DNA from: an uncultured Acetatifactor sp. | GTDB lineage: Bacteria > Bacillota > Clostridia > Lachnospirales > Lachnospiraceae | Direction: 5' to 3' | Assembly: GCA_947625255.1 (NCBI GenBank) | Contig: CANQNT010000007.1 | Span: 80,558 to 144,557, forward strand | DNA: 64,000 nt | Part shown: positions 1-64,000 of the stretch, piece after piece | Position numbering within the stretch: the first letter of the stretch is position 1 | How the letters are laid out: each line of letters opens with the position of its first letter | Notes under the pieces: model-generated | Told to the model about the DNA's origin: nothing | The model's input: the letters and a program-made list of their open reading frames with translations, nothing else | The model's database searches: none | Position numbers and translations under genes: made by a program

Positions 1-137
1 CTAATAGCACTTGGCTCATAGTCTCATACCCCCCCCCCGATAGATTTTTCAATCAACAGAAGAAGTGATTCTGTAGTACCAATAGCGCCGTAGTTAGGGC
101 AATCTCTAAAATCGCCGATTAATAAAATTTTCTTCAT
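1..137 (-). CDS. Polysaccharide pyruvyl transferase-like protein, 5' part, reading frame broken by a G10 tract
   Basis: Too short for the ORF track and cut by the window edge. Starting at the ATG at 137, behind AGGAG, the minus strand reads MKKILLIGDFRDCPNYGAIG, which resembles the N-terminus of polysaccharide pyruvyl transferases that add pyruvate ketals to surface glycans. After about 33 codons a run of ten G shifts the frame and a TGA follows at once (24-26). With nine G the frame would run on as SIGGGYETMSQVLL to the window edge. The gene lies 20 bp downstream of the asparagine-synthase-like gene and is probably the next gene of the same operon. As assembled it is OFF. The family call rests on a short N-terminus and is tentative; the frame break is directly visible. 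Confidence 0.55.
29..38 (-). repeat. Poly-G tract 1 (G10 on coding strand), predicted OFF
   Basis: Ten C on the + strand, i.e. G10 in the coding strand of the pyruvyl-transferase-like gene, about 100 nt after its start. The flanks are ATC before and TATG after. G9 keeps the frame open; G10 and G11 both meet a stop within a few codons. It belongs to a set of four such tracts in this locus. Confidence 0.85.
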
Positions 138-157
138 CAAAACTACTCCTAATAAAA

Positions 158-1893
158 TTAGCTAGAAATCAAATTCTTTATTTTCAACCATGTAACACAT
201 TCCGCTAAATAAGGTATTTCCGAGAATGTGTTGCATTTCACACATCTTGCTCCTAGATCATGACAATCCTTAACTAATCTCTTTCGATTTTCCTTGTCTG
301 CCTCCTTTTTATCAAAAGGAATATAAGCGTGGTATAATTCTGCACAGCTTTGCAACATAGGAATCTTTTTTAACGAGGACTTAAATGTCTCATTTTGGTT
401 GACTTCAATAAGCTGCAGATTGTCCATGTCAATTTCTCGATTCTGCCTATGTGAATATATAGGCACGTTCAAGAGCTGTGGACATAACTGATATACTATA
501 TATAATGAACCATGTCCATTTATCTTTTCCGACATAGGTGTCGATGTTAATGAATCAAACACCTTCTTGTCAGCAAACATGTAGGCCGAGTACCTAAACA
601 AATTTGTAACATTGACATGGTCCAGATTCTCGTTTAAGACGAACCAATTGTAAGCTTTAGTACAGTCCTCTTCACTAAGCACTTCCTTTTCAATGCCAAG
701 CTCTTTTAACCTAAGTTTCCACTCTTCACTATATAAATGCAAGTAGTGGCTTGGATCAATGTGTTTATGAGCTAGAGAATTTGTATAGTTAATGTAAAAA
801 TCAACAAGCTTTTCTATAGATTGCACATATCCTCCCGGTCTTGAAAGACGATTTGCAACTTCACCACCTCCACCATACTCAACAAACTCTGGTAAGTCTG
901 CATTTGCAAGCATTTCATGGTATTTAACATTGCCGCCATGAAAGGCGAGCAACTCACCAAATACTGTAAAATCACTTTTTTTTCGAGACTCTATTGCCGT
1001 GACAAAATTCGGTTCGGTGCAATCAAAAGTTTTCAGGACAACCCCTAACAAGCTTGATAACTTTAAGCATGCTTCTGTATCCCCAGCGGCTGCAGGAATA
1101 GATTCATCCGCGCTTTCCCAGTTTAATATACTAAACTTTTTGTTGCCACAGGACGCCACATTAGCAGCTATCACACACCTAGAATCCAGTCCACCGGTAG
1201 CAAAAATGCCGACTGAGTCGAACGCTGAATATTTATTTACATTGAAGTCTATAGCATAAGCAACAGCTTTGGATAATCCATCGGATCTAGTAATATAACT
1301 ATTTGTTCCAATATCCTTTAATATTACATTGGCTGTACTACAATTGATTTCAAGTAACTGATGCGATAGCAATCTGTACACGCCGTTAAATGGCGTTTTA
1401 TTAAAAGGCAAGCAACGTGTGGCTATTTTTTGATATAGAAGCGTATCATCAACCGTTCCGTTAATTGTCTTTGCAATATGATATCCTTGTGGAGTAACAA
1501 TAAAACCATCCTTGCCAACATAATAATGAAGGTAATACGACTGCGTTTCGTCACAACACACATATATTGTATCTTTACATTTAATAATAAGAGCGAAAGA
1601 ACCTATGCAATTCCGACGAATAAGATTAATGTCTTGTTTACTATTGAAATCCTCATATATTTCCTTTAATGCGTTATACCCCCCCCACGCTTATAAACCA
1701 ATGTCCCACTTAAAGCTACATAGTCATCTTGGTAGCCATAGAAGTTAATATTATCAATTGCCAACTTGTGATATGTATATATATGAGTACATGAAACGTG
1801 TTTCTCGCCACATGTAGTAAATCCAGCTGTTAAGAGGCTGTTATGCAGGGTAGATGCCCACTTTATATTGTTAGTCAGAAAAAGCTTTCCCAT
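158..1893 (-). CDS. Asparagine-synthase-like protein, split by a G8 tract (phase-OFF as assembled)
   Basis: The two track ORFs 1666-1893 (75 aa) and 158-1561 (467 aa) are halves of one gene. The first encodes a degenerate glutaminase-like N-domain ending SGTLVYKRGGG. One added G in the G8 tract would continue as YNALKEIYEDF and later GSFALIIKCKDTIYVCCDET, joining the long ORF without another stop and giving 578 codons. The long part has the synthase-type motif GIFATGGLDSR (ATP pyrophosphatase, SGGxDS-like) and a C-terminal helical domain. The N-domain does not begin with the catalytic Cys of true AsnB, so glutamine-dependent amide formation is doubtful; in a glycan locus it may amidate or otherwise modify a sugar acid (inference). 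SD AAGGAG lies 11 nt upstream, and the start overlaps the previous stop as TAATG, suggesting coupled translation. Confidence 0.75.
1679..1686 (-). repeat. Poly-G tract 2 (G8 on coding strand), predicted OFF
   Basis: Eight G in the coding strand at codons 73-75 of the asparagine-synthase-like gene, with CGT before and TATA after. The same flanks (CGT, TATA) surround tract 4. At G8 translation ends at RGGGITH followed by a stop; G9 restores the full 578-codon frame. Confidence 0.88.
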
Positions 1894-2969
1894 TATTTTA
1901 CTATCTCCTTAAGAGTTTCCAATTCCTTTTCTAAATCTGAGTACGATTTAATAACATTTACTGTGCGACTAAAGTTTGCGTTATACTTATCTATCAGGTC
2001 TATGCAGTATTTTGTCTTGCAGTAAGGCTTAAGAATTTCGCCAATGGTAAACGCAGGTATATTATAAAAAATTTTAGAAGTAACCAAACTCGTCGTATGC
2101 GCTCCAATAACAAAAGAAGGTCTTGGTTCCAAGCGAAACACAAGATTTTCAGAGCTTGGAGAATTCGCATTTAATATATCAAATCCATCATACTTGTCCT
2201 TCAGTGTTTCTCTAGGATGCAATCGGAAGTAAATAGAATACCCGCATCCCTCAACCGTACTAACAATATTGCTATAAATTATTCGTAGATCATCTGAGGA
2301 AAGATTACCTTCTTCCTCTAATGGGTTCGTAAAAATAATGCCATATTTTTCTTTTTGCACAGGAATTACATCACCATCTTGTGATTCCATGTATTCCTTG
2401 TAATAGTTTATAGCACTTAGATTTTCATTCATTGCTCCATATTTTCCTGTATATAGGGTGAATGATTCAACAGGAATTTTATATAGCCTTCTTATGAAAT
2501 TTTGCACTGTCTGTCTAATAACGAAATGAATCACAGCTTTCACTTCATGGGTATCGATGTATACAGACTTAGCCCATCTTAACATGCTAATATCATAGCA
2601 ACCAACGCCCTCATCAATAATAATAGCTTTCGGCTTTACATTGAATTTATCCTTAATCTTTTTGCAAAGAATAATATCTGCAAAGCAAGGGCTAATAACT
2701 ATAAACTCTGTGTTCAGCTTTTCTTTGCTTAAGGTTGAAATTATGGTATCGGTTCCAGCACCATATATGCATTCACATACGATTCCATTCGGGAAATTTA
2801 ACGTTTCTTTCTTAATCAAATATCCGTTTTTAGGGTGTTCATCTATAAATAAGATTCCCCTAATAGGCTTACAATTATATTCCTCGCGAAGCTTTAATAA
2901 ATATGATTTTATTCCTATCAAATGCCATGCTGTAATAGCAGTAGCTACGAAACCAATATCATTATCCAT
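1893..2969 (-). CDS. GT52/sialyltransferase-like glycosyltransferase
   Basis: 358-aa soluble protein with the hallmarks of bacterial GT-B sialyltransferase-type enzymes: a D/E-D/E-G motif in IIIDEGVGCYD (about residues 117-127), an HP motif in YFRLHPRE (about 250-257), and a Ser/Thr-rich segment GAHTTSLVTS near residue 290. It probably transfers an acidic or other sugar from a nucleotide donor onto the repeat unit on the cytoplasmic side. A strong SD (GAGGTGAT, 8 nt spacing) supports the ATG at 2969. The stop overlaps the start of the next gene by one base (TAATG). No nonulosonic-acid synthesis genes are visible here, so sialic acid as donor is not supported. Visibly A+T-rich like its neighbours at 1-5.3 kb, which suggests recent acquisition of this block. 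Confidence 0.6.
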   Translation of the reverse strand: MDNDIGFVATAITAWHLIGIKSYLLKLREEYNCKPIRGILFIDEHPKNGYLIKKETLNFPNGIVCECIYGAGTDTIISTLSKEKLNTEFIVISPCFADIILCKKIKDKFNVKPKAIIIDEGVGCYDISMLRWAKSVYIDTHEVKAVIHFVIRQTVQNFIRRLYKIPVESFTLYTGKYGAMNENLSAINYYKEYMESQDGDVIPVQKEKYGIIFTNPLEEEGNLSSDDLRIIYSNIVSTVEGCGYSIYFRLHPRETLKDKYDGFDILNANSPSSENLVFRLEPRPSFVIGAHTTSLVTSKIFYNIPAFTIGEILKPYCKTKYCIDLIDKYNANFSRTVNVIKSYSDLEKELETLKEIVK

Positions 2970-2988
2970 TTCAAATTATCACCTCAAT

Positions 2989-4086
2989 CTAAACTAACCC
3001 TTTTGGTAATTCTTTTATTGTTCTTCTTCTATACAATCCGCTTCTAGCTAACCTAACATATCTAACAATCCTAAATACTAAATATTGCATTCTACCGCAA
3101 GAAGCTGCTTCTCCATATTTATTTCTAATCAATTTCTGTGCCTCTGGACTTTTCGAATCAAAAGCAAATCTTTTTAATATCGCTGGATTATATAAATTAG
3201 ATTCTTTCATGATATCAATTAAGTTCAGTTCGCTTCTGTAAAAGTCTAGCTGTACTTTAGGGTTGTTCGATGCACTATTGGTCATACGATACACTGAAAG
3301 CTCCTTATCAAAAAGTAAAACATTATGTTTCTCTGAAAAATCAACAAAGAAGACAAAATCAAAAGCATATGGGAAATTCGGATTGAAACCCTCAGAACAC
3401 ACTAAGGAATTTCGTTCAAATAACATACCGCATGTTGGTCCTCCAGCGAAACCATTGTAAAATGTTCTGTAACATTCATTTTTAGTGACTTTCTTCAGTA
3501 GCGGAGACCTACACCCAATACGTAGGACACGATTTATAATCTCCTTAATTAATTCTTTACGTGCAGACTTCAATCCAAATATACTATCCTTATTCGTAAG
3601 ATCGTAATAATAATAACGATTTGGGATAATACAATCAGCACCATTCATTTTGCCTGAATCCATCAGTCTTTCAATCGTAAGGAGATAATCTGTTAATAAC
3701 AAGTCATCATCCTGCAAGTAGCACACATATTTTCCTGCTGACAACAACGCACACCTATTCATATTGCCGCACATTCCAACATTTTGTTCATTTATATAAA
3801 TACGAACATCAATGTTGCTACACAATTCAATCAGTTCTTCGTACTTGTAATTCTGATCATTTGAAACAATAACAACTTCATAAGCAATATGCTTCGGCTT
3901 TTGTTGCATAAGGATACTTTTTATTGTCTCCTTTAAAAGATCCATTCTCTTATATGTAGGGATAACGATACTAAGATCGTAATTTCTATCATCTTTACAT
4001 GTACTATATTGCAAAACACTTTTCACATTTGCATCAAGCTCAAAATATCTCATTACTATTTGCTTCTCCATCATTGTCTTTTTCAA
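2989..4086 (-). CDS. Family 2 glycosyltransferase
   Basis: 365-aa GT-A fold enzyme. LSIVIPTYKRMDLLKETIKSIL (from about residue 38) is the nucleotide-binding start of GT2 enzymes, and YLQDDD (about 123-128) is the metal-binding acidic motif. No membrane segments are visible, so it probably acts on the cytoplasmic face on a lipid-linked acceptor. The track start is a TTG whose last bases overlap the epsG stop (TTGA) and which has no clear SD; the ATG codons at 4074 or 4071 are alternatives. The substrate cannot be told from sequence. It lies between the polymerase and the GT52-like gene in one leftward operon. Confidence 0.85.
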   Translation of the reverse strand: MKKTMMEKQIVMRYFELDANVKSVLQYSTCKDDRNYDLSIVIPTYKRMDLLKETIKSILMQQKPKHIAYEVVIVSNDQNYKYEELIELCSNIDVRIYINEQNVGMCGNMNRCALLSAGKYVCYLQDDDLLLTDYLLTIERLMDSGKMNGADCIIPNRYYYYDLTNKDSIFGLKSARKELIKEIINRVLRIGCRSPLLKKVTKNECYRTFYNGFAGGPTCGMLFERNSLVCSEGFNPNFPYAFDFVFFVDFSEKHNVLLFDKELSVYRMTNSASNNPKVQLDFYRSELNLIDIMKESNLYNPAILKRFAFDSKSPEAQKLIRNKYGEAASCGRMQYLVFRIVRYVRLARSGLYRRRTIKELPKGLV

Positions 4087-5276
4087 AAAATAAAATTGTA
4101 TGGTACAACCCGATAACTACCACTCATAAAGAAATAATAGTAGAAGAAGAATATAATGTATGCATACATGAATATTTTGTAGGCATTATAAAATATATTT
4201 CCACCACTTGCTCCAACTGAGAATCTTATATTCATCGAAAAAATGCCATTTGAGCTATTTATGTTCTTTAATGCATATGGTACAACAATTATAATCATGT
4301 AGAGGAACACAAAACCAACCCGTTCTATCTCTGTGTTAGACCTGACACTGAGTGCGTTAATAATATATCCTACCAGAAACAGATTATACATATCATAAAT
4401 TTTAGGGTTATCTCGTATTGAATTATAAGCAAACCCGCAGGATAATATAAAAGGTGCGTATTTCAACAAGTATAAAACATAAGAACCCTCTTCTCCCCAT
4501 ATATTAAAATACCAGCGAAAAGATTCAATTCCCGTAATCGTTAATGCTAATTGCATGAAATTCCTATAATTTATAACTGCAACCAACACAGCTCCAAGAA
4601 TAATCCATTTGGTTTTTCTTTTTCGCATGAAGTAGCATAACGGAAGTGCCAAAAAACACATATATCCTGCGTTGTGCGCCATCACCGAAACTGCGGACCA
4701 AATAAAATATTTTGCATTATTAGAAATAATTCTCAGCAGTCTATGGGAACTTGATCCGTCTTCATCAATACTGCCTAAATCCATGAAGGAGATAGCATAC
4801 ATCCCTATCGTTATTCCTAGTGCCTGTCGAACAATGTTATAACTAACCAAATAATAGAGCGCGGTGTATAGAAAAATACTACCTGAAACATTCACAGTGT
4901 CTTTCATACGATCCAGTGTTAAAAACAGGAATAAGTATGTGAGAAAACCCATTACGAACAATAGCATTGAACCATTGCCACCCAGTATATACACCAACCT
5001 GCATATTAGAATATAAAGCAATCCATAGTTTTCCTTATCTTCACCCCAACCGGTGTTCCCCTGCTCACCAACATACGTAACTCCACTATAATACTGATTC
5101 CAATCAGCTCCAACCTGATACCTTGCTCCAGCGAAGAAAGCTAATATAAATATAACTGCAAAAATCAAAATCCCTTTGGTAACACGGTCTCGTTCCGAAG
5201 AGTACGCAATAGATGTCAAGGCGGTTGCTATACATATAATCGCTAAATATAAAATCAGTGTTCCTGCGTATCCCAT
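4083..5276 (-). CDS. EpsG-family polysaccharide polymerase (Wzy-like)
   Basis: 397-aa polytopic membrane protein with about ten hydrophobic segments. It has the EpsG-type signature GARYQVGADWNQY after the second helix and NIVRQALGI in the middle, typical of EpsG proteins that polymerise exopolysaccharide repeat units. The clean SD AGAGGAAAAAT-ATG supports the start. Its stop overlaps the putative TTG start of the downstream GT2 by four bases. As the only polymerase candidate seen in the locus it probably sets chain length for the product of these genes; no flippase (Wzx) is visible and it may lie left of the window. Confidence 0.85.
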   Translation of the reverse strand: MGYAGTLILYLAIICIATALTSIAYSSERDRVTKGILIFAVIFILAFFAGARYQVGADWNQYYSGVTYVGEQGNTGWGEDKENYGLLYILICRLVYILGGNGSMLLFVMGFLTYLFLFLTLDRMKDTVNVSGSIFLYTALYYLVSYNIVRQALGITIGMYAISFMDLGSIDEDGSSSHRLLRIISNNAKYFIWSAVSVMAHNAGYMCFLALPLCYFMRKRKTKWIILGAVLVAVINYRNFMQLALTITGIESFRWYFNIWGEEGSYVLYLLKYAPFILSCGFAYNSIRDNPKIYDMYNLFLVGYIINALSVRSNTEIERVGFVFLYMIIIVVPYALKNINSSNGIFSMNIRFSVGASGGNIFYNAYKIFMYAYIIFFFYYYFFMSGSYRVVPYNFIF

Positions 5277-5301
5277 ATTTTTCCTCTCGCCATTAAGAGT
5301 A

Positions 5302-5871
5302 TCACTTTACTAACTCTATATATTCCTTCAAACTCATCAGCTTCTTATCTTTCTCGCTGATGATCAGATTCTCAATGCCGCCAATGAGCTCAAACGGCCA
5401 TTCAATACCGATGTCCGGATCGTTATAAATGATTCCAGAGTCTCCTTCACCGTAGAACACTTCCGCACACTTGTAGCTGACCACAGAATCCTCGATGACA
5501 AGGTATCCGTGTCCGAAATATGCCGGAACCAAAAGCATCTCTGTGTTCTCCCCGGTCAGATGAAAACCTCTCCACTGCCCAAATGTCGGTGAATTCGGAC
5601 GCAGGTCAACTATTACATCGTAGACATGACCACTGATACAACGCACGAGCTTTGGCTGCTGTTTTACAAGCTGGAAGTGAGTCGCACGAATGACTCCGCG
5701 CTTAGAAATTGTATAAAACACTTCTTTCAACTCATGGTCGATGCCATTTGCCTTGAATGTATCAGCGTTATAGTCTTTAATCAAACCACCGCGCTCATCT
5801 GTAGCAAAGAACGGCTTTATATGATAAGCTCCTTTTAGGTCGAGCTCTTCAAACTCAAATTTCTGTACCAT
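5302..5871 (-). CDS. RmlC-like nucleotide-sugar 3,5-epimerase
   Basis: Cupin-fold dTDP-4-dehydrorhamnose-3,5-epimerase-like protein. DERGGLIKDY, RATHFQ (the His of the catalytic pair lies in this position in RmlC), SGHVYDVIVDLR, VPAYFGHGYLVIED and VSYKCAEVFY follow the RmlC order. The start was moved from the track ORF to the internal ATG at 5871 because GGAGGAGAG precedes it at good spacing, giving 189 aa. It sits in a CDP-glucose rather than a dTDP-glucose gene set, so it likely epimerises CDP-4-keto-6-deoxyglucose at C3 and/or C5 before reduction by the adjacent SDR (inference from context). No rmlA, rmlB or rmlD is present in the window. Confidence 0.75.
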   Translation of the reverse strand: MVQKFEFEELDLKGAYHIKPFFATDERGGLIKDYNADTFKANGIDHELKEVFYTISKRGVIRATHFQLVKQQPKLVRCISGHVYDVIVDLRPNSPTFGQWRGFHLTGENTEMLLVPAYFGHGYLVIEDSVVSYKCAEVFYGEGDSGIIYNDPDIGIEWPFELIGGIENLIISEKDKKLMSLKEYIELVK

Positions 5872-5890
5872 TGTCCTCTCCTCCAAGTCA

Positions 5891-6802
5891 TCAAAGGCTT
5901 TTCAGCCATTCCATGGTCATTCTTGTACCCTGTGCAAAAGACACCTCCGGTTCAAATCCACAGTCCTCTTTTGTCGCAGTAATATCAAACGTACTAAGCG
6001 GCATATTGGTTCCTGTGAATGGAATATCACCAAACAACGGAATAGCATCTGGAGCGCACTCTTTCTGCATCTCCAGGATGAATTCCTTAAGTGGTCTTGC
6101 ATTACCGCTACCGATCATATACTCGCAGAAAGGCTTTCCGTTCTTGGCAATCAGGTAGAATGCCTTTGCTACATCGGAAACATAAACAAAATCATAATTC
6201 TGGGTTGCAGCCGTAAACTGCAACGGTTCCCCATTTATCACCTTACGCAGAGTTGTGTTGACGAAGCGAGGAGACAGTTCTCCAACGCCGTATGCATTTG
6301 TAATCATCGGCCACACAAGCTCAATTCCAACATCAACTGCAACCGACTTGCACATACAATGGGCGATATGTTTTCCCATCCCATAAATGTAGCCCATACC
6401 AGGACGGCTACCCTGCGCATGGATTGCAGCTTCAACCTCATATTCCATAATGCTGCCGGCGCACACAAATCTGGTGCATCCAAGTTCCTTAGCCGCTTTC
6501 ATACACTCAACCGTATTAAGGGCATTTTGCATCTGCAGGTTATAATCCACTCTTGCTGCACCGGCCGAACCAGCCCACGCAAAATGAATAAATGTATCAT
6601 AATAGTTATGCGGCACTTTCTTCAACATTGCCTCCGTGTCGGAGATATCGCACTGCATATATTTCAAATTATCCTGGGCTTTTAATCTCTTGGGTTCTTC
6701 CCCCATATCCAGAGCAAGTACCTCACACCCTTCGGAAATGAACTTCTCAACTGTATAGCTCCCTAAAAAACCATCTGCTCCGGTTATAATTACCTTTTCC
6801 AT
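5891..6802 (-). CDS. NAD(P)-dependent SDR epimerase/reductase, probable CDP-sugar 4-ketoreductase
   Basis: 303-aa extended short-chain dehydrogenase. The nucleotide-binding motif GADGFLGSY is at residues 8-16 and the catalytic YxxxK is YGMGK at about residue 140. A strong SD (GGAGG, 7 nt) supports the ATG. It lies between the RmlC-like epimerase and the Nudix gene and downstream of rfbFG. The simplest role is reduction of the 4-keto group of the CDP-6-deoxyhexose to give the activated sugar. A UDP-sugar 4-epimerase role cannot be excluded from sequence. Confidence 0.7.
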   Translation of the reverse strand: MEKVIITGADGFLGSYTVEKFISEGCEVLALDMGEEPKRLKAQDNLKYMQCDISDTEAMLKKVPHNYYDTFIHFAWAGSAGAARVDYNLQMQNALNTVECMKAAKELGCTRFVCAGSIMEYEVEAAIHAQGSRPGMGYIYGMGKHIAHCMCKSVAVDVGIELVWPMITNAYGVGELSPRFVNTTLRKVINGEPLQFTAATQNYDFVYVSDVAKAFYLIAKNGKPFCEYMIGSGNARPLKEFILEMQKECAPDAIPLFGDIPFTGTNMPLSTFDITATKEDCGFEPEVSFAQGTRMTMEWLKSL

Positions 6803-6837
6803 AGTAATCCTCCAATGTATTTAGGCTTCTATCATAA

Positions 6838-7410
6838 TCAAACATTTTCACCGCTAAACCACTTCTGTAACAAATCACCATATAGCGTTATATGTACTGG
6901 TAGCAGATCTGCCGGCATACGGTCAAACCACTTCAAATATCCAGCTGTGTGTTCATCAGCGTTCCCATTCTTGATAACGAAATGACTTGTCAGCTTCGCA
7001 CGGTATAGAAAAGATATATTATGCGAACGAGCCAGCTGATTTTCTAACCACGGTCTTTCCTGCTTATTGATTATTTCCCTTACCACGATAGGATTTTTGT
7101 CAAACTGAACTTCTACGCCCAATTCATTTTTAGCAGTTTTCTGTATCCTCGTTTCCAGGGATTCTTGCAAGCGTACACATCCGCCAGGGATGTGCCAGCC
7201 TTTACCGTGATATGGATCATCTCGCCACGTAAGAAGCACTCTGCGGTCTGCATCCGTTATAAACAAATCAATATTCACTAACGGCATAAGAGAACTTGCC
7301 AGTATAAACAATGATTCAGGAAGTCCTTCACAAGGATTTATGCTTTCCTGTCGCATTACTTCATACAAATTTTTTACCGTATCATCTATTCGTTTATTAT
7401 CCTTGCTCAC
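6838..7410 (-). CDS. Nudix hydrolase, GDP-mannose mannosyl hydrolase-like
   Basis: Nudix fold with a modified Nudix box GGCVRLQESLETR...KNELGV: the REUXEE glutamates are replaced by KTAKNE, as in GDP-mannose mannosyl hydrolases (Gmm), which also lack the canonical pair. Such enzymes remove the sugar from a nucleotide sugar. The track ORF begins at 7446, but a GTG at 7410 overlaps the rfbG stop as GTGA, with GGAG upstream; this is the likelier start and gives 190 aa. Its place inside the CDP-sugar genes suggests trimming or recycling of a nucleotide sugar of this pathway (inference). Confidence 0.75.
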   Translation of the reverse strand: MSKDNKRIDDTVKNLYEVMRQESINPCEGLPESLFILASSLMPLVNIDLFITDADRRVLLTWRDDPYHGKGWHIPGGCVRLQESLETRIQKTAKNELGVEVQFDKNPIVVREIINKQERPWLENQLARSHNISFLYRAKLTSHFVIKNGNADEHTAGYLKWFDRMPADLLPVHITLYGDLLQKWFSGENV

Positions 7411-8459
7411 TTCGTCAGAAACTCCGCTATCTGCTTGTCCATACACGCTCTGACATCACCACCCGACATCCAGCACTTACTCCACTCCACAACTTTTTCA
7501 ATCGCAGTATCAAGATTCCAGTGTGGCTTCCAGCCGAATATGGCTTTCAGCTTCGAACAATCTAACTTCAAAAAATTCGCCTCGTGCGGACCGCCGTCAT
7601 AACGATCAACCCACTTCATGCCTTCGCCCCATTTACTGACGAACAAATCAACCAGGGTTCCTGTCTGGAAACAGTCCACATCATCCGGTCCAACGTTGTA
7701 CCAACCAGCCACACTGCCATTTTCATACTGCTCCGCTGCAATCATCAGGTAAGCATAGAGCGGCTCAAGCACATGCTGGTATGGGCGTGTTGAGTAGGGA
7801 TTGCGAACAATAATATCTTCGTGCTTTTGAGCCGCACGGATGCAGTCGGGGATAATTCTGTCGTGAGCAAAATCACCACCACCGATTACATTACCGGCTC
7901 TGGCTGTGGATATCGCCACATGACCATCTGGGAAGAAACTATTCTTATATGAGTGAGTCACAAGTTCCGAACATGATTTTGAATTGGAGTAAGGATCATA
8001 TCCATCCAACTCTTCATTCTCTCTATATCCCCATGCCCATTCTTTATTGAGGTAGACCTTATCAGTGGTCACGTTCAGAAAAGACTTCACACAGCTGCTG
8101 TTGCGCACACATTCCAGAATATTGACTGTTCCCATAACATTAGTTTCATATGTATATGCAGGATCTTTATAGCTGTCCCTTACAATCGGTTGAGCTGCAA
8201 GGTGCAAAACAACCTCCGGCTGAGCATCATCAAAAGCGGCCTTGAGTGCTTTATAGTCCCTTACGTCACCAATGATAGAGTGAATATCTGAAGCAATGTC
8301 AGCAATTTCAAATAAAGAAGGTTCTGTCGGAGGATTCAATGAATATCCCGTTACCTCTGCTCCTGCGTTCACGAGCATTTTGCAAAGCCAGGAACCTTTG
8401 AATCCGGTGTGTCCGGTAACAAATACTTTTTTGCCTTTATAAAATGATATGTCGAACAT
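7407..8459 (-). CDS. rfbG: CDP-glucose 4,6-dehydratase
   Basis: 350-aa extended SDR. GHTGFKGSWLCKMLV (residues 16-30) is the NAD-binding loop and YSNSKSCSE (about 157-165) holds the YxxxK pair; TRPYQHVLEPL is the conserved substrate-loop sequence of RfbG/DdhB. It converts CDP-glucose to CDP-4-keto-6-deoxyglucose. GGGAGGACTAATCC precedes the ATG. It directly follows rfbF, as in most CDP-deoxysugar clusters. No rfbH (ascC-type E1) gene for C3 deoxygenation is found nearby, so the end product is probably a 6-deoxyhexose rather than a 3,6-dideoxyhexose. Confidence 0.93.
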   Translation of the reverse strand: MFDISFYKGKKVFVTGHTGFKGSWLCKMLVNAGAEVTGYSLNPPTEPSLFEIADIASDIHSIIGDVRDYKALKAAFDDAQPEVVLHLAAQPIVRDSYKDPAYTYETNVMGTVNILECVRNSSCVKSFLNVTTDKVYLNKEWAWGYRENEELDGYDPYSNSKSCSELVTHSYKNSFFPDGHVAISTARAGNVIGGGDFAHDRIIPDCIRAAQKHEDIIVRNPYSTRPYQHVLEPLYAYLMIAAEQYENGSVAGWYNVGPDDVDCFQTGTLVDLFVSKWGEGMKWVDRYDGGPHEANFLKLDCSKLKAIFGWKPHWNLDTAIEKVVEWSKCWMSGGDVRACMDKQIAEFLTK

Positions 8460-8462
8460 GGA

Positions 8463-9245
8463 TTAGTCCTCCCACAGCTTCCACGGTGCTTTTCCGCTGT
8501 CCCACAGCTTCTCAAGCTGCTGCTTCTCTCTGAGTGTATCCATACACTGCCAATAGCCTTTATGCGTGTAAGCAGCCAGTTCACTCTTGCCCACTAATCC
8601 ATTCAGTGGCTCTTTTTCAAATACTGTGGTGTCACCAGAAATATAATCAAACAATGCCGATTCGAAGACAAAAAATCCTATATTGATAAGGTCGCCATCA
8701 AAATCAGATTTTTCTCTGAATGACCCAACTAACCCATCATTTTCAACTTCAACAACGCCTTTATTCTGCCCGAAATTATAGACAGAAACCGTTCCTATCT
8801 TTCCGGAAGCCTTGTGATATTCGAGCAGCTTTTTTATATCCACATCTCCAACCGCATCACCATATGTGAGCATGAATGTCTCATCACCCACATAATCTTT
8901 GATACGCTTTACCCGTCCACCAGTCTGAGTGTTAAGTCCAGTATCTACAATTGTTACTTTCCACGGCTCAACATGTTTATTATGTACAATCATCTCGTTG
9001 CCACCATTTGTATAATCAAATGTGATATCCGACGTATGCAAAAAGTAATCGGCAAACCACTCCTTAATGACATGCTGCTTGTAACCCGCACAAATAATGA
9101 ACTCATTGAATCCATAGTACGAATATATTTTCATGATGTGCCAGAGAATAGGCATACCGCCAATTTCTATCATTGGCTTCGGTTTATATGCTGATTCCTC
9201 AGAAATTCGGGTTCCAAATCCACCCGCAAGAATAACTACTTTCAT
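8463..9245 (-). CDS. rfbF: Glucose-1-phosphate cytidylyltransferase
   Basis: 260-aa nucleotidyltransferase with LAGGFGTRISEES (residues 6-18), the pyrophosphorylase signature, and KPKPMIEIGGMPILWHIMKIY. Length and the C-terminal GYWQCMDTLREKQQLEKLW match RfbF/DdhA. It makes CDP-glucose from CTP and glucose 1-phosphate, the first step of the CDP-deoxysugar branch. GAGGAGGGAGAATA-ATG gives a strong start, and its ATG overlaps the stop of the acetyltransferase gene by one base (TAATG). Paired with rfbG, 3 bp apart. Confidence 0.94.
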   Translation of the reverse strand: MKVVILAGGFGTRISEESAYKPKPMIEIGGMPILWHIMKIYSYYGFNEFIICAGYKQHVIKEWFADYFLHTSDITFDYTNGGNEMIVHNKHVEPWKVTIVDTGLNTQTGGRVKRIKDYVGDETFMLTYGDAVGDVDIKKLLEYHKASGKIGTVSVYNFGQNKGVVEVENDGLVGSFREKSDFDGDLINIGFFVFESALFDYISGDTTVFEKEPLNGLVGKSELAAYTHKGYWQCMDTLREKQQLEKLWDSGKAPWKLWED

Positions 9246-9691
9246 TATTCTCCCTCCTCAATGTGACCTATGAGTTTTGCTGGTACCCCCCCCCAGATCT
9301 CTCCAGGACCCGTTGAATTTAACAAAACTGCATTTGCCGCAATGACAGATTTTCTTCCAACAACAAGTCTCCCCTCATTGCATAAAATTTTAGCTCCAGC
9401 ACAAAGAACTGCACCATCCTCAATAATGCACCCCTCGCACTTCTTCTTGTCAGGTTCACTGTATACCCTGCCAATTCCAATTGTTACTCCTTGAAATATT
9501 CGTACATTATCTCCAATGATAGAAGATTGATGAATCGCTCCGCCGACCATATTGTGTATAAATTCAACGTTATTCCCTAGCGTAACTGTTGTCGGGATAT
9601 CACAGCCAAGCAATAGATTGATCCGCTTTGCAACATGTTTAATTATTGGAATTTTATAAAGCTTTGTCATATTTGTTACGCTTATAATCAT
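9245..9691 (-). CDS. Serine acetyltransferase-like hexapeptide acyltransferase with in-frame G9 tract
   Basis: About 148 aa of left-handed beta-helix sequence: GNNVEFIHNMVGGAIHQSSI, GDNVRIFQGVTIGIG, and the closing GEIWGGVPAKLIG loop found in CysE/WbbJ-like acyltransferases. It probably O-acetylates a sugar of the polysaccharide; a role in free serine metabolism is unlikely here. The track start is a TTG; the ATG one codon later (9691) follows AAGGAGAATTTG and is preferred. The WGGV codons are written as T plus nine G, so the gene is ON as assembled. G8 or G10 would replace the last 14 or so residues, removing VPAK. Confidence 0.75.
   Translation of the reverse strand: MIISVTNMTKLYKIPIIKHVAKRINLLLGCDIPTTVTLGNNVEFIHNMVGGAIHQSSIIGDNVRIFQGVTIGIGRVYSEPDKKKCEGCIIEDGAVLCAGAKILCNEGRLVVGRKSVIAANAVLLNSTGPGEIWGGVPAKLIGHIEEGE
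9286..9294 (-). repeat. Poly-G tract 3 (G9 on coding strand), predicted ON
   Basis: Nine G in the codons for W-G-G-V of the acyltransferase, followed by TACC. WGG is a conserved family motif, so two of the three codons are expected, but the uninterrupted G9 is unusual. The related acyltransferase at 23.4 kb encodes the same WGG motif with interrupted codons (TGGGGCGGC). Confidence 0.75.
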
Positions 9692-9752
9692 CAAATTCTC
9701 CTTAGATTGTCATCTAATAATATTTCAATACAAACGTGCTACAAATAGCGCT

Positions 9753-10928
9753 CTAATTTTTCATCTGTGCAGCGATATCCGCATCAACAATCTCTTCGCC
9801 CGTCTTACCCTTTAACTGCTCCTTGGATGCGGCACTTAAGCCATCATTGACCACAGCTTTTAAGTCACAAGTACTGCATCTATCAAGCTGCTCTTTCGTA
9901 ACTTTGCCATCTCTGTAATCACGGCAAATCTTATTCTCATACATGGAGTATGGATGCTTGGTAAATAGTGCTTTTGCCTTGTGTTTCACAACCCACCATG
10001 CTGGCTTCATAAAGTACTTGTGCATAGCCGGAGAAACGGAGCCAATCATCCAGCACTGACGGTCACAGCAACGCACCTTCTTACGAACATCTTCTGCTTC
10101 CGGACTGTTCCACAGCTCATCCCACGTCTGCGTGTTCAGGTTGCCCATAACCTCTTTATCCTTTGTTCCATTACAGGGCATAACATCTCCGTAAGGATCA
10201 ATAAAGAAGGTGTCAAAGCTCATATCGCAAGGCAACAATCTCGGCTGACCGTAAATGTAATTGATAAGGCCATGATTGAAATAGGCTCTAAACCATTTCT
10301 TAGGACTATTCGAGCGCAGAAGCTCATTAACCAACTCCTCAAAATTCTTCGCAACCATTGGACGATCATGAATGATGTTCTTAGCTTCCACGAAGTAAAA
10401 GCTGTTATGCAGAGACGCTGTGGCAAACTCCATGCCCATCTCATCGGAGATTTTATAAAGCGGCACAAGGTCCGGAGCATTCTTGTCCTGGACGGTCATT
10501 CCGAAGCCTACATCCTTAATCCCCATCTCGACCAACTTTTTCAAAGTACCATATCCACGCTGATAGCCGTTCTGAAGACCACGGATTTCGTTGTTGGTCT
10601 GTTCCAAACCCTCGATGGAGATACGGATGCCAACATCCGGGAACTCTTTACACAGAGCCACAATTCGATCCGTGAAGAATCCGTTCGTAGAGATGACAAT
10701 TCGGTCGCTCTTCTTCCGAAGCTCGGCTACGATATCGCGAATATCCGTCCGGATAAAAGGTTCTCCACCAGTAATATTCGTGAAATACATCGGAGGCAGT
10801 TTCTTAATCGTCTCAATGCTAATTTCCTCCTCCGGCTTGGAGGGTGCTTTATATCGATTGCACATAGAACAACGAGCGTTGCACCGATATGTAACAATAA
10901 CTGTTCCGTTTAACTTTTTCTCTGCCAT
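9753..10928 (-). CDS. Radical SAM/SPASM-type protein of the glycan locus
   Basis: 391-aa radical SAM enzyme. The 4Fe-4S motif CNARCSMC is at about residues 17-24 and the SAM-binding GGE is in NITGGEPFIR. A SPASM-like C-terminal region with several cysteines (MPCNGTKDKEVMGNL, VRCCDRQC, RCSTC) probably binds further clusters. The reaction is unknown; radical SAM proteins in polysaccharide loci may act on a sugar, a lipid carrier or a peptide. The start has AGGAG about 12 nt upstream. It lies between the acyltransferase and the fused GT4 in the same leftward operon. Confidence 0.85.
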   Translation of the reverse strand: MAEKKLNGTVIVTYRCNARCSMCNRYKAPSKPEEEISIETIKKLPPMYFTNITGGEPFIRTDIRDIVAELRKKSDRIVISTNGFFTDRIVALCKEFPDVGIRISIEGLEQTNNEIRGLQNGYQRGYGTLKKLVEMGIKDVGFGMTVQDKNAPDLVPLYKISDEMGMEFATASLHNSFYFVEAKNIIHDRPMVAKNFEELVNELLRSNSPKKWFRAYFNHGLINYIYGQPRLLPCDMSFDTFFIDPYGDVMPCNGTKDKEVMGNLNTQTWDELWNSPEAEDVRKKVRCCDRQCWMIGSVSPAMHKYFMKPAWWVVKHKAKALFTKHPYSMYENKICRDYRDGKVTKEQLDRCSTCDLKAVVNDGLSAASKEQLKGKTGEEIVDADIAAQMKN

Positions 10929-10943
10929 GACTGTTCTCGTCTC

Positions 10944-12671
10944 CTAATCTTGATAAATCCTCATAACTTTTTGATAATACTGCTCCACGGTATTAAAACT
11001 TATATCCCTACAGTTCTGGCTGTAAGCATCGGTCAAAGCCTTATCCGCCCACAGCTTTTGAATCTGTTCTTTTAATTCTTTCTTATCCCCGCTCTTAAAT
11101 AGCTCGCCAGTTTTTCCAACTGTGATAAGTTCCGGGATACCACCGATATCTGCTCCTAGCACAGGCGTCCTATACATTTGGCTCTCCATCACGGAAAAAG
11201 GACAGTTCTCATACCACTCTGAGGGATAAATGCTGAACCTTGCTTCTCGAATCAATGTCTCCAACGCATCTCCGGTCAGGAATCCAACATCCTTGATATT
11301 TTTCATACCTTTTATCTCGTCTTCCAGAGGGCCTGTCCCGGCAAAAATAAACTGTACATCCGGCAGCTCTCTGCACACAGAAATTAAAGTTTTAATGCCT
11401 TTCTCCTCTGAAAAGCGACCGAAGTACAGCACATATGGTGCAGAATAATAAACATTTAAGCTATACCCCCCCCCACGATAAATGGACAGCAACTTTTCAG
11501 TGTAACTTTCACTGCTATCACATTCAAATCTCAAACAACCATTAGTAAGAGAATCCAATGCGACAGGATTATTCCAATAGAATTTAATAAGTGATTCTAA
11601 TTCGGCTTCATTACCGTTTTTAAATAAATCGCCATTTTCACCTTTTGTAATACTCTCTGGTATTCCTCCTGCATCTGACCCAATAACAGGAGTCCCAAGT
11701 TTCAATGACTCAATAACTGTCAACCCAAACGGTTCATACCATTCCGAAGGGCATATTGACATTCTCGCTTTCTTTATGAAGCCTTTTAATTTTTCCCCTG
11801 TTTGAAACCCAACATTCTTTACATTGCTTAAGGCGCTAATCTCAGACTCCAGGGGGCCAGTACCAGCAAATATAAAATTAACCTCTGGAAGGGCCTTACA
11901 AACATTCAAGAGGGTCTTAATGCCTTTTTCTTCTGAAAAACGACCATAATAAAGCACATAATCATCTTTAGATGAGACAGGCTCTGGTGCAAAGTCAGTA
12001 AAATTATGCATTACTATTGTCTTTTCAGCGAAAATAGGATTAGTATCCATCATCTTCTTCATAAAGTTAGAACAGCAGATAATTGTATCTATCTGTTTAT
12101 ACGTTCCTTTAATTTTCCAGAAAGTAGCTTCCATTGTGCCTATAGCACTTTTAGCTGTAGAGCCGTGGATGCACTTACCCTTTGTACAATTCAGAAAATG
12201 TCCTCCAAGACACTTCTCGCAGTTCTCGTGTGTGGCAGGATTGTTCATCATGTGGTTCGGGCATACCAACTGATAGTCGTGAGCAGTGAACACAATCTTG
12301 ACTTTGTGCTTAGTCTCCTTCTCCCATTTCCGGATTTCCAGGATAATCGAAGGTGTCAATTGATAATTAAAGTTATTCAGATGACAGACATCCGGTTTGA
12401 AATCATCCAGGACAAGACGAATCTTTTTCCGTGCCTCAGACGAATAGATGGTCTTAATCGGATATGTCAGCTTCGATAGCTTGCTGCCACCATGGAAGTC
12501 CATATCTGATGTGTATGCGTTCACAGCATTTCCAACACATCGACCTTCGTGTTCCATACCAAAGTATTGAACCTCATGTCCATACGCTTTCAACGCATCT
12601 CCCAGTTTGAATATGTAGGTCTCTGATCCGCCATTCGGATAGAGAAATTTATTAATCATCAAAATTTTCAT
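10944..12671 (-). CDS. GT4 glycosyltransferase with a second C-terminal GT-B domain fused through a G9 tract
   Basis: 575 aa. Residues 1 to about 200 form the GT-B N-domain (MINKFLYPNGGSETYIF, the Gly-rich acceptor loop). Residues about 220-395 form a complete GT4 donor domain (YVLYYGRFSEEKGIKT, PFGLTVIESLKLGTPVIGSD, the E-x7-E region). After IYRGGGY a second, diverged copy of the same donor domain follows (YVLYFGRFSEEKGIKT, FSVMESQMYRTPVLGAD). The junction GGG codons are a G9 tract. At G8 the frame ends after RGGGIA and at G10 after RGGGV, leaving a normal-length single GT4. The start overlaps the upstream GT4 stop (ATGA). The tract would therefore toggle between a one-domain and a two-domain enzyme. 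Confidence 0.8.
   Translation of the reverse strand: MKILMINKFLYPNGGSETYIFKLGDALKAYGHEVQYFGMEHEGRCVGNAVNAYTSDMDFHGGSKLSKLTYPIKTIYSSEARKKIRLVLDDFKPDVCHLNNFNYQLTPSIILEIRKWEKETKHKVKIVFTAHDYQLVCPNHMMNNPATHENCEKCLGGHFLNCTKGKCIHGSTAKSAIGTMEATFWKIKGTYKQIDTIICCSNFMKKMMDTNPIFAEKTIVMHNFTDFAPEPVSSKDDYVLYYGRFSEEKGIKTLLNVCKALPEVNFIFAGTGPLESEISALSNVKNVGFQTGEKLKGFIKKARMSICPSEWYEPFGLTVIESLKLGTPVIGSDAGGIPESITKGENGDLFKNGNEAELESLIKFYWNNPVALDSLTNGCLRFECDSSESYTEKLLSIYRGGGYSLNVYYSAPYVLYFGRFSEEKGIKTLISVCRELPDVQFIFAGTGPLEDEIKGMKNIKDVGFLTGDALETLIREARFSIYPSEWYENCPFSVMESQMYRTPVLGADIGGIPELITVGKTGELFKSGDKKELKEQIQKLWADKALTDAYSQNCRDISFNTVEQYYQKVMRIYQD
10950..11965 (-). repeat. Diverged tandem duplication of a GT4 donor domain
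   Basis: Two direct copies of about 0.5 kb. The DNA is most alike around 11391-11435 and 11916-11960, where TTAATGCCTTT and TCTGAAAA recur with only silent-type changes. Copy 1 (11480-11965) is visibly more A+T-rich than copy 2. Recombination between the copies would delete one domain and the poly-G tract. Confidence 0.8.
11466..11474 (-). repeat. Poly-G tract 4 (G9 on coding strand), joins two donor domains (ON)
   Basis: Nine G in the coding strand, flanked by CGT before and TATA after, exactly as tract 2. In frame at G9; G8 and G10 both meet a stop within two codons of the tract. Confidence 0.88.
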
Positions 12672-13795
12672 TTACTTTTCATCCTATATAAATGGAGAGT
12701 CTTCTCACTTACATCATCCCAGCTGTACTTCCTACAGATGAACTCAGCAGCCTCACTCTTATATCTCGCTACCAAATCCTCATCATCACAAAGCCCCTGC
12801 AACTTCTTTCTAAGATCCCCTACATCACTTTTCCGAAACACCACGGCTTTATCTTCAACAACTTCACTGCATTCCTCTATATTAGAAGTCACACAACAGT
12901 TTCCGTAGCTCATTGCTTCCAATAAACTCAGCGGCATTCCCTCAAGATCACTGGGCAACACATATACATATGCATTACTGTATAACTCTTCGTGCAATCT
13001 TCCAGATACGAAGCCTGTGAAGATTACATTCTCTCCAGCCATCTTTTTCAATTCGTCGGTGAACTCATCCGTGTCAGAAGAACCGCCGGCAATCACCAGC
13101 TTCTTGTCTGTGTTAAGCCCCTTATAGGCTTCAACCAGATATTTCAATCCTTTCTCCGGAACAATCCGACCTAGAAACAGAAAATAGCTGTCCTTATCTA
13201 ATCCAAATTTCTCTTTTATCTCTTTTGCTTCTCTAATCACAGGTCTATTCACACCGTTCGGAATGAACACAGTCTTCCTGTGATAAGTCTTCCAGAAATA
13301 GTCCTGGACACCTTTACTCAAAACAATAATCTCATCTGCTTGTTTAACAGCTATTTTCTCACCGAACCGTATATACTTCGAGCCGATGCCTTTTCCCCAC
13401 TTCTCACGCTGCCAGTCCAGACCGTGGATAGTAGCGACACATCTTTTTCCCATCAGTTTGGGGAGCCACAACATTGCACAAGGACCTTCTGCATGGAAAT
13501 GCACCACATCATACTTGCCAAATGCGGCATGAAACGCAGCAAACACCGATGACGTCATCGCTGCGAGCCCCTTTTTATGTATTGTGTATACAGATTTGAG
13601 CTTTACTCCTTTGTACTCTAGCAACCCACCATTGTCACAGCCCGTCCGGTTATAACAGGTAACATCATGTCCCTGTGCCACCAGCCGGGTTGACAATTCT
13701 TCCACAACTACCTCAATTCCGCCACGAGAGGAGTCTCTTGCAGGCATGGTCTTGTGACCGAGCATGGCAATCTTTAGTTTTCTGTTGTCATTCAC
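12668..13795 (-). CDS. Family 4 glycosyltransferase
   Basis: 375-aa GT-B enzyme. KIAMLGHKTMPARDSSRGGIEVVVEEL is the N-domain start typical of DUF1972/Cps2T-like rhamnosyl- or related GT4 transferases; FLFLGRIVPEKGLKYLVEAY and PSDLEGMPLSLLEAMSYGN form the donor-binding domain with its E-x7-E motif. It starts with GTG behind AAGGGGAAAGAGATT. It is the first intact glycosyltransferase after the repeat array, so the promoter for the main leftward operon is expected between 13.8 and 14.0 kb. Its stop overlaps the next GT4 start. Confidence 0.87.
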   Translation of the reverse strand: MNDNRKLKIAMLGHKTMPARDSSRGGIEVVVEELSTRLVAQGHDVTCYNRTGCDNGGLLEYKGVKLKSVYTIHKKGLAAMTSSVFAAFHAAFGKYDVVHFHAEGPCAMLWLPKLMGKRCVATIHGLDWQREKWGKGIGSKYIRFGEKIAVKQADEIIVLSKGVQDYFWKTYHRKTVFIPNGVNRPVIREAKEIKEKFGLDKDSYFLFLGRIVPEKGLKYLVEAYKGLNTDKKLVIAGGSSDTDEFTDELKKMAGENVIFTGFVSGRLHEELYSNAYVYVLPSDLEGMPLSLLEAMSYGNCCVTSNIEECSEVVEDKAVVFRKSDVGDLRKKLQGLCDDEDLVARYKSEAAEFICRKYSWDDVSEKTLHLYRMKSK

Positions 13796-13880
13796 AATCT
13801 CTTTCCCCTTTATGAATCTCCTCTATATGAAGTGCTCAAATTGTCACTTAGCGTTGTCAGTTTCTTCTATATAAATGGCA

Positions 13881-13895
13881 CTGTGATAATCACAG
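13881..13895. promoter_or_regulatory. Perfect 15-bp palindrome, possible operator
   Basis: CTGTGAT-A-ATCACAG, seven-base arms around one base, 86 bp upstream of the GT4 GTG start. It could be a regulator site for the polysaccharide operon. No promoter elements are clearly assigned around it. Confidence 0.45.
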
Positions 13896-13914
13896 TCCTA
13901 TCTATCTCATCCGC

Positions 13915-13948
13915 ATCTCCCGCATTATGAAATCTCCCGCATTATGAA
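13915..13948. repeat. Two exact tandem copies of a 17-bp unit
   Basis: ATCTCCCGCATTATGAA occurs twice head to tail immediately before the 39-bp repeat array. Function unknown. Confidence 0.85.
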
Positions 13949-13963
13949 ACTGTAAACTGTGTT

Positions 13964-14494
13964 TACCCTACGAAAAAAGTTTCATATTGAACCACCGTAC
14001 ATATCTTCCGAGGTGTTTACCCAACACCAGAAGTTTTAATTCTGCACAGCCGCCCACAAGCGGTACATATCTTGAAACAGGTCTACCCAACAGAAAAAGT
14101 TTTACTTTCTACACGGCACATATCTCGAAGCACCCCTACCCAACAGAAAAAGTTTTAAATTCAATACAGCTAATAACTGTTCATATCTTCGTATAGGCTT
14201 ACCCAACAAAAAAAGTTTTAGCCCGTTTCTTGTGCATTTATTACAAAAATAGTTCTATCAATTCAATCCGTCTTTTTAATATTTCAACAAATCATTGATT
14301 AGTCTTAGCACCTATGTCTACCCTACGTTTCGTTTCCCATAGCTGCGATACACGCATTACCATAGGTCTACCCAACAAAATGTCTATCGTAGAAGTTTTA
14401 GCTTGCTTGGCGTTTAACGCCGATTTTTGGCTTAAAATTTATGTGTTTTACACTGGCGCTGACGCTAAAGTTTAAAACTTTTTTTGTTGGGTAA
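13964..14494. repeat. Array of 39-bp repeats in the otherwise non-coding gap 13.80-14.40 kb
   Basis: Four well-kept units begin at 14000, 14066, 14119 and 14182. Each has CATATCT, then exactly 11 variable bases, then TACCCAACA, then four or so bases and AAGTTTTA. Spacings are 66, 53 and 63 bp. Partial units lie at 13964 (TACCCTACG), 14319 (TACCCTACG) and 14369 (TACCCAACA with an insertion before AAGTTTTA). One inverted copy lies at 14473-14494 inside the ugd remnant. The spacers differ from one another. No gene of its own is seen; the 69-aa track ORF at 13987-14196 only reads through the repeats. Confidence 0.85.
14199..14220. repeat. Left arm of a perfect 22-bp inverted repeat (partner at 14473-14494)
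   Basis: TTACCCAAC, seven A, GTTTTA on the + strand is identical to the reverse complement of 14473-14494. The pair flanks 252 bp. The right arm coincides with the breakpoint of the truncated ugd. This is the layout expected for an invertible or recombined segment. Confidence 0.85.
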
Positions 14495-15144
14495 ACATTC
14501 GCAAAAAGCTTTACAGCCTCAGCTTCGGTAAAGCCCATGTAGAGGACTTCTATATCCTTCTTTACTGCTCCCTCAACCAGCATCCCGGAGAAGATCTCCG
14601 CGGCATAACTGGTGGCTTCATCACAGCCAACGATGATACGACTCGGATACAGGTTGTCATAGAGTGCCTTGGATTCCCTCAGGAATTCCGGGCTGAATAT
14701 GATCCGTTCCGTGTTATATTTTTTTCTGACCGCTTTTGTATATCCAACCGGAATCGTACTCTTTATCACCATTACAGCCCTATCGCTGCTCTTCAACACT
14801 AGCTCAATAACCGCCTCAACCGCTAAACAGTCAAAGGAGTTCTTCTGTGGGTCATAGTTGGTCGGGGCGGCGATAATGACAAAGTCCGCGTCCGCATATG
14901 CGCTTTCCCCGTCCAGCGTTGCGGTCAAATCAAGATCCTTCTCAGCGAGATACTCTTCAATCTCCTTGTCCTGTATCGGGCTGATTTTCTTATTGATCTT
15001 CTCGACCTTCTCCGGGAGGATATCTACCGCCGTCACCTGGTTATTCTGTGCAAGCAACACGGCTAGGGACAAGCCAACGTAACCTGTCCCTGCAACTGCA
15101 ATTCTGTACTTTTCCCCTGTGTGTTCATTAACCATTACAATCAT
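14398..15144 (-). pseudogene. ugd: UDP-glucose 6-dehydrogenase, truncated at a repeat
   Basis: The N-terminal half of a Ugd: IAVAGTGYVGLSLAVLLAQN (NAD-binding), IIAAPTNYD, VIKSTIPVGYT, FSPEFLRESKALYDNLYPSRI and EAEAVKLFAN match the family. Family members normally go on with TYLAxRVxYFNELDTYA and end near 390 residues; here the sequence passes into VYPTKKVLN, which is one of the 39-bp repeats read in frame, and stops after about 30 non-homologous residues (248 aa total). The catalytic Cys (GGYCLPKD) and the UDP-binding C-domain are absent, so it cannot make UDP-glucuronate. The 3' half is not found in the window. Confidence 0.88.
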
Positions 15145-15172
15145 CCATTCTTTCGTCTAGCATTCTCTTTAT

Positions 15173-16252
15173 TTATCTATTTCTATCTAAGTAATAGCCC
15201 TTATACCATTCCGCGAACTTCCGCAGCCCCGTCCTGATGTCAATCATCGGTCTGAATCCGAAGTCGCATTCCAGCTCCTGACTCTCCGCGTAAGTCACCG
15301 GAACATCACCCGGCTGCATAGGAACCAGCTCCCTATGTCCCTCAAAGTCATAGTCTTCCGGCAGAACACCGGCGCGGACGAGCTCCTCCTGCAAAGTGCT
15401 GATATAGTCCAGCAGATTTTCAGGTGTCCCACCTCCAATGTTGTAAACACGGTACGGCGGAATCGGGAGACCATCCTCCCCTGTTTTCTTCTCCGGTGCT
15501 CCCTGCATGACCCGGATAACGCTTTCCACAATGTCATCGATATAGGTAAAGTCGCGTTTACAGTTGCCGTAGTTGAATATCTGGATCGTTTTACAAGCAC
15601 TCAATTTCTGCGTGGCGGAGTAGTAGAACATATCCGGCCGTCCCGCAGGACCGTAAACCGTGAAGAAACGCAAACCGGTCGATGGAATGTTGTAGAGCTT
15701 CGAGTAGGCATGCGCCAGAAGCTCATTGGACTTTTTCGTCGCCGCATAGAGACTCACAGGGTTATCTACCTTGTCCTCTGTACTGAACGGAACTTTCTTG
15801 TTGCCCCCGTAGACAGATGAGGACGAAGCGTATACAAGGTGTTCCACAGGATTGTGGCGGCAGGCCTCTAATATATTGAAGAAACCGATGATATTTGACT
15901 CGATATAAACATCCGGGTGCTCTATGGAGTAGCGCACACCAGCCTGTGCCGCGAGGTTCACAACGATATCCGGCTTATAGTCTGCGAAAACATGGTCCAC
16001 AAGCGTCTTGTCCGCAAGATTGCCCTTTATAAAGGTGTGACTGACATCGCTACTCTCCGCTGCCTTCTCAATCTCAGCAAGCCGATATTCTTTCAGGCTC
16101 ACGTCGTAGTATTCGCTCATGCTGTCGAAACTGATGATATGCCCAGAGGACAGCTGTCTTAAAAGACGCACAACAAGGTTCGCACCTATGAATCCCGGTG
16201 AACCGGTCACCAGGATTGTTTTTCCGTTCAGATTCACATTCATGTTGACCAT
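15173..16252 (-). CDS. UDP-glucuronate 4-epimerase-like NAD-dependent epimerase
   Basis: 359-aa extended SDR. VTGSPGFIGANLVVRLL (residues 15-31), the catalytic YAATKKSNELLAHAY with YxxxK (Y-A-A-T-K), and GLRFFTVYGPAGRPDM match CapI/UDP-glucuronate 4-epimerases that interconvert UDP-GlcA and UDP-GalA. GGGAGTAGG precedes the ATG at 16252; an ATG three codons in is an alternative. It lies 28 bp upstream of ugd, the natural supplier of its substrate. With ugd truncated the epimerase needs UDP-GlcA from another locus, or is idle. Confidence 0.85.
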   Translation of the reverse strand: MVNMNVNLNGKTILVTGSPGFIGANLVVRLLRQLSSGHIISFDSMSEYYDVSLKEYRLAEIEKAAESSDVSHTFIKGNLADKTLVDHVFADYKPDIVVNLAAQAGVRYSIEHPDVYIESNIIGFFNILEACRHNPVEHLVYASSSSVYGGNKKVPFSTEDKVDNPVSLYAATKKSNELLAHAYSKLYNIPSTGLRFFTVYGPAGRPDMFYYSATQKLSACKTIQIFNYGNCKRDFTYIDDIVESVIRVMQGAPEKKTGEDGLPIPPYRVYNIGGGTPENLLDYISTLQEELVRAGVLPEDYDFEGHRELVPMQPGDVPVTYAESQELECDFGFRPMIDIRTGLRKFAEWYKGYYLDRNR

Positions 16253-16660
16253 TATTTCCTACTCCCGATTGATTTCTTTCTATATATAAACAATAGAGAC
16301 GCAGTGTGGGTAACTGTGTGGACAAACACTGTGAAGCACACTATCCCCTTGCTGCCTCTCCCCGGTACTGTAAAACTCTTCTCCCCAAATACCCTGTGCT
16401 TCTCGTCCTCTATTCCCTATCTCCCTGTCTGTCCCCTCATGGCATCCTTTGAAATCTCTAAAATTCTCTCAACTTAACCCACTTCTTTTTACCTTATACT
16501 CACAGTAATAAAAGTTTCATCTTCTTGACCTCGATCTCCCCAGTTTCAGTCAAGAACATTTCAAAAGCTCATCTTTTAATACGTTGAGTAATGCAAAAAC
16601 CCTGATATAGCTTGCATTTCCAAGAGCCTCATACTAGTCTTGTTTTCCTATCTGTATAAT

Positions 16661-17008
16661 TCAAGTCAGTTTCTTTTCCCCTGTTATTATTTGTACATTT
16701 CTATCTCTTACCGCAAGTTTCCTAAGCGATGTCGTAAAAATCCAAGTACGTGTGTTTCTGTACATCACCTTATGTGTCGTAACATCAGCAAGTCGATGAA
16801 CAAAACTCGCGTTTCGTTGAATGATAGCATCAAACTGTTCTCTTTGGTTTTGTAATGAGAGCGGTTGAAAAGCAGCATTCTTGCAGTAAAACAGCATGAT
16901 TCTTCTACTCAGCTGTAACCAAAATTTACATACGTTACTTAACTGGTTAGCATTTTTCAGCCTAGGTATAGGTTGTATGATGAGCGCCAGGCGCTTTACA
17001 GTTTTCAT
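16661..17008 (-). CDS. Hypothetical basic 115-aa protein (weak candidate)
   Basis: The only ORF in the spacer with a good ribosome site: AGGAAGG seven bases before the ATG. The product MKTVKRLALIIQ... is Arg/Lys-rich, with no recognised domain, no signal peptide and no clear membrane helix. It may be a chance ORF in degenerate sequence. No neighbour gives a clue to function. Confidence 0.25.
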   Translation of the reverse strand: MKTVKRLALIIQPIPRLKNANQLSNVCKFWLQLSRRIMLFYCKNAAFQPLSLQNQREQFDAIIQRNASFVHRLADVTTHKVMYRNTRTWIFTTSLRKLAVRDRNVQIITGEKKLT

Positions 17009-18101
17009 TCTTTATCCTTCCTGTTTCATTTTTTCGCTTTTTTCACATGTCTTCACCGCTTCCGACCCTATAATCGATATATTCACGATGTTTTAGCCGT
17101 TTTCAAGGATGCCTTGGAACGGTATTTTTTGTTCTCAAAAAGCACCTGAAATGAACAAAAAGCTCATTCTTTTGAGAATGAAAATGTACATTTCTTAGAT
17201 CGGAGATCTTCCAGCATTAATTATCTGTACTTTCTTCAGTACGATATCTACCGCGTAAACCATGTGATGCCACCAAAAAGTACTGCTATGCTTAATGCTA
17301 CATACCCAGTAAAAGCAACTTTATTCCTCTCAAAACCTAAAAACACACGGAGACAAGTAACACCATGAGCGTTCTCCTCTCCGCACCGCTGACATTATTC
17401 AAAACTCTTTAGCAGAAAGTTCTTACTCCCATCTATCAAAGCGACTTGTTTTTATTTGGCAAGCCTGTACATCCCAATTTGACGTTCTTGACCACTTTTC
17501 AGTCGTTTTCCGTATCGTTCTTTCCGCCCCAACACCCAACAATCCGTTGAATAATAATAGACCCCTGCAACCAAACCATTTTCTTCAAGAACGCAAATGT
17601 GTTATTAACATCATGCCCAACAATTATCAGTCGGTTATTTTAACGCTTCATGCTGTTCTTGCACTCGTATCCAACAGTTATCAATTAACCATTTCATATT
17701 TGGGTAAATAATAAGTCAAACTCAGAAACCACTCCTCTCCCTTTCAATCCTTAATCAATACCGTCACCAAATCCTCGCGCAATTTTACTCTCTGCCGCCC
17801 GATAAATCAGACATTTTCGTTCATCTATGCTATAATTCAAAACTGTGGATAGAAGTGCTGAAATATATAATTACATTAGATATTTTATAGATCAGTTACA
17901 GAATATTCGCGACACAAATGAAGAACGAAATTTCCTACCTTTTCAAACATTTTTTCTTTCCCAATTTTTTGAATCCCTCTCTATTACACATTACACAGTT
18001 ACTCAGACAACCCTCTTCCAATAACGTCTCATTTCACATACTTCACATATTTCCTTAATTAATAACACCTATTATCATATCCCTATACCATTTTTACAAA
18101 A

Positions 18102-18154
18102 AAATCCTCTGGATGGAGAACCAGTCATTCACCGGCCCTCCATCCAGAGGATTT
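18102..18154 (-). terminator. Rho-independent terminator of the helicase transcript
   Basis: A perfect 17-bp stem (AAATCCTCTGGATGGAG and its complement) with a 19-nt loop, followed on the minus strand by a run of seven T that starts in the stem. It lies about 120 bp downstream of the helicase stop. Confidence 0.85.
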
Positions 18155-18274
18155 CCATCATTTCATGCGCGCCATATGAAATTACATTTTCTTATGAAAA
18201 GCAAATTCTAAAGCAAATCTTCAACAATTTTTCTTTTAGATAAAAACCAAACTCCATACACTCCAACGCCCTAT

Positions 18275-20359
18275 TCACAACAACGGATTCAAAAACCGCG
18301 ACGGAAGTCTGGGATGTTCTTTCGTCCCGGTAACAAAAGTCATTTCCAACATTTCTTTCGCCCTTGTCATGGCCACATATAGCATCCTCCGTTCTTCCTC
18401 CACCGCGTCTTCATCCGGCATCCGCCCATGCGGATAGACTCCCTCATTCACTTCCGGAATATAAACCCTCTTAAACTCCAGTCCCTTGGATGCGTGCGCC
18501 GTCATCAGGCGCACGCCCTGCTCCTGGGTCTTGTCAGACTGCTTCTTCTGCATTTCCTCCCGTAAAATCTGTTGATCGGCCAACCAGTCCTGGCAAGTAA
18601 CATAAGGAGCCGCATCCGCCGTAAGAAACTCCAGGATTTCCATCCATTCTGAAAGTCGGAACTTGTCCGCTCCGGCCCTTTGCTTCAGGTAAGACTCATA
18701 CCCCAAAGCCTTTCGCAAATACTGAATGGCAAGATAAGGCCTATGTTGTCTGAGCTGCTTCAGTCCCTCTTCAAACTTTCGCAAATCCGACAAAATTTGC
18801 GCAAGGCGTCTTGGCGGTGCGCATTGCCGATAATATTCTCTCACATGATCCAGATTGACTTCCTCTTCCTGCACAGCGTCCCTCCCGATCCAGCGGGACG
18901 GTTTGTTTACAATGGATAGAAATACGCTTCTCCTATGGTCCCCGTTAGCGAACCGTATGTAGTTCTCTAGGTCTTTTGCGATAAAATGATCATAAATGCA
19001 GGCGCTTTTTTCTTTCATGGCAAAAGGCACCCCCGCCTTGATCAGCTTCGATGCAAAGCCCTGCATCTGGGCGTTGGTGCGAAATAGGACGGCGCACTGC
19101 TCCGAGCAAGGCTCCTCCGAAATACGATCTACCAAATAACAATCCTGCTCCTCACGCTCTGAAAAAGATTTTATGTTGACAGTAAGATGATCGGTACACT
19201 GCAAATCATTTACCCCATCCCTTTCCCGCGCCTCCTCTTCCGACACCGCCTGGGCAGATTTCAAATCCTTAACAAACCGATTCTTATTTTCCCCAATCAC
19301 TTTAAGCGACGCTTCCACAATTTCCGGTCTGCTGCGATAATTGAGGTTCAATAAAACCTGTTCGCATCCAGGGTAATCTTTCAGAAATTGCTGCATCAGT
19401 CCCGGTTCCGAACCGCGAAATCCATAAATGGACTGATCGTCATCCCCCACCACGAACAGATGGTTTTGCGGCAGCGCCAACAAACGGATAATTTCATATT
19501 GCAAGGGATTAATGTCCTGAAATTCATCGATGAGCAGATATTGAAACTGCTCCTGCCAGAAATGTAAGACCTGCTGATTGGAACGCAACAGACTGAGACA
19601 ACTATAAAGCATATCATCAAAATCCAACCCGCCGCTTTCCGCGCGGGCTTTCTCATATTGGTTAAGCAGCTCCCGGAAATGTCCCCGAAAAAGCTCCGGA
19701 AGCATGAGCTCCGCCTTTTGCTCCTGCCCTGTGTTCTTAAAATAGCCGATAGCCGCAAGACACTTGACCGCATCCTCCGAGCGCTCCTCCTGCGCCCAGG
19801 CGGTCGTTTTGCCCTCTGTCCCCGCGAAACCACCTTGAATTTCCGTGGATCCGCCCATACCCTGATTCCCGGACCCGGCATGTTCATCACGACTGGCAGA
19901 TGATGACAAGCCCCTCTGTCCTGCCCGAACGCCAGCCCGCGACGACGCGTTCTGTTCCGCACGTTCCCTCTCCAGTTGCCGCTGCATCCGCGCCAATATG
20001 GGCAGTATGATTTGTTTTTTGTCCGTATCCGTCAAAATCTTCCCCATTTTTCCCAGGGATTGTTTCAAAATCTGATAAAAGATTGCATGGAATGTGCCGA
20101 AATTTACCGGGAAGAAACCACTTTGCGCTTCTTGAAAACGGCGCTGCATGGAGCCGGCGGCATCTTTTGTGAAAGTGATAACGAGAATGTGCTGCGGCGC
20201 GATGCCCAGGCACTGGATCAGATAGGAGATTCGATTTGTGATAACGAAAGTCTTGCCGGAGCCGGGGCCCGCCAGAACCAGCATGGGCCCCTCCCCGTGG
20301 GTGGCAGCCTTGCGCTGCCCCTCATTCATTCGAGATAAAAATTCCTGCAGCTCAGGCAT
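18275..20359 (-). CDS. UvrD/PcrA/Rep-family ATP-dependent DNA helicase
   Basis: 694-aa superfamily 1A helicase. Motif I GPGSGKT (about residues 32-38), Ia [59 protein letters not shown] and [18 protein letters not shown] are all present, so it should be an active 3'-5' helicase for repair or replication. Between motifs Ia and II, around residues 135-195, lies a Gly/Ser/Glu-rich low-complexity insert that is not typical of PcrA. It is slightly shorter than PcrA/UvrD and lacks an obvious C-terminal extension. Its start overlaps the gltX stop by eight bases, so both are probably co-transcribed. Confidence 0.88.
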
Positions 20360-21809
20360 TGGTCAACAGTTCAATCCCCTTTCGGATTCGCCTGATGCTT
20401 TCTTCTTTCCCCAGAATCTCCATAATCTCCGTGGCGCCCGCCGGGGTCATCTGTTTTCCCGAAACGGCGGTTCTGATCGGCCACATGACAAATCCATTTT
20501 TACAGCCCTTTTTCTCCACATAGGAAAGCAGCGTCTGGTAAAGAGCGTCATTCCCATAATCCTCCTGCGCCTCCAGAAGAGGAAGCACCTCTGTCAGCAC
20601 CTCAAGGGACGTTTCCTGGGTGGTCTTCATCTTTTTGTGCGCATACATGGCCGGATCGTACTCCGGCAATTCCTCAAAAAAGTCCACCTGACCGGCGATA
20701 TCCGGAAACACCTCGATCCGGGTCTTGACCATGGCAGCGATCTTACGCAGATCCAAATCCCTGGTCAGAGCCGCCTTCAGATATGGGAGCGCCATCTCAT
20801 AGAACCTTTCAAAATCCATGGCCTTCAGATACTCTCCGTTCATCCAGCGCAGCTTCACGATATCAAATACCATGGGGGACTTGCCGATCCGATGATAATC
20901 AAACTGCTCAACCAGCTCCTGCAAGGTGAAAATCTCCTGATTGCTCTCGGGACTCCAGCCCAAAAGCGCGATATAATTCACGATGGCCTCCGTAAGAAAG
21001 CCCTGCTCCACCAAATCCTCAAAAGAGGAATGCCCGCTTCTCTTGGACAGCTTTTTATGATTCTCATCCGTCAGAAGGGGCAGGTGAACATAAACAGGCA
21101 CCTCCCAGCCAAAGGCATGATACAGTCTCACATATTTGGGAGAAGAGGACAAATACTCATTTCCCCTCACCACATGGGTGATATTCATGGTATGGTCGTC
21201 CACTACGTTGGCAAAGTTATAAGTCGGGAACCCATCGGACTTGATCAGAATCATATCGTCCAGCTCCGCGTTGTCCACCGTGATATCCCCATACAATTCA
21301 TCATGAAAGGTCGTGGTGCCCTCCGAGGGATTGTTCTGACGGATGACAAAAGGCTTGCCCGCCGCCAGATTGGCTTCCACCTCTTCCCTGGAAAGGGACA
21401 GGCAATGCTTATCATAAATCATGATTTCCTTGCCCTCCACGATTTCCGTCTTCAAAGAGGCTAAACGCTCCTTATCACAAAAGCAATAATAGGCTTCCCC
21501 TTTTTCAATCAATTCCCTGGCATACTTCATATAAATGCCGGTCTTCACTCTCTCGCTCTGCACATAAGGACCATAACCGCCATCCTTGTCAGGCCCCTCG
21601 TCATGCACAAGCCCGGTCTTTTCCAATGTCCGATAAATGATATCGACAGCTCCCTCTACGAAACGCTCCTGGTCCGTATCCTCGATACGAAGTATAAAAT
21701 CGCCGCCCTCATGCTTGGCGATCAGATACTCATACAGCGCGGAACGCAGATTTCCCACATGCATCCTGCCCGTGGGACTGGGCGCGAACCTTGTCCGAAT
21801 CTTCGTCAT
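20352..21809 (-). CDS. gltX: Glutamyl-tRNA synthetase (or Glu/Gln non-discriminating form)
   Basis: Class I synthetase charging tRNA-Glu. [24 protein letters not shown] carries the HIGH-like motif (HVGN) and KKLSKRSG the KMSKS-like loop. The anticodon-binding domain follows, ending near residue 485. The track ORF starts at 21857, but the ATG at 21809 is preceded by GGAGG at 8 nt and gives the standard [14 protein letters not shown] start. Whether it also charges tRNA-Gln cannot be judged here. Confidence 0.95.
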
Positions 21810-21901
21810 TCCAAATTCCTCCATCCCGGGGCCCTCCCGGCCGCCGCGTTTTCCCAAATACTATAACACATTTCCCTAAATTTGTCATTACATTCATCGT
21901 A

Positions 21902-22579
21902 TCACAAATCAATTAATTTCAAAATCCACTGTTCTTCCACGTCCGGCAGTACCTTTTTCAAATGCTCCACGATCTTCTCCCTGGATACTGACGGCTCGCT
22001 CCCGTACGCGCTCGTCATGAAATCATAGCCGAACAGTTCCTCCGGCGTGGAGTATTTTGCCACGCCCCAGCCATAGGTCCGCCCGAATTTGTCTTTCCTA
22101 TATACAAAATCGGCAATCGTAATATAAGTCTCCATCTGCAGTCTGGTAATCACCGTATCAAACCCCTTGTTGCCGCCCTTGCGGTAATTGCACAAGTCTT
22201 TCAGGTTCTTTGACAACAAGGCGCCATGCTCCTGAACCATATCAACAATTCCTTTATCTTTGCGGGAGGCAAGGCCGTCATCATACCGCGCGTCAAAGTC
22301 ATAACCATCCCTGCGGAAATTGGCAAAATCCGGAAGCCACTCCCTGCTCACGAAGCCCGCTTTTCCGTCGAAAAGCTTTCCATAAATACAGTGACCGCTC
22401 CGGGCAATCGGTCCTTTCCACTCCCAGGGACCGTCCACCTCATCAGAAAACCACAACTCCCGCGGACAACAATCCTCTACGGAAAAATCAGGGATGTGGT
22501 TTCCAAAAAAAGGCAGGAACCCCACCTCATCCACCAAATCGATTAGATCCTCCGCGCTCCGAAGCTCCTGAAATCTCAT
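21902..22579 (-). CDS. AlkZ-related protein of unknown activity
   Basis: About 225 aa beginning MRFQELRSAEDLIDLVDEVG. I recall closely similar Firmicutes proteins annotated as AlkZ-related (YcaQ/AlkZ DNA-glycosylase superfamily fragment), but no catalytic motif can be verified. Features seen: FGNHIPDFSVEDCCP, LWFSDEVDGPWEWKGPIA, and RKGGNKGFDTVITRLQMETY, the last resembling the winged-helix region. The track start at 22684 was rejected for the ATG at 22579, which has GGGAGG seven bases upstream. It is monocistronic and separated from gltX by about 90 bp. Confidence 0.65.
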   Translation of the reverse strand: MRFQELRSAEDLIDLVDEVGFLPFFGNHIPDFSVEDCCPRELWFSDEVDGPWEWKGPIARSGHCIYGKLFDGKAGFVSREWLPDFANFRRDGYDFDARYDDGLASRKDKGIVDMVQEHGALLSKNLKDLCNYRKGGNKGFDTVITRLQMETYITIADFVYRKDKFGRTYGWGVAKYSTPEELFGYDFMTSAYGSEPSVSREKIVEHLKKVLPDVEEQWILKLIDL

Positions 22580-22862
22580 TGTTTTTCCTCCCATTTCATC
22601 CGATGCCGATCCCAACCGGCTCATAAAAGTCCTACATTCCCCTTTATGCTCCTTGCGTTTCCAAAGATACCCGCAAGATGTCACACAGACTCCTTATCGT
22701 AAAATATTATACATTCCATCTGGAAAAATGCAACTACATTTCTCCTCAAAATCTATTGTTCGTTCCTAAAAAAAATGGTAAAATAACCCTTGAAAAAACG
22801 ATGGCTGCATGGATGTGACAGAGATTTCGAGATGATCAGACGAAAATACAAGGAGAATCAGT

Positions 22863-23452
22863 ATGCTGAGAAAAATCCTTTTTACCTTAAAATTATGCAG
22901 GGTTCTGCCTGTTTACCTCATGTGGAAGCGCTCCCCTTACGCGGATGTGATCCGGCAGGATCTTTATTTCTGGAAAGAGCTGAAGCGCATGGATTATGAT
23001 AACGAACTGATTCTGCTGGCGCATCTTCTTTTGGAAGCGGAGCCTTTTCGAAACCTGATGATGTTCCGTCTGCATAAGCATCAGTTTCTGTCCGTCATCT
23101 CTTTCCGCCGATGAATACCCTCTTTATCGGTGCCAATGACGACATCGGGCCAAAGCTCTATATTCAGCACGGTTTTTCCACCATTATCGCCGCCAAATCC
23201 ATCGGAGAAGAATGCTGGATCAATCAGCAGGTCACCATTGGATTTGAGCAGGACCGGCAGCCCGTGATCGGCAGCCATGTGAGGATCTGTGCGGGAGCCA
23301 TCATCGTAGGTGACGTGACCATCGGGGATAACTCCATCATTGCCGCGGGCGCGGTGGTGACCAAGGACGTTCCGGCCGGAGAAATCTGGGGCGGCTCTCC
23401 CGCTCACTTTATCAAAAAGGTAAAGGGGTCCTCTTTCGGGGACCAACGCTAA
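22863..23452 (+). pseudogene. Serine O-acetyltransferase-like hexapeptide protein, frameshifted
   Basis: Two overlapping + strand ORFs together make one acetyltransferase. The first (22863-23114) gives MLRKILFTLKLCRVLPVYLMWKRSPYADVI, the helical N-domain. The second (23111-23452) gives NTLFIGANDDIGPKLYIQHG, INQQVTIG, CAGAIIVGDVTIGDNS and GEIWGGSPAHFIKK, the beta-helix. Just before the second ATG its own frame reads F-P-P-M-N-T-L, the usual family sequence, while the first frame reads FRR and stops. A one-base indel upstream is therefore likely. Good SD AGGAG before 22863. It may be a recent pseudogene or a sequencing error; two coupled genes (ATGA overlap) are less likely. Confidence 0.7.
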
Positions 23453-23483
23453 ACAGGGGCAGAACCCTTTTCGTGCCGCGGAA

Positions 23484-23937
23484 TCAGGCGCTCTCCTCCC
23501 GGTAATATTTTGCCTGGGCCTGGCAGAGTTCGTAATAATTTCCCTCCGTCTGCCGGATCAACCCCTCATGGCTGCCCCTTTGCACCAGGCGGCCCTCGTG
23601 GGAGACCGCGATGTCCCCACAAAATCTGCAGGAGGACATCCGGTGGGAAATATAGACCATGCTGCGGTCTGCAACCAGCTCGTTGAACCTTTTATAAATT
23701 CATACTCCGCCAGGAGATCCAGGGCCGCGGTGGGTTCATCCAGCAGCACAAAAGGAGCTGCCTTGTACACTGCCCGTTCAAGAGCAGGATCCGTCCCTCC
23801 GTAGGATCGTAGAGCCTACATAATAGCTTGATAAAGGTAGACTTCCCGTTTCCGTTCATGCCCACCACGGCCAACTTCTCGCCCGCCTTGAATTCCAGAT
23901 TGATCTCCAATGGAACCAGGCGGGAAACGGACGACCC
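23484..23937 (-). pseudogene. ABC transporter ATP-binding domain remnant
   Basis: Three pieces in different frames. The first reads SVSRLVPLEINLEFKAGEK then VVGMNGNGKSTFIKLLCRLYDPTEG (Walker A). The second reads FVLLDEPTAALDLLAEYEF (Walker B and D-loop), and the third MVYISHRMSSCRFCGDIAV (H-loop) to LCQAQAKYYREESA and a stop at 23484. The ABC signature segment between Walker A and B is missing and at least two frameshifts are present. The 5' transmembrane part is absent: the remnant begins right against the stop of the GH2 gene. It looks like an exporter of the MsbA/lantibiotic type cut off by arrival of the pectin genes or by a deletion. Confidence 0.85.
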
Positions 23938-26900
23938 CTACCAGGTAATGCGGAATACATTGATTTTATCATCATAAGCCGCCTTTACTCCCTGAATATA
24001 GGAAATGACGGCGTTGATTTCCACGATCAGGACTCCGTCGGGATTCAGAAAGGGCTGCCCGTTCAACAGATTCTCCTCTCCGTCCACCAGAAGATGGGTA
24101 CGCCCGACCTCCGCCTGAACCGTATGGCCGCCGGAGACGATGCTGAGGATCTTCCCATCAAAGGAGAAATCAAAGGCCTGGGGACGGCCTCCATGCATGG
24201 ACCGCAAAATCGGGAGAATCGGGCTATAGACACTGCCGTGATCCACCACGCTCAAAACTCCATCCGTGTTGGGCTCCTGACCGTTGACCAAAACCTTGCA
24301 ATAAAGCTTATCCGCGGGCACATACTTTGCGGCATCCGCCTGAGGAATGGACTCGAATGGATATTCCGTGATCAACTCCCACGCGCCGCCCCTGGGCAGA
24401 CAGATCTGAGGAGCTTCCTTCTCCAGGGCCTCATCGCTTCTGGGTATGGAGGAAAACGACAAAGATGCCGTTATCACGGCTCCGGCTTCCATACTGGCAG
24501 TTACGCGAATCTCTCCCGCTCGTCTGGTAGAACGCAGGAATACACGATTGAGACCACATTCCGCATAAACATAAGACTTGTGAATCACACTGTCGTCCCG
24601 TCCAAAGCCCTGAAACCGACCGCTGTTATAACCCCCCAGGAAAGTGGCCTCGCCCTGGGTTTGGAAAGTGATCTTCTGATCCGCCAAAGGACAGACTCTG
24701 CCCTGGGTATCCGTCACCTCCACATCCAAATAGGCAATATCCACGCCGTCCGCCTGGAACCCCTGGTCACCGGTATGAAGCGTTAAGCGCAGGGCGGCAG
24801 GCTCTCCCACCGTCTCCAGCGCGTCTTTAGCCAGCAGGGTTCCGTCATAGCCATAGGCGTAAGCCTCGATTTTTCCGGACCTGGTAATGTCAATGTGAGG
24901 GAACGCAAACACAAACGTGTCCCGGGGCTGATCGCAGACCCCGACCGGCTCTCCATTGATCCTGAGCTCCACCTTTGCAATGGCATAGCTTCCGATCACA
25001 TAGACCGTCTTATCGTGGGGATTGCGGAAACCGTATTCCCCGGTTTTGCGGAACGCTCCGTCCCGGAATTCCTTTTTCGCGTAACGGTAATGATTTCCAT
25101 CGTCCGCCGGATAATTCCAATGCCCCAGAATCATTACCTTGGGCACCGGCGACTGCATGGTCTGGAAAACGTAAAAACTCTGCTTACGAATCCTCACGGG
25201 ATCCACACGTCCGCTCATGCGGGCGTTTTCACTATAGGCCTGTCTGCCATGCTGGGCTGAATCCGTCCAACAAAGGGCCGCCGCGGCGGAATAATAATTT
25301 TTACCGGAAGCGCCTCCGATACGGTCATGGAAAAATTCCGCATATCCTCTGGCGGCGCACAGGGCGAAGTCCTCCGCCGTCAGATCATAGCAGTCGCCCC
25401 CAGGCTGCTTCCGTCCCATTTTGCCCAGCCACAGATTATCATAATCATAATCCGGCGGACTAAAATCATCCCAGACTCTCCTGGGAGATTCCTCCCGCAA
25501 ATACTCCGTCTCCGTAATCGGCCCCCGGGAAGCGATAAAACCGGCCGCATGGCGGTTCAGCATGGTTCCCACATATTCCGCCTCCGCCACCACTTCCTCC
25601 GTATTGATGGTGCGGCATCCCATGAACCTGCCTCCGTCAGGATCCAAGTGTTCTTTCAAAATGCGCATCTGGCGCATATGCTTCTGATTGATGGAATTGT
25701 TTCCGGCTTCCCAGAACCAGATGGAGGGATGATTTCGAAAGGCAAGAATCACGTCCCGCATCAGCTCCAATCTCTGATTCCACTGACGGCCAAAGTTTTC
25801 CCGCTCCTTATCACCGGCAGGCTGGGTGCAAACCACGCCATAGCGGTCAAAGGAACGAATATCCGCCGGGCTGCCCGCCACATGCATAAAACGAATATGG
25901 TTGGCGTTGCTTTCCCGGATCAGGGCCGCATCCATGTCTTTCAGCCAGTCTACGGCGGTTCCGATGGCCGCCCACTCATTGGCGGCCCGCTGGGCGTAAC
26001 CGGTGAGCCAGACTCTCCGGCCATTCAGGACCAGTCCCTTTTCCCCGCTGTATTCCACCTTGCGGAACCCCGTCACAATTTCCTCCTGATCGATGACCTC
26101 TCCATCTTCCAACAGACTTACCTCTGCCCGATAAAGATAAGGATGCTCCAAAGACCAGAAATGCATACCGGATACTTTTCCCACGGCGGAAATCACCTGG
26201 GTTTCCAGAGGCTCCCAGGAGGTAGGGGACGCCTCCTCCTCAGACAAGGGTTCAAAACACTCCCCCACCTTGCGATAAGCATCCTGGGGAATAATGGTCT
26301 TTAAGGGACGCACGGTTTCCGGATCCGCACAAGGTACGGAAACCGATTCGGAGGCAAAAACAGCCGCTACTGTTCCATCCGCTTTCAGGATGCGGACCCG
26401 TGTGGCCAAATGTTTCCGCGCTCCCGATTCATTGCGGACCTCCGCCTCCACATGAATAAGGCTTTCCGCCTTTTCAAAGTCAAAATCCGTGGCATACACA
26501 TACGTGCCATGGGTCTTCAGATTGCTGTACAAAGGCAGTGTCAGATAAACCGCTGGCTTAATGTGTAATTTCACATTCCTGGACAAGCCGCCCACGCAAG
26601 GATTGAAATCATTACAGTTCCAGAAATAGCCCACGCCGCGATGAGCGGGCGGGACCTTGTCCATATCGGTCAGGGAACAATAAAAGCTTCCCGGCGCCGC
26701 ATCCGGATGATTCGGTGTCTCCGCGCCGTAGAAATCCAGGTTCCTGGTGGAGGTGCTGTCCGTGGCGATGGCCACCAGATTTTCTTCTCCATACAAAATA
26801 TAAGGAGTAATTTCCATGCCAAAGGGCGCCACTCCCGCTTCATAATAACCCGCCAGATTCCCGTTGACATAAAGATAGCAGGTCTGTCTGACACCCTCGA

Positions 26901-27195
26901 ATTCCAGAATGATTTTCCGGTTCTCACAGCCCGCGGGCAGCCGGAACCACTTCCGATAGCAGGAAAAAGTCCTCTTTTGCCCGCTTCCGGCATCCTGAAT
27001 CCGATTTAAGAACAAGTCTTCGTCATTATAAGTATGGGGAAGTCCTACCTCTTTCCAGCCTTCCTCCTGATAATCCCGTTCATAAAAAGCTCTCCCACGG
27101 GAATCCCGCGTAGCCTCCAGGGCCTCCTGCAAAGGAAAGGCATCCGCCAACTTAAAATGCCATTGATAATTAAAAGAATATAGATTGCGCTCCAT
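23938..27195 (-). CDS. Large glycoside hydrolase family 2-type protein with C-terminal copper-amine-oxidase-N-like domain
   Basis: About 1085 aa from the ATG at 27195 (GGAGG six bases upstream; the track start is 33 codons further). The order is GH2 sugar-binding domain (FEGVRQTCYLYVNG), immunoglobulin-like domain, and TIM barrel (RNHPSIWFWEAGNNSIN, PITETEY). Beta-sandwich domains follow (QGFQADGVDIAYLDVEVTD), and the last about 60 residues (GHTVQAEVGRTHLLVDGEE...VFRITW) resemble the copper-amine-oxidase N1 fold. GH2 enzymes normally have GNE as acid/base; here it reads GNN. It either uses another residue or is inactive or of unusual specificity. No signal peptide, so cytoplasmic. Neighbours point to pectin/rhamnogalacturonan fragments as substrate. 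Confidence 0.8.
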   Translation of the reverse strand: MERNLYSFNYQWHFKLADAFPLQEALEATRDSRGRAFYERDYQEEGWKEVGLPHTYNDEDLFLNRIQDAGSGQKRTFSCYRKWFRLPAGCENRKIILEFEGVRQTCYLYVNGNLAGYYEAGVAPFGMEITPYILYGEENLVAIATDSTSTRNLDFYGAETPNHPDAAPGSFYCSLTDMDKVPPAHRGVGYFWNCNDFNPCVGGLSRNVKLHIKPAVYLTLPLYSNLKTHGTYVYATDFDFEKAESLIHVEAEVRNESGARKHLATRVRILKADGTVAAVFASESVSVPCADPETVRPLKTIIPQDAYRKVGECFEPLSEEEASPTSWEPLETQVISAVGKVSGMHFWSLEHPYLYRAEVSLLEDGEVIDQEEIVTGFRKVEYSGEKGLVLNGRRVWLTGYAQRAANEWAAIGTAVDWLKDMDAALIRESNANHIRFMHVAGSPADIRSFDRYGVVCTQPAGDKERENFGRQWNQRLELMRDVILAFRNHPSIWFWEAGNNSINQKHMRQMRILKEHLDPDGGRFMGCRTINTEEVVAEAEYVGTMLNRHAAGFIASRGPITETEYLREESPRRVWDDFSPPDYDYDNLWLGKMGRKQPGGDCYDLTAEDFALCAARGYAEFFHDRIGGASGKNYYSAAAALCWTDSAQHGRQAYSENARMSGRVDPVRIRKQSFYVFQTMQSPVPKVMILGHWNYPADDGNHYRYAKKEFRDGAFRKTGEYGFRNPHDKTVYVIGSYAIAKVELRINGEPVGVCDQPRDTFVFAFPHIDITRSGKIEAYAYGYDGTLLAKDALETVGEPAALRLTLHTGDQGFQADGVDIAYLDVEVTDTQGRVCPLADQKITFQTQGEATFLGGYNSGRFQGFGRDDSVIHKSYVYAECGLNRVFLRSTRRAGEIRVTASMEAGAVITASLSFSSIPRSDEALEKEAPQICLPRGGAWELITEYPFESIPQADAAKYVPADKLYCKVLVNGQEPNTDGVLSVVDHGSVYSPILPILRSMHGGRPQAFDFSFDGKILSIVSGGHTVQAEVGRTHLLVDGEENLLNGQPFLNPDGVLIVEINAVISYIQGVKAAYDDKINVFRITW

Positions 27196-27306
27196 CCGCT
27201 TCCTCCAATTTCCTCTTTTCCTGCCAGTCTTGTTTTTCCGGCTGCCGGTTCTGACTTTTTTGTGCCTGCCTGTTTTAATCCCTTTTTCGAACACCCAGGC
27301 GCTTGC

Positions 27307-29379
27307 CTATCGCAGCCACCCTTTCAGTTCGTCCAGCCGGTCATCCGCGTCATATTGTCTGACCAAATCAGTCAATACTTTTGCGAATACCTCGGCTCCC
27401 CTGTGCTGGAGATGGGCGTTGTCCTGACTGCCCTCAGGACGGCCCGGATATTCTCCCGCTTCCGTCCAGAGGAACAGCTTCTTACACGCCTCGCCGCCCA
27501 GGCTGGCGCAATAGTCCGTAGTGGCCTTTCCCATATCCAAAAGGACCAGATTCTCTTCCCTGGCAAATTGTATCATCGCCTCCCGATATTCTGGGAAACT
27601 GATATGAAAACAGCCGTCTGCAGAATCCTCGCAATTTCGCATGGCGATTGCCGTTACCAGAACACAGACCGCGCCTTTTTCCCGACACAAGTCCACAAAA
27701 GGTTTTAAAGAGTTTCCAAAATCTTCCGCCGCCACATAGCGCTCCGGTTTCTCCTGATAGGCATCATTGTGGGCAAACTGCGCGAACAGATAGTCGCCTT
27801 TCCGGATGCGCGCGGCGATGTCCGCCAGCCGTCCTTCCTCACGGAAGCTGCGGCTGCTGCGGCCCGCCATGGCCCGATTATCGATGATCACGTTCTCCAG
27901 TTCATAGCACATGGCCTGCTGAAAAGAACTGTCCGGAGAATGGTAGCTTTTGCAGTTCTCCGCTCCCGCAAAATTCTGATACCACACCTGTCCCCAGCCG
28001 GTCTGGGGCTCCGATCCCTTGCCATAGCTCTGCATGGTGGAATCTCCTGCCAGGAAAATACGTTTTTTCCAATTTGTTTCAACCCCTTGTCCCGGGACCG
28101 TATGCTTCTTATCCGTTTGGTAGACTGCCAACTCCACGCTTCCTCCGGGATACAAGGTGGAATTATAAAGCCGCTTGATTTGAGGAAGCTGCTTACCCGA
28201 GGGCGGGGTCTGCAAATCATAGTCCGTCCCACTGTAGATCCAGGCCGTTTCCCGGTTATAAATAATTACTTCCTCCCGGCCTCTTCCGAAAAGATCCCCA
28301 TGAAGCACGTAGCCATCGGCAGGGAACGTCACTACCGCCTCCATCTTCCCATTATACAAGGTCGGATTTACACCGCCGCCCCTGCGGTATGCCAGAATAT
28401 AATCACGTCCGTCGCCGTTCCAATTGGAAAGGGCGTCCACGATTGTCAGCCAGCCGGGCGTCTTCCGATCCTCTTTCCACACCTCTTTGCCGTTTTCATC
28501 CAGCAGGAACATCCCGTCCTTACCGTCCCACTGTCCCTTATAACCGTCGCCTCTCCGGATCCGGTCCAGGCCGGCCACCTGCAGTCCCTTTTCTCCCGGC
28601 AGGAACTTTCCCAGCGCGATGTGCTGGGATTCAATAGAGCCATCATAACGCCAAAGCTCTTCCCCGTCCGCACTGTACAGGCAAGTCACGCTGCCGCCAA
28701 CGGCGATTTCCAGCTTGCCGTCACCGTTCACGTCCCCTACCCAGAGGCAGTCCGCATGGTCATCCAGATCATGACAGGACCAGCGCACTTTTCCATCGTG
28801 ATCCAACAGATCATAGCCGGCCATCACTTCGTCATAACCGTCCCCGTCCACGTCATAAACCCAGGGGAAGTGACCGATATTGCCCTCATGGGTCCAGAGG
28901 AGCTCAAAACGATTATTCAGCGCCCACATATGACGATAACGGTCCTTCAAAATCACGTCCGATGCCCGCTTCCCGCCGCTCAAATTCGCGATCAGGATAC
29001 AGTCGTGGGCATAGGGTGCAGGAAGCTCGTGAGACTGCTTCAATGCGCCGGTGCACCCGTCCAGAACGCAAAATCGCTTCTCCATCACGCACAAAATCTC
29101 CAGCTTGCCGTCCCCGTCCCAGTCATATATCTGTGCGGGAAAGTCCGAGCCAAAGTTTCCCGGCACTTCCATGGGCGTCCCAACCTGCCACAGCAGCTCT
29201 CCCGTCAGACGATATGCCGTCACGCAGCTCACCTGATGAGGCACATAGCGATCATCGATGCCGCTGTTTCCCTGCACGATGACCAGCTCCATTCTTCCGT
29301 CTCCGTCAATATCCCCCAGCAGTCCCTTGCCACCCCCGGCAGCAGCGATCTCTACGGTACCGATCAGCTTTACATTCAT
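27307..29379 (-). CDS. Rhamnogalacturonan acetylesterase (SGNH) with N-terminal FG-GAP/VCBS-like propeller
   Basis: About 690 aa. Residues 1 to about 385 contain repeated calcium-binding DxDGDG motifs (DIDGDGRMELV, DWDGDGKLEIL, DVDGDGYDEVM, DVNGDGKLEIA, NWNGDGRDYIL), as in the propellers of rhamnogalacturonan lyases. From about 445 an SGNH esterase follows: block I FLAGDSTMQ, NRAMAGRSSRSF, block III FAHND and the final DNAHLQHRG with the catalytic Asp-His. This matches YesT/RhgT-type esterases that deacetylate rhamnogalacturonan I. No signal peptide is seen. The start is set at the ATG at 29379 because AAGGA lies 8 nt upstream; 29385 is the alternative. Confidence 0.82.
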   Translation of the reverse strand: MNVKLIGTVEIAAAGGGKGLLGDIDGDGRMELVIVQGNSGIDDRYVPHQVSCVTAYRLTGELLWQVGTPMEVPGNFGSDFPAQIYDWDGDGKLEILCVMEKRFCVLDGCTGALKQSHELPAPYAHDCILIANLSGGKRASDVILKDRYRHMWALNNRFELLWTHEGNIGHFPWVYDVDGDGYDEVMAGYDLLDHDGKVRWSCHDLDDHADCLWVGDVNGDGKLEIAVGGSVTCLYSADGEELWRYDGSIESQHIALGKFLPGEKGLQVAGLDRIRRGDGYKGQWDGKDGMFLLDENGKEVWKEDRKTPGWLTIVDALSNWNGDGRDYILAYRRGGGVNPTLYNGKMEAVVTFPADGYVLHGDLFGRGREEVIIYNRETAWIYSGTDYDLQTPPSGKQLPQIKRLYNSTLYPGGSVELAVYQTDKKHTVPGQGVETNWKKRIFLAGDSTMQSYGKGSEPQTGWGQVWYQNFAGAENCKSYHSPDSSFQQAMCYELENVIIDNRAMAGRSSRSFREEGRLADIAARIRKGDYLFAQFAHNDAYQEKPERYVAAEDFGNSLKPFVDLCREKGAVCVLVTAIAMRNCEDSADGCFHISFPEYREAMIQFAREENLVLLDMGKATTDYCASLGGEACKKLFLWTEAGEYPGRPEGSQDNAHLQHRGAEVFAKVLTDLVRQYDADDRLDELKGWLR

Positions 29380-29430
29380 CTCCATCTTCCTTAATTCATC
29401 CTCCCTTTATAAAATGCGGCATATAAACCG

Positions 29431-30096
29431 TTACAAAGCATAAACCTTCAGATTGGAATATTCTCCGATCATCGGAGCCAGCTGGCGAAAACCGATTTTT
29501 CCTCCGCCAAGCAGGGGACCATAGGTCACACCGTCATCCATAAAACGGAAAATCTCCAGATCCTCTATGGAAAAGACTACCACGTTTCCTTTCTTTACGA
29601 CGCAGATCTTGTAAGGTGCCGTCACATCCTCCACGTTGGGAATCGGATCCCCGCCCTGCACGGTCAGATAAAAGCCATAGCTCTTCCGCAGATTACAGGT
29701 ATGGAATGCCCGTTCATCCTTTTCTTTCCGCCGGAAATACGAAACATGAAACGCGTTCATGTCTCCATGATGATACAAAGGATATTCACCCGTCCTTGGC
29801 TGAAGCCTCGGGTCGAAAAGGTCCTCTCCATTCCTCCCCCTGGCGGCAAAGAATAAAATGCTCAGTCCAGGCTCCCGAAGCGGCCGAAACTCCCATTCAA
29901 TCTTCACATCCGACGGGAAATCTACCGGACACCAAAGCACATAATTGGCCTTCTGCCCCTCATTGGCGCTCATCGCGTTCTCCATGCGCATCTTTCCCTC
30001 GGGGAACGTAATCTGCGCCTTGCCCTCCAGCACAAAGTCCTTAATATCCTCCTCACAGGACAAAGGATTCTCATAAATCAACTTCTCTTCCATCAT
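29431..30096 (-). CDS. YesU-like DUF1961 protein
   Basis: 221 aa of concanavalin-like beta-sandwich character. KIEWEFRPLREPGLSILFFAARGRNGEDLFD, LYHHGDMNAFHVSYFRR and GGKIGFRQLAP match the YesU family (DUF1961), encoded in the Bacillus rhamnogalacturonan (yes) cluster. The reaction is uncertain; a sugar-binding or lyase/hydrolase-accessory role is likely. Together with the two genes downstream it forms the pectin group of this window. AAAGGCGG precedes the ATG-ATG start. The 174-bp gap upstream (30097-30270) shows no clear regulator, and no transporter gene is present, so the cluster appears partial. Confidence 0.8.
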   Translation of the reverse strand: MMEEKLIYENPLSCEEDIKDFVLEGKAQITFPEGKMRMENAMSANEGQKANYVLWCPVDFPSDVKIEWEFRPLREPGLSILFFAARGRNGEDLFDPRLQPRTGEYPLYHHGDMNAFHVSYFRRKEKDERAFHTCNLRKSYGFYLTVQGGDPIPNVEDVTAPYKICVVKKGNVVVFSIEDLEIFRFMDDGVTYGPLLGGGKIGFRQLAPMIGEYSNLKVYAL

Positions 30097-30270
30097 AAAA
30101 CCGCCTTTCTCATATTTTCCTAAAACAGACTGATCTGATTTTTTGCCCTAAAACCATTCTACCACGGTTTTCTCCACAAACGCCCCTATCCTTTTTCCTT
30201 TTTTTCGTCACGTAATCGTATATTCATATTAACCACAAGCGCAATCATCAAAAACGCCATTACGATTTTA

Positions 30271-31629
30271 TCACGTTCTGAGCGCTCCCTGGATATTGCG
30301 CTTTCTCTTCTCATTCAATCTTTCATAAATCTCTATTTCTTCCTGCGTAAAGTTTTCATATTGAATTTGTTCAAAATCACATAAAACAAACAGCATCTCC
30401 GACATGGCATTTTCCGCTTCCTGTGTCACCACATATTCTTTCACGTTCGATTTTTGCTTATCTTCCTGCTGTTTTTCCTTTGTTCCGCTTTTTGCCCTTA
30501 CCTTGTCTTTCTCCAATACCGCGATCATTTCTCTGGCAAGCAGCCTTTGGATCGATAGAGACAGCTCCTTTTTGGAAATATTTAAAATATCTTCCATCTC
30601 TTTCAATGTGCATTTTTCATGGGGTTGGCTTAAATAATACAGCAGCTTCACATCAACAGTTGTGATATCGTTTCTCAGTGCCACGATATCAAATAATTTT
30701 TCCTGCAGCTTTCTTTCCCTGTAGATATCAAAAAAGATTCCCTCCCCCTCCAGCACGCCTTCACTGACCCTCGTTCTCTCATCCCCTAACCGATAATTTC
30801 CCGGTATGCTCAAAGGAGACACACTTCCGTCACTGGCAGCATCAAACAGGAACCGATATACCTGGCCTCTTCTTTTTTCGTAATCCATGTCATCAAAAAC
30901 ATCTTTGTAAAAATCATTGTAGCATGCAAAAACCGTACGTTTCATCTGAATCGTCTTTTTCATGCTGATTCCCTGTGAAACCAAAGATCCCTTTGTCTTT
31001 ACATAATAATACACGGGAATCTTTAATGCATAAATTGTATTGGTATGCCGTACATATTCCAAATTAAACATAAAATCCTCACACCAGCTTATGGAATTAT
31101 CCATGCTTAATTGGTAATTTTCTATGATGGAACGCTTATATAATTTATTCCACAAAACTCCATAATAAAAATCCGCCGGTTTCTGCATCATTTTGACGGC
31201 ATAGTCCACACGTGTCATAATCCCTTCTTCTTCAATACTTCCCTTTTGCGAAACACGCTCTCCAATCACCCTGTAAAAATCAGCAATCACCATATCGCAT
31301 TGGTTCTCCATGGCCGCCCGCACGAAAAACCTTGTGGCGTCCGGCGTAATCCAGTCATCGCTGTCCAAAAACTGCAGATATTCCCCCCTTGCCATGGCAA
31401 TTCCCAGATTGCGGGTATGGGAAACCCCCGTATTTTCTTTGTGCAGTACCCGAATCCGCTTATCCTTTTCCGCATAAGCATCACAGATCAAACCGGAAGC
31501 ATCTGTGCTCCCATCATTTAATAAGATCAATTCAAAATCCTTGTATTCCTGGTTCAGGATACTGTTTATACACCTGTCGATCGTTTTCTCCGCATTGTAA
31601 ATTGGAACGATAATGCTTACCAATGGCAT
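30271..31629 (-). CDS. GT2 glycosyltransferase fused to a MarR-like winged-helix domain
   Basis: About 452 aa from the ATG at 31629 (AAAGGAG upstream; the track start is 26 codons earlier without a good SD). Residues 1 to about 220 are a GT2 domain: PLVSIIVPIYNAEKTIDRCINSIL, LNDGSTDASG, FLDSDDW and WCEDFMFNLEYV. The last about 150 residues read like a MarR-type winged helix: TVDVKLLYYLSQ, a helix-turn-helix-like TLKEMEDILNISKKELSLSIQRLL, a charged wing, YVVTQEAENAM, and FTQEEIEIYERLNEKRKRNI. This fits a glycosyltransferase with an attached DNA-binding or dimerisation domain. Single gene, own promoter region 31.7-31.9 kb. Confidence 0.75.
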   Translation of the reverse strand: MPLVSIIVPIYNAEKTIDRCINSILNQEYKDFELILLNDGSTDASGLICDAYAEKDKRIRVLHKENTGVSHTRNLGIAMARGEYLQFLDSDDWITPDATRFFVRAAMENQCDMVIADFYRVIGERVSQKGSIEEEGIMTRVDYAVKMMQKPADFYYGVLWNKLYKRSIIENYQLSMDNSISWCEDFMFNLEYVRHTNTIYALKIPVYYYVKTKGSLVSQGISMKKTIQMKRTVFACYNDFYKDVFDDMDYEKRRGQVYRFLFDAASDGSVSPLSIPGNYRLGDERTRVSEGVLEGEGIFFDIYRERKLQEKLFDIVALRNDITTVDVKLLYYLSQPHEKCTLKEMEDILNISKKELSLSIQRLLAREMIAVLEKDKVRAKSGTKEKQQEDKQKSNVKEYVVTQEAENAMSEMLFVLCDFEQIQYENFTQEEIEIYERLNEKRKRNIQGALRT

Positions 31630-31894
31630 CTCACGATAATCTCCTTTTCTGATATTCTGCAAGCCTTCCGATACGGACATCCTCCGATGCGGCACTGTCC
31701 ATATCATCCCCCATAATCATCCCATCCATTGATTTCGTTGCTGATCATTTTCCATCCTCGATGTTTTAAGCTTTCTATTCTGATTTTCAGCCGCTTATAA
31801 CATATTAAACTCTTTTTAACTTTTCTTCAACCCTAATTCGACAATTATTGACTGAATTTATCGTTCCGTATCTCACTTTTCCCGTCAAAAAACA

Positions 31895-31934
31895 CCCTCA
31901 AATAGGGTATCCGGTCCAAGATCCTACTTGAGGG
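31895..31934 (-). terminator. Rho-independent terminator of the MutS-like operon
   Basis: CCCTCAA-TAGG arms with two mismatches form a hairpin about 20 bp downstream of the coiled-coil gene, followed on the minus strand by TTTTTT. The rest of the 31.71-31.96 kb gap holds the upstream region of the glycosyltransferase gene. Confidence 0.75.
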
Positions 31935-31955
31935 CGGCATATCATCATAAATTTT

Positions 31956-32891
31956 TCATATTTCCTTTACTTTCCGCTCCCTTGCCTCCTGCGCGGCGGT
32001 CAGACATTTCTCCGCGTCGGCGCGCATGTTCCTGAGATGTTCCAGCACCCTGCTGATTTCCCCTTTCACTTCCTCCACACGCTTCAAAGACTCTTCAATC
32101 TTCCTGAGAACTGTCCAATCCACAAACAAGCCGTCAAAAAAGTAATCCGCGAACCGCAGGAAACCGTTGATACTGACCTTCAGCCTTGCATCTATGGTTA
32201 CGTCCGCCAGCTCCGTACGAAATCGGTCAAGCTCCACCTGGAGCGTTTCCACCAGCTCCTGGGCTTCATCCAACCGACCGTGCTTGACCAGGTCCGCAAT
32301 CAAATCCCCTCCCAGCAGATCCCAGGCGGCCCATCGGTTCGCGCTGCCAAGCCGGTCCAGGATACGTTCCGTCGTCCCCAGGGCAGTGGCGCCGGCGCTG
32401 ATCGCCTCATCAATCTCTCGAACTTCACTCGTCAGACGCGTAATTTCTTCCTCCAGACGCAGGACTTCCTCCGCTTCCGGTGTCCCGGAAGCTTTGATGG
32501 CAGCGGCTTTCTCCTCCAGAAGCTTTGCATATCGTTTTTCACAGCCACGCAGCGAGGCTTCCTCTTCCTGATATCTGCGCAAATCCTCCTTTACGGCGGC
32601 CAGCTCCCGCACCGCCGCATCATATTTGACCGCCGCGGCACAGGCTTCCTTTTTTTCCTTATCCAGCTTCTGATCCAGCTTGCCGACCACGCGATAAAAA
32701 TAATTGGCCAGACTTCGTCCTTCCAGCTGGTCTACATCCTTTTGCTCGATTTCTTTCTCCACTTCCAGACTGAGCACCTTTTGTTCCAATTCGCGCCGTT
32801 CCTCCCGCAGCCGGGACAAAAGAGTATCCAGCCGTTGTTTTCTCAGTATCTGTTCCTGCAGTCTTTGCAGTTCTCCGTTCTCCATAGCCAT
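31956..32891 (-). CDS. Coiled-coil protein of the MutS-like operon
   Basis: 311 aa, rich in Glu, Lys, Arg and Leu. Residues about 5-65, 75-190 and 265-311 show heptad patterns of long coiled coils. A short less charged centre (ANRWAAWDLLGGDLIADLVKHG, INGFLRFADYFFDGLFVDWTVL) may be a globular hairpin tip. No known catalytic motif, signal peptide or membrane segment. Its start overlaps the stop of the second MutS-like gene (TGATG), so production is coupled. The arrangement suggests a structural partner of the MutS-like pair (inference). I do not recognise a named family. Confidence 0.7.
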   Translation of the reverse strand: MAMENGELQRLQEQILRKQRLDTLLSRLREERRELEQKVLSLEVEKEIEQKDVDQLEGRSLANYFYRVVGKLDQKLDKEKKEACAAAVKYDAAVRELAAVKEDLRRYQEEEASLRGCEKRYAKLLEEKAAAIKASGTPEAEEVLRLEEEITRLTSEVREIDEAISAGATALGTTERILDRLGSANRWAAWDLLGGDLIADLVKHGRLDEAQELVETLQVELDRFRTELADVTIDARLKVSINGFLRFADYFFDGLFVDWTVLRKIEESLKRVEEVKGEISRVLEHLRNMRADAEKCLTAAQEARERKVKEI

Positions 32892-34456
32892 CAGCTTTCC
32901 CTCCTTGTCAAATACCGTTCCACCAGTTCCCGTTCGTAAATCTCCTTTTCCGGTCTCCCCCGCACAATGCCAAAGGTCTTGCGGACGCCTCCCTCCGCAT
33001 CCATAAGCTGCTCCGTCACATAATTTAACGCCCTTTCTCCCTCCGCGAGCTCCAGTTTCCCATCCTCCGCCCAGTCAGCCAGCCGGCTCAAATGGGTGAC
33101 AAACACCAGATGAGAATGGGTCCGTGAAAAGGCCCCCAGCACTTCCGACAAAATAACGCTTCCCTCCGCCTCCGAGGTGCTGGAAAGAATCTCATTGAAC
33201 AAAACCAGGCTCCCCCGCCTCAACTGCCCCGCCATGGTTCTGATCTGCACCAGCTCCTGCTCCAGTCTGCCGTGCACGGCGCGTGTATCCTCTGTTCCCG
33301 CGAACAAAGTACCAATATAAGGAACCGCTGACGCACGGTAACTGACCGCCGGTACCGGGAACCCCAGCTGCGTCAGGACCTGGGCGCAACCAAGCGCCTG
33401 CAAAAAAGTGGTCTTGCCGCCGCTGTTAAACCCAGTGATCACGGCGATTCTGCCATCCACATTGGAATAGTCATTTCCCCGGATGCCGGCCACACCTCCC
33501 GGATTCCCCTGGCTATGACATTTGGCCAGCAGACGAAGCGGCAGCAAGTTCGTTGCCTCCATGCGTCCTTCTCCTTTTTCTCCTACCTCCGGCAGACAAT
33601 AAGGCACTCCCAGTTCCCGATAGAGCGCAAGAAGCCGGATCCCTGTCTGATAAAAAAACAGGGAATTCCGAATCCGATGGAAAGGGCGCACCACGGCGCC
33701 GTTGAGTCGGGCCGCAAAATCACACAAGCGCACCAGCGTTTTCCTGTAAATTTCCTCCAGGTTATTGCGCAGGACCAAATCCCCTTCCGTGGAAATCAGG
33801 CACTCTTCATCAATGGCTTTCTTTTTCAGAAATCCTTTTTCTTTTCGCATATAGGTGTTTTCCGGGTAAAGACGCGCGATCCATACCTTGTTCATGGCGC
33901 CTCCCCAGCCATAATCCACGTCATATTCCACCGCGCCCGCGTCCAGGACCTCCCGCAAGATGCCAATGATTTCCCGCAGCCTCTCCTGCGCCTCTCCCGC
34001 TTCCAAAAAATGTGCGATCCTTGCCAGCACCTGAGAGCGGGGAGCTTTCCGCAACTCTAAATGAGCCGACTGAAGCACTTGGAGATTCCCCTCCAGGAGC
34101 GCCAGATACTCCTCCAGACGCTTATGAAGCGGCTCCTGAGAGGACTCCCAAATATTCAGATTCCGCCTGGGCACATCGTCCCGAAGCCGCCCGCAGATTT
34201 CAAGACACCCTTCCAGAAAAGCGGGATCCTCCGTCAAATCCCGCAGCACACTTTGCCGAAATAAGATGACCTCCCTGTCCTCTGGCAGATTGCGCACCTC
34301 TTCGCAAAGCTGTTCATACTCTTCCCTGCGCAGACGCAAATCTGTGCAGAGCTCGTCAAACAACAGATCATGAATCAGGCTGTCGCTGACACGAACCCCT
34401 TCCCTCTGCGCCTGCCGTGTTTTTTCATCCGGATATAACAAATCAAACTCTATCAT
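32891..34456 (-). CDS. MutS-like ATPase B
   Basis: About 521 aa from MIEFDLLYPDEK (ATG 34456, GAGGG upstream; the track start lies 42 codons earlier in non-conserved sequence). Helical lever-like region first, then the MutS C-terminal ATPase: Walker A TGFNSGGKTTFLQALG (about residue 325), Walker B SLVLFNEILSSTSEAEG and FVTHLSRL. The mismatch-recognition domain (Phe-x-Glu) and the Smr nuclease tail of MutS2 are missing. It is shorter than MutS (about 850) and MutS2 (about 790). It follows the paralogous gene 83 bp upstream, suggesting a heterodimer. Function unknown. Confidence 0.75.
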   Translation of the reverse strand: MIEFDLLYPDEKTRQAQREGVRVSDSLIHDLLFDELCTDLRLRREEYEQLCEEVRNLPEDREVILFRQSVLRDLTEDPAFLEGCLEICGRLRDDVPRRNLNIWESSQEPLHKRLEEYLALLEGNLQVLQSAHLELRKAPRSQVLARIAHFLEAGEAQERLREIIGILREVLDAGAVEYDVDYGWGGAMNKVWIARLYPENTYMRKEKGFLKKKAIDEECLISTEGDLVLRNNLEEIYRKTLVRLCDFAARLNGAVVRPFHRIRNSLFFYQTGIRLLALYRELGVPYCLPEVGEKGEGRMEATNLLPLRLLAKCHSQGNPGGVAGIRGNDYSNVDGRIAVITGFNSGGKTTFLQALGCAQVLTQLGFPVPAVSYRASAVPYIGTLFAGTEDTRAVHGRLEQELVQIRTMAGQLRRGSLVLFNEILSSTSEAEGSVILSEVLGAFSRTHSHLVFVTHLSRLADWAEDGKLELAEGERALNYVTEQLMDAEGGVRKTFGIVRGRPEKEIYERELVERYLTRRES

Positions 34457-34539
34457 CCTGCACACCCTCGACAAACCGCCTCTGCAGCCATACGCCGCCA
34501 TACCTCCGCCGCCGGTTCCGACATTTCGGCCGCGCCTCG

Positions 34540-36156
34540 TCAGCCACCGCTTTCCGCCGCCTCCGCCGAAAGCACCTCCCACAATCCTTCATAGGTGACG
34601 CCGCATTGTTCCGCTATATCCCTGGCATAGGACTGGCGATAGGACTCCTGCCGCAGGATATGGAATGTCCTCTGCCGGGATTGCCGACACTCCGCCATAC
34701 CAGCCACCAGACTATAAAAGCGCCCCTCTCCCAGTTCATCGATCAGCTCATGGTAATGGGTCACCAGGCCTCCCACGCAGCCGCCCCGGTCAAATTCAGA
34801 CATCAGTCGTTTTAAGAGCGTCACCGCCACCGGACGCTGGGTACTGGTGAAAGGTTCGTTCAGCAATATCATGTCCCCGGCTTTCATGGAATCCAGAATT
34901 TTCTTCATTCTTTGAAGCTCCTGCTCAAAGCGCCCCACCATGGCCGTTTCCTCCTCGTCCCGGCCAAACAGCGTATGCACCTTTCCTGTCATTTCCAGCA
35001 CCGCTTCCCGGGCCGGCACGTACATCCCGATCTGGGCCAGACACTGAATGAGACCCACACTCCTTAGAAAAGTGGTCTTCCCGCCCTGATTGGCCCCCGT
35101 CAAAAGGAACAGGCGCTGATTTCCCTGGAAACAATAATCATTGGCCACCGCGTGAAATCCCTCTCCCCGCTGAAAAAGGTTCCTTCCCAAAGTCATGTCA
35201 TAGGCCCCACGCACATGAAAGCCCCCGTCCCGCACCACAAAGCGCGGCAGACAAAAAGGGAAGCCCGCCTTTTCATATTCCCGCCGAAACCGCACACAGG
35301 CCAAATAAAAAACCAGCTCATTGGCAAACTGTAAGAACGGCCAAAAGGAAAAGCCTCCATATTCCCGGTACAGCGCATCCGCCTCTTTCCAGAGCTCCGG
35401 ATCCTTCCGATCCACATATTCTTGTATTTTTTTATCCAAAACCGTCAAATCATTCTGATACACGCCTACGGAAAAATCATAGTCCTCCAAAAAGAAAGAC
35501 GCCGCTTCCTGCAGACACGCCAAAAAGGAGGCGTTTTCCCCCTCTCTGGTATCATCCAATACCGCGTTGCGGCATTTTTGCTCCAAATCCTTATTAATCA
35601 GAAAATTCCGCGGCATTTTTTGCCGCACCCGATCCAGAAACGCCTCCAGTCGCCGCCGCTTCCTGCACGCATCCTGACCTGACACCGGTACCGCCAGCCT
35701 TCGAATCCCCTCGGCCAGGGGAGAATCCAAAGGAAGCTGTTCAAGCAGACGTCCCAGGGCGCCATCCATATCCGCCTGAAATTCCAGAAGCATCTGCAGA
35801 TAAAACAATTTCTGCCCCAGCCCGTCCCGGGTTCCCCGGATATGCCCCAGCTTCTTTTGGGACTCCGAGATACTGCCGACCGTCCAGACAGCCGCTTCAT
35901 ACAACTCCCGGTTCTCATACAATGCTTCCAGAATCCGCTGTCTGTAAAGCACCGTGGAAAGAGCGGCACAAGGATGCAGAAACACCTGTTCAAAATCAAA
36001 CCGTTCTCCGAACCTGCCCAACCGGCAGACTTCCCTATAAAGCGCGTCCAGATTCAAATCCTTAATGTAGGATTCGTCTCCTGTTTTCCGCTCCTCCATC
36101 CATTCCTGATACCGTTCCCCGCAGTCCCATAACAGACTGAAATACCCGTCATCCAT
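34540..36156 (-). CDS. MutS-like ATPase A
   Basis: 538 aa. An N-terminal helical region (about 1-340) lacks a recognisable mismatch-binding domain. The MutS ATPase follows with Walker A TGANQGGKTTFLRSVG, Walker B MILLNEPFTSTQRPVA and the conserved-His segment GLVTHYHELIDEL. GAGGAATTGGA precedes the ATG and an extended -10 lies 74 bp upstream. First gene of a three-gene operon with ATPase B and the coiled-coil protein. A and B are clearly paralogous but diverged, like the two subunits of a heteromeric MutS-type machine. A role in DNA or recombination intermediate processing is likely from the family but unproven. Confidence 0.75.
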   Translation of the reverse strand: MDDGYFSLLWDCGERYQEWMEERKTGDESYIKDLNLDALYREVCRLGRFGERFDFEQVFLHPCAALSTVLYRQRILEALYENRELYEAAVWTVGSISESQKKLGHIRGTRDGLGQKLFYLQMLLEFQADMDGALGRLLEQLPLDSPLAEGIRRLAVPVSGQDACRKRRRLEAFLDRVRQKMPRNFLINKDLEQKCRNAVLDDTREGENASFLACLQEAASFFLEDYDFSVGVYQNDLTVLDKKIQEYVDRKDPELWKEADALYREYGGFSFWPFLQFANELVFYLACVRFRREYEKAGFPFCLPRFVVRDGGFHVRGAYDMTLGRNLFQRGEGFHAVANDYCFQGNQRLFLLTGANQGGKTTFLRSVGLIQCLAQIGMYVPAREAVLEMTGKVHTLFGRDEEETAMVGRFEQELQRMKKILDSMKAGDMILLNEPFTSTQRPVAVTLLKRLMSEFDRGGCVGGLVTHYHELIDELGEGRFYSLVAGMAECRQSRQRTFHILRQESYRQSYARDIAEQCGVTYEGLWEVLSAEAAESGG

Positions 36157-36229
36157 TCCAATTCCTCAAGCGTTCCTCGCCCCTGCGGCAATTGCCGCTC
36201 CAGCCTTGAAAGTTTCTCCGAACACTTAC

Positions 36230-36238
36230 ATCATAGCA
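36230..36238 (-). promoter_or_regulatory. Extended -10 promoter element of the MutS-like operon
   Basis: TGCTATGAT on the minus strand fits the extended -10 pattern TGnTATnnT, 74 bp before the first ATG. The -35 is weak. It lies between trpA and the MutS-like gene and suggests separate transcription from trp. Confidence 0.45.
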
Positions 36239-36272
36239 CAGATCGGTATTTTTGGCTATGCCTGAATCAAAA

Positions 36273-37070
36273 TTACGGCACGCCTGCCACGGCCGCTTTC
36301 ATGGAAGCCACATATTCCCCGATTTCCGGTGCGGCGTCCGCTCCCTTTCCGGCAATGATCCGCACAATGGCGCTTCCCACTATGGCCCCGTCGGAAATCT
36401 CCGCCATCTTCGCCGCCTGCTGGGGCGTACTGATTCCGAATCCTATGGCACAGGGAATGTCCGTCGCCTTACGAATGCTTGCCACGATCGATGTAAGATC
36501 CGTCTTGATCTCCTTGCGCACGCCGGTCACGCCCATAGAGGAAACTACATACAGAAAGCCTTTCGCTTGGCCGGCAATGGCCTGAATCCGGTCCTCGGAA
36601 GTGGGGGCTACCATGGAAATCACCTCCACTCCATGAGCGGCCGCGGGCTCTTCCACCTCTCCTTTTTCTTCAAAAGGAAGATCCGGAATAATGATCCCGT
36701 CCACGCCCAACTCCCGGCATTTTCCAAAAAAGCGGTCGTAACCATAATGGAACACGGGATTCAAATAGGTCATGAACACCAAAGGAAGATCGGAGCTTTC
36801 CCGTACTTTCCGCACGATCTCAAATACCCCGTCCGTGGTCATGCCGCCCCGCAGGGACCGTAAATCGGCTTCCTGGATCACAACGCCCTCCGCCGTCGGG
36901 TCGGAAAACGGAATTCCGATTTCCACCAGATCCACGCCCGCCTTTTCCATTTCCAGAATAAACTTCACCGTGCTGTCCGCGTCAGGGTCTCCGGCTGTTA
37001 AAAAGGCGATAAAAGCCTTATGATTTGGCGTGTCAAAAACACGGGACAGTCCGCTTTTTTTCTCATTCAT
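36273..37070 (-). CDS. trpA: Tryptophan synthase alpha chain
   Basis: Cleaves indole-3-glycerol phosphate to indole and glyceraldehyde 3-phosphate. [30 protein letters not shown] (with the catalytic Glu and Asp region) and [13 protein letters not shown] are family motifs. The start at 37070 (MNEKKSG) was chosen over the track ORF because AGGGGGTGG lies just upstream; it overlaps the trpB stop by eight bases. About 265 aa, normal length. Last gene of the trp operon. Confidence 0.95.
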
Positions 37071-38247
37071 GAAGATCCACCCCCTTGTATCTGGCGATTG
37101 CCGCCACATCTTTATCCCCCCGGCCTGACAGCGTAATGATCATGCATTCGTCAGGCCCATACTGCCCGGCGATCTTGCGGGCATGAGCCACGGCATGGGC
37201 ACTTTCAATGGCACAGATAATACCCTCCGTCCGCGCCAGATATTCAAAAGCATCCACTGCCTCGTCATCCGTCACCGGCACATACCGGGCACGGCCGATA
37301 TCATGAAGATAAGCATGCTCCGGCCCGATTCCGGGGTAATCCAATCCCGCGGAAATGGAATAAACCGGGGCGATCTGCCCATATTCATTCTGGCAGAAAT
37401 AGGATTTCATCCCGTGAAACACTCCGAGGGATCCTTTGGCAATGGTGGCGGCATGGTAAGGTGTATCCAGGCCCTTTCCGGCCGCCTCGCAGCCGATCAG
37501 GGCCACATCCTTGTCCTCCAGGAACGGATGGAAAGAGCCCATGGCGTTGCTTCCGCCGCCTACACAGGCGATGACGGCCGCCGGCAGTCTGCCCTCCGCC
37601 TTCAGAATCTGTTCCCTGGCCTCTCTGCCGATCACGCTCTGGAAATCCCGCACGATCATGGGAAAGGGATGAGGGCCCATCACGGATCCCAGTACATAAT
37701 GGGTGTCATTCACCCGATTGCTCCATTCCCGCATAGTTTCATTCACAGCATCCTTTAAGGTCTGGGTCCCGCTGGTCACGGGATGCACCTTCGCGCCCAA
37801 AAGCTCCATCCGATAGACATTTAACGCCTGCCTGTCCGTGTCCTCCTTGCCCATGAAGATCTCACACTCCATGCCAAAAAGCGCTGCCACCGTAGCCGTG
37901 GCCACGCCGTGCTGACCCGCTCCCGTTTCCGCGATCAGCCTGGTTTTTCCCATCTTTTTCGCGAGAAGCGCCTGTCCCAGTACATTGTTGATCTTATGGG
38001 AACCGGTGTGGTTCAAATCCTCCCGCTTAAGATAAATCTTGGCCCCGCCCAGATCCCGGGTCATTTTCTCCGCATAATACAAGAGAGAAGGCCGTCCCGC
38101 GTAGTCGTTCAAAAGCTTACGCAGCTCCTCCTGAAACTCCGGATCCTTTTTATAATATTCATAGCATTCCTCCAAGCGGATCAGTTCGTTCATCAACGTC
38201 TCTGAAATATACTGCCCCCCGTGAATGCCATATCGTCCTCTGCTCAT
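37063..38247 (-). CDS. trpB: Tryptophan synthase beta chain
   Basis: 394-aa PLP enzyme joining indole and serine. [15 protein letters not shown] holds the PLP lysine (K in HKIN), [17 protein letters not shown] and GGGSNAMG the phosphate-binding loop. The start ATG has AAAGGAACAGGCAAT upstream. It is separated from trpF by a 113-bp gap filled with tandem repeats, an unusual break in an otherwise tightly packed operon. Confidence 0.96.
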
Positions 38248-38266
38248 ATTGCCTGTTCCTTTCCTA

Positions 38267-38385
38267 CCCTATTCTTTCCGCGCGGGCCGCTCCGCCCTAT
38301 TCTTTGCCGCCGCGCGGGCCGCTCCGCCCTATTCTTTGCCGCCGCGTGAATTGCCCCGCCCTATTCTTGCGGCCGCGCGGAAAAT
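38267..38385. repeat. G+C-rich tandem repeats between trpF and trpB
   Basis: CCCTATTCTT recurs at 38267, 38295, 38327 and 38359, i.e. with periods of 28, 32 and 32 bp. The intervening part is CGCGCGGGCCGCTCCG-like. The last copy overlaps the trpF stop codon. The unit can form strong G+C hairpins (CCGCGCGG), so it may influence transcript stability or be a slippage-generated minisatellite. Confidence 0.85.
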
Positions 38386-38975
38386 TCACGCACAATTTCC
38401 ACTAAAGTCCGCATTTTCCGGGGATCCTTGTAGCCGCCGGTCTCCGCACCGGAGCTCACATCAATGCAATAGGGCCGAAAGCGCTCCATGGCGTCCCGGA
38501 TGTTTTCCGGATCAATGCCCCCTGCCAGGAAAAAAGGCCGCTCCACCGCGCCCAGAGCCTCCCAGTCGAAACGCCTGCCGGTTCCCTTTCCATTATCAAA
38601 TAACAAATAATCCGCGGGACTGTGCATCGCCCGTTCCACGTCTTCCCGACCCGACACCCGAAAGGCCTGAATCACGGGCTTTCCCGTAATATACCGAATC
38701 CGCGCCACAGTCTCTTCCGGCTCCGTCCCGTGGAGCTGGGCCAAATCAATGACTCCCTCTTGTAAAAGACGGATCATCGTTTCCTCCTGCTCGTCCACAA
38801 AAACCCCCACTGCCGGAATCCTCGGATCCAACTTCTCCCGCAGCCGCCTTGCCTGCTCCCAACCCACATTCCGATGGCTTTTCGGGTAAAAGACGAAGCC
38901 CACATAATCCGGCTGAATCTCATTGGCAAAAACAATATCCTCTTCCCGGAAAAGACCGCAGATTTTAATCTTCAT
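38361..38975 (-). CDS. trpF: Phosphoribosylanthranilate isomerase
   Basis: 204 aa from the ATG at 38975 (GGGAGGAG upstream). MKIKICGLFREEDI holds the catalytic Cys, VGVFVDEQ, DLAQLHGTE and the C-terminal LAGGIDPENI and DVSSGAE phosphate-binding motifs are all present. The start overlaps the trpC stop region by 11 bases. Its last codons (SARPQE) lie within the repeat unit, so the C-terminus may be shaped by repeat spread. Confidence 0.94.
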   Translation of the reverse strand: MKIKICGLFREEDIVFANEIQPDYVGFVFYPKSHRNVGWEQARRLREKLDPRIPAVGVFVDEQEETMIRLLQEGVIDLAQLHGTEPEETVARIRYITGKPVIQAFRVSGREDVERAMHSPADYLLFDNGKGTGRRFDWEALGAVERPFFLAGGIDPENIRDAMERFRPYCIDVSSGAETGGYKDPRKMRTLVEIVREFSARPQE

Positions 38976-39756
38976 GTCCGCTCCTCCCGGCCAGGTCATC
39001 CAACATGGCCCTTTTATCCGCGCTGCGCATCAGGGCCTCTCCGATCAAGACCGCGTCGGTACCGTTTTCCTGAAGTCTGGCAATGTCCTCTCTGGTTTTC
39101 ATTCCGCTTTCCGAAACAAACAATACATTTCCGGGGACCAGACTGCGAAGCCGCAGGGAGTTACCGATATCCACGGTAAAATCCTTCAGATTCCGATTAT
39201 TGACTCCGATGATGTCCGCTCCGACTCCCAGCGCCATTTCGATCTCCCGCTCATCATGGGCTTCCACCAATGCGTCCAGTCCCAGGGAATGTGCCAGCTC
39301 CAAATATTCCCCAAGCTGTTTGTCGGAAAGCAGAGTGCAGATCAGCAGTATGGCGTCCGCGCCAATGGCCTTGGCCTCGTAAATCATATACTCATCCACG
39401 GTGAAATCCTTGCGCAGCAGCGGAATGGAAACCGCTTCCCGGATGCGGCTCAGGTACTCATTGCTTCCCTGGAAAAAATACGGCTCCGTCAAAACCGAAA
39501 TGGCATTTGCCCCCGCGGCCTCATAATCCCTGGCAATCTCCAAATAGGGAAAATGAGGGGCGATGATTCCTTTGGAAGGGGATGCCTTTTTCACTTCGCA
39601 GATGAAACCGATCCCGGGCTCACGCAGCGCCTTTGCGAAACCAACTCCCGTACTCTTTCTTTCCAGCGCCATGGAACGATATTGCTCCAAAGAAATCTTT
39701 CGTTTATTCTCTTCCACACGCTCCCGCGTTTTTTCCGCAATCTTCTCTAAAATCAC
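38965..39756 (-). CDS. trpC: Indole-3-glycerol-phosphate synthase
   Basis: About 263 aa. ILEKIAEKTRERV at the N-terminus, FICEVKKASPSKGII (substrate Lys), LLRKDFTVDEY, GVNNRNLKDFTVD and FVSESGMKT match TrpC. The track start is a GTG at 39804; the GTG at 39756 is preferred because GGAGGG lies six bases upstream and translation then starts at the conserved ILEKI. No fusion with trpF, unlike E. coli. Confidence 0.94.
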   Translation of the reverse strand: MILEKIAEKTRERVEENKRKISLEQYRSMALERKSTGVGFAKALREPGIGFICEVKKASPSKGIIAPHFPYLEIARDYEAAGANAISVLTEPYFFQGSNEYLSRIREAVSIPLLRKDFTVDEYMIYEAKAIGADAILLICTLLSDKQLGEYLELAHSLGLDALVEAHDEREIEMALGVGADIIGVNNRNLKDFTVDIGNSLRLRSLVPGNVLFVSESGMKTREDIARLQENGTDAVLIGEALMRSADKRAMLDDLAGRSGHED

Positions 39757-39808
39757 ATCGATCCCTCCGCTCTTACCATACTGCGTCCGCTCTTTGCGCA
39801 ACACCCAT

Positions 39809-40819
39809 TCAGCGATTGGAAAGCTCCACGAATTTGCGCAGCTGTTCCATTGCTTTGCCGCTGTCGATCATTTCCTGGGCCAGCCTCACGCCCGCCTCCA
39901 TGGATTCCGCCTTGCCGGCCACATATAGAGCCGCTGCCGCGTTCAATACCGCAGCATCCCTCTTGGCTCCCTTCTCACCGGAAAGAATTTCCAGAGTGAT
40001 CCGAGCATTTTCCTGAGGGGTTCCGCCAACCAATTCTTCTTTTGCACAGCGCTTCATGCCGAACTGCTCCGGTGTGATCGTATAGGTCGTAAAGGAATCT
40101 CCCTCGAATTCGCAGACCTTGGTGGGCGCGCTCACGGAAATTTCATCCAGCTTATCCTCGCCATACACCACCATGCCTTTCCTCACGCCCAAATTGGACA
40201 ATACCCTGGCCATAGACTCCACCATATCCGCATCATAAACCCCCATCACCTGCAGATTGGCACTGGCAGGATTGGCCAAAGGCCCCAAAATATTGAAAAT
40301 CGTACGGATTCCCAATTCCTTGCGGATCTGTCCCACATATTTCATGGCCGTATGGTACTTCTGGGCAAACAGGAAACAAATGCCAATCTCTTCCAGAATC
40401 TCCTTGCTCTTCTCCGGGGAAACCGTAATGTTCACGCCCAATGCCTCCAGACAATCCGCGGCCCCGGATCGGGAGCTGGCAGCCCGATTCCCGTGCTTTG
40501 CCACAGGGACTCCTGCCGCCGAAATGATCAACGATGCCGTGGTAGAAATATTAAAAGAATTAGAACCGTCTCCTCCGGTACCCACGATTTCAAGTACGTC
40601 AAAATCATGCTCCAAGGGAATGGCGTGCGCCCTCATCTCCTCCGCGGACCCCGTAATCTCATCAATGGTCTCACCTTTCATGCTCAGAGCCGTCAAATAC
40701 GCGCTCTTCTGGATGTCATCCGCCGTCCCGCTCATGATCTCATCCATCACCGCCCTGGACAACTCATAACCAAGATCCTCTCTACGCGCCAGTTTCCTGA
40801 TTGCTTCCTGAATTCTCAT
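39809..40819 (-). CDS. trpD: Anthranilate phosphoribosyltransferase
   Basis: 336 aa. [22 protein letters not shown] (PRPP-binding GTGGD loop), [21 protein letters not shown], and [11 protein letters not shown] are diagnostic. It attaches the phosphoribosyl group to anthranilate. AGGAAAAGGAA precedes the ATG. It is separate from trpG here, with a 68-bp gap that contains no visible element. Confidence 0.95.
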
Positions 40820-40887
40820 TTCCTTTTCCTCCTGATCTTATCTATTTCATTTTGATTCCTTACTTCTATTGTATCCGTTGTATCTCC

Positions 40888-41451
40888 TCACGCCAGGAAA
40901 TTTCGGATGATTCTTATGCCGCCAGGGGTCAGCACGGATTCCGGGTGGAACTGTACGCCATATACGGGATAATCCCGATGCTCCACCGCCATGACCTCTC
41001 CATCCGCGGTCCTGGCCGTTACCCGCAGCACCTCCGACATCGTTGCCGGATCCGCCGCCAGGGAATGATATCTGGCCACCGGCATGGACTCCTCCATTCC
41101 CCGGAACAACCTGCTCTCCCGGTCCAGATATGCCACGGACTGCTTGCCGTGCATCAGCTCCTTCGCATAAGTGATGGTGGCGCCAAACACCTCGCAGATC
41201 GCCTGATGTCCCAGACAAATGCCCAAAATGGGAATCTTGCCGGCAAAGACACGAATCACGTCCTCACAGATTCCCGCGTCGGCAGGTCTGCCCGGCCCCG
41301 GGGAAAGCAGGATATGGGAGGGCGCCAATTTCTCAATTTCCTCCACACCCAGCTGGTCATTCCGAACCACTTTCAGATCCGGATTCACTTCTCCCACCAA
41401 CTGATATACGTTATAGGAAAAGCTGTCATAATTATCAATCAGCAAAATCAT
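40888..41451 (-). CDS. trpG: Anthranilate synthase glutaminase subunit
   Basis: 187-aa class I amidotransferase. MILLIDNYDSFSYNVYQLVGE, the nucleophile Cys in LGICLGHQAI, and the final His/Glu of GVQFHPESVLT are present. Start at 41451: its ATG overlaps the trpE TGA (ATGA); the track ORF's long upstream extension is out-of-context. Supplies ammonia to TrpE. Confidence 0.95.
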   Translation of the reverse strand: MILLIDNYDSFSYNVYQLVGEVNPDLKVVRNDQLGVEEIEKLAPSHILLSPGPGRPADAGICEDVIRVFAGKIPILGICLGHQAICEVFGATITYAKELMHGKQSVAYLDRESRLFRGMEESMPVARYHSLAADPATMSEVLRVTARTADGEVMAVEHRDYPVYGVQFHPESVLTPGGIRIIRNFLA

Positions 41452-42926
41452 CCGTCCAACCCCTCCTCCGCGATCAATAATGCGTTCTTTACCGCGGCAG
41501 CCTTTTGCAGGCATTCCCGATACTCTGATTCCGGCACACTGTCCGCCACGATACCCGCCCCCGATCGGATGAACACTTTTCCATTCTTGGAAAACGCCAG
41601 CCGTATGGCGATACAAGTATCCAGGTTGCCCGTAAAGGACAAGTACCCAATAGCTCCGCCATAAATACCCCGTTTGTTATTCTCGAGTTCATTGATGATT
41701 TCACAGGCCCTGAGCTTGGGAGCCCCCGAAAGGGTTCCCGCCGGCAGGATGGCATCCACCGCGTCCAAGGCATCCCGATCCTCCCGCAGCCGTCCGCTTA
41801 CCGTGGAACCAATGTGCATCACATGGGAAAACCGTTCGATGCTCATGTACTTCTCCACCTTAACGCTTCCGATTTTACTGATTTTGCCGATATCATTCCG
41901 TCCCAGATCCACCAGCATATTGTGTTCGGCCAATTCCTTGGCGTCTTTCAGGAGACCTCGCTCCAATTCCAAATCCTCCTCTTCCGTGGCTCCCCTTGGC
42001 CTGGTTCCTGCCAAAGGAAAGGTATACAGGGATCCATCCTGCAGCTTGACCAGGGTTTCCGGACTGGCCCCGGCGATTTCTCCATCGTTTCCCGAAAAAT
42101 AAAACATATACGGGGATGGATTGGTGGTACGAAGCACCCGATAAACATCCAACAGGCTTCCTTCCATTTCCGCCTCCAGGCGATTGGACAAGACCACTTG
42201 GAAAATATCCCCTTCCCTGATATATTCTTTTCCCCGCATTACCATGCGGCAATATTCCTCTTCCCCGAAAAGAGGCTTCAGTTCCGATTTCATCCGAAAT
42301 CCCTTGTTTTCACACTTCTCGCCCCTGCGAAGCAGCTCAGCCATTTGCTCCAGCTGAAGGGCGGCCTTGTAATAGCTCGTATCCAAATCCTCCGCTTTGG
42401 CGTTTGCGATCAAGACGATTTTTTGTCGATAATGGTCAAACGCGATCACCTTGTCGAACAACATCAGGTCCACATCCTGAAAACCGTCCTGATCCTGCGC
42501 GTCCAGCTTCAGCGTCGGCTCGCTATATTTGATATAATCGTAGGAAAAATAACCTACCAGGCCGCCGGTAAAGGGGGGAAGCTTCTCCACACGGGGACTT
42601 TTGTTTTCCGCCAGCACCTTGCGAATGGTCTCCCTGGGATTCCCCGGGAATTCCCGCTTGGCCAAAGGCGTGGAAATCGTCACCTTGCCATTATAGCAGG
42701 TCACGTCCATCACGGGATCATATCCCAAAAAGGAATACCGTCCCCATCTTTTGTCGGCCTCCGCGCTTTCCAACAAATAAGCATGGCGGCTCACCCTTTT
42801 CAACATCCGCAAAACCTCTACCGCGGTAGTGCCATCCGCGTAGATTTCCGCGGACACCGGAATCACGCCATAACCTTGCGCTGCCAATTCTTTTGCATCT
42901 TCCAGTGTGGGATAAAATGCTTTCAC
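41448..42926 (-). CDS. trpE: Anthranilate synthase component I
   Basis: 492 aa, GTG start behind AAAGGAGAGCGAAAG. N-terminal LLESAEADKRWGRYSFLGYDP includes the LLES feedback-binding element. The chorismate-binding part has GDIFQVVLSNR, GASPETLVKL, FPLAGTRPRG, HNMLVDLGRNDIG and SGAPKLRACEII. First structural gene of trpEGDCFBA, following a tryptophan T-box leader. It makes anthranilate from chorismate with TrpG. Confidence 0.96.
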   Translation of the reverse strand: MKAFYPTLEDAKELAAQGYGVIPVSAEIYADGTTAVEVLRMLKRVSRHAYLLESAEADKRWGRYSFLGYDPVMDVTCYNGKVTISTPLAKREFPGNPRETIRKVLAENKSPRVEKLPPFTGGLVGYFSYDYIKYSEPTLKLDAQDQDGFQDVDLMLFDKVIAFDHYRQKIVLIANAKAEDLDTSYYKAALQLEQMAELLRRGEKCENKGFRMKSELKPLFGEEEYCRMVMRGKEYIREGDIFQVVLSNRLEAEMEGSLLDVYRVLRTTNPSPYMFYFSGNDGEIAGASPETLVKLQDGSLYTFPLAGTRPRGATEEEDLELERGLLKDAKELAEHNMLVDLGRNDIGKISKIGSVKVEKYMSIERFSHVMHIGSTVSGRLREDRDALDAVDAILPAGTLSGAPKLRACEIINELENNKRGIYGGAIGYLSFTGNLDTCIAIRLAFSKNGKVFIRSGAGIVADSVPESEYRECLQKAAAVKNALLIAEEGLDG

Positions 42927-42985
42927 CTTTCGCTCTCCTTTCCTTACGGAATCCGTCCTGACCGGTAGGATGCTTTTTCACACAC

Positions 42986-43031
42986 AAAAAATCCCGTCCC
43001 CGACAGATTCCTGTTTCTGTCAAGGACGGGA
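42986..43031 (-). terminator. T-box-controlled terminator upstream of trpE
   Basis: The arms CCCGTCC and GGACGGG extended by a CTGTC/GACAG helix form a long hairpin followed on the minus strand by TTTTTT. It lies just after the T-box sequence and competes with the antiterminator. Confidence 0.88.
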
Positions 43032-43322
43032 ACTTCATTCATGCTCTGAATCAATCTATCCCGCGGTGCCACCTTGCTTCACGGCCCAGAGCCGTGCACT
43101 TAACGGATACCAACATATCCTCGGCAACTGACGGGTGCCCTCCGTCGTAAAATACTCGGATCACTCCGCATCAACATCCCTGCGGACCTGAATTCCTTTC
43201 CTTACGCCCTCCGTGGTCCATTTAACGGGCTGCGTTCTGTCTGGCTCTCAGCTATCCAAACTCTCTGTAAGTGCACGATCCGTTTTTATCTCCACATCTT
43301 CGGTTTCCGGCAATATGAATTT
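42986..43322 (-). promoter_or_regulatory. Tryptophan T-box riboswitch leader of the trp operon
   Basis: The minus strand holds the T-box element AAGCAAGGTGGCACCGCG (43062-43079) that pairs with the free CCA end of uncharged tRNA. The terminator follows. In the stem I region, TTAAATGGACC offers UGG at 43218-43220 as specifier codon for tRNA-Trp, in keeping with the operon it controls. Uncharged tRNA-Trp should favour read-through into trpE. The specifier assignment is by position and codon identity, not by a full structure model. Confidence 0.9.
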
Positions 43323-43328
43323 TTCTAT

Positions 43329-43358
43329 ATTCTACACCCCGTCAGACGCATTTGTCAA
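43329..43358 (-). promoter_or_regulatory. Promoter of the trp operon
   Basis: TTGACA, an 18-bp spacer and TAGAAT on the minus strand, just upstream of the T-box leader. A sigma-A type housekeeping promoter. Confidence 0.8.
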
Positions 43359-43375
43359 CTCTTTTTTCAAGCTTT

Positions 43376-43699
43376 TTAAATCTTCTGCATGGAAAAAGAA
43401 AATGAAAATCGATGCTCCTGATCGTCCTCCGGCCACAATATTCCCACGCCGGTTGCCTGGAAATAACCGGAATAATCCACGTCACAAGTAATATCGACTC
43501 CCTCCAGGGAAAAGGAAAAGCTTTCATAGGGAGCATTGGAAATCTTCCGAATGATCTCTTCCACGTCCCCTCCAAAGGGAGTAAATCCCTCTCTCCCCTT
43601 GACAAAGGAAAGGATGGACAGAATCGAAAGCCGTACACGCGACATGACAGCCGCGGTACGGCTTTTTGCAAATGAACTAATATCCGACGACTTATCCAA
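43376..43699 (-). CDS. Small hypothetical protein downstream of ackA
   Basis: Up to 107 aa. The C-terminal two thirds (GGDVEEIIRKISNAPYESFSFSLEGVDITCDVDYSGYFQATG) looks like a real globular protein with alternating beta-strand pattern and no low complexity. The start is uncertain: a TTG at 43699 overlapping the ackA end, or an ATG at 43645 lacking an SD and lying in the loop of a hairpin. It ends just before the trp promoter. No family recognised, no membrane segment. Confidence 0.4.
   Translation of the reverse strand: MDKSSDISSFAKSRTAAVMSRVRLSILSILSFVKGREGFTPFGGDVEEIIRKISNAPYESFSFSLEGVDITCDVDYSGYFQATGVGILWPEDDQEHRFSFSFSMQKI
43627..43665. repeat. Hairpin between ackA and the small ORF
   Basis: Perfect 10-bp arms AAAGCCGTAC / GTACGGCTTT with a 19-nt loop, followed by TTTTT only on the + strand. 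On the minus strand it would lie 27 bp after the ackA stop, so it may terminate or stabilise the pta-ackA transcript, but its T-run faces the wrong way for that. Confidence 0.6.
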
Positions 43700-44888
43700 C
43701 CAGTCTCACGGTCTCCCTGGCGATTGCCAGCTCCTCATTGGTGGGAATGACCATTACCTTGGTGGCGGAATCAGGAGTGGTAATCACCAAATCCTCTCCG
43801 CGCTTATGGTTGTTCTCCTCGTCCAGAGTCACGCCCAGATAGCCTAAATATTCGCAAGTAAGCTTGCGTACCAGAGGCGCGTTCTCGCCGATTCCGGCGG
43901 TAAAACAAATCACATCTACGCCGTTCATGGCCGCGGTGTAAGCGCCAATATATTTCGCCACATGATAGCAATAGGTCTTCATGGTACGGATCGCGTTCTC
44001 ATTGCCCGCATTATAACCCGCCTCCAAGTCCCGGAAATCAGAAGAAAGATTGTCGGACAAGCCCAGCACGCCGGACTTCTTGTTCAGGATGGCCATCACG
44101 TCATCAATGCTCTTGTTTTCCTTATGAGCGATAAATTCAATAATGGCAGGATCAATATCACCGGAACGGGTACCCATGATCAGGCCCTCCAACGGAGTCA
44201 GACCCATGGAGGTGTCCACGCACTTGCCGTTTTTGACAGCGGAAACGCTGGCGCCATTGCCCAGGTGGCAAACGATGATTTTCAGGCTCTCATAAGGAAC
44301 GCCGAGCACCTCTGCCGCTCTCTTGGACACATAGGAATGGCTGGTTCCATGGAAGCCATATCTCCTGATCTTGTATTTCTGATAATATTCATAAGGAAGT
44401 CCGTACATATAGGCCTCCTCCGGCATCGTCTGATGGAAAGCGGTATCGAACACGCCCACCATGGGGGTATCCGGCATCAGCTTCTTACAGGCGTTGATTC
44501 CGATCAGGTTGGCGGGATTATGCAGCGGAGCCAGATCATTGCACTCCTCCACTGCCGCCAGAACTTCGTCCGTGATCACCACGGAGCCGGAGAACTTCTC
44601 GCCGCCATGCACCACGCGATGTCCTACCGCTCCAATCTCCGCAAGACTCTTCACCACGCCGGTCTTCTCATTGGTCAGTGCCTCCAGCACCAGGCGAATG
44701 GCGTCCGTATGATCCGCCATGGGAGTCACCGTGGTTTCCTTGTCCCCGCCCGCCGGCGTGTAGGAGATCATACTTCCATCGATTCCGATCCGTTCGCATA
44801 ATCCCTTGGCGATACACTGCTCGGATTCCGAATTGATCAACTGAAACTTCAAAGAAGAACTTCCACAATTGATTACTAAGATATTCAT
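43692..44888 (-). CDS. ackA: Acetate kinase
   Basis: 398 aa from the ATG at 44888 (GAGGAAGAAA upstream; the track start is four codons earlier). NILVINCGSSSLKFQLI, GHRVVHGGEKF, FDTAFHQTMPEEAYMYGLPYE, RRYGFHGTSHSYVS and CHLGNGASVSAV are the family motifs. Converts acetyl phosphate and ADP to acetate and ATP, the energy-yielding last step of acetate formation. Downstream of pta by 87 bp in one operon. Confidence 0.97.
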   Translation of the reverse strand: MNILVINCGSSSLKFQLINSESEQCIAKGLCERIGIDGSMISYTPAGGDKETTVTPMADHTDAIRLVLEALTNEKTGVVKSLAEIGAVGHRVVHGGEKFSGSVVITDEVLAAVEECNDLAPLHNPANLIGINACKKLMPDTPMVGVFDTAFHQTMPEEAYMYGLPYEYYQKYKIRRYGFHGTSHSYVSKRAAEVLGVPYESLKIIVCHLGNGASVSAVKNGKCVDTSMGLTPLEGLIMGTRSGDIDPAIIEFIAHKENKSIDDVMAILNKKSGVLGLSDNLSSDFRDLEAGYNAGNENAIRTMKTYCYHVAKYIGAYTAAMNGVDVICFTAGIGENAPLVRKLTCEYLGYLGVTLDEENNHKRGEDLVITTPDSATKVMVIPTNEELAIARETVRLVG

Positions 44889-44975
44889 TTTCTTCCTCAT
44901 TTCCGCACGGCTCCGTGGACTTTTCAGGCTTCGGTCCGAACTCGCCGTGCTCTCTATCCTATCATTTTCTTATTC

Positions 44976-45977
44976 TCATGCCAGCTGTGCCTGCACCGCC
45001 GTAAGCGCTACCACACCCACGATATCCTGCCAGGAACAGCCACGGGACAGATCGTTTACCGGCTTGGCTATTCCCTGCAGCATAGGGCCATAGGCCTCCG
45101 CGCCGCCCAGTCTCTGTACCAGCTTGTATCCAATATTTCCCGCATCCAGATTCGGGAAAATCAGGACATTGGCTCTGCCGCCCACGGGGCTTCCGGGAGC
45201 CTTGGACTTGGCAACACCGGGAACCAACGCCGCGTCAAGCTGCAATTCGCCGTCCAACACCAGATGAGGATACTGCTCCTTGGCAATCCTCGTGGCTTCC
45301 ACCACCTTGTCCACCAGCGCGTGCTTGGCGCTGCCCTTGGTGGAATGGCTCAGCATGGCGATCACGGGCTTCGGACCGACCAGAGCTTTAAAGCTTCTGG
45401 AAGAAGTCTCGGCAATCGCCGCCAGCTCCTCTGCCGTAGGATCCTGATTCAAACCACAGTCCGCGAAAATGAACGCGCCGTCATCTCCCATGTTCTTAAA
45501 CTGCGTATCCATGACAAAGAACGCGCTTACCAGCTTCACGCCGGGAGCGGTTTTTAAAATCTGAAGGGCGGGACGAAGAGTGTCCGCCGTGGCATGACAG
45601 GCGCCGGCCACCATACCGTCCGCGTCGTTGGCCTTGACCATCACAATGCCAAAGGTCAGATTATCCTTTAAAAGAATCTCCCTGGCGGCTTCGGGGGTCA
45701 TGCCTTTCGCCTTTCTGGTCTGATACAGCAGCTCTACATACTCCTCCAGCTTCGGAGTCTCAAGGGGATTGACGATCTTTACACCCGTCAAATCTACTTC
45801 CAGCCAGCCGGCACCGTCCATGATCTTCTCCTCGTTACCGATCATGATCACGTTGGCGATCCCTTCCTCCAGGATCTTCGCGGCCGCGATCAACGTCCTC
45901 TTGTCATTGGACTCCGGCAGCACGATGGTCTTTTTGTCGAGCTTTGCTCTTTCTTTGATTTTGTCAATATAAGACAT
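44976..45977 (-). CDS. pta: Phosphate acetyltransferase
   Basis: 333-aa short-form Pta. [29 protein letters not shown] at the N-terminus, [22 protein letters not shown] and [25 protein letters not shown] are diagnostic. Makes acetyl phosphate from acetyl-CoA for AckA. SD AAAGGAGAAGGAC. Promoter found upstream. Confidence 0.97.
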
Positions 45978-46073
45978 GTCCTTCTCCTTTCCCGCGGGTG
46001 GATGATTACAATTTATTGTGCTACACCGCTTATAATTTGTTTCTTTTGGTACTTAACAAACCATCTTTCTTAT

Positions 46074-46102
46074 ATTATACTAAATGTAATTCTTTTTCAC
46101 AA
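46074..46102 (-). promoter_or_regulatory. Promoter of pta-ackA
   Basis: TTGTGA, 17 bp, TATAAT on the minus strand about 97 bp before the pta ATG, in the divergent pta/tmcAL gap (45978-46226). The -10 is a perfect consensus. Confidence 0.75.
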
Positions 46103-46226
46103 GGAGAAAACTTCGGAAATTTGTATATTTTTCGATACATTTATTCATTTTTTTTATATGTTTTTCCGGGATTAAACGAAGATTTTCCATATCACCGCCA
46201 ACAGGACGGAAGAGAAAGGATCTGGC

Positions 46227-47510
46227 ATGAAAGTAAACGGAATCATCGCGGAATACAATCCATTTCATAACGGACACCTGTATCATCTGGAAACCGTCAA
46301 AGAGCGGACGAAAGCCGACTACACCGTAGTTGTCATGAGCGGCAATTTTGTCCAAAGAGGGGCTCCCGCCCTGCTTCCCAAGCACACTCGGGCGGAAATG
46401 GCCTTAAAATGCGGCGCGGACCTGGTGCTGGAGCTTCCGGCCTATTATGCCGCGGGCAGCGCGGAATTCTTTGCCGCCGGGGCCGTTGCTCTCTTGGACC
46501 GGCTCGGCATGGTGGATTTCCTTTGCTTTGGAAGCGAATGCGGGCAGACTCGTCCCCTGATGGAGATTGCCTCCATCCTTGCGGAGGAACCGCCGGAATA
46601 TGGCGCATCGCTTCGCCGACATCTCAAAGAGGGACTGTCCTTTCCCAGGGCAAGAGCCATGGCACTGACTGAACAATGTCCCTCCCTGGCGGACACGGAG
46701 CTTCTCTCCTCTCCCAATAACCTTTTGGGCACAGAATATTGCAAGGCCCTGCTGCGCCGTGGGAGCGGCATCCGGCCTGTCACGATCCGCCGCCTGGGTG
46801 CGGATTATCATCAGGAAGAAACACTTCCCCGCTTTCCGGAGGACCGTCCCAGCGCGCTTTTCCTGCGAAAAGCCATTCTTTCCCACACGGCGCCGGAGTC
46901 TCTGCGCCGCCTGTTGCCTCCAAAGGCATTCTCAGTCCTCAGCCGGGCTCTGGAAGAATATCCGCCCTTGGAAAGCGATGACTTTTCCCTGCCATTATAT
47001 TACAAGCTGTTAACCGATGCTCCAAAGGGTTACCGGCAATATCTGGATGTCAGTTCCGAACTGTCCGAACGCATTCTGGGACATTTGGACCAATTTGAGA
47101 GCTTTGACACATTCTGCGAATCGCTGAAAACCAAAGGCACGACCTATACCCGGATCAGCCGCTGCCTGATTCACATTCTCCTGCAAATGGAAACGGAAAA
47201 ATTCCAGCAATATCAGGCTTTGGATCTTCCCTATGCCCGCGTGCTGGGCCTGCGAAAAAGCGCTTCCCCGCTCCTTTCCGCCATCAAACAAAACACTTCC
47301 ATCCCTTTGATCAGTAAGTCGGCGGATGCGGACAAGCTCCTGGGCCCGGAGGCGCTGGCCATGTTTAGGGAGGATCTCTCGATCAGCCATATTTACAATG
47401 CCGTGGAGGCATACAAGGCAAATACCGGCCGCCACGCTTTTGCCAACCACCCATACACGAAAAGAACGATACGGAACGAATATCGCACGTCGCCCGTCGT
47501 GCTGCCCTGA
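46227..47510 (+). CDS. tmcAL: tRNA(Met) cytidine acetate ligase
   Basis: 427-aa nucleotidyltransferase-fold enzyme. GIIAEYNPFHNGHLYHLE carries the HIGH-like nucleotide-binding motif, VVVMSGNFVQRGAPAL and ADLVLELPAYYAAGSAEFFA are typical of the YlbM/TmcAL family. It acetylates the wobble cytidine (ac4C34) of elongator tRNA-Met using acetate and ATP. AAAGGATCTGGC precedes the ATG. Divergent from pta-ackA, which makes acetate. Confidence 0.9.
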   Translation: MKVNGIIAEYNPFHNGHLYHLETVKERTKADYTVVVMSGNFVQRGAPALLPKHTRAEMALKCGADLVLELPAYYAAGSAEFFAAGAVALLDRLGMVDFLCFGSECGQTRPLMEIASILAEEPPEYGASLRRHLKEGLSFPRARAMALTEQCPSLADTELLSSPNNLLGTEYCKALLRRGSGIRPVTIRRLGADYHQEETLPRFPEDRPSALFLRKAILSHTAPESLRRLLPPKAFSVLSRALEEYPPLESDDFSLPLYYKLLTDAPKGYRQYLDVSSELSERILGHLDQFESFDTFCESLKTKGTTYTRISRCLIHILLQMETEKFQQYQALDLPYARVLGLRKSASPLLSAIKQNTSIPLISKSADADKLLGPEALAMFREDLSISHIYNAVEAYKANTGRHAFANHPYTKRTIRNEYRTSPVVLP

Positions 47511-47645
47511 TGCCACGGAAAGGCGTCCCGGACAAAAGGATTTCCGGTTAAACTCAATCCAAGAGCGCGCATCCGGTAATCCACATACAGATAATGCTTC
47601 CCAAAACAATCCACCTGGCAAATATTTTACTTTCATAGGCATTTG

Positions 47646-49010
47646 TTAATTCTTAAAACTGTGAATCGGCGCCGGGATTCTCCCGCCGCGGCTGACAAAC
47701 GCCTCGCAGGAAAAGGGATTAACCCCCATGATGGGAGCGTATCCCAACAAGCCGCCAAACTCCACGGTCTCTCCCACACCCTTTCCGATCACCGGTATGA
47801 TCCGTACCGCCGTGGTTTTCTGGTTCACCATTCCAATGGCCATCTCATCCGCCAAAATGCCGGAAATGGTGCTTGCTTTCGTATCCCCGGGAATGGCGAT
47901 CATATCCAGTCCTACGGAACAGACACAGGTCATGGCCTCCAGCTTCTCCAGGCTCAGCGCGCCGGCCGATACCGCGTCGATCATTCCCTGGTCCTCGCTC
48001 ACTGGGATAAACGCGCCGCTCAGTCCTCCTACAAAAGAGGATGCCATCACGCCGCCTTTTTTCACCTGATCATTCAGAACCGCCAGCGCCGCCGTAGTTC
48101 CCGGCGCACCCGCGTATTCCAGACCCATCTCGCAGAGGATGTCTGCCACGCTGTCCCCGATGGCCGGCGTGGGTGCCAGAGATAAGTCCACGATGCCGAA
48201 AGGCACGTTCAAAAGCTTGGAGGCCTCCTGGGCTACCAGCTGCCCCACACGGGTCACCTTGAACGCGGTCCGCTTAATGGTCTCGCAAAGCACCTCGAAA
48301 TTTTCCCCACGAACCGCTTCCAGAGCCGTTTTCACCACGCCGGGCCCGCTGACGCCCACGTTAATGACCTTGTCGGCCTCGGTCACGCCATGGAACGCTC
48401 CGGCCATGAAAGGATTGTCATCCGGCGCGTTGCAAAAGACCACTAGCTTGGCGCAGCCCAGAGAATCCTCCTCCTTGGTGTATTCCGCGGTCCGCAGGAT
48501 CATCTCGCCCATCAGCTTCACCGCGTCCATATTGATGCCGGTCTTGGTGGAACCTACGTTGACGGAACTGCAGACTCGTTCCGTCGTGGACAATGCCAGA
48601 GGAATGGATCGGATCAAAAGCTCCTCCGCCGGGGTCATCCCCTTGCTTACCAGGGCGGAATAGCCGCCGATGAAGTTCACGCCCACGTCCTTGGCCACAC
48701 GATCCAGCGTGACAGCGATGGAAGCGAAGTCCTCCACGTTTTTGCAGGCCGCTCCTCCCACAAGGGCGACAGGTGTAATGGAAATCCGTTTATTAATAAT
48801 TGGAATCCCAAACTCCCGTGCGATCGCCTCTCCCGTTTTGACCAAATCTTTGGCTGCCTCGTGGATTTTTGCATAAATTTTCTGGTTCAGGCGCTCCAGA
48901 TCTGAATCAATACAATCCAGCAGACTGATTCCCAGCGTGATCGTACGGACATCCAGATGCTCCTTTTCGATCATTTCATTGGTTTCTCTAACTTCAACGG
49001 TATTAATCAT
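47646..49010 (-). CDS. PFL-family protein UPF0210
   Basis: 454 aa. [27 protein letters not shown] at the start, [23 protein letters not shown], and CFKFI-free C-terminal [12 protein letters not shown] match the UPF0210 family, which resembles pyruvate formate-lyase-like folds and is normally paired with an ACT-domain protein. GGGAGACTGAC precedes the ATG. Biochemical role unknown. It follows the ACT gene by 11 bp in one operon. Confidence 0.92.
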
Positions 49011-49021
49011 GTCAGTCTCCC

Positions 49022-49294
49022 TTAAATTCTATGCATTTTGTCAAAAATCTCTTCTTTCTGACACTTGATGATGACACCGATTCCCTCTCCTACCGCCTCC
49101 AGTCCATCGGCCATGTCGCCAAAGGCCAGATCCGCGTTTTTCAGGTCCACGATCATCATCATATTAAAATATTCCTGTACGATGGTCTGGGATATCTCCA
49201 GGATATTAATCTTATGGGCCGCCAAATAAGTGCAGACCGCCGCGATGATACCCACCGTGTCCTTTCCCACCACCGTGATAATTGCTCTTTTCAT
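49022..49294 (-). CDS. ACT-domain protein UPF0237
   Basis: 90 aa from the ATG at 49294 with AAAGGAGAGAGCGAAC upstream. [39 protein letters not shown] is a typical ACT fold, binding a small metabolite, usually an amino acid. Partner of the PFL-family gene by conserved adjacency; probably a regulatory subunit. Confidence 0.93.
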
Positions 49295-49311
49295 GTTCGC
49301 TCTCTCCTTTC

Positions 49312-50112
49312 TCACTCAATGGTGATCACTGGCGAAATCTCATCCCGCCTGGCCACCATCAGACGAAAATCATTGGCATTGTAGGGATTGTCACCCATAG
49401 TGATCTCCATGCGAACCGCCTCATATGCCAGCTCCGGCAGATTGTTTTCCTTGGACAGATGCCCCAAAAGGATGGTCTGCATCTTGTCATGAAGAATGCG
49501 TCCCAGAAGCCTGCCGGAATTTTCATTGGACAAATGCCCTCTGTCCCCCAGAATGCGCCGTTTCAAATAATAGGGATAGGGTCCCGCCTCCAGCATATGT
49601 ACGTCATGATTAGCCTCCAAAAGCACCGCATCAAGACCTTTCAGGCATTCTACCGTATAATCATTGTAAACCCCTAAGTCCGTACAGACGGCGATCCGCT
49701 GCTTTCCATAAGAAACGCGATATGCCACCGGTTCCGCCGCGTCGTGGGAAATCCGCATGGGCGCTATGGTCAAATCCTTGATCGTCAGTTTCCGATCCGG
49801 CTGCGCCTCGTGGAAAAGCGCCTCTTCCAGCTTCCCCAAAGCACCGGTCTTGCGCAGCTCCCGCAAAGTTCCCGGCGTGGCATAAATCGGGATATCGTAC
49901 TTCCGCGCCAACACCCCAAGACCGCTGATATGATCGGCATGCTCATGGGTGATCAGAATCCCGTCGATATCCCGTCCCGTCACGCCAAGCGTCTCCAGTC
50001 CGCTCTCTACCCGCTTCCCGCTGATTCCCACATCCACCAGCAAATGCGTGGCCTCGGACCCTACATAAATACAGTTGCCGCTGCTTCCGCTGGCAATGCT
50101 GCATAATCTCAT
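49312..50112 (-). CDS. WalJ/YycJ-like metallo-beta-lactamase-fold hydrolase
   Basis: 266 aa from the ATG at 50112 (GGAGGTTTGGA upstream; the track start has 31 extra poor codons). MRLCSIASGSSGNCIYV, ITHEHADHISGL (metal ligands) and LLEANHDVHML plus LGHLSKENN match the YycJ/WalJ group, thought to act on DNA ends as exonucleases. The stop lies 17 bp before the ACT start. Confidence 0.88.
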   Translation of the reverse strand: MRLCSIASGSSGNCIYVGSEATHLLVDVGISGKRVESGLETLGVTGRDIDGILITHEHADHISGLGVLARKYDIPIYATPGTLRELRKTGALGKLEEALFHEAQPDRKLTIKDLTIAPMRISHDAAEPVAYRVSYGKQRIAVCTDLGVYNDYTVECLKGLDAVLLEANHDVHMLEAGPYPYYLKRRILGDRGHLSNENSGRLLGRILHDKMQTILLGHLSKENNLPELAYEAVRMEITMGDNPYNANDFRLMVARRDEISPVITIE

Positions 50113-50242
50113 TCCAAACCTCCTGCCGGAAGCCCCTCGCGTTCCGGGCCGTCCGGCTTTTCTCCTTTTTCCTCCCAAACGAACTTTCGCTCCGGGAAAG
50201 GGCACAGATGCAAAAAACCGCGATCCCTGTCAGGCAATACGC

Positions 50243-50845
50243 CTATTTGACGTTCCCCTCGCCAAGTCTCTCCCGGATCTGCCTGTAACACTCCTCCAGG
50301 GAGCCGTTGTTTTCCAGGACGAAATCGCACTGTGCCCGGAACATGGCATCCGTAAGCTGGCTCCCCATGATCTGGGCGATTTTCTCGGGCGTATATCCCC
50401 GCGTCTGCTCCAGCCGTTTACGCCGCACTTCCTCGTCCGCGTGAATGTACCACAGTTCATCCACCACATCCTTGTAGCCTGCCTCAATCAAAAGGGCCGC
50501 TTCGATAAAAAAGTACGCCGTCCCGCCGTTTCTTCGGGCCCGTTCCACTCGTTCCAGCAAATAGTCCCGGACCGCTGGATGCACGATCTGATTGACACGC
50601 TCAAGGAGTCCGCTGTCCGCGAAAATACGGGAAGCCATGGCCTTTCGGTCAATCGCTCCATCCGGTCCAAGAACTCCTTCGCCCAACAGCTCCATAAGAC
50701 GCTGGTAACAGGGCTGTCCGGGCCTTTGTACCTCATGGGCCACCTGATCCGCCAGATAAATCTCGCAAGGATAGTGTTCCCCGATATACCGTAAAATCTC
50801 CGATTTCCCAGCGCCCACTCCGCCGGTGATTCCGATCAGCTTCAA
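50243..50845 (-). CDS. coaE: Dephospho-CoA kinase
   Basis: 200 aa, TTG start behind GGAGAGAGTCGGA. GITGGVGAGKSEIL is the P-loop; HPAVRDYL, ALLIEAGYKDVVDELWYIHADEEVRRKRLEQTRGYT is the substrate/lid region of CoaE. Final step of coenzyme A synthesis. Downstream of polA, 83 bp apart, probably co-transcribed. Confidence 0.95.
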   Translation of the reverse strand: MKLIGITGGVGAGKSEILRYIGEHYPCEIYLADQVAHEVQRPGQPCYQRLMELLGEGVLGPDGAIDRKAMASRIFADSGLLERVNQIVHPAVRDYLLERVERARRNGGTAYFFIEAALLIEAGYKDVVDELWYIHADEEVRRKRLEQTRGYTPEKIAQIMGSQLTDAMFRAQCDFVLENNGSLEECYRQIRERLGEGNVK

Positions 50846-50928
50846 TCCGACTCTCTCCTTTTGCGCGCGGAACCCTGCCGTTCCGCTTTCCCGGCCTCAG
50901 GCGTGGTTCCTGCGCGAAATTCCAAACA

Positions 50929-53580
50929 CTATTTAGCCTCGTACCAGTTCTCCCCGGTATGCAGATCCACCTCCAGAGTCACCCGCAAATCTGCCGCCGA
51001 GCGCATATGATCCGTCAAAATCCTCCGTACTTCCTCTTCCTCGTCTTTCCAGGTCTCGATCAACAGCTCATCATGCACCTGAAGGATCAGCTTGGACTTT
51101 AGCCCCGCGTCCCGCAGAGCTTTCCAGACATGGATCATGGCAATCTTGATAATATCCGCTGCCGTTCCCTGAATGGGTGAATTCATAGCCACCCGTTCTC
51201 CAAAGGAACGCTGCATAAAGTTCGAAGAAGAAAGCTCCGGCACCGGACGTCTCCTGCCAAACATGGTCGTCACATAGCCTTTTTTCCTGGCATCCGCCAC
51301 TTGTTTCTCCAAAAATTCCTTCACCTTGGGATAGGTCGCAAAATATTGCTCAATATATTCCGCCGCTTCCTTCTTGCTGATGCTCAGATCCTGACTTAAG
51401 CCAAAGGAACTGATGCCGTAAACAATGCCGAAATTCACGGCCTTGGCGTTGCGGCGCTGCAGATCCGTCACCTCTTCAAAGGGCGTGTGAAAAACCTTGG
51501 AGGCCGTGATCCGGTGAATGTCCTGATCCATGTGATAAGCCTCGATCAGCTGTTCGTCTCCTGACATATGGGCCAACACACGCAGCTCAATCTGGGAATA
51601 GTCCGCGTCCATGAATTCGCAGCCTTCTCTTGGCACGAAAACCTTGCGGATCCTCCTGCCCAATTCCATCCGCATGGGGATGTTCTGCAAATTGGGTTCT
51701 GTGGAACTGATGCGGCCCGTGGCCGTAATGGTCTGGTTGAAATTCGTATGAATCCGCTTATCCGCCCCGATATAGGCTGCCAGACCATCGGCGTAAGTGG
51801 ATTTCAGCTTGGTCAGGCCCCTGTATTCCAGAATATCATTGACAATCGGATAATCCGGGGCCAGCCGTTCCAGCACCTCCGCCGCCGTGGAGTAACCGGT
51901 CTTTGTTTTCTTGCCGCCCTTGATCTTCATTTTTTCAAACAAAACCTCACCCAACTGCTTGGGTGAATGAATGTTAAACTCCGTTCCCGCCTGCCTGTGA
52001 ATGGATTTCTCCAATTCCTCGATCCGGGCTATCAACGCGTCGCCGTAAGCTTTGAGCTCGTCCGGCTTCACCTCCACGCCTTCCCGTTCCATATCATAAA
52101 GCACCAGGGACAGCGGCATCTCAATCTCACGCATCAGGAAGTCCATCCCCGTTTCTTTCAGACGCTCCTCCAGCTTGACGGAAGCCTTACGATTGACATA
52201 GGCCCCATAGCACAGATACCGCGCCAGCTCCTCCGGCTTCTCCTCCCGGGCCTTGGATAGCGTGCGTTTTCCAAACACCTCCCCATAACCGGGAAGCGTC
52301 AGGCCCAGTTGCTCCTTTGCAATCGCCTCCAGGTCATAATCACTTTTCAAGGGATTAAGCAAATATGCGCCGATCAAGGTGTCAAAATAATGGTCCGTGT
52401 CCTGACAGTCCAGCCAGCCATAACATTTTTTCAAATCAAAGCCTGCCAGGGGAGCTCTTGCGGAAAAAGCCAACAGTGCCGACCGCAAAGTCTCGGTTTC
52501 CGAATCCTCCGCCAGATAAGCGGCCGTTTCGTCCTCCGACAAAGACACGCCCACTCCCAACAGACGCCCCTCCTCAGTCGCCATCCACAAACCGCAATAG
52601 GAAGAGCCTGCCGCGCCCTTTTCCCCGGCATTCTCCAAAAGCCCAATCACATCCTCCACATGGGAAAGGTTCTTGAAGCCTGCCGCCAGCGCATCCGCAT
52701 CCGAAGCCTGGCTTTCCGTAAATCGGCCAAGCATGTTTTTAAATTCCAATTCCTTAAAGACAGCATACGCCTGGGGCGTGAAAAAGTCCTCTGCCCTGGC
52801 TTCCTCATAGGGCAGCTCCAACGCGCAGTCCGTCTTAATGGTGGCAAGCACCTTGCTTAAGTCCGCCAGCTGACGATTTTCCTTTAAAGACTCCCGAATG
52901 GACTTCTTGCCGATTTCCTCCACATGAAGATAGATATTTTCCAGGGACCCATATTCCACCATCAGCGAAATGGCGGTCTTTTCCCCAATCTTGGGCACGC
53001 CGGGAATATTGTCCGAGGCATCCCCCATCAGGGCTTTCAGATCAATGAACTGGGCAGGGGTTACCTGATAAGCCGCCAACACATCCGCGGCATAATAGTC
53101 CTCAATCTCCGTCCGTCCCTGTTTCGTCTTAGGAATCCGGATTTTGATCCGATCCGTGGCAATTTGCAAAAGATCCCGGTCCCCGCTCACCAGGGACACC
53201 TCCAGACCCGCTTTTTCCGCTTTTCTGGCCAATGTTCCCAGAATATCGTCCGCCTCCAGCCCTGCCTGCTCCATGATTACCACGCCCATGGCACGCAGAA
53301 CCTCCTTTATCTTGGGCACCTGCTCCCGCAGCTCCTGAGGCATGGGCTTTCTGGTTCCCTTATAAGCCTCGTAGATTTCATGTCGAAAAGTAGGCGCGTG
53401 TACGTCAAAGGCCACCGCCAGATATTGGGGCTTTTCCTCATCCAGAATTTTAAACAAAATATTTAAAAACCCATAGATCGCATTGGTATGAAGCCCCTGG
53501 GCATTGGTCAGATCCGGCACACCGTAAAACGCCCGGTTCAAGATACTATGTCCGTCCACCAAAACTAACTTTTCATTCAT
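50929..53580 (-). CDS. polA: DNA polymerase I
   Basis: 883 aa. Residues 1-290: 5'-3' exonuclease (LVDGHSILNRAFYG, AGLEADDILGTLA, GDRDLLQIA). Residues about 300-500: a 3'-5' exonuclease-like domain in which the first acidic pair is replaced (CGLWMATEEGRLLGV), so proofreading is probably lost, as in other Firmicutes. Residues 500-883: polymerase with DADYSQIELRVLAHMS, RRNAKAVNFGIVYGIS and LQVHDELLIE. AAGGTGGGAAAAAA precedes the ATG. Confidence 0.97.
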   Translation of the reverse strand: MNEKLVLVDGHSILNRAFYGVPDLTNAQGLHTNAIYGFLNILFKILDEEKPQYLAVAFDVHAPTFRHEIYEAYKGTRKPMPQELREQVPKIKEVLRAMGVVIMEQAGLEADDILGTLARKAEKAGLEVSLVSGDRDLLQIATDRIKIRIPKTKQGRTEIEDYYAADVLAAYQVTPAQFIDLKALMGDASDNIPGVPKIGEKTAISLMVEYGSLENIYLHVEEIGKKSIRESLKENRQLADLSKVLATIKTDCALELPYEEARAEDFFTPQAYAVFKELEFKNMLGRFTESQASDADALAAGFKNLSHVEDVIGLLENAGEKGAAGSSYCGLWMATEEGRLLGVGVSLSEDETAAYLAEDSETETLRSALLAFSARAPLAGFDLKKCYGWLDCQDTDHYFDTLIGAYLLNPLKSDYDLEAIAKEQLGLTLPGYGEVFGKRTLSKAREEKPEELARYLCYGAYVNRKASVKLEERLKETGMDFLMREIEMPLSLVLYDMEREGVEVKPDELKAYGDALIARIEELEKSIHRQAGTEFNIHSPKQLGEVLFEKMKIKGGKKTKTGYSTAAEVLERLAPDYPIVNDILEYRGLTKLKSTYADGLAAYIGADKRIHTNFNQTITATGRISSTEPNLQNIPMRMELGRRIRKVFVPREGCEFMDADYSQIELRVLAHMSGDEQLIEAYHMDQDIHRITASKVFHTPFEEVTDLQRRNAKAVNFGIVYGISSFGLSQDLSISKKEAAEYIEQYFATYPKVKEFLEKQVADARKKGYVTTMFGRRRPVPELSSSNFMQRSFGERVAMNSPIQGTAADIIKIAMIHVWKALRDAGLKSKLILQVHDELLIETWKDEEEEVRRILTDHMRSAADLRVTLEVDLHTGENWYEAK

Positions 53581-53605
53581 TTTTTTCCCACCTTAACGCA
53601 ACATA

Positions 53606-53639
53606 AGCCCCGCGGAATGCTACAACACTCCGCGCGGCT
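53606..53639 (-). terminator. Hairpin after the zinc-finger gene, upstream of polA
   Basis: Arms AGCCCCGCGGAATG and CACTCCGCGCGGCT pair at 12 of 14 positions. No T-run follows on the minus strand, so it may be a weak terminator or an mRNA-stabilising hairpin. Confidence 0.45.
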
Positions 53640-53643
53640 GGTT

Positions 53644-53982
53644 TCAGTTCAATATGATCCACATAACGCCGATTCCAATGGCCGTCATGGAAATAATCTC
53701 CAAAATCGCTCCCAGAGAAAGGATACTGTTGTTCCAATTGATCCGGGCCTGGGCCTCCTGCATGAGCTTGTTGAGCTCCTTCTGCAGGTCAAAGGCGCTT
53801 CCCTCTTCCAGCCTGACCATGCCTTCCTTGACAAGAAACTGAATCACCAACTCCTCCTTGCAGTCCTTGCAAGCGTCATAATGGTCTTTGAAGCGGCTCA
53901 GGGTAAGAAAATCCAATTTTCCGTCAATAAAATCCGGAATCAGCTTTTCAAACTGCTTACACTCCATCGGATGATCCATTAC
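53644..53982 (-). CDS. Small membrane protein with anti-sigma-like zinc finger
   Basis: 112 aa from the ATG at 53982, which overlaps the vanZ-like stop (ATGA); the track start lies 49 codons upstream inside that gene. HYDACKDCKEEL is the H-x3-C-x2-C zinc-binding motif of anti-sigma factors (zf-HC2). A C-terminal hydrophobic helix (ILEIISMTAIGIGVMWII) anchors it in the membrane. No sigma-factor gene lies next to it, so its partner is unknown. Confidence 0.7.
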   Translation of the reverse strand, partial: VMDHPMECKQFEKLIPDFIDGKLDFLTLSRFKDHYDACKDCKEELVIQFLVKEGMVRLEEGSAFDLQKELNKLMQEAQARINWNNSILSLGAILEIISMTAIGIGVMWIILN

Positions 53983-54500
53983 CGCGCCTCCCTTCGCTTT
54001 CGCCGCATCCTCCCAAGGCACCACTTTTCCGTCAACACACAAAGCAGGAGTCCAAAGCTCCCTCCGCCGGTATCCAACAGCACATCCAGGGGATTCCCGT
54101 CTCGTCCCGGCACAAACATCTGATGACATTCATCTACCGCGGCCGACAAGCACACCCACAAAACCACCAGAAGATACAATCCTTTTCCTCGTTCTTTCCA
54201 TTGTCTCCATAAAATATAGACCAGAATCCCCAGCAGGGCATATTCACTGAAATGGGCAATTTTGCGCACCGGATGCTCGAAATACCGCACCATGCTATGA
54301 ATCATCGCATCCGACCAGTGCTTTCTGGCCACCGCGTTATAAACCTCCACACACGTTTCCGTGACTTTCGTACTCAAATGCCCTGACTCTTCTCCGTCCT
54401 GATCCGAGAAGGAAAAAATGAGGCAATATAAGCCAATCATCAATATTCCCGTGATCACGCTGATCCCTATTCGCCTACGCCGCCTCATCTTCTCATCCAT
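53979..54500 (-). CDS. VanZ-like membrane protein
   Basis: 173 aa, four predicted helices: SVITGILMIGLYCLIFSFS, KIAHFSEYALLGILVYIL, LYLLVVLWVCLSAAVDECHQMFVPGRDGNPLDVLLDTGGG and a last helix. SEYALLG and DExHQ-x-F-PGRxG-x-x-DVLxDTxG are VanZ-family motifs. VanZ proteins give low-level teicoplanin resistance in some enterococci, but chromosomal homologues usually have unknown envelope roles. Coupled to the zinc-finger gene. Confidence 0.88.
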   Translation of the reverse strand: MDEKMRRRRRIGISVITGILMIGLYCLIFSFSDQDGEESGHLSTKVTETCVEVYNAVARKHWSDAMIHSMVRYFEHPVRKIAHFSEYALLGILVYILWRQWKERGKGLYLLVVLWVCLSAAVDECHQMFVPGRDGNPLDVLLDTGGGSFGLLLCVLTEKWCLGRMRRKRREAR

Positions 54501-54619
54501 ACAAAGCTGCTTCCCCTGTCTTTCTTTTTTGATTTTGCGAACTCCATCTCAGAGCTTACCCCTGCCCGTTCAGGCGCTTTTTTTCATACCAGGCCAGACG
54601 CTTTTCGGTACCCCCGTCA

Positions 54620-55666
54620 TCAGCTTTCAGACGGCAGGATAAACATGGCATCCCCAAAGCTGAAGAACCGATACCGTTGCTCAATGGCCTCCTGATAGGC
54701 GTTGAGCACATGCTCTCTGCCCGCCAGCGCGCTGACCAGCATCACCAGGGTGGACTCCGGTAGGTGGAAATTGGTAATCAATCCGTCCAGGACACGGAAT
54801 TGATAGCCGGGATAAATGAAAATCTCCGTATTATCACACCCGGCATGAACCGTTCCGTTTTCATCCGCCGCGCTTTCCAGGGTGCGGCAGCTCGTGGTGC
54901 CCACGCAGATCACGCGGCCTCCCCGGCATTTGGTACGGTTAATGATCTTTGCGGCTTCCTCCGTCACCTGGTAATATTCCGAGTGCATATGATGCTCCAG
55001 TACGTTTTCTTCCTTGACCGGACGAAAGGTGCCCAAACCCACATGGAGGGTCACATAGGCGATTGCCACGCCCTTGTCCTCAATCTGCTGCAGCAGCTCC
55101 TTTGTAAAATGCAGACCGGCCGTAGGCGCCGCCGCGGAGCCCTCGTATTTGGCATAAACGGTCTGGTAGCGACTCTTATCCTGAAGCTTGTGGGTAATAT
55201 AAGGCGGCAGGGGCATCTCCCCCAGACGATCCAAAACCTCTTCAAAGATTCCCTGATATTCAAAACGAATGAGCCGATTGCCCTCCTCCACGACCTCCAG
55301 GACCTCCGCCCGAAGCATTCCGTCCCCAAAAGTCAATCGGGTTCCCGGGCGACATTTTTTGCCCGGCCGCACCAGGGTTTCCCAGACATCGTTCTCCCTG
55401 CGCTTCAGCAAAAGCACTTCAATATGGGCTCCCGTGCCCTCTCGCCGGCCCAGAAGCCTGGCCGGGATCACCTTGGTATTATTCAGCACCAGACAATCTC
55501 CCGGCCTCAAGAAATCCGCGACCTCCCGAAACACATGGTGGGACACCGCCCCGGTACGCTTATCCAGCACCAGGAGCCGGGAAGAAGAACGATCCTCCAA
55601 CGGATCCTGGGCGATCAGCTCCTGGGGCAGATCGAAATAAAAATCTGACTTCAGCAAAGTTTCCAT
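54620..55666 (-). CDS. queA: S-adenosylmethionine:tRNA ribosyltransferase-isomerase
   Basis: About 348 aa from the ATG at 55666 (the track start is a TTG three codons before; GGAAGG lies upstream). [53 protein letters not shown] and [15 protein letters not shown] are QueA motifs. It makes epoxyqueuosine in tRNA. No queG or tgt follows in the window. Confidence 0.96.
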
Positions 55667-55681
55667 GCAGCACAATCCTTC

Positions 55682-57106
55682 CTACCGTGCATCTTCCACA
55701 AAGGCCCGATAGCCGCGATAGGTTTCATACACGTCCGCCTTGCTTGTGGCCTCCCAGGGAGCGTGCATGCTCAACACGGCCACACCGCTGTCAATAACAT
55801 TCATCCCGTAGCGGGCCAGAATATAAGCGATGGTGCCGCCCCCGCCCAGATCCACTCTGCCCAGCTCCGCCGTCTGGAAATGAACGGACCTGTCACTGTA
55901 AATCCTGCGGATCTGCGCCAGATACTCCGCATTGGCGTCATTGGAACCGGACTTGCCCTTGGAACCGGTGAATTTATTTAACACCATACCGCCGCCCAGA
56001 TAAGCCACGTTTTTCTTATCAAAGCTGCCGGCAAAGCCGGGATCGAAAGCGCTGCTTACATCGGAAGAGAGCATATTGCTGTGGGCCAGGCACCTGCGCA
56101 GATTCAGCTCCGTATATTCTCCGCACAGATTCATGACCTCGGCCACTGTGTTCTCAAAGAACAAGGACTGCATGCCCGTAGCGCCCACGGAACCGATTTC
56201 CTCTTTATCCACTAAGATACAGCATATGGTACGCCGGGTCCGGGCCGTATCCAGCATGGCCATCATGGAAGTATAGGCACAGACTCTGTCATCCTGGCCA
56301 TAGGAAAGAATCATGCTGCGGTCAAATCCGGCCTCCCTGGCTTTACCGGCGGGGACCACTTCCAACTCCGCGGAAATAAAGTCCTCCTCATCCATGCCAT
56401 ACTGTTCCTTGAGGATGCCCAAAACTCCCGCCTTTACGGCTTCCTTTGCTTTCTCCTTCTTGCCGTCGGCGTTCTTGTCCTCCGCCTTTTCTCCGATGCG
56501 GATCGGGCGGTTGCCGACGATAATATCCAGCGCCTCTCCCTCGATCACCTTAAGCGCTTTTTTCTCCAGCTGTTCCTGGGAAAGATGAATCAAAAGATCA
56601 GAGATGAAAAACACGGGATCATCCTCGTCCTCTCCGATATTCAATTCCACGGTGGTACCGTCTTTCTTCACGACCACTCCGTGCAAAGCCAAAGGAATGG
56701 TCACCCACTGATATTTCTTTACGCCGCCATAATAATGGGTATCCAGATATGCAAAGCCGCCATCCTCATACAAAGGATTCTGTTTGATATCCAGTCTGGG
56801 GCTGTCGATATGAGCGCCCAGAATATTCATGCCCGCGCTCATGGGCTCCTCGCCGATCTGGAACATGGCAATGGTCTTATTCATGCACACGCTGTAAACC
56901 CTGTCCCCCGTCCTCAAGGCCTTTCCCTGCTTGGTCAAGGTCTCCAGCTCCTGATACCCTGCGGCCTCGACCGCGTTCACAATCTGGTCAATGCACTCCC
57001 GCTCCGTCTTCCCATGATCCAGAAAGGCCCGGTACCCGGCACACAACGTTTCCAATTCCGCCAGCTGCGCTTCCTCATAGGTTTCCCATATATTCTTTCT
57101 CTCCAT
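55682..57106 (-). CDS. M18-family aminopeptidase
   Basis: 474 aa. ILGAHIDSPRLDIKQNPLYED (zinc-binding His/Asp), DKEEIGSVGATGMQS (catalytic Glu pair), LAHSNMLSSDVSSAFDP and the C-terminal SMHAPWEATSKADVYETY (zinc His) are the M18 (ApeA/LAP4-type) motifs. A soluble cytoplasmic metallo-aminopeptidase that would form a dodecamer. A Lys/Glu-rich insert (EKAEDKNADGKKEKAKEAVK) lies near residue 210. GGAGG precedes the ATG by 11 bases. Confidence 0.93.
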   Translation of the reverse strand: MERKNIWETYEEAQLAELETLCAGYRAFLDHGKTERECIDQIVNAVEAAGYQELETLTKQGKALRTGDRVYSVCMNKTIAMFQIGEEPMSAGMNILGAHIDSPRLDIKQNPLYEDGGFAYLDTHYYGGVKKYQWVTIPLALHGVVVKKDGTTVELNIGEDEDDPVFFISDLLIHLSQEQLEKKALKVIEGEALDIIVGNRPIRIGEKAEDKNADGKKEKAKEAVKAGVLGILKEQYGMDEEDFISAELEVVPAGKAREAGFDRSMILSYGQDDRVCAYTSMMAMLDTARTRRTICCILVDKEEIGSVGATGMQSLFFENTVAEVMNLCGEYTELNLRRCLAHSNMLSSDVSSAFDPGFAGSFDKKNVAYLGGGMVLNKFTGSKGKSGSNDANAEYLAQIRRIYSDRSVHFQTAELGRVDLGGGGTIAYILARYGMNVIDSGVAVLSMHAPWEATSKADVYETYRGYRAFVEDAR

Positions 57107-57155
57107 CTTGAATCAATCCTCCCGATGCTGTTTTTCCTGTATTACAATTCCAATC

Positions 57156-59576
57156 TTACTGCCGCAGTTCAATTCCCATCTGCTGCAGTCCGTTCAAAAT
57201 CTTCTTCATGGCAGCGGACACGTCGCTTTCCTCCAGTGTGCGGTCCTGGGCACGGAATGTGATGGAATAGGCCACGGACTTATAGCCGGGCTTAATCTGG
57301 CTCCCTTCATAAATATCGAACAGCGCATAGCTCTCCAGAAGCTTTCCGCCCCTCTGCTCGATCATTTTCTCAATCTGTCCCACCAGAATGTCCTTAGGCA
57401 CCACCATACTGATGTCACGGCTCACCGCCGGGAACCTGACAATACCGGTGTATTTGCGGTCAAAAGTGGTAAACGGCATGATCGCCGGCATATCCAGAAC
57501 GGCCACATAAGCCTTGGTTCCGATCTCATACTGATCCAGGACATCCGGATGCACCTCGCCCAGATAACCTACCGTGGCGTTTTCATACCGGATCAGTGCC
57601 TGCCGGCCGGGATGCAGGAAAGGCTTGCCCGCGTTGGGATCATAAACGGCCCTCTTACGCATTCCCACGCTGTCGAAAAACTCTTCCGCCACGCCTTTCA
57701 GGGTGAAGAAATCACCCTCTCCATAGAAACCCAGAGTAAACTGCATCCTCTCCTCCGGCAGCTCCGTCAGCGGCAGGGCCTTGGGCAGATAGATATTGCC
57801 CAACTCGTAGAGCTTGACGTTCTTATTTCTGCGGTTGTAATTGGTCGCCAGGCTGGTCAGCATACCGTTTATGGGCAAGGTTCTCATAATGGAGAAGTCC
57901 TCTCCCAAAGGATTGGAAATGGTCACGGTACGGCGCAGCACATCGTCCTTCGGCAGGAGCAGCTTGTCGAATACCTTGGGACTTTCAAAGGAATAACACA
58001 TTCCCTGGGAAAATCCGCAGTATTCCGCGATATCCCGTGCCTTTTGCTCAATGCGCAGCTTATAGGAAAGCTTTCCCGTGGTGGCCTCGCCGTTGGGCAG
58101 CGTCGTGGGAATCTTGTCATAGCCATGGAAACGGGCCACTTCCTCCGCGAGATCCGCGTACCCTGCCAGATCCTGACGGAAACTGGGAGCGATAATTTCA
58201 TTGGAAGCCTCGTCATAAACCAGATCCTCTCTCCGGAAAATGGCCAGCATCTCTTCTCTGTCCACGTCCGTTCCCAACAGACTGTTAATGCGTACCGGAT
58301 CAAAGGGAATCCTGCGCGGCTCTTTCAATGGCTTCTTCACGTCCACCATGCCGCCTACCACTTCACCGCAGCCTAACTCCTCGATGAGCTGGCAGGCACG
58401 ATGAATGGCCGCCTCCGCATTGGCGGGATCCAGACCTTTTTCAAAGATACCGGAGGCGTCGGTGCGAAGTCCCAGCCTCTTGGCGGATTTTCTGATATTG
58501 GGGCCGTTAAAGGTAGCCGCCTCAAACAAAACAGTGTGTACGTCATTGGTGATCTTGCTGTTTTCACCGCCCATGATGCCCGCGATACCGATCTCTTTCT
58601 CCGCATCACAGATCATCAGCACGTCCTTATCCATCTTACGGACCTGGCCGTCAAGGGTCTGGAACACATCCCCGTCCTTGGCGCGGCGGACAATGATCTT
58701 GCGGCCCGCCACGGTATTCAGGTCATACGCGTGCATGGGCTGACCATATTCCTCCATCACATAATTGGTGATATCCACCAGATTGTTGATGGGACGGATG
58801 CCGCTGGCCGCCAGGCGTCTTTGCATCCACTCAGGCGAAGGCGCGATCCTGATATTCTTCACCACTCTCGCGCAGTATCTGGTACAAAGATCCGTATCCC
58901 GCACCTCTACCTGCACATAATCATGGGCATCTTCTTCATTTCCGCAGACCTTTTCCGCGGGAGGACAAAACGGCTTGCGGAATGTGGCCGCCGCTTCTCT
59001 GGCAATTCCCAGCACACTGTAGCAGTCCACCCGGTTGCTGGTGATTTCATATTCAAAAACCGTGTCCCGCAGACCCAGGATTTCCACCGCGTCCGCGCCG
59101 ACGGGCGTGTCATCCGGGAAAATATAAATCCCCTCTTCCGGAGCTTCCGGATACATATCCCGATTAGAACCCAGCTCCTCAATGGAACACATCATTCCGT
59201 TGGAAGCAACGCCCCGCAGCTTACCGGCCTTGATCCGGATGCCATTTTCCGGAAGCGGACCTCCGTCATGGCCTCCCGCCACCTTGCCGCCGTCCAAAAC
59301 CACCGGTACCTTATTGCCCAGCATCACATTGGGCGCGCCGGTAACGATCTGAATCGTCTCGCCGCCAATATCCACCTGACAGACAATGAGTTTGTCGGCA
59401 TCGGGATGTTTGTCAATGGAAAGGACCTGTCCTACCACAATTTTTTCCAGATTTTTATCCAATCTTTCATAGCCTTCCACCTTGGTGCCGGACAAGGTCA
59501 TGGCATCACAATATTCCTGATCGGTACAATCAAGATCCGGCACATATGCTTTAATCCATGATAACGCTGTATTCAT
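57156..59576 (-). CDS. pheT: Phenylalanyl-tRNA synthetase beta chain
   Basis: 806 aa. N-terminal tRNA-binding domain (VVGQVLSIDKHPDADKLIVCQVDIG), B3/B4 editing domain, B5 (DPVRINSLLGTD), core (FARFHGYDKIP-type sequence VARFHGYDKIPTTLP) and C-terminal ferredoxin-like anticodon domain (FPAVSRDISMVVPKD). Normal length. Follows pheS by 58 bp, under the same T-box control. Confidence 0.96.
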   Translation of the reverse strand: MNTALSWIKAYVPDLDCTDQEYCDAMTLSGTKVEGYERLDKNLEKIVVGQVLSIDKHPDADKLIVCQVDIGGETIQIVTGAPNVMLGNKVPVVLDGGKVAGGHDGGPLPENGIRIKAGKLRGVASNGMMCSIEELGSNRDMYPEAPEEGIYIFPDDTPVGADAVEILGLRDTVFEYEITSNRVDCYSVLGIAREAAATFRKPFCPPAEKVCGNEEDAHDYVQVEVRDTDLCTRYCARVVKNIRIAPSPEWMQRRLAASGIRPINNLVDITNYVMEEYGQPMHAYDLNTVAGRKIIVRRAKDGDVFQTLDGQVRKMDKDVLMICDAEKEIGIAGIMGGENSKITNDVHTVLFEAATFNGPNIRKSAKRLGLRTDASGIFEKGLDPANAEAAIHRACQLIEELGCGEVVGGMVDVKKPLKEPRRIPFDPVRINSLLGTDVDREEMLAIFRREDLVYDEASNEIIAPSFRQDLAGYADLAEEVARFHGYDKIPTTLPNGEATTGKLSYKLRIEQKARDIAEYCGFSQGMCYSFESPKVFDKLLLPKDDVLRRTVTISNPLGEDFSIMRTLPINGMLTSLATNYNRRNKNVKLYELGNIYLPKALPLTELPEERMQFTLGFYGEGDFFTLKGVAEEFFDSVGMRKRAVYDPNAGKPFLHPGRQALIRYENATVGYLGEVHPDVLDQYEIGTKAYVAVLDMPAIMPFTTFDRKYTGIVRFPAVSRDISMVVPKDILVGQIEKMIEQRGGKLLESYALFDIYEGSQIKPGYKSVAYSITFRAQDRTLEESDVSAAMKKILNGLQQMGIELRQ

Positions 59577-59634
59577 GATATCTGATTCCTTTCTCTTTCT
59601 CCATTCTTACGGCTTCAAACGCGTTTCCGGGCTC

Positions 59635-60654
59635 TTAAAACTGCTTTAAGAAGCGAATGTCATTCTCATACAGAAGACGCATATCGTCAATCTCGTATTT
59701 CAAAAGGGCGATACGCTCCAGCCCCACGCCAAAGGCAAAGCCTGTATAGGCATCGGGATCAATCCCGCTCATCTCCAGGACATGAGGATGCACCATGCCG
59801 CAGCCCAAAATCTCGATCCAACCGCTGCCCTTACAGAAACGGCACCCTTTGCCTCCGCACTTAAAACAGGAAACATCCATCTCCGCGCTGGGCTCCGTGA
59901 AAGGGAAATGATGGGGCCGGAACTTCACTTTCGTCTCCTCCCCGAACAGCTCTCTGGCGAATTCCGCCAACGTACCTTTCAAGTCCGCAAAAGTAATATG
60001 CTTATCGATGACCAGTCCTTCTACCTGATGGAACGAAGGCGAATGGGTAGCATCCACCTCGTCCGCGCGGAACACACGGCCGGGAGCGATCATACGGATG
60101 GGCAGCCTGCCCTTCTCCATCTCGTGTACCTGGGTTCCGGAAGTCTGGGTGCGCAGCAGAATGTTTTCCGTGACATAAAAGGTATCCTGTTCATCCTTGG
60201 CCGGATGATCCGCCGGGATATTCAGCGCCTCAAAATTATAGTAATCCGTTTCCACGTCCGGTCCTTCCACCACTTCATATCCCATGCCCACGAAAATACG
60301 TTCAATCTCTTCCAGGGCGATGGTATTGGGATGTCTGTGCCCGATTTCCGCCTTTTTGGCGGGCAGCGTCACATCGATCACCTCCGACTTCATCCGGGCG
60401 TCCCGCAGGGCGCGTTCCGTTTTCATACGCGCTTCCTCCAGTACCCGCTCGATTTCCTGGCGTGTCTCATTTACCCATTGTCCCACCTGCGGACGCTCTT
60501 CCGGCGGCACCTCTTTCATGGACTTCAACACGTTGGTCAGCTCACCCTTTTTTCCCAGGATGGCCACCCTGATTTCATTGAGCTTTTCCGTGGTGTCGCT
60601 GCCTGCGATCTGCTGCAGCGCCCGCTCCTTGATCTGGTCTAACTTCGCTTTCAT
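59635..60654 (-). CDS. pheS: Phenylalanyl-tRNA synthetase alpha chain
   Basis: 339 aa. An N-terminal coiled coil, then class II motifs: GHRHPNTIALEEIERIFVGMGYEV, HQVEGLVIDKHITFADLKG, RPHHFPFTEPSAEMDV, and GVGLERIALLKYEIDDMR (motif 3). A CxxC-like Cys cluster (CFKCGGKGCRFCKG) is inserted near residue 270, a known variation in some Clostridia. AGGAACGGGGAAA precedes the ATG. First gene behind the phenylalanine T-box. Confidence 0.96.
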   Translation of the reverse strand: MKAKLDQIKERALQQIAGSDTTEKLNEIRVAILGKKGELTNVLKSMKEVPPEERPQVGQWVNETRQEIERVLEEARMKTERALRDARMKSEVIDVTLPAKKAEIGHRHPNTIALEEIERIFVGMGYEVVEGPDVETDYYNFEALNIPADHPAKDEQDTFYVTENILLRTQTSGTQVHEMEKGRLPIRMIAPGRVFRADEVDATHSPSFHQVEGLVIDKHITFADLKGTLAEFARELFGEETKVKFRPHHFPFTEPSAEMDVSCFKCGGKGCRFCKGSGWIEILGCGMVHPHVLEMSGIDPDAYTGFAFGVGLERIALLKYEIDDMRLLYENDIRFLKQF

Positions 60655-60734
60655 TTTCCCCGTTCCTTTCCTAAAGGTTTGCGGAGTGGCGTATAACCGC
60701 CTGGGAACACATTTCGCGCCTCAACCTTACGCGT

Positions 60735-60766
60735 AAAAAATCCCTCACTGCTCGCACAGTAAGGGA
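60735..60766 (-). terminator. T-box-controlled terminator upstream of pheS
   Basis: TCCCTTACTG and CAGTGAGGGA arms form a stem closed by a short loop and followed on the minus strand by TTTTTT. It is the terminator alternative of the T-box switch. Confidence 0.88.
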
Positions 60767-61086
60767 CGAAATTGCTCCGCGGTACCACCCCGATTCCCAT
60801 CCTTTGATGGGCGACTCAAACGCGTAACGAGCGTCTCACGTTCCGGAATAATGAGTTCTCCTGACATAACCCTTTCAGAAAACCGTTCCTCCGAACGGCT
60901 CCGGTGCGAAATTCAGGACTTCATCCACGCTTAAGGAAGCTTCCAGCCAACGGCTTCCCCTCTCTGTAAGAGCATGAGTCCCTACTGAACACCCTCAACG
61001 CCTTTTCTCTTTCTGAATATCGGGATGGCGCGTTTCCCGCACCATCCCATACCAACAGCGGATGCTCTTTTCGACACATCCAATAA
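60735..61086 (-). promoter_or_regulatory. Phenylalanine T-box riboswitch leader of pheST
   Basis: GGGGTGGTACCGCGGAGCAA (60772-60791, minus strand) is the T-box antiterminator sequence. In the stem I region CTGAATTTCGCACC offers UUC at 60908-60910 as specifier codon, fitting tRNA-Phe and the genes controlled. Uncharged tRNA-Phe would allow read-through. The specifier is assigned by position and codon match. Confidence 0.9.
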
Positions 61087-61092
61087 TATCTC

Positions 61093-61121
61093 ATTCTATT
61101 AATTTCCTCCCCGTTTGTCAA
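61093..61121 (-). promoter_or_regulatory. Promoter of pheST
   Basis: TTGACA, 17 bp, TAGAAT on the minus strand immediately upstream of the T-box leader. Same -10 sequence as the trp promoter. Confidence 0.85.
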
Positions 61122-61175
61122 GTCCTTTCCCTCTTTTTATATAAATTTTAGTTCCCGAATTTAGTTCCCGGGCCA

Positions 61176-63827
61176 TCACAAATTTTCATTCTGTATGGTC
61201 TCAATAATGTCTTTCCTGCGGATCTTCCCCATGGAATATCTCATGATTCCGTACAGCAGCGCAAACACGGCCAAAACGGATATTCCAATCCCTTTCCAGG
61301 GGATCTCATAGGGCATTTCGATCCGAGGCGCTATCCCCCTATAAAAACCATAAGACAAAAGACATCCCAGCAAAATCCCCCACACCAGCGATTTGCATCC
61401 GTAAAACAGATTCTCCAGGCGAATCATCCCGCGAAACTCCCGGCCGGTCATCCCCACGGACCGGAGCATGGCAAATTCCCTGCTCCGCAGTTCCATATTC
61501 GTCGTAATGGTATTAAAAATATTGGTAACTCCGATCAGCGCGATGACCGCGATAAATCCATAAAGGAATACAGAGACCGCCAGGAAAAAGCCCCTTGTCT
61601 CCCGGTACTCTTTCTCATAATTGCTCAGATAGAAGTCCACAGACGCTCCCTCCAGGCACTGCTGAATTGCCTTCTCCATCTGATCCGTGTCCGCGCATTG
61701 GCATTTGACCCTAACCTGAGGATAAAGAATTTCCGAATGACGATCCATCCAGGAATCGCTGACAACAAGGAAGGTACCTGAATAATTCTGCAGTCTCCAG
61801 GGACGCTGGTCTGTCAGCCTGGCCACAGTGATCTCAATCTCTTCGTCACTTTCCGATCCCGTAAGACGAAGAACGTCCCCCGGCCGATAGTCCAGGATCA
61901 TGCCCTTGAGCGTCACAATTTTCCCGTTCCGACCCATTTCTTCCGAATAATCCGCCACCAGGATTCCCTGGTCCGCCGCGCGGGCCGGCGAAAGTCCAAG
62001 CCCTTTACAATATTCCTCATAAGCCTGGTCTCCCAAGGACACAAAGGAAAAATATTGTTTTTCCCGACTGTCCAGATTGGGATGGTCTTTCCGATACTTT
62101 TCCGTATATGAAACCTCTTCCGCCGGGATTACAAAATACTCGGAAATTCTGGAAACCTCCACCTTGGTCATGCCATCCAAGGAAGCGATTTCCAGCGCTT
62201 TCTGATAGAGGCTATCCTCATATTTCCAGGACCAGGAGCTGAGCGTCAGGTCAAACTGATATTCCACCTTTTCCATATTCTCCGTTTCCAGGACAAAAGC
62301 CAGCCCTACAAAGGTTCCCATAGCGATAAAGGTCGCCACGCCGATCACAATGGCTATGACCGTGGTACGATATTTCACCCGGGCCCTGCGCAGATTTTTG
62401 TAAGCAATCAGTCCGCCGATGCCAAAAATGCAATTGACCAGTTTGGTCATGATCGGTTTTGACCGTCCTGTCGATTTTTCTTTCTGATGCGCACGACGTT
62501 CCCAACGGGAAAGGGTTATCGTTTCATTGCCGCGGATGGCGGCGATGGGCGCGATTTTTCCAGCCTTTCTGGCGGACTGTCCCGCGGACAGAAACACCGT
62601 GACCACGGATAATAGCGCTCCCAAAACCATGGCCGGAACGGACACCACGAAAGTCAATTCCATTCCCAACAAGGGCCGCAGCATTCCGCCCGCAAAACGC
62701 ACCAGAATCAGGGTTGCCAGAACCCCGCTCAAAATTCCCAGAGGAATCCCCAGAGCGGCCAAAACAGCGGCCTCCCAATAGACCATGCCCCGCATCTGCT
62801 TTTTCGTGGCTCCCACGGAGGACAGCATTCCATATAGTCTCATCTTTTCCGTCAGAGAAATGGTAAAACTGTTATGAATGCAAAAAACGGCCGACACGAT
62901 GATGATTGCAATGGCAAGCCCCGCCATGGAATATAAGGCGGACAAGGTATTATAGGAAAAACGGGACAACTCCAATCGAATCAGGTCGCTATTTTGCGTA
63001 AAATAAATTCCTCCCGGCACATCCCCATACAACAAAATTTCCTCATACGCGTGATGAATCTTCTGGTAATCCGTTAGTGAGATTCCCAAAAGATCACAAG
63101 TCGTCTGTGGATCTTTTTGCAAGGCCTTTTTCGTATATCTGACATAAAGATCCACGGGGCTGTCCGGCAGGGCATTCCCATCCAAATAGGTAAATGCTTC
63201 ATAGCCCGGTTTTCCGTTTGTGTCTTCTTTCAGAATGCCCACCACCGTATAAGTAACTTCTTTTTCCTTCCGGAAAACCTCCGCGCTTTCTTCTCCATTC
63301 TCCAAAAAGGTGTCTCTCTGGCTCAGGCGTTTCCCATTCCGCTCCCGATAACCCAGCTTTAAGGTAAGCTGTTCGCCCACGGACACCTTCAGACCTCCTT
63401 CGGTCCTCGCGCGATCGGAAAGAAGCAGCTCCCCCTCTTTTTCCGGGAATCTGCCCTCTGCCAGCTGCAAGGACAAGGCATCCTCGCAGCCCTCGTTCAT
63501 CGCGCAGACATACAAATAAGGTCTGCGGGGATTGCCGCTTTCTTCCAGCAGCGCGTACCCCTGCTCCATACAATAATGAATGGATTCAATATTACGGTTG
63601 TTCACAAAATACTTACGTTCCTCCGGCTCCACGTTCCAGAATCGATAGTGAAAATTTCCATTAAGCAGCCTTTGATAATCCATCATGGAGGCCCGGAAGC
63701 TTTCCGCCACGTTGGCCACTGCCGTGATCAATGCCGTGGCAAGAATAATCCCTATCACCGTAACGGCAGTCCGCTTGCGGTTCAGCCTAAGGCTCCGCAG
63801 CGTCATTCTCCGCAAGACATCGCCCAT
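61176..63827 (-). CDS. FtsX-like ABC transporter permease
   Basis: 883 aa with the long-permease plan. An N-terminal helix (RTAVTVIGIILATALITAVANV) is followed by an extracytoplasmic domain and three helices around residues 300-420 (SMAGLAIAIIIVSAVFCIHN). A second unit comes next (KYRTTVIAIVIGVATFIAMGTFVGLAFVLE), then a second external domain and three C-terminal helices. Two FtsX domains are typical of Firmicutes antimicrobial-peptide or lipid-signal exporters of the MacB/BceB-like class. The ATPase gene is directly upstream with stop and start two bases apart. Substrate unknown; no two-component system is seen inside the window. Confidence 0.88.
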   Translation of the reverse strand: MGDVLRRMTLRSLRLNRKRTAVTVIGIILATALITAVANVAESFRASMMDYQRLLNGNFHYRFWNVEPEERKYFVNNRNIESIHYCMEQGYALLEESGNPRRPYLYVCAMNEGCEDALSLQLAEGRFPEKEGELLLSDRARTEGGLKVSVGEQLTLKLGYRERNGKRLSQRDTFLENGEESAEVFRKEKEVTYTVVGILKEDTNGKPGYEAFTYLDGNALPDSPVDLYVRYTKKALQKDPQTTCDLLGISLTDYQKIHHAYEEILLYGDVPGGIYFTQNSDLIRLELSRFSYNTLSALYSMAGLAIAIIIVSAVFCIHNSFTISLTEKMRLYGMLSSVGATKKQMRGMVYWEAAVLAALGIPLGILSGVLATLILVRFAGGMLRPLLGMELTFVVSVPAMVLGALLSVVTVFLSAGQSARKAGKIAPIAAIRGNETITLSRWERRAHQKEKSTGRSKPIMTKLVNCIFGIGGLIAYKNLRRARVKYRTTVIAIVIGVATFIAMGTFVGLAFVLETENMEKVEYQFDLTLSSWSWKYEDSLYQKALEIASLDGMTKVEVSRISEYFVIPAEEVSYTEKYRKDHPNLDSREKQYFSFVSLGDQAYEEYCKGLGLSPARAADQGILVADYSEEMGRNGKIVTLKGMILDYRPGDVLRLTGSESDEEIEITVARLTDQRPWRLQNYSGTFLVVSDSWMDRHSEILYPQVRVKCQCADTDQMEKAIQQCLEGASVDFYLSNYEKEYRETRGFFLAVSVFLYGFIAVIALIGVTNIFNTITTNMELRSREFAMLRSVGMTGREFRGMIRLENLFYGCKSLVWGILLGCLLSYGFYRGIAPRIEMPYEIPWKGIGISVLAVFALLYGIMRYSMGKIRRKDIIETIQNENL

Positions 63828-63829
63828 AC

Positions 63830-64000
63830 TTACCTTCCCTCCTTCACAATGCGTCCATCCTCGATGGTGAGCACCCGGTCCGCCTGCCTGGCAATTTCCA
63901 GATCGTGGGTGATCATTACGATGGTCTGCCTGTACTTTTGATTGGAAAGGTGCAAAAGCTCCATGATTTCTTCACTGGCATGAGAATCCAGATTTCCGGT
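63830..64000 (-). CDS. ABC transporter ATP-binding protein, C-terminal end (cut by window edge)
   Basis: Not in the ORF track. The minus strand reads in frame TGNLDSHASEEIMELLHLSN, then IVMITHDLEIARQADRVLTIEDGRIVKEGR and a stop at 63830. This is the D-loop and His-switch region of a MacB/LolD-type ATPase, the partner of the permease just downstream. Confidence 0.9.
   Translation of the reverse strand, partial: TGNLDSHASEEIMELLHLSNQKYRQTIVMITHDLEIARQADRVLTIEDGRIVKEGR

Follow-up and report, generated by a model that had tools for sequence, protein, structure and literature searches.

An adjacent pair of MutS-like genes downstream of trpA in a Lachnospiraceae genome is a predicted divergent member of a recurrent two-gene ATPase family

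Bacterial MutS proteins have been described as typically homodimeric (PMC12292046). In MutS2, which like the proteins described here has no front domains, a wide opening accommodates Holliday junctions or D-loops, and some MutS2 proteins have ribosomes as their target (PMC12292046). Another MutS family, MutS7, carries an HNH domain (PMC3166940). Furthermore, Weinberg et al. reported in 2010 that crcB-motif RNAs are found upstream of mutS genes (PMC2864571). The six-gene fluoride operon that was tested in Enterobacter cloacae FRM does not include mutS, and our literature search found no paper that explains the role of the crcB-RNA-linked mutS genes and none that names the pair of MutS-like genes described here, A and B, as a system. 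An earlier note on this DNA knew of no described system of this composition, a statement that is too strong in view of the 2010 report on mutS genes and the crcB (fluoride) RNA.

The window, by which we mean the whole 64,000-nucleotide stretch of DNA that was analyzed, contains three real, open, and co-directional genes on the minus strand, as had been claimed: mutS-A (34540..36156), encoding an A-type MutS-like ATPase of 538 amino acids; mutS-B (32891..34456), encoding a B-type MutS-like ATPase of 521 amino acids; and a gene for a coiled-coil protein of 311 amino acids (31956..32891). The mechanically called open reading frame of mutS-B starts with a GTG at 34582, but we preferred the ATG at 34456, which is the most plausible start given the N-terminus common to its relatives. 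Because this ATG lies 83 nucleotides past mutS-A, the A and B frames do not overlap at this locus. The only touching genes are mutS-B and the coiled-coil gene, whose start lies within a TGATG at 32891 that is shared with the mutS-B stop. Upstream and in the same direction are trpA, trpB, trpF, and trpC (identified by eye), with mutS-A downstream of trpA, and a glycosyltransferase-like gene lies downstream of the three-gene unit. A strong terminator-like hairpin and U run follow the coiled-coil gene on the minus strand (about 31893..31936; -24.7 kcal/mol, z = -4.3), and the unit does appear to have the terminator of its own that the earlier note described. The promoter described with it fared less well: the promoter-like site TAGCCA-17-TATGAT with a TG (36230..36258, minus strand) is not above chance, with 3 sites of this kind found versus 2.8 expected. 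The minus-strand gap between trpA and mutS-A (36157..36272) has no Rfam match and no fluoride riboswitch. Elsewhere in the window, a T-box leader (60759-61007, minus strand; RF00230, 100.5 bits) is the sole Rfam match at the gathering score.

In Pfam, MutS domain V alone was above the cut-off in both ATPases (E = 5e-12 and 1e-19), and this is the one Pfam family common to all members of the two clades, A and B, to which we compare them below. Neither ATPase had a Pfam match to the mismatch-recognition domain (domain I), the connector (domain II), or Smr, which agrees with the proposal that the mismatch-recognition domain and the Smr nuclease are missing. There was also no HNH domain found in A or B, and MutS7, which has one, is therefore an unlikely identity. 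The two adjacent genes encode distant paralogues, as first suggested, with 29% identity across 263 residues (E = 2e-28). When the ATPases were compared with NCBIfam families, the cut-offs were missed for MutS1 (63 and 33 bits versus 642), MutS2 (62 and 59 bits versus 400), and KamC (NF052383; 73 and 61 bits versus 300), and no known MutS family of established function fits the pair. KamC had been considered as the parent family from its NCBIfam match and was rejected, as it groups with MutS2 in the tree and keeps the Asp-Glu (DE) and Ser-Thr (ST) motifs. In the ATPase domain, profiles of clades A and B match structures of MutS, MutS2, and MSH proteins, and the B profile aligns to MSH2 340-799 and MSH3 357-795. 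Using domain limits of MSH2 and MSH3 that we took from general knowledge, an alignment from MSH2 340 or MSH3 357 onward implies that B keeps the core part without the mismatch-binding and connector parts. AlphaFold models of A and B had a mean pLDDT of 41, too low to be of use. A search with the single protein P0002 returned only MutS genes of Gracilibacteria/Patescibacteria, which served solely to give an alignment some shallow depth.

Members of the A/B family are present in 29 of 200 sampled genomes of the window's own family, the Lachnospiraceae, in many cases as two neighboring genes and in some as a lone gene. Further members were found in the same genus, in other families of the class Clostridia, and on plasmids of Proteobacteria, Actinomycetota, and Bacilli, the carriers being Klebsiella, Salmonella, Citrobacter, Enterobacter, Burkholderia, Caballeronia, Rhodococcus, Mycobacterium, Tsukamurella, Rubrobacter, and Alicyclobacillus. 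Trees set the family apart from MutS1, MutS2, and KamC at 100/100 and resolve clades A and B and single-gene groups within it. The sister of clade B is window B together with a protein from genome G566 (support for the set, 100/98). In the larger, quick tree, window A groups with clade A (98), but in the careful tree it is basal with weak support, and both window proteins are on long branches. A search of 397 genomes of the Lachnospiraceae-like family at E <= 1e-28 found nothing related to window B, which makes the window pair an outlier among its own kin. Its genes are adjacent and co-directional, run A then B, and both encode the Asn-Glu (NE) and Gly-Arg (GR) motifs described next. By these sequence features, the window pair is a real, if divergent, member of a recurrent paired MutS-like family. 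Clustering revealed no conserved neighbors of the Lachnospiraceae pairs.

The ATP-site motifs are distinctive. Walker A is intact in both window proteins (GANQGGKTT in A, codons at about 35071-35097; GFNSGGKTT in B, about 33407-33433), but in Walker B the Asp is exchanged for Asn in both (LLNEPFTST in A, Asn433; LFNEILSST in B, Asn421). Therefore, the earlier statement that both proteins keep Walker A and B stands for Walker A, with NE rather than DE at Walker B. The MutS signature reads GRFEQEL in A and GRLEQEL in B, with Ser-Thr replaced by GR in each. Across the family, Asn-Glu at Walker B is found in 37 of 37 A proteins, 37 of 38 B proteins (the one exception appears misaligned), and 21 of the 32 remaining members, versus Asp-Glu in all 21 of the MutS1, MutS2, and KamC sequences compared. 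All but one of 107 family members have Gly-Lys or Gly-Arg in place of Ser-Thr in the signature. These altered motifs argue for a different working cycle.

Several other MutS-like proteins were seen alongside these. Single-gene relatives in Lachnospiraceae-like genomes (L058, L061, L063, L067, L072, and others) form their own tree groups, and one such group has DE at Walker B, either reverted or kept, together with a GRLESEC signature. The genome of the window also encodes a third MutS-like kind (G000:C56:7227-7775; L003, L087), a protein of ~560 amino acids with DE at Walker B and a hydrophobic N-terminus resembling membrane helices.

Gene order is A then B in all but one of the pair loci examined, and the two frames overlap in 24 of 31 pairs when frames are called mechanically with uncurated start codons. 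In a mirror-tree comparison of 30 pairs, the A and B distances were correlated with r = 0.90, the best of 5000 permutations reaching 0.46; r was 0.87 without congeners. As this method does not remove common inheritance, the correlation is supportive only. Genome G307 has a natural fusion of two family members (L203:8037-11387, plus strand; 1116 amino acids), the halves of which belong to single-gene groups and not to clades A and B proper. Some relatives presumably work alone, given that single-gene members exist. The recurrent pairs, correlated evolution, overlapping genes, and natural fusion nevertheless support a dedicated heteromeric ATPase, and we infer an A/B heterodimer as the simplest account of these comparisons. 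The dedicated heteromeric machine of the earlier note is thus upheld for the two MutS-like proteins but not for the coiled-coil protein as a third component.

We examined the link to fluoride by scanning 14 loci outside the Lachnospiraceae, on plasmids or in genomes G300, G391, and G636, for RNA families. Seven of these loci were placed in the trees, where they form one branch together with L062 and L076 from the window's own family; the other seven encode relatives 35-47% identical to the Alicyclobacillus A protein. A fluoride riboswitch was found within about 4 kb of the pair at 13 of the 14 loci. It is immediately upstream of gene A at L120, L121, L205, L206, L275, and L278, and apparently at L274, an unannotated record, and at L119, L277, and L279 it stands at the front of a gene series consisting of antiporter, uspA, A, and B. 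The scan detected none in Tsukamurella (L276), L062, or L076. Annotated neighbors on the plasmids include crcB, CLC-type channel, enolase, phosphoglycerate mutase, pyrophosphatase, DUF190, and P-type ATPase genes. Two loci of this branch also have a dynamin-like gene beside the pair: an annotated dynamin-family gene in Burkholderia multivorans (L278:10092-12209, minus strand) and an open reading frame read by eye in the clostridial genome G636 (L205:10053-11861, plus strand).

Neither fluoride riboswitches nor fluoride genes were found upstream of the window pair or elsewhere in the window, and a genome-wide scan with strict filters found no fluoride riboswitch in the genome of the pair. There was also none on any of the 34 family-bearing contigs from the 29 genomes or in the further loci scanned, the one exception being G341, where a riboswitch adjoins a truncated B-like gene. 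The window pair is about 22-25% identical to the pairs of the fluoride branch and lies outside that branch. As no riboswitch was found in the window, its genome, or the Lachnospiraceae contigs, a fluoride role of the window pair is not supported directly.

To account for these results, we give slightly better than even credence to an A/B heterodimeric, ATP-driven clamp with a role in stress, triggered by fluoride in one branch, of which the coiled-coil protein is probably no subunit; within it, we infer the heterodimer, the clamp action, and the stress role. A and B would be the bacterial counterpart of the MSH heterodimers of eukaryotes, minus the mismatch sensor, and would hold ATP at two unlike sites between their ATPase domains. 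This ATP would drive the opening and closing of a wide lever/clamp ring that encircles a bulky target, which the clamp may protect or clear under stress. In one branch of the family, that stress would be fluoride; the window pair is a divergent member of the family and lies outside that branch. The putative target could be branched DNA, to which we give a little less than an even chance; a protein or enzyme is a less probable candidate, the ribosome less probable again, and any other target improbable.

The earlier note had made the coiled-coil protein part of the machine, and in this reading it would serve the MutS-like pair as a structural subunit or an adaptor. Its start within the mutS-B stop and the single terminator after it imply that the three genes probably share one message here, but its distribution makes such a subunit very improbable. 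The coiled-coil family is present in 59 of 200 genomes and co-occurs with the MutS family in 8, versus 8.6 expected (p = 1.0), and the window's contig is the only one in this sample that carries both. The conservation of the coiled-coil gene beside the pair, proposed as a check, was not seen at any other locus, including the related pairs L194 and L196, which have no coiled-coil gene after them. In the congener G238, the gene for an orthologue of the coiled-coil protein (53% identity) also lies downstream of these trp genes, separated from them by several others, a sugar-catabolic cassette among them; the MutS pair of that genome is absent from the locus and located on a different contig. Two other congeners have unrelated genes in the slot after trpA. 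The slot thus varies by member of the genus (L263, L271, L272), holding the MutS pair and coiled-coil gene, the sugar cassette and coiled-coil gene, or unrelated genes. The simplest reading is of a variable slot in which the coiled-coil gene would be the older resident and the MutS pair would have arrived beside it. The coiled-coil protein is probably a chance neighbor and not a subunit, and a local functional link to the pair by way of the probable shared message is conceivable but unsupported. The last 140 residues of the coiled-coil protein also occur alone (for example, L124:3983-4399, plus strand), as small unannotated proteins of ~140-170 amino acids in many genomes and on the Butyrivibrio plasmid pCY186.

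Other readings concern what the pair acts on. It may serve in DNA maintenance, as a MutS2-like clamp on recombination intermediates in general stress that is not specific to fluoride. The domain make-up, which is that of MutS2 without Smr, and the binding of Holliday junctions and D-loops by MutS2 (PMC12292046) are consistent with this, but there is no nuclease domain, no conserved recombination gene adjoins the pairs, and the altered ATP-site motifs argue for a different working cycle; we consider it somewhat unlikely. We regard as unlikely, and offer tentatively, the bolder proposal that A and B are an obligate heterodimer with noncanonical ATP sites whose target would be a stress-poisoned complex, either an inhibited enzyme or a stalled ribosome, and not mismatched DNA; one branch would have been recruited to fluoride regulons, with the Lachnospiraceae and window pairs serving another stress. 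That the pair is a reactivase or remodeler, freeing a protein target such as a poisoned enzyme (fluoride inhibited in the fluoride branch) and not acting on DNA, is likewise unlikely. KamC, a MutS-like ATPase without the front and Smr domains, is named a lysine 5,6-aminomutase reactivase by NCBIfam, and the pair-bearing fluoride clusters also contain genes for enolase and pyrophosphatase, the usual fluoride targets. However, this analogy is a loose one, as KamC branches with MutS2 and retains both DE and ST, and the Lachnospiraceae pairs have no conserved enzyme neighbor. The earlier note had also suggested anti-phage defense, which we find extremely improbable. Patchy distribution, plasmid carriage, and an architecture of ATPase plus coiled coil would suit such a role, but the PADLOC matches are low scoring and at the level of P-loop or coiled coil only, the pairs have no conserved defense neighbors, and the informative contexts point to ion stress. 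Searched with the A and B profiles, viral contigs yielded no relative, and phage records gave only partial matches to P0002, mostly to its ATPase domain, with no paired copy. Overall, the A/B family is recurrent, and neither the three-protein nor the defense reading is supported.

Compared with known systems, the pair has the same core/lever and ATPase domains as MutS2, which is the best structural sequence match for A, and both lack the mismatch-recognition and connector domains. Unlike MutS2, the pair has no Smr, consists of two unlike subunits from one operon instead of one, and has NE and GK/GR in place of DE and ST. KamC is likewise a stand-alone MutS-like ATPase of about 500 amino acids without Smr, but it clusters with MutS2 and retains both DE and ST, and the pair scores far below its cut-off. 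With MSH2-MSH3 and MSH2-MSH6, the pair would share two unlike MutS subunits and the composite ATP sites expected of them, and the B profile aligns with MSH2 and MSH3 from the core on; the pair differs in having no mismatch-binding or connector domains, in being bacterial and encoded in one operon, and in its ATP-site motifs. Given that bacterial MutS proteins are typically homodimeric, a bacterial MutS heterodimer, if true, would be a new arrangement. Like the genes of the window, the crcB-RNA-associated mutS genes (Weinberg et al. 2010, PMC2864571) lie side by side, belong to clades A and B, and encode proteins that share the motifs of the window pair and lack the same domains, whereas the window pair stands outside their branch at low identity, with no fluoride riboswitch or fluoride genes. 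The comparisons show that these crcB-RNA mutS genes belong to a single deep family of two co-evolving genes, marked by an ATP-site code of its own, and that Lachnospiraceae carry relatives without the riboswitch. With both in hand, the questions of the heterodimer, its substrate, and a fluoride phenotype become testable.
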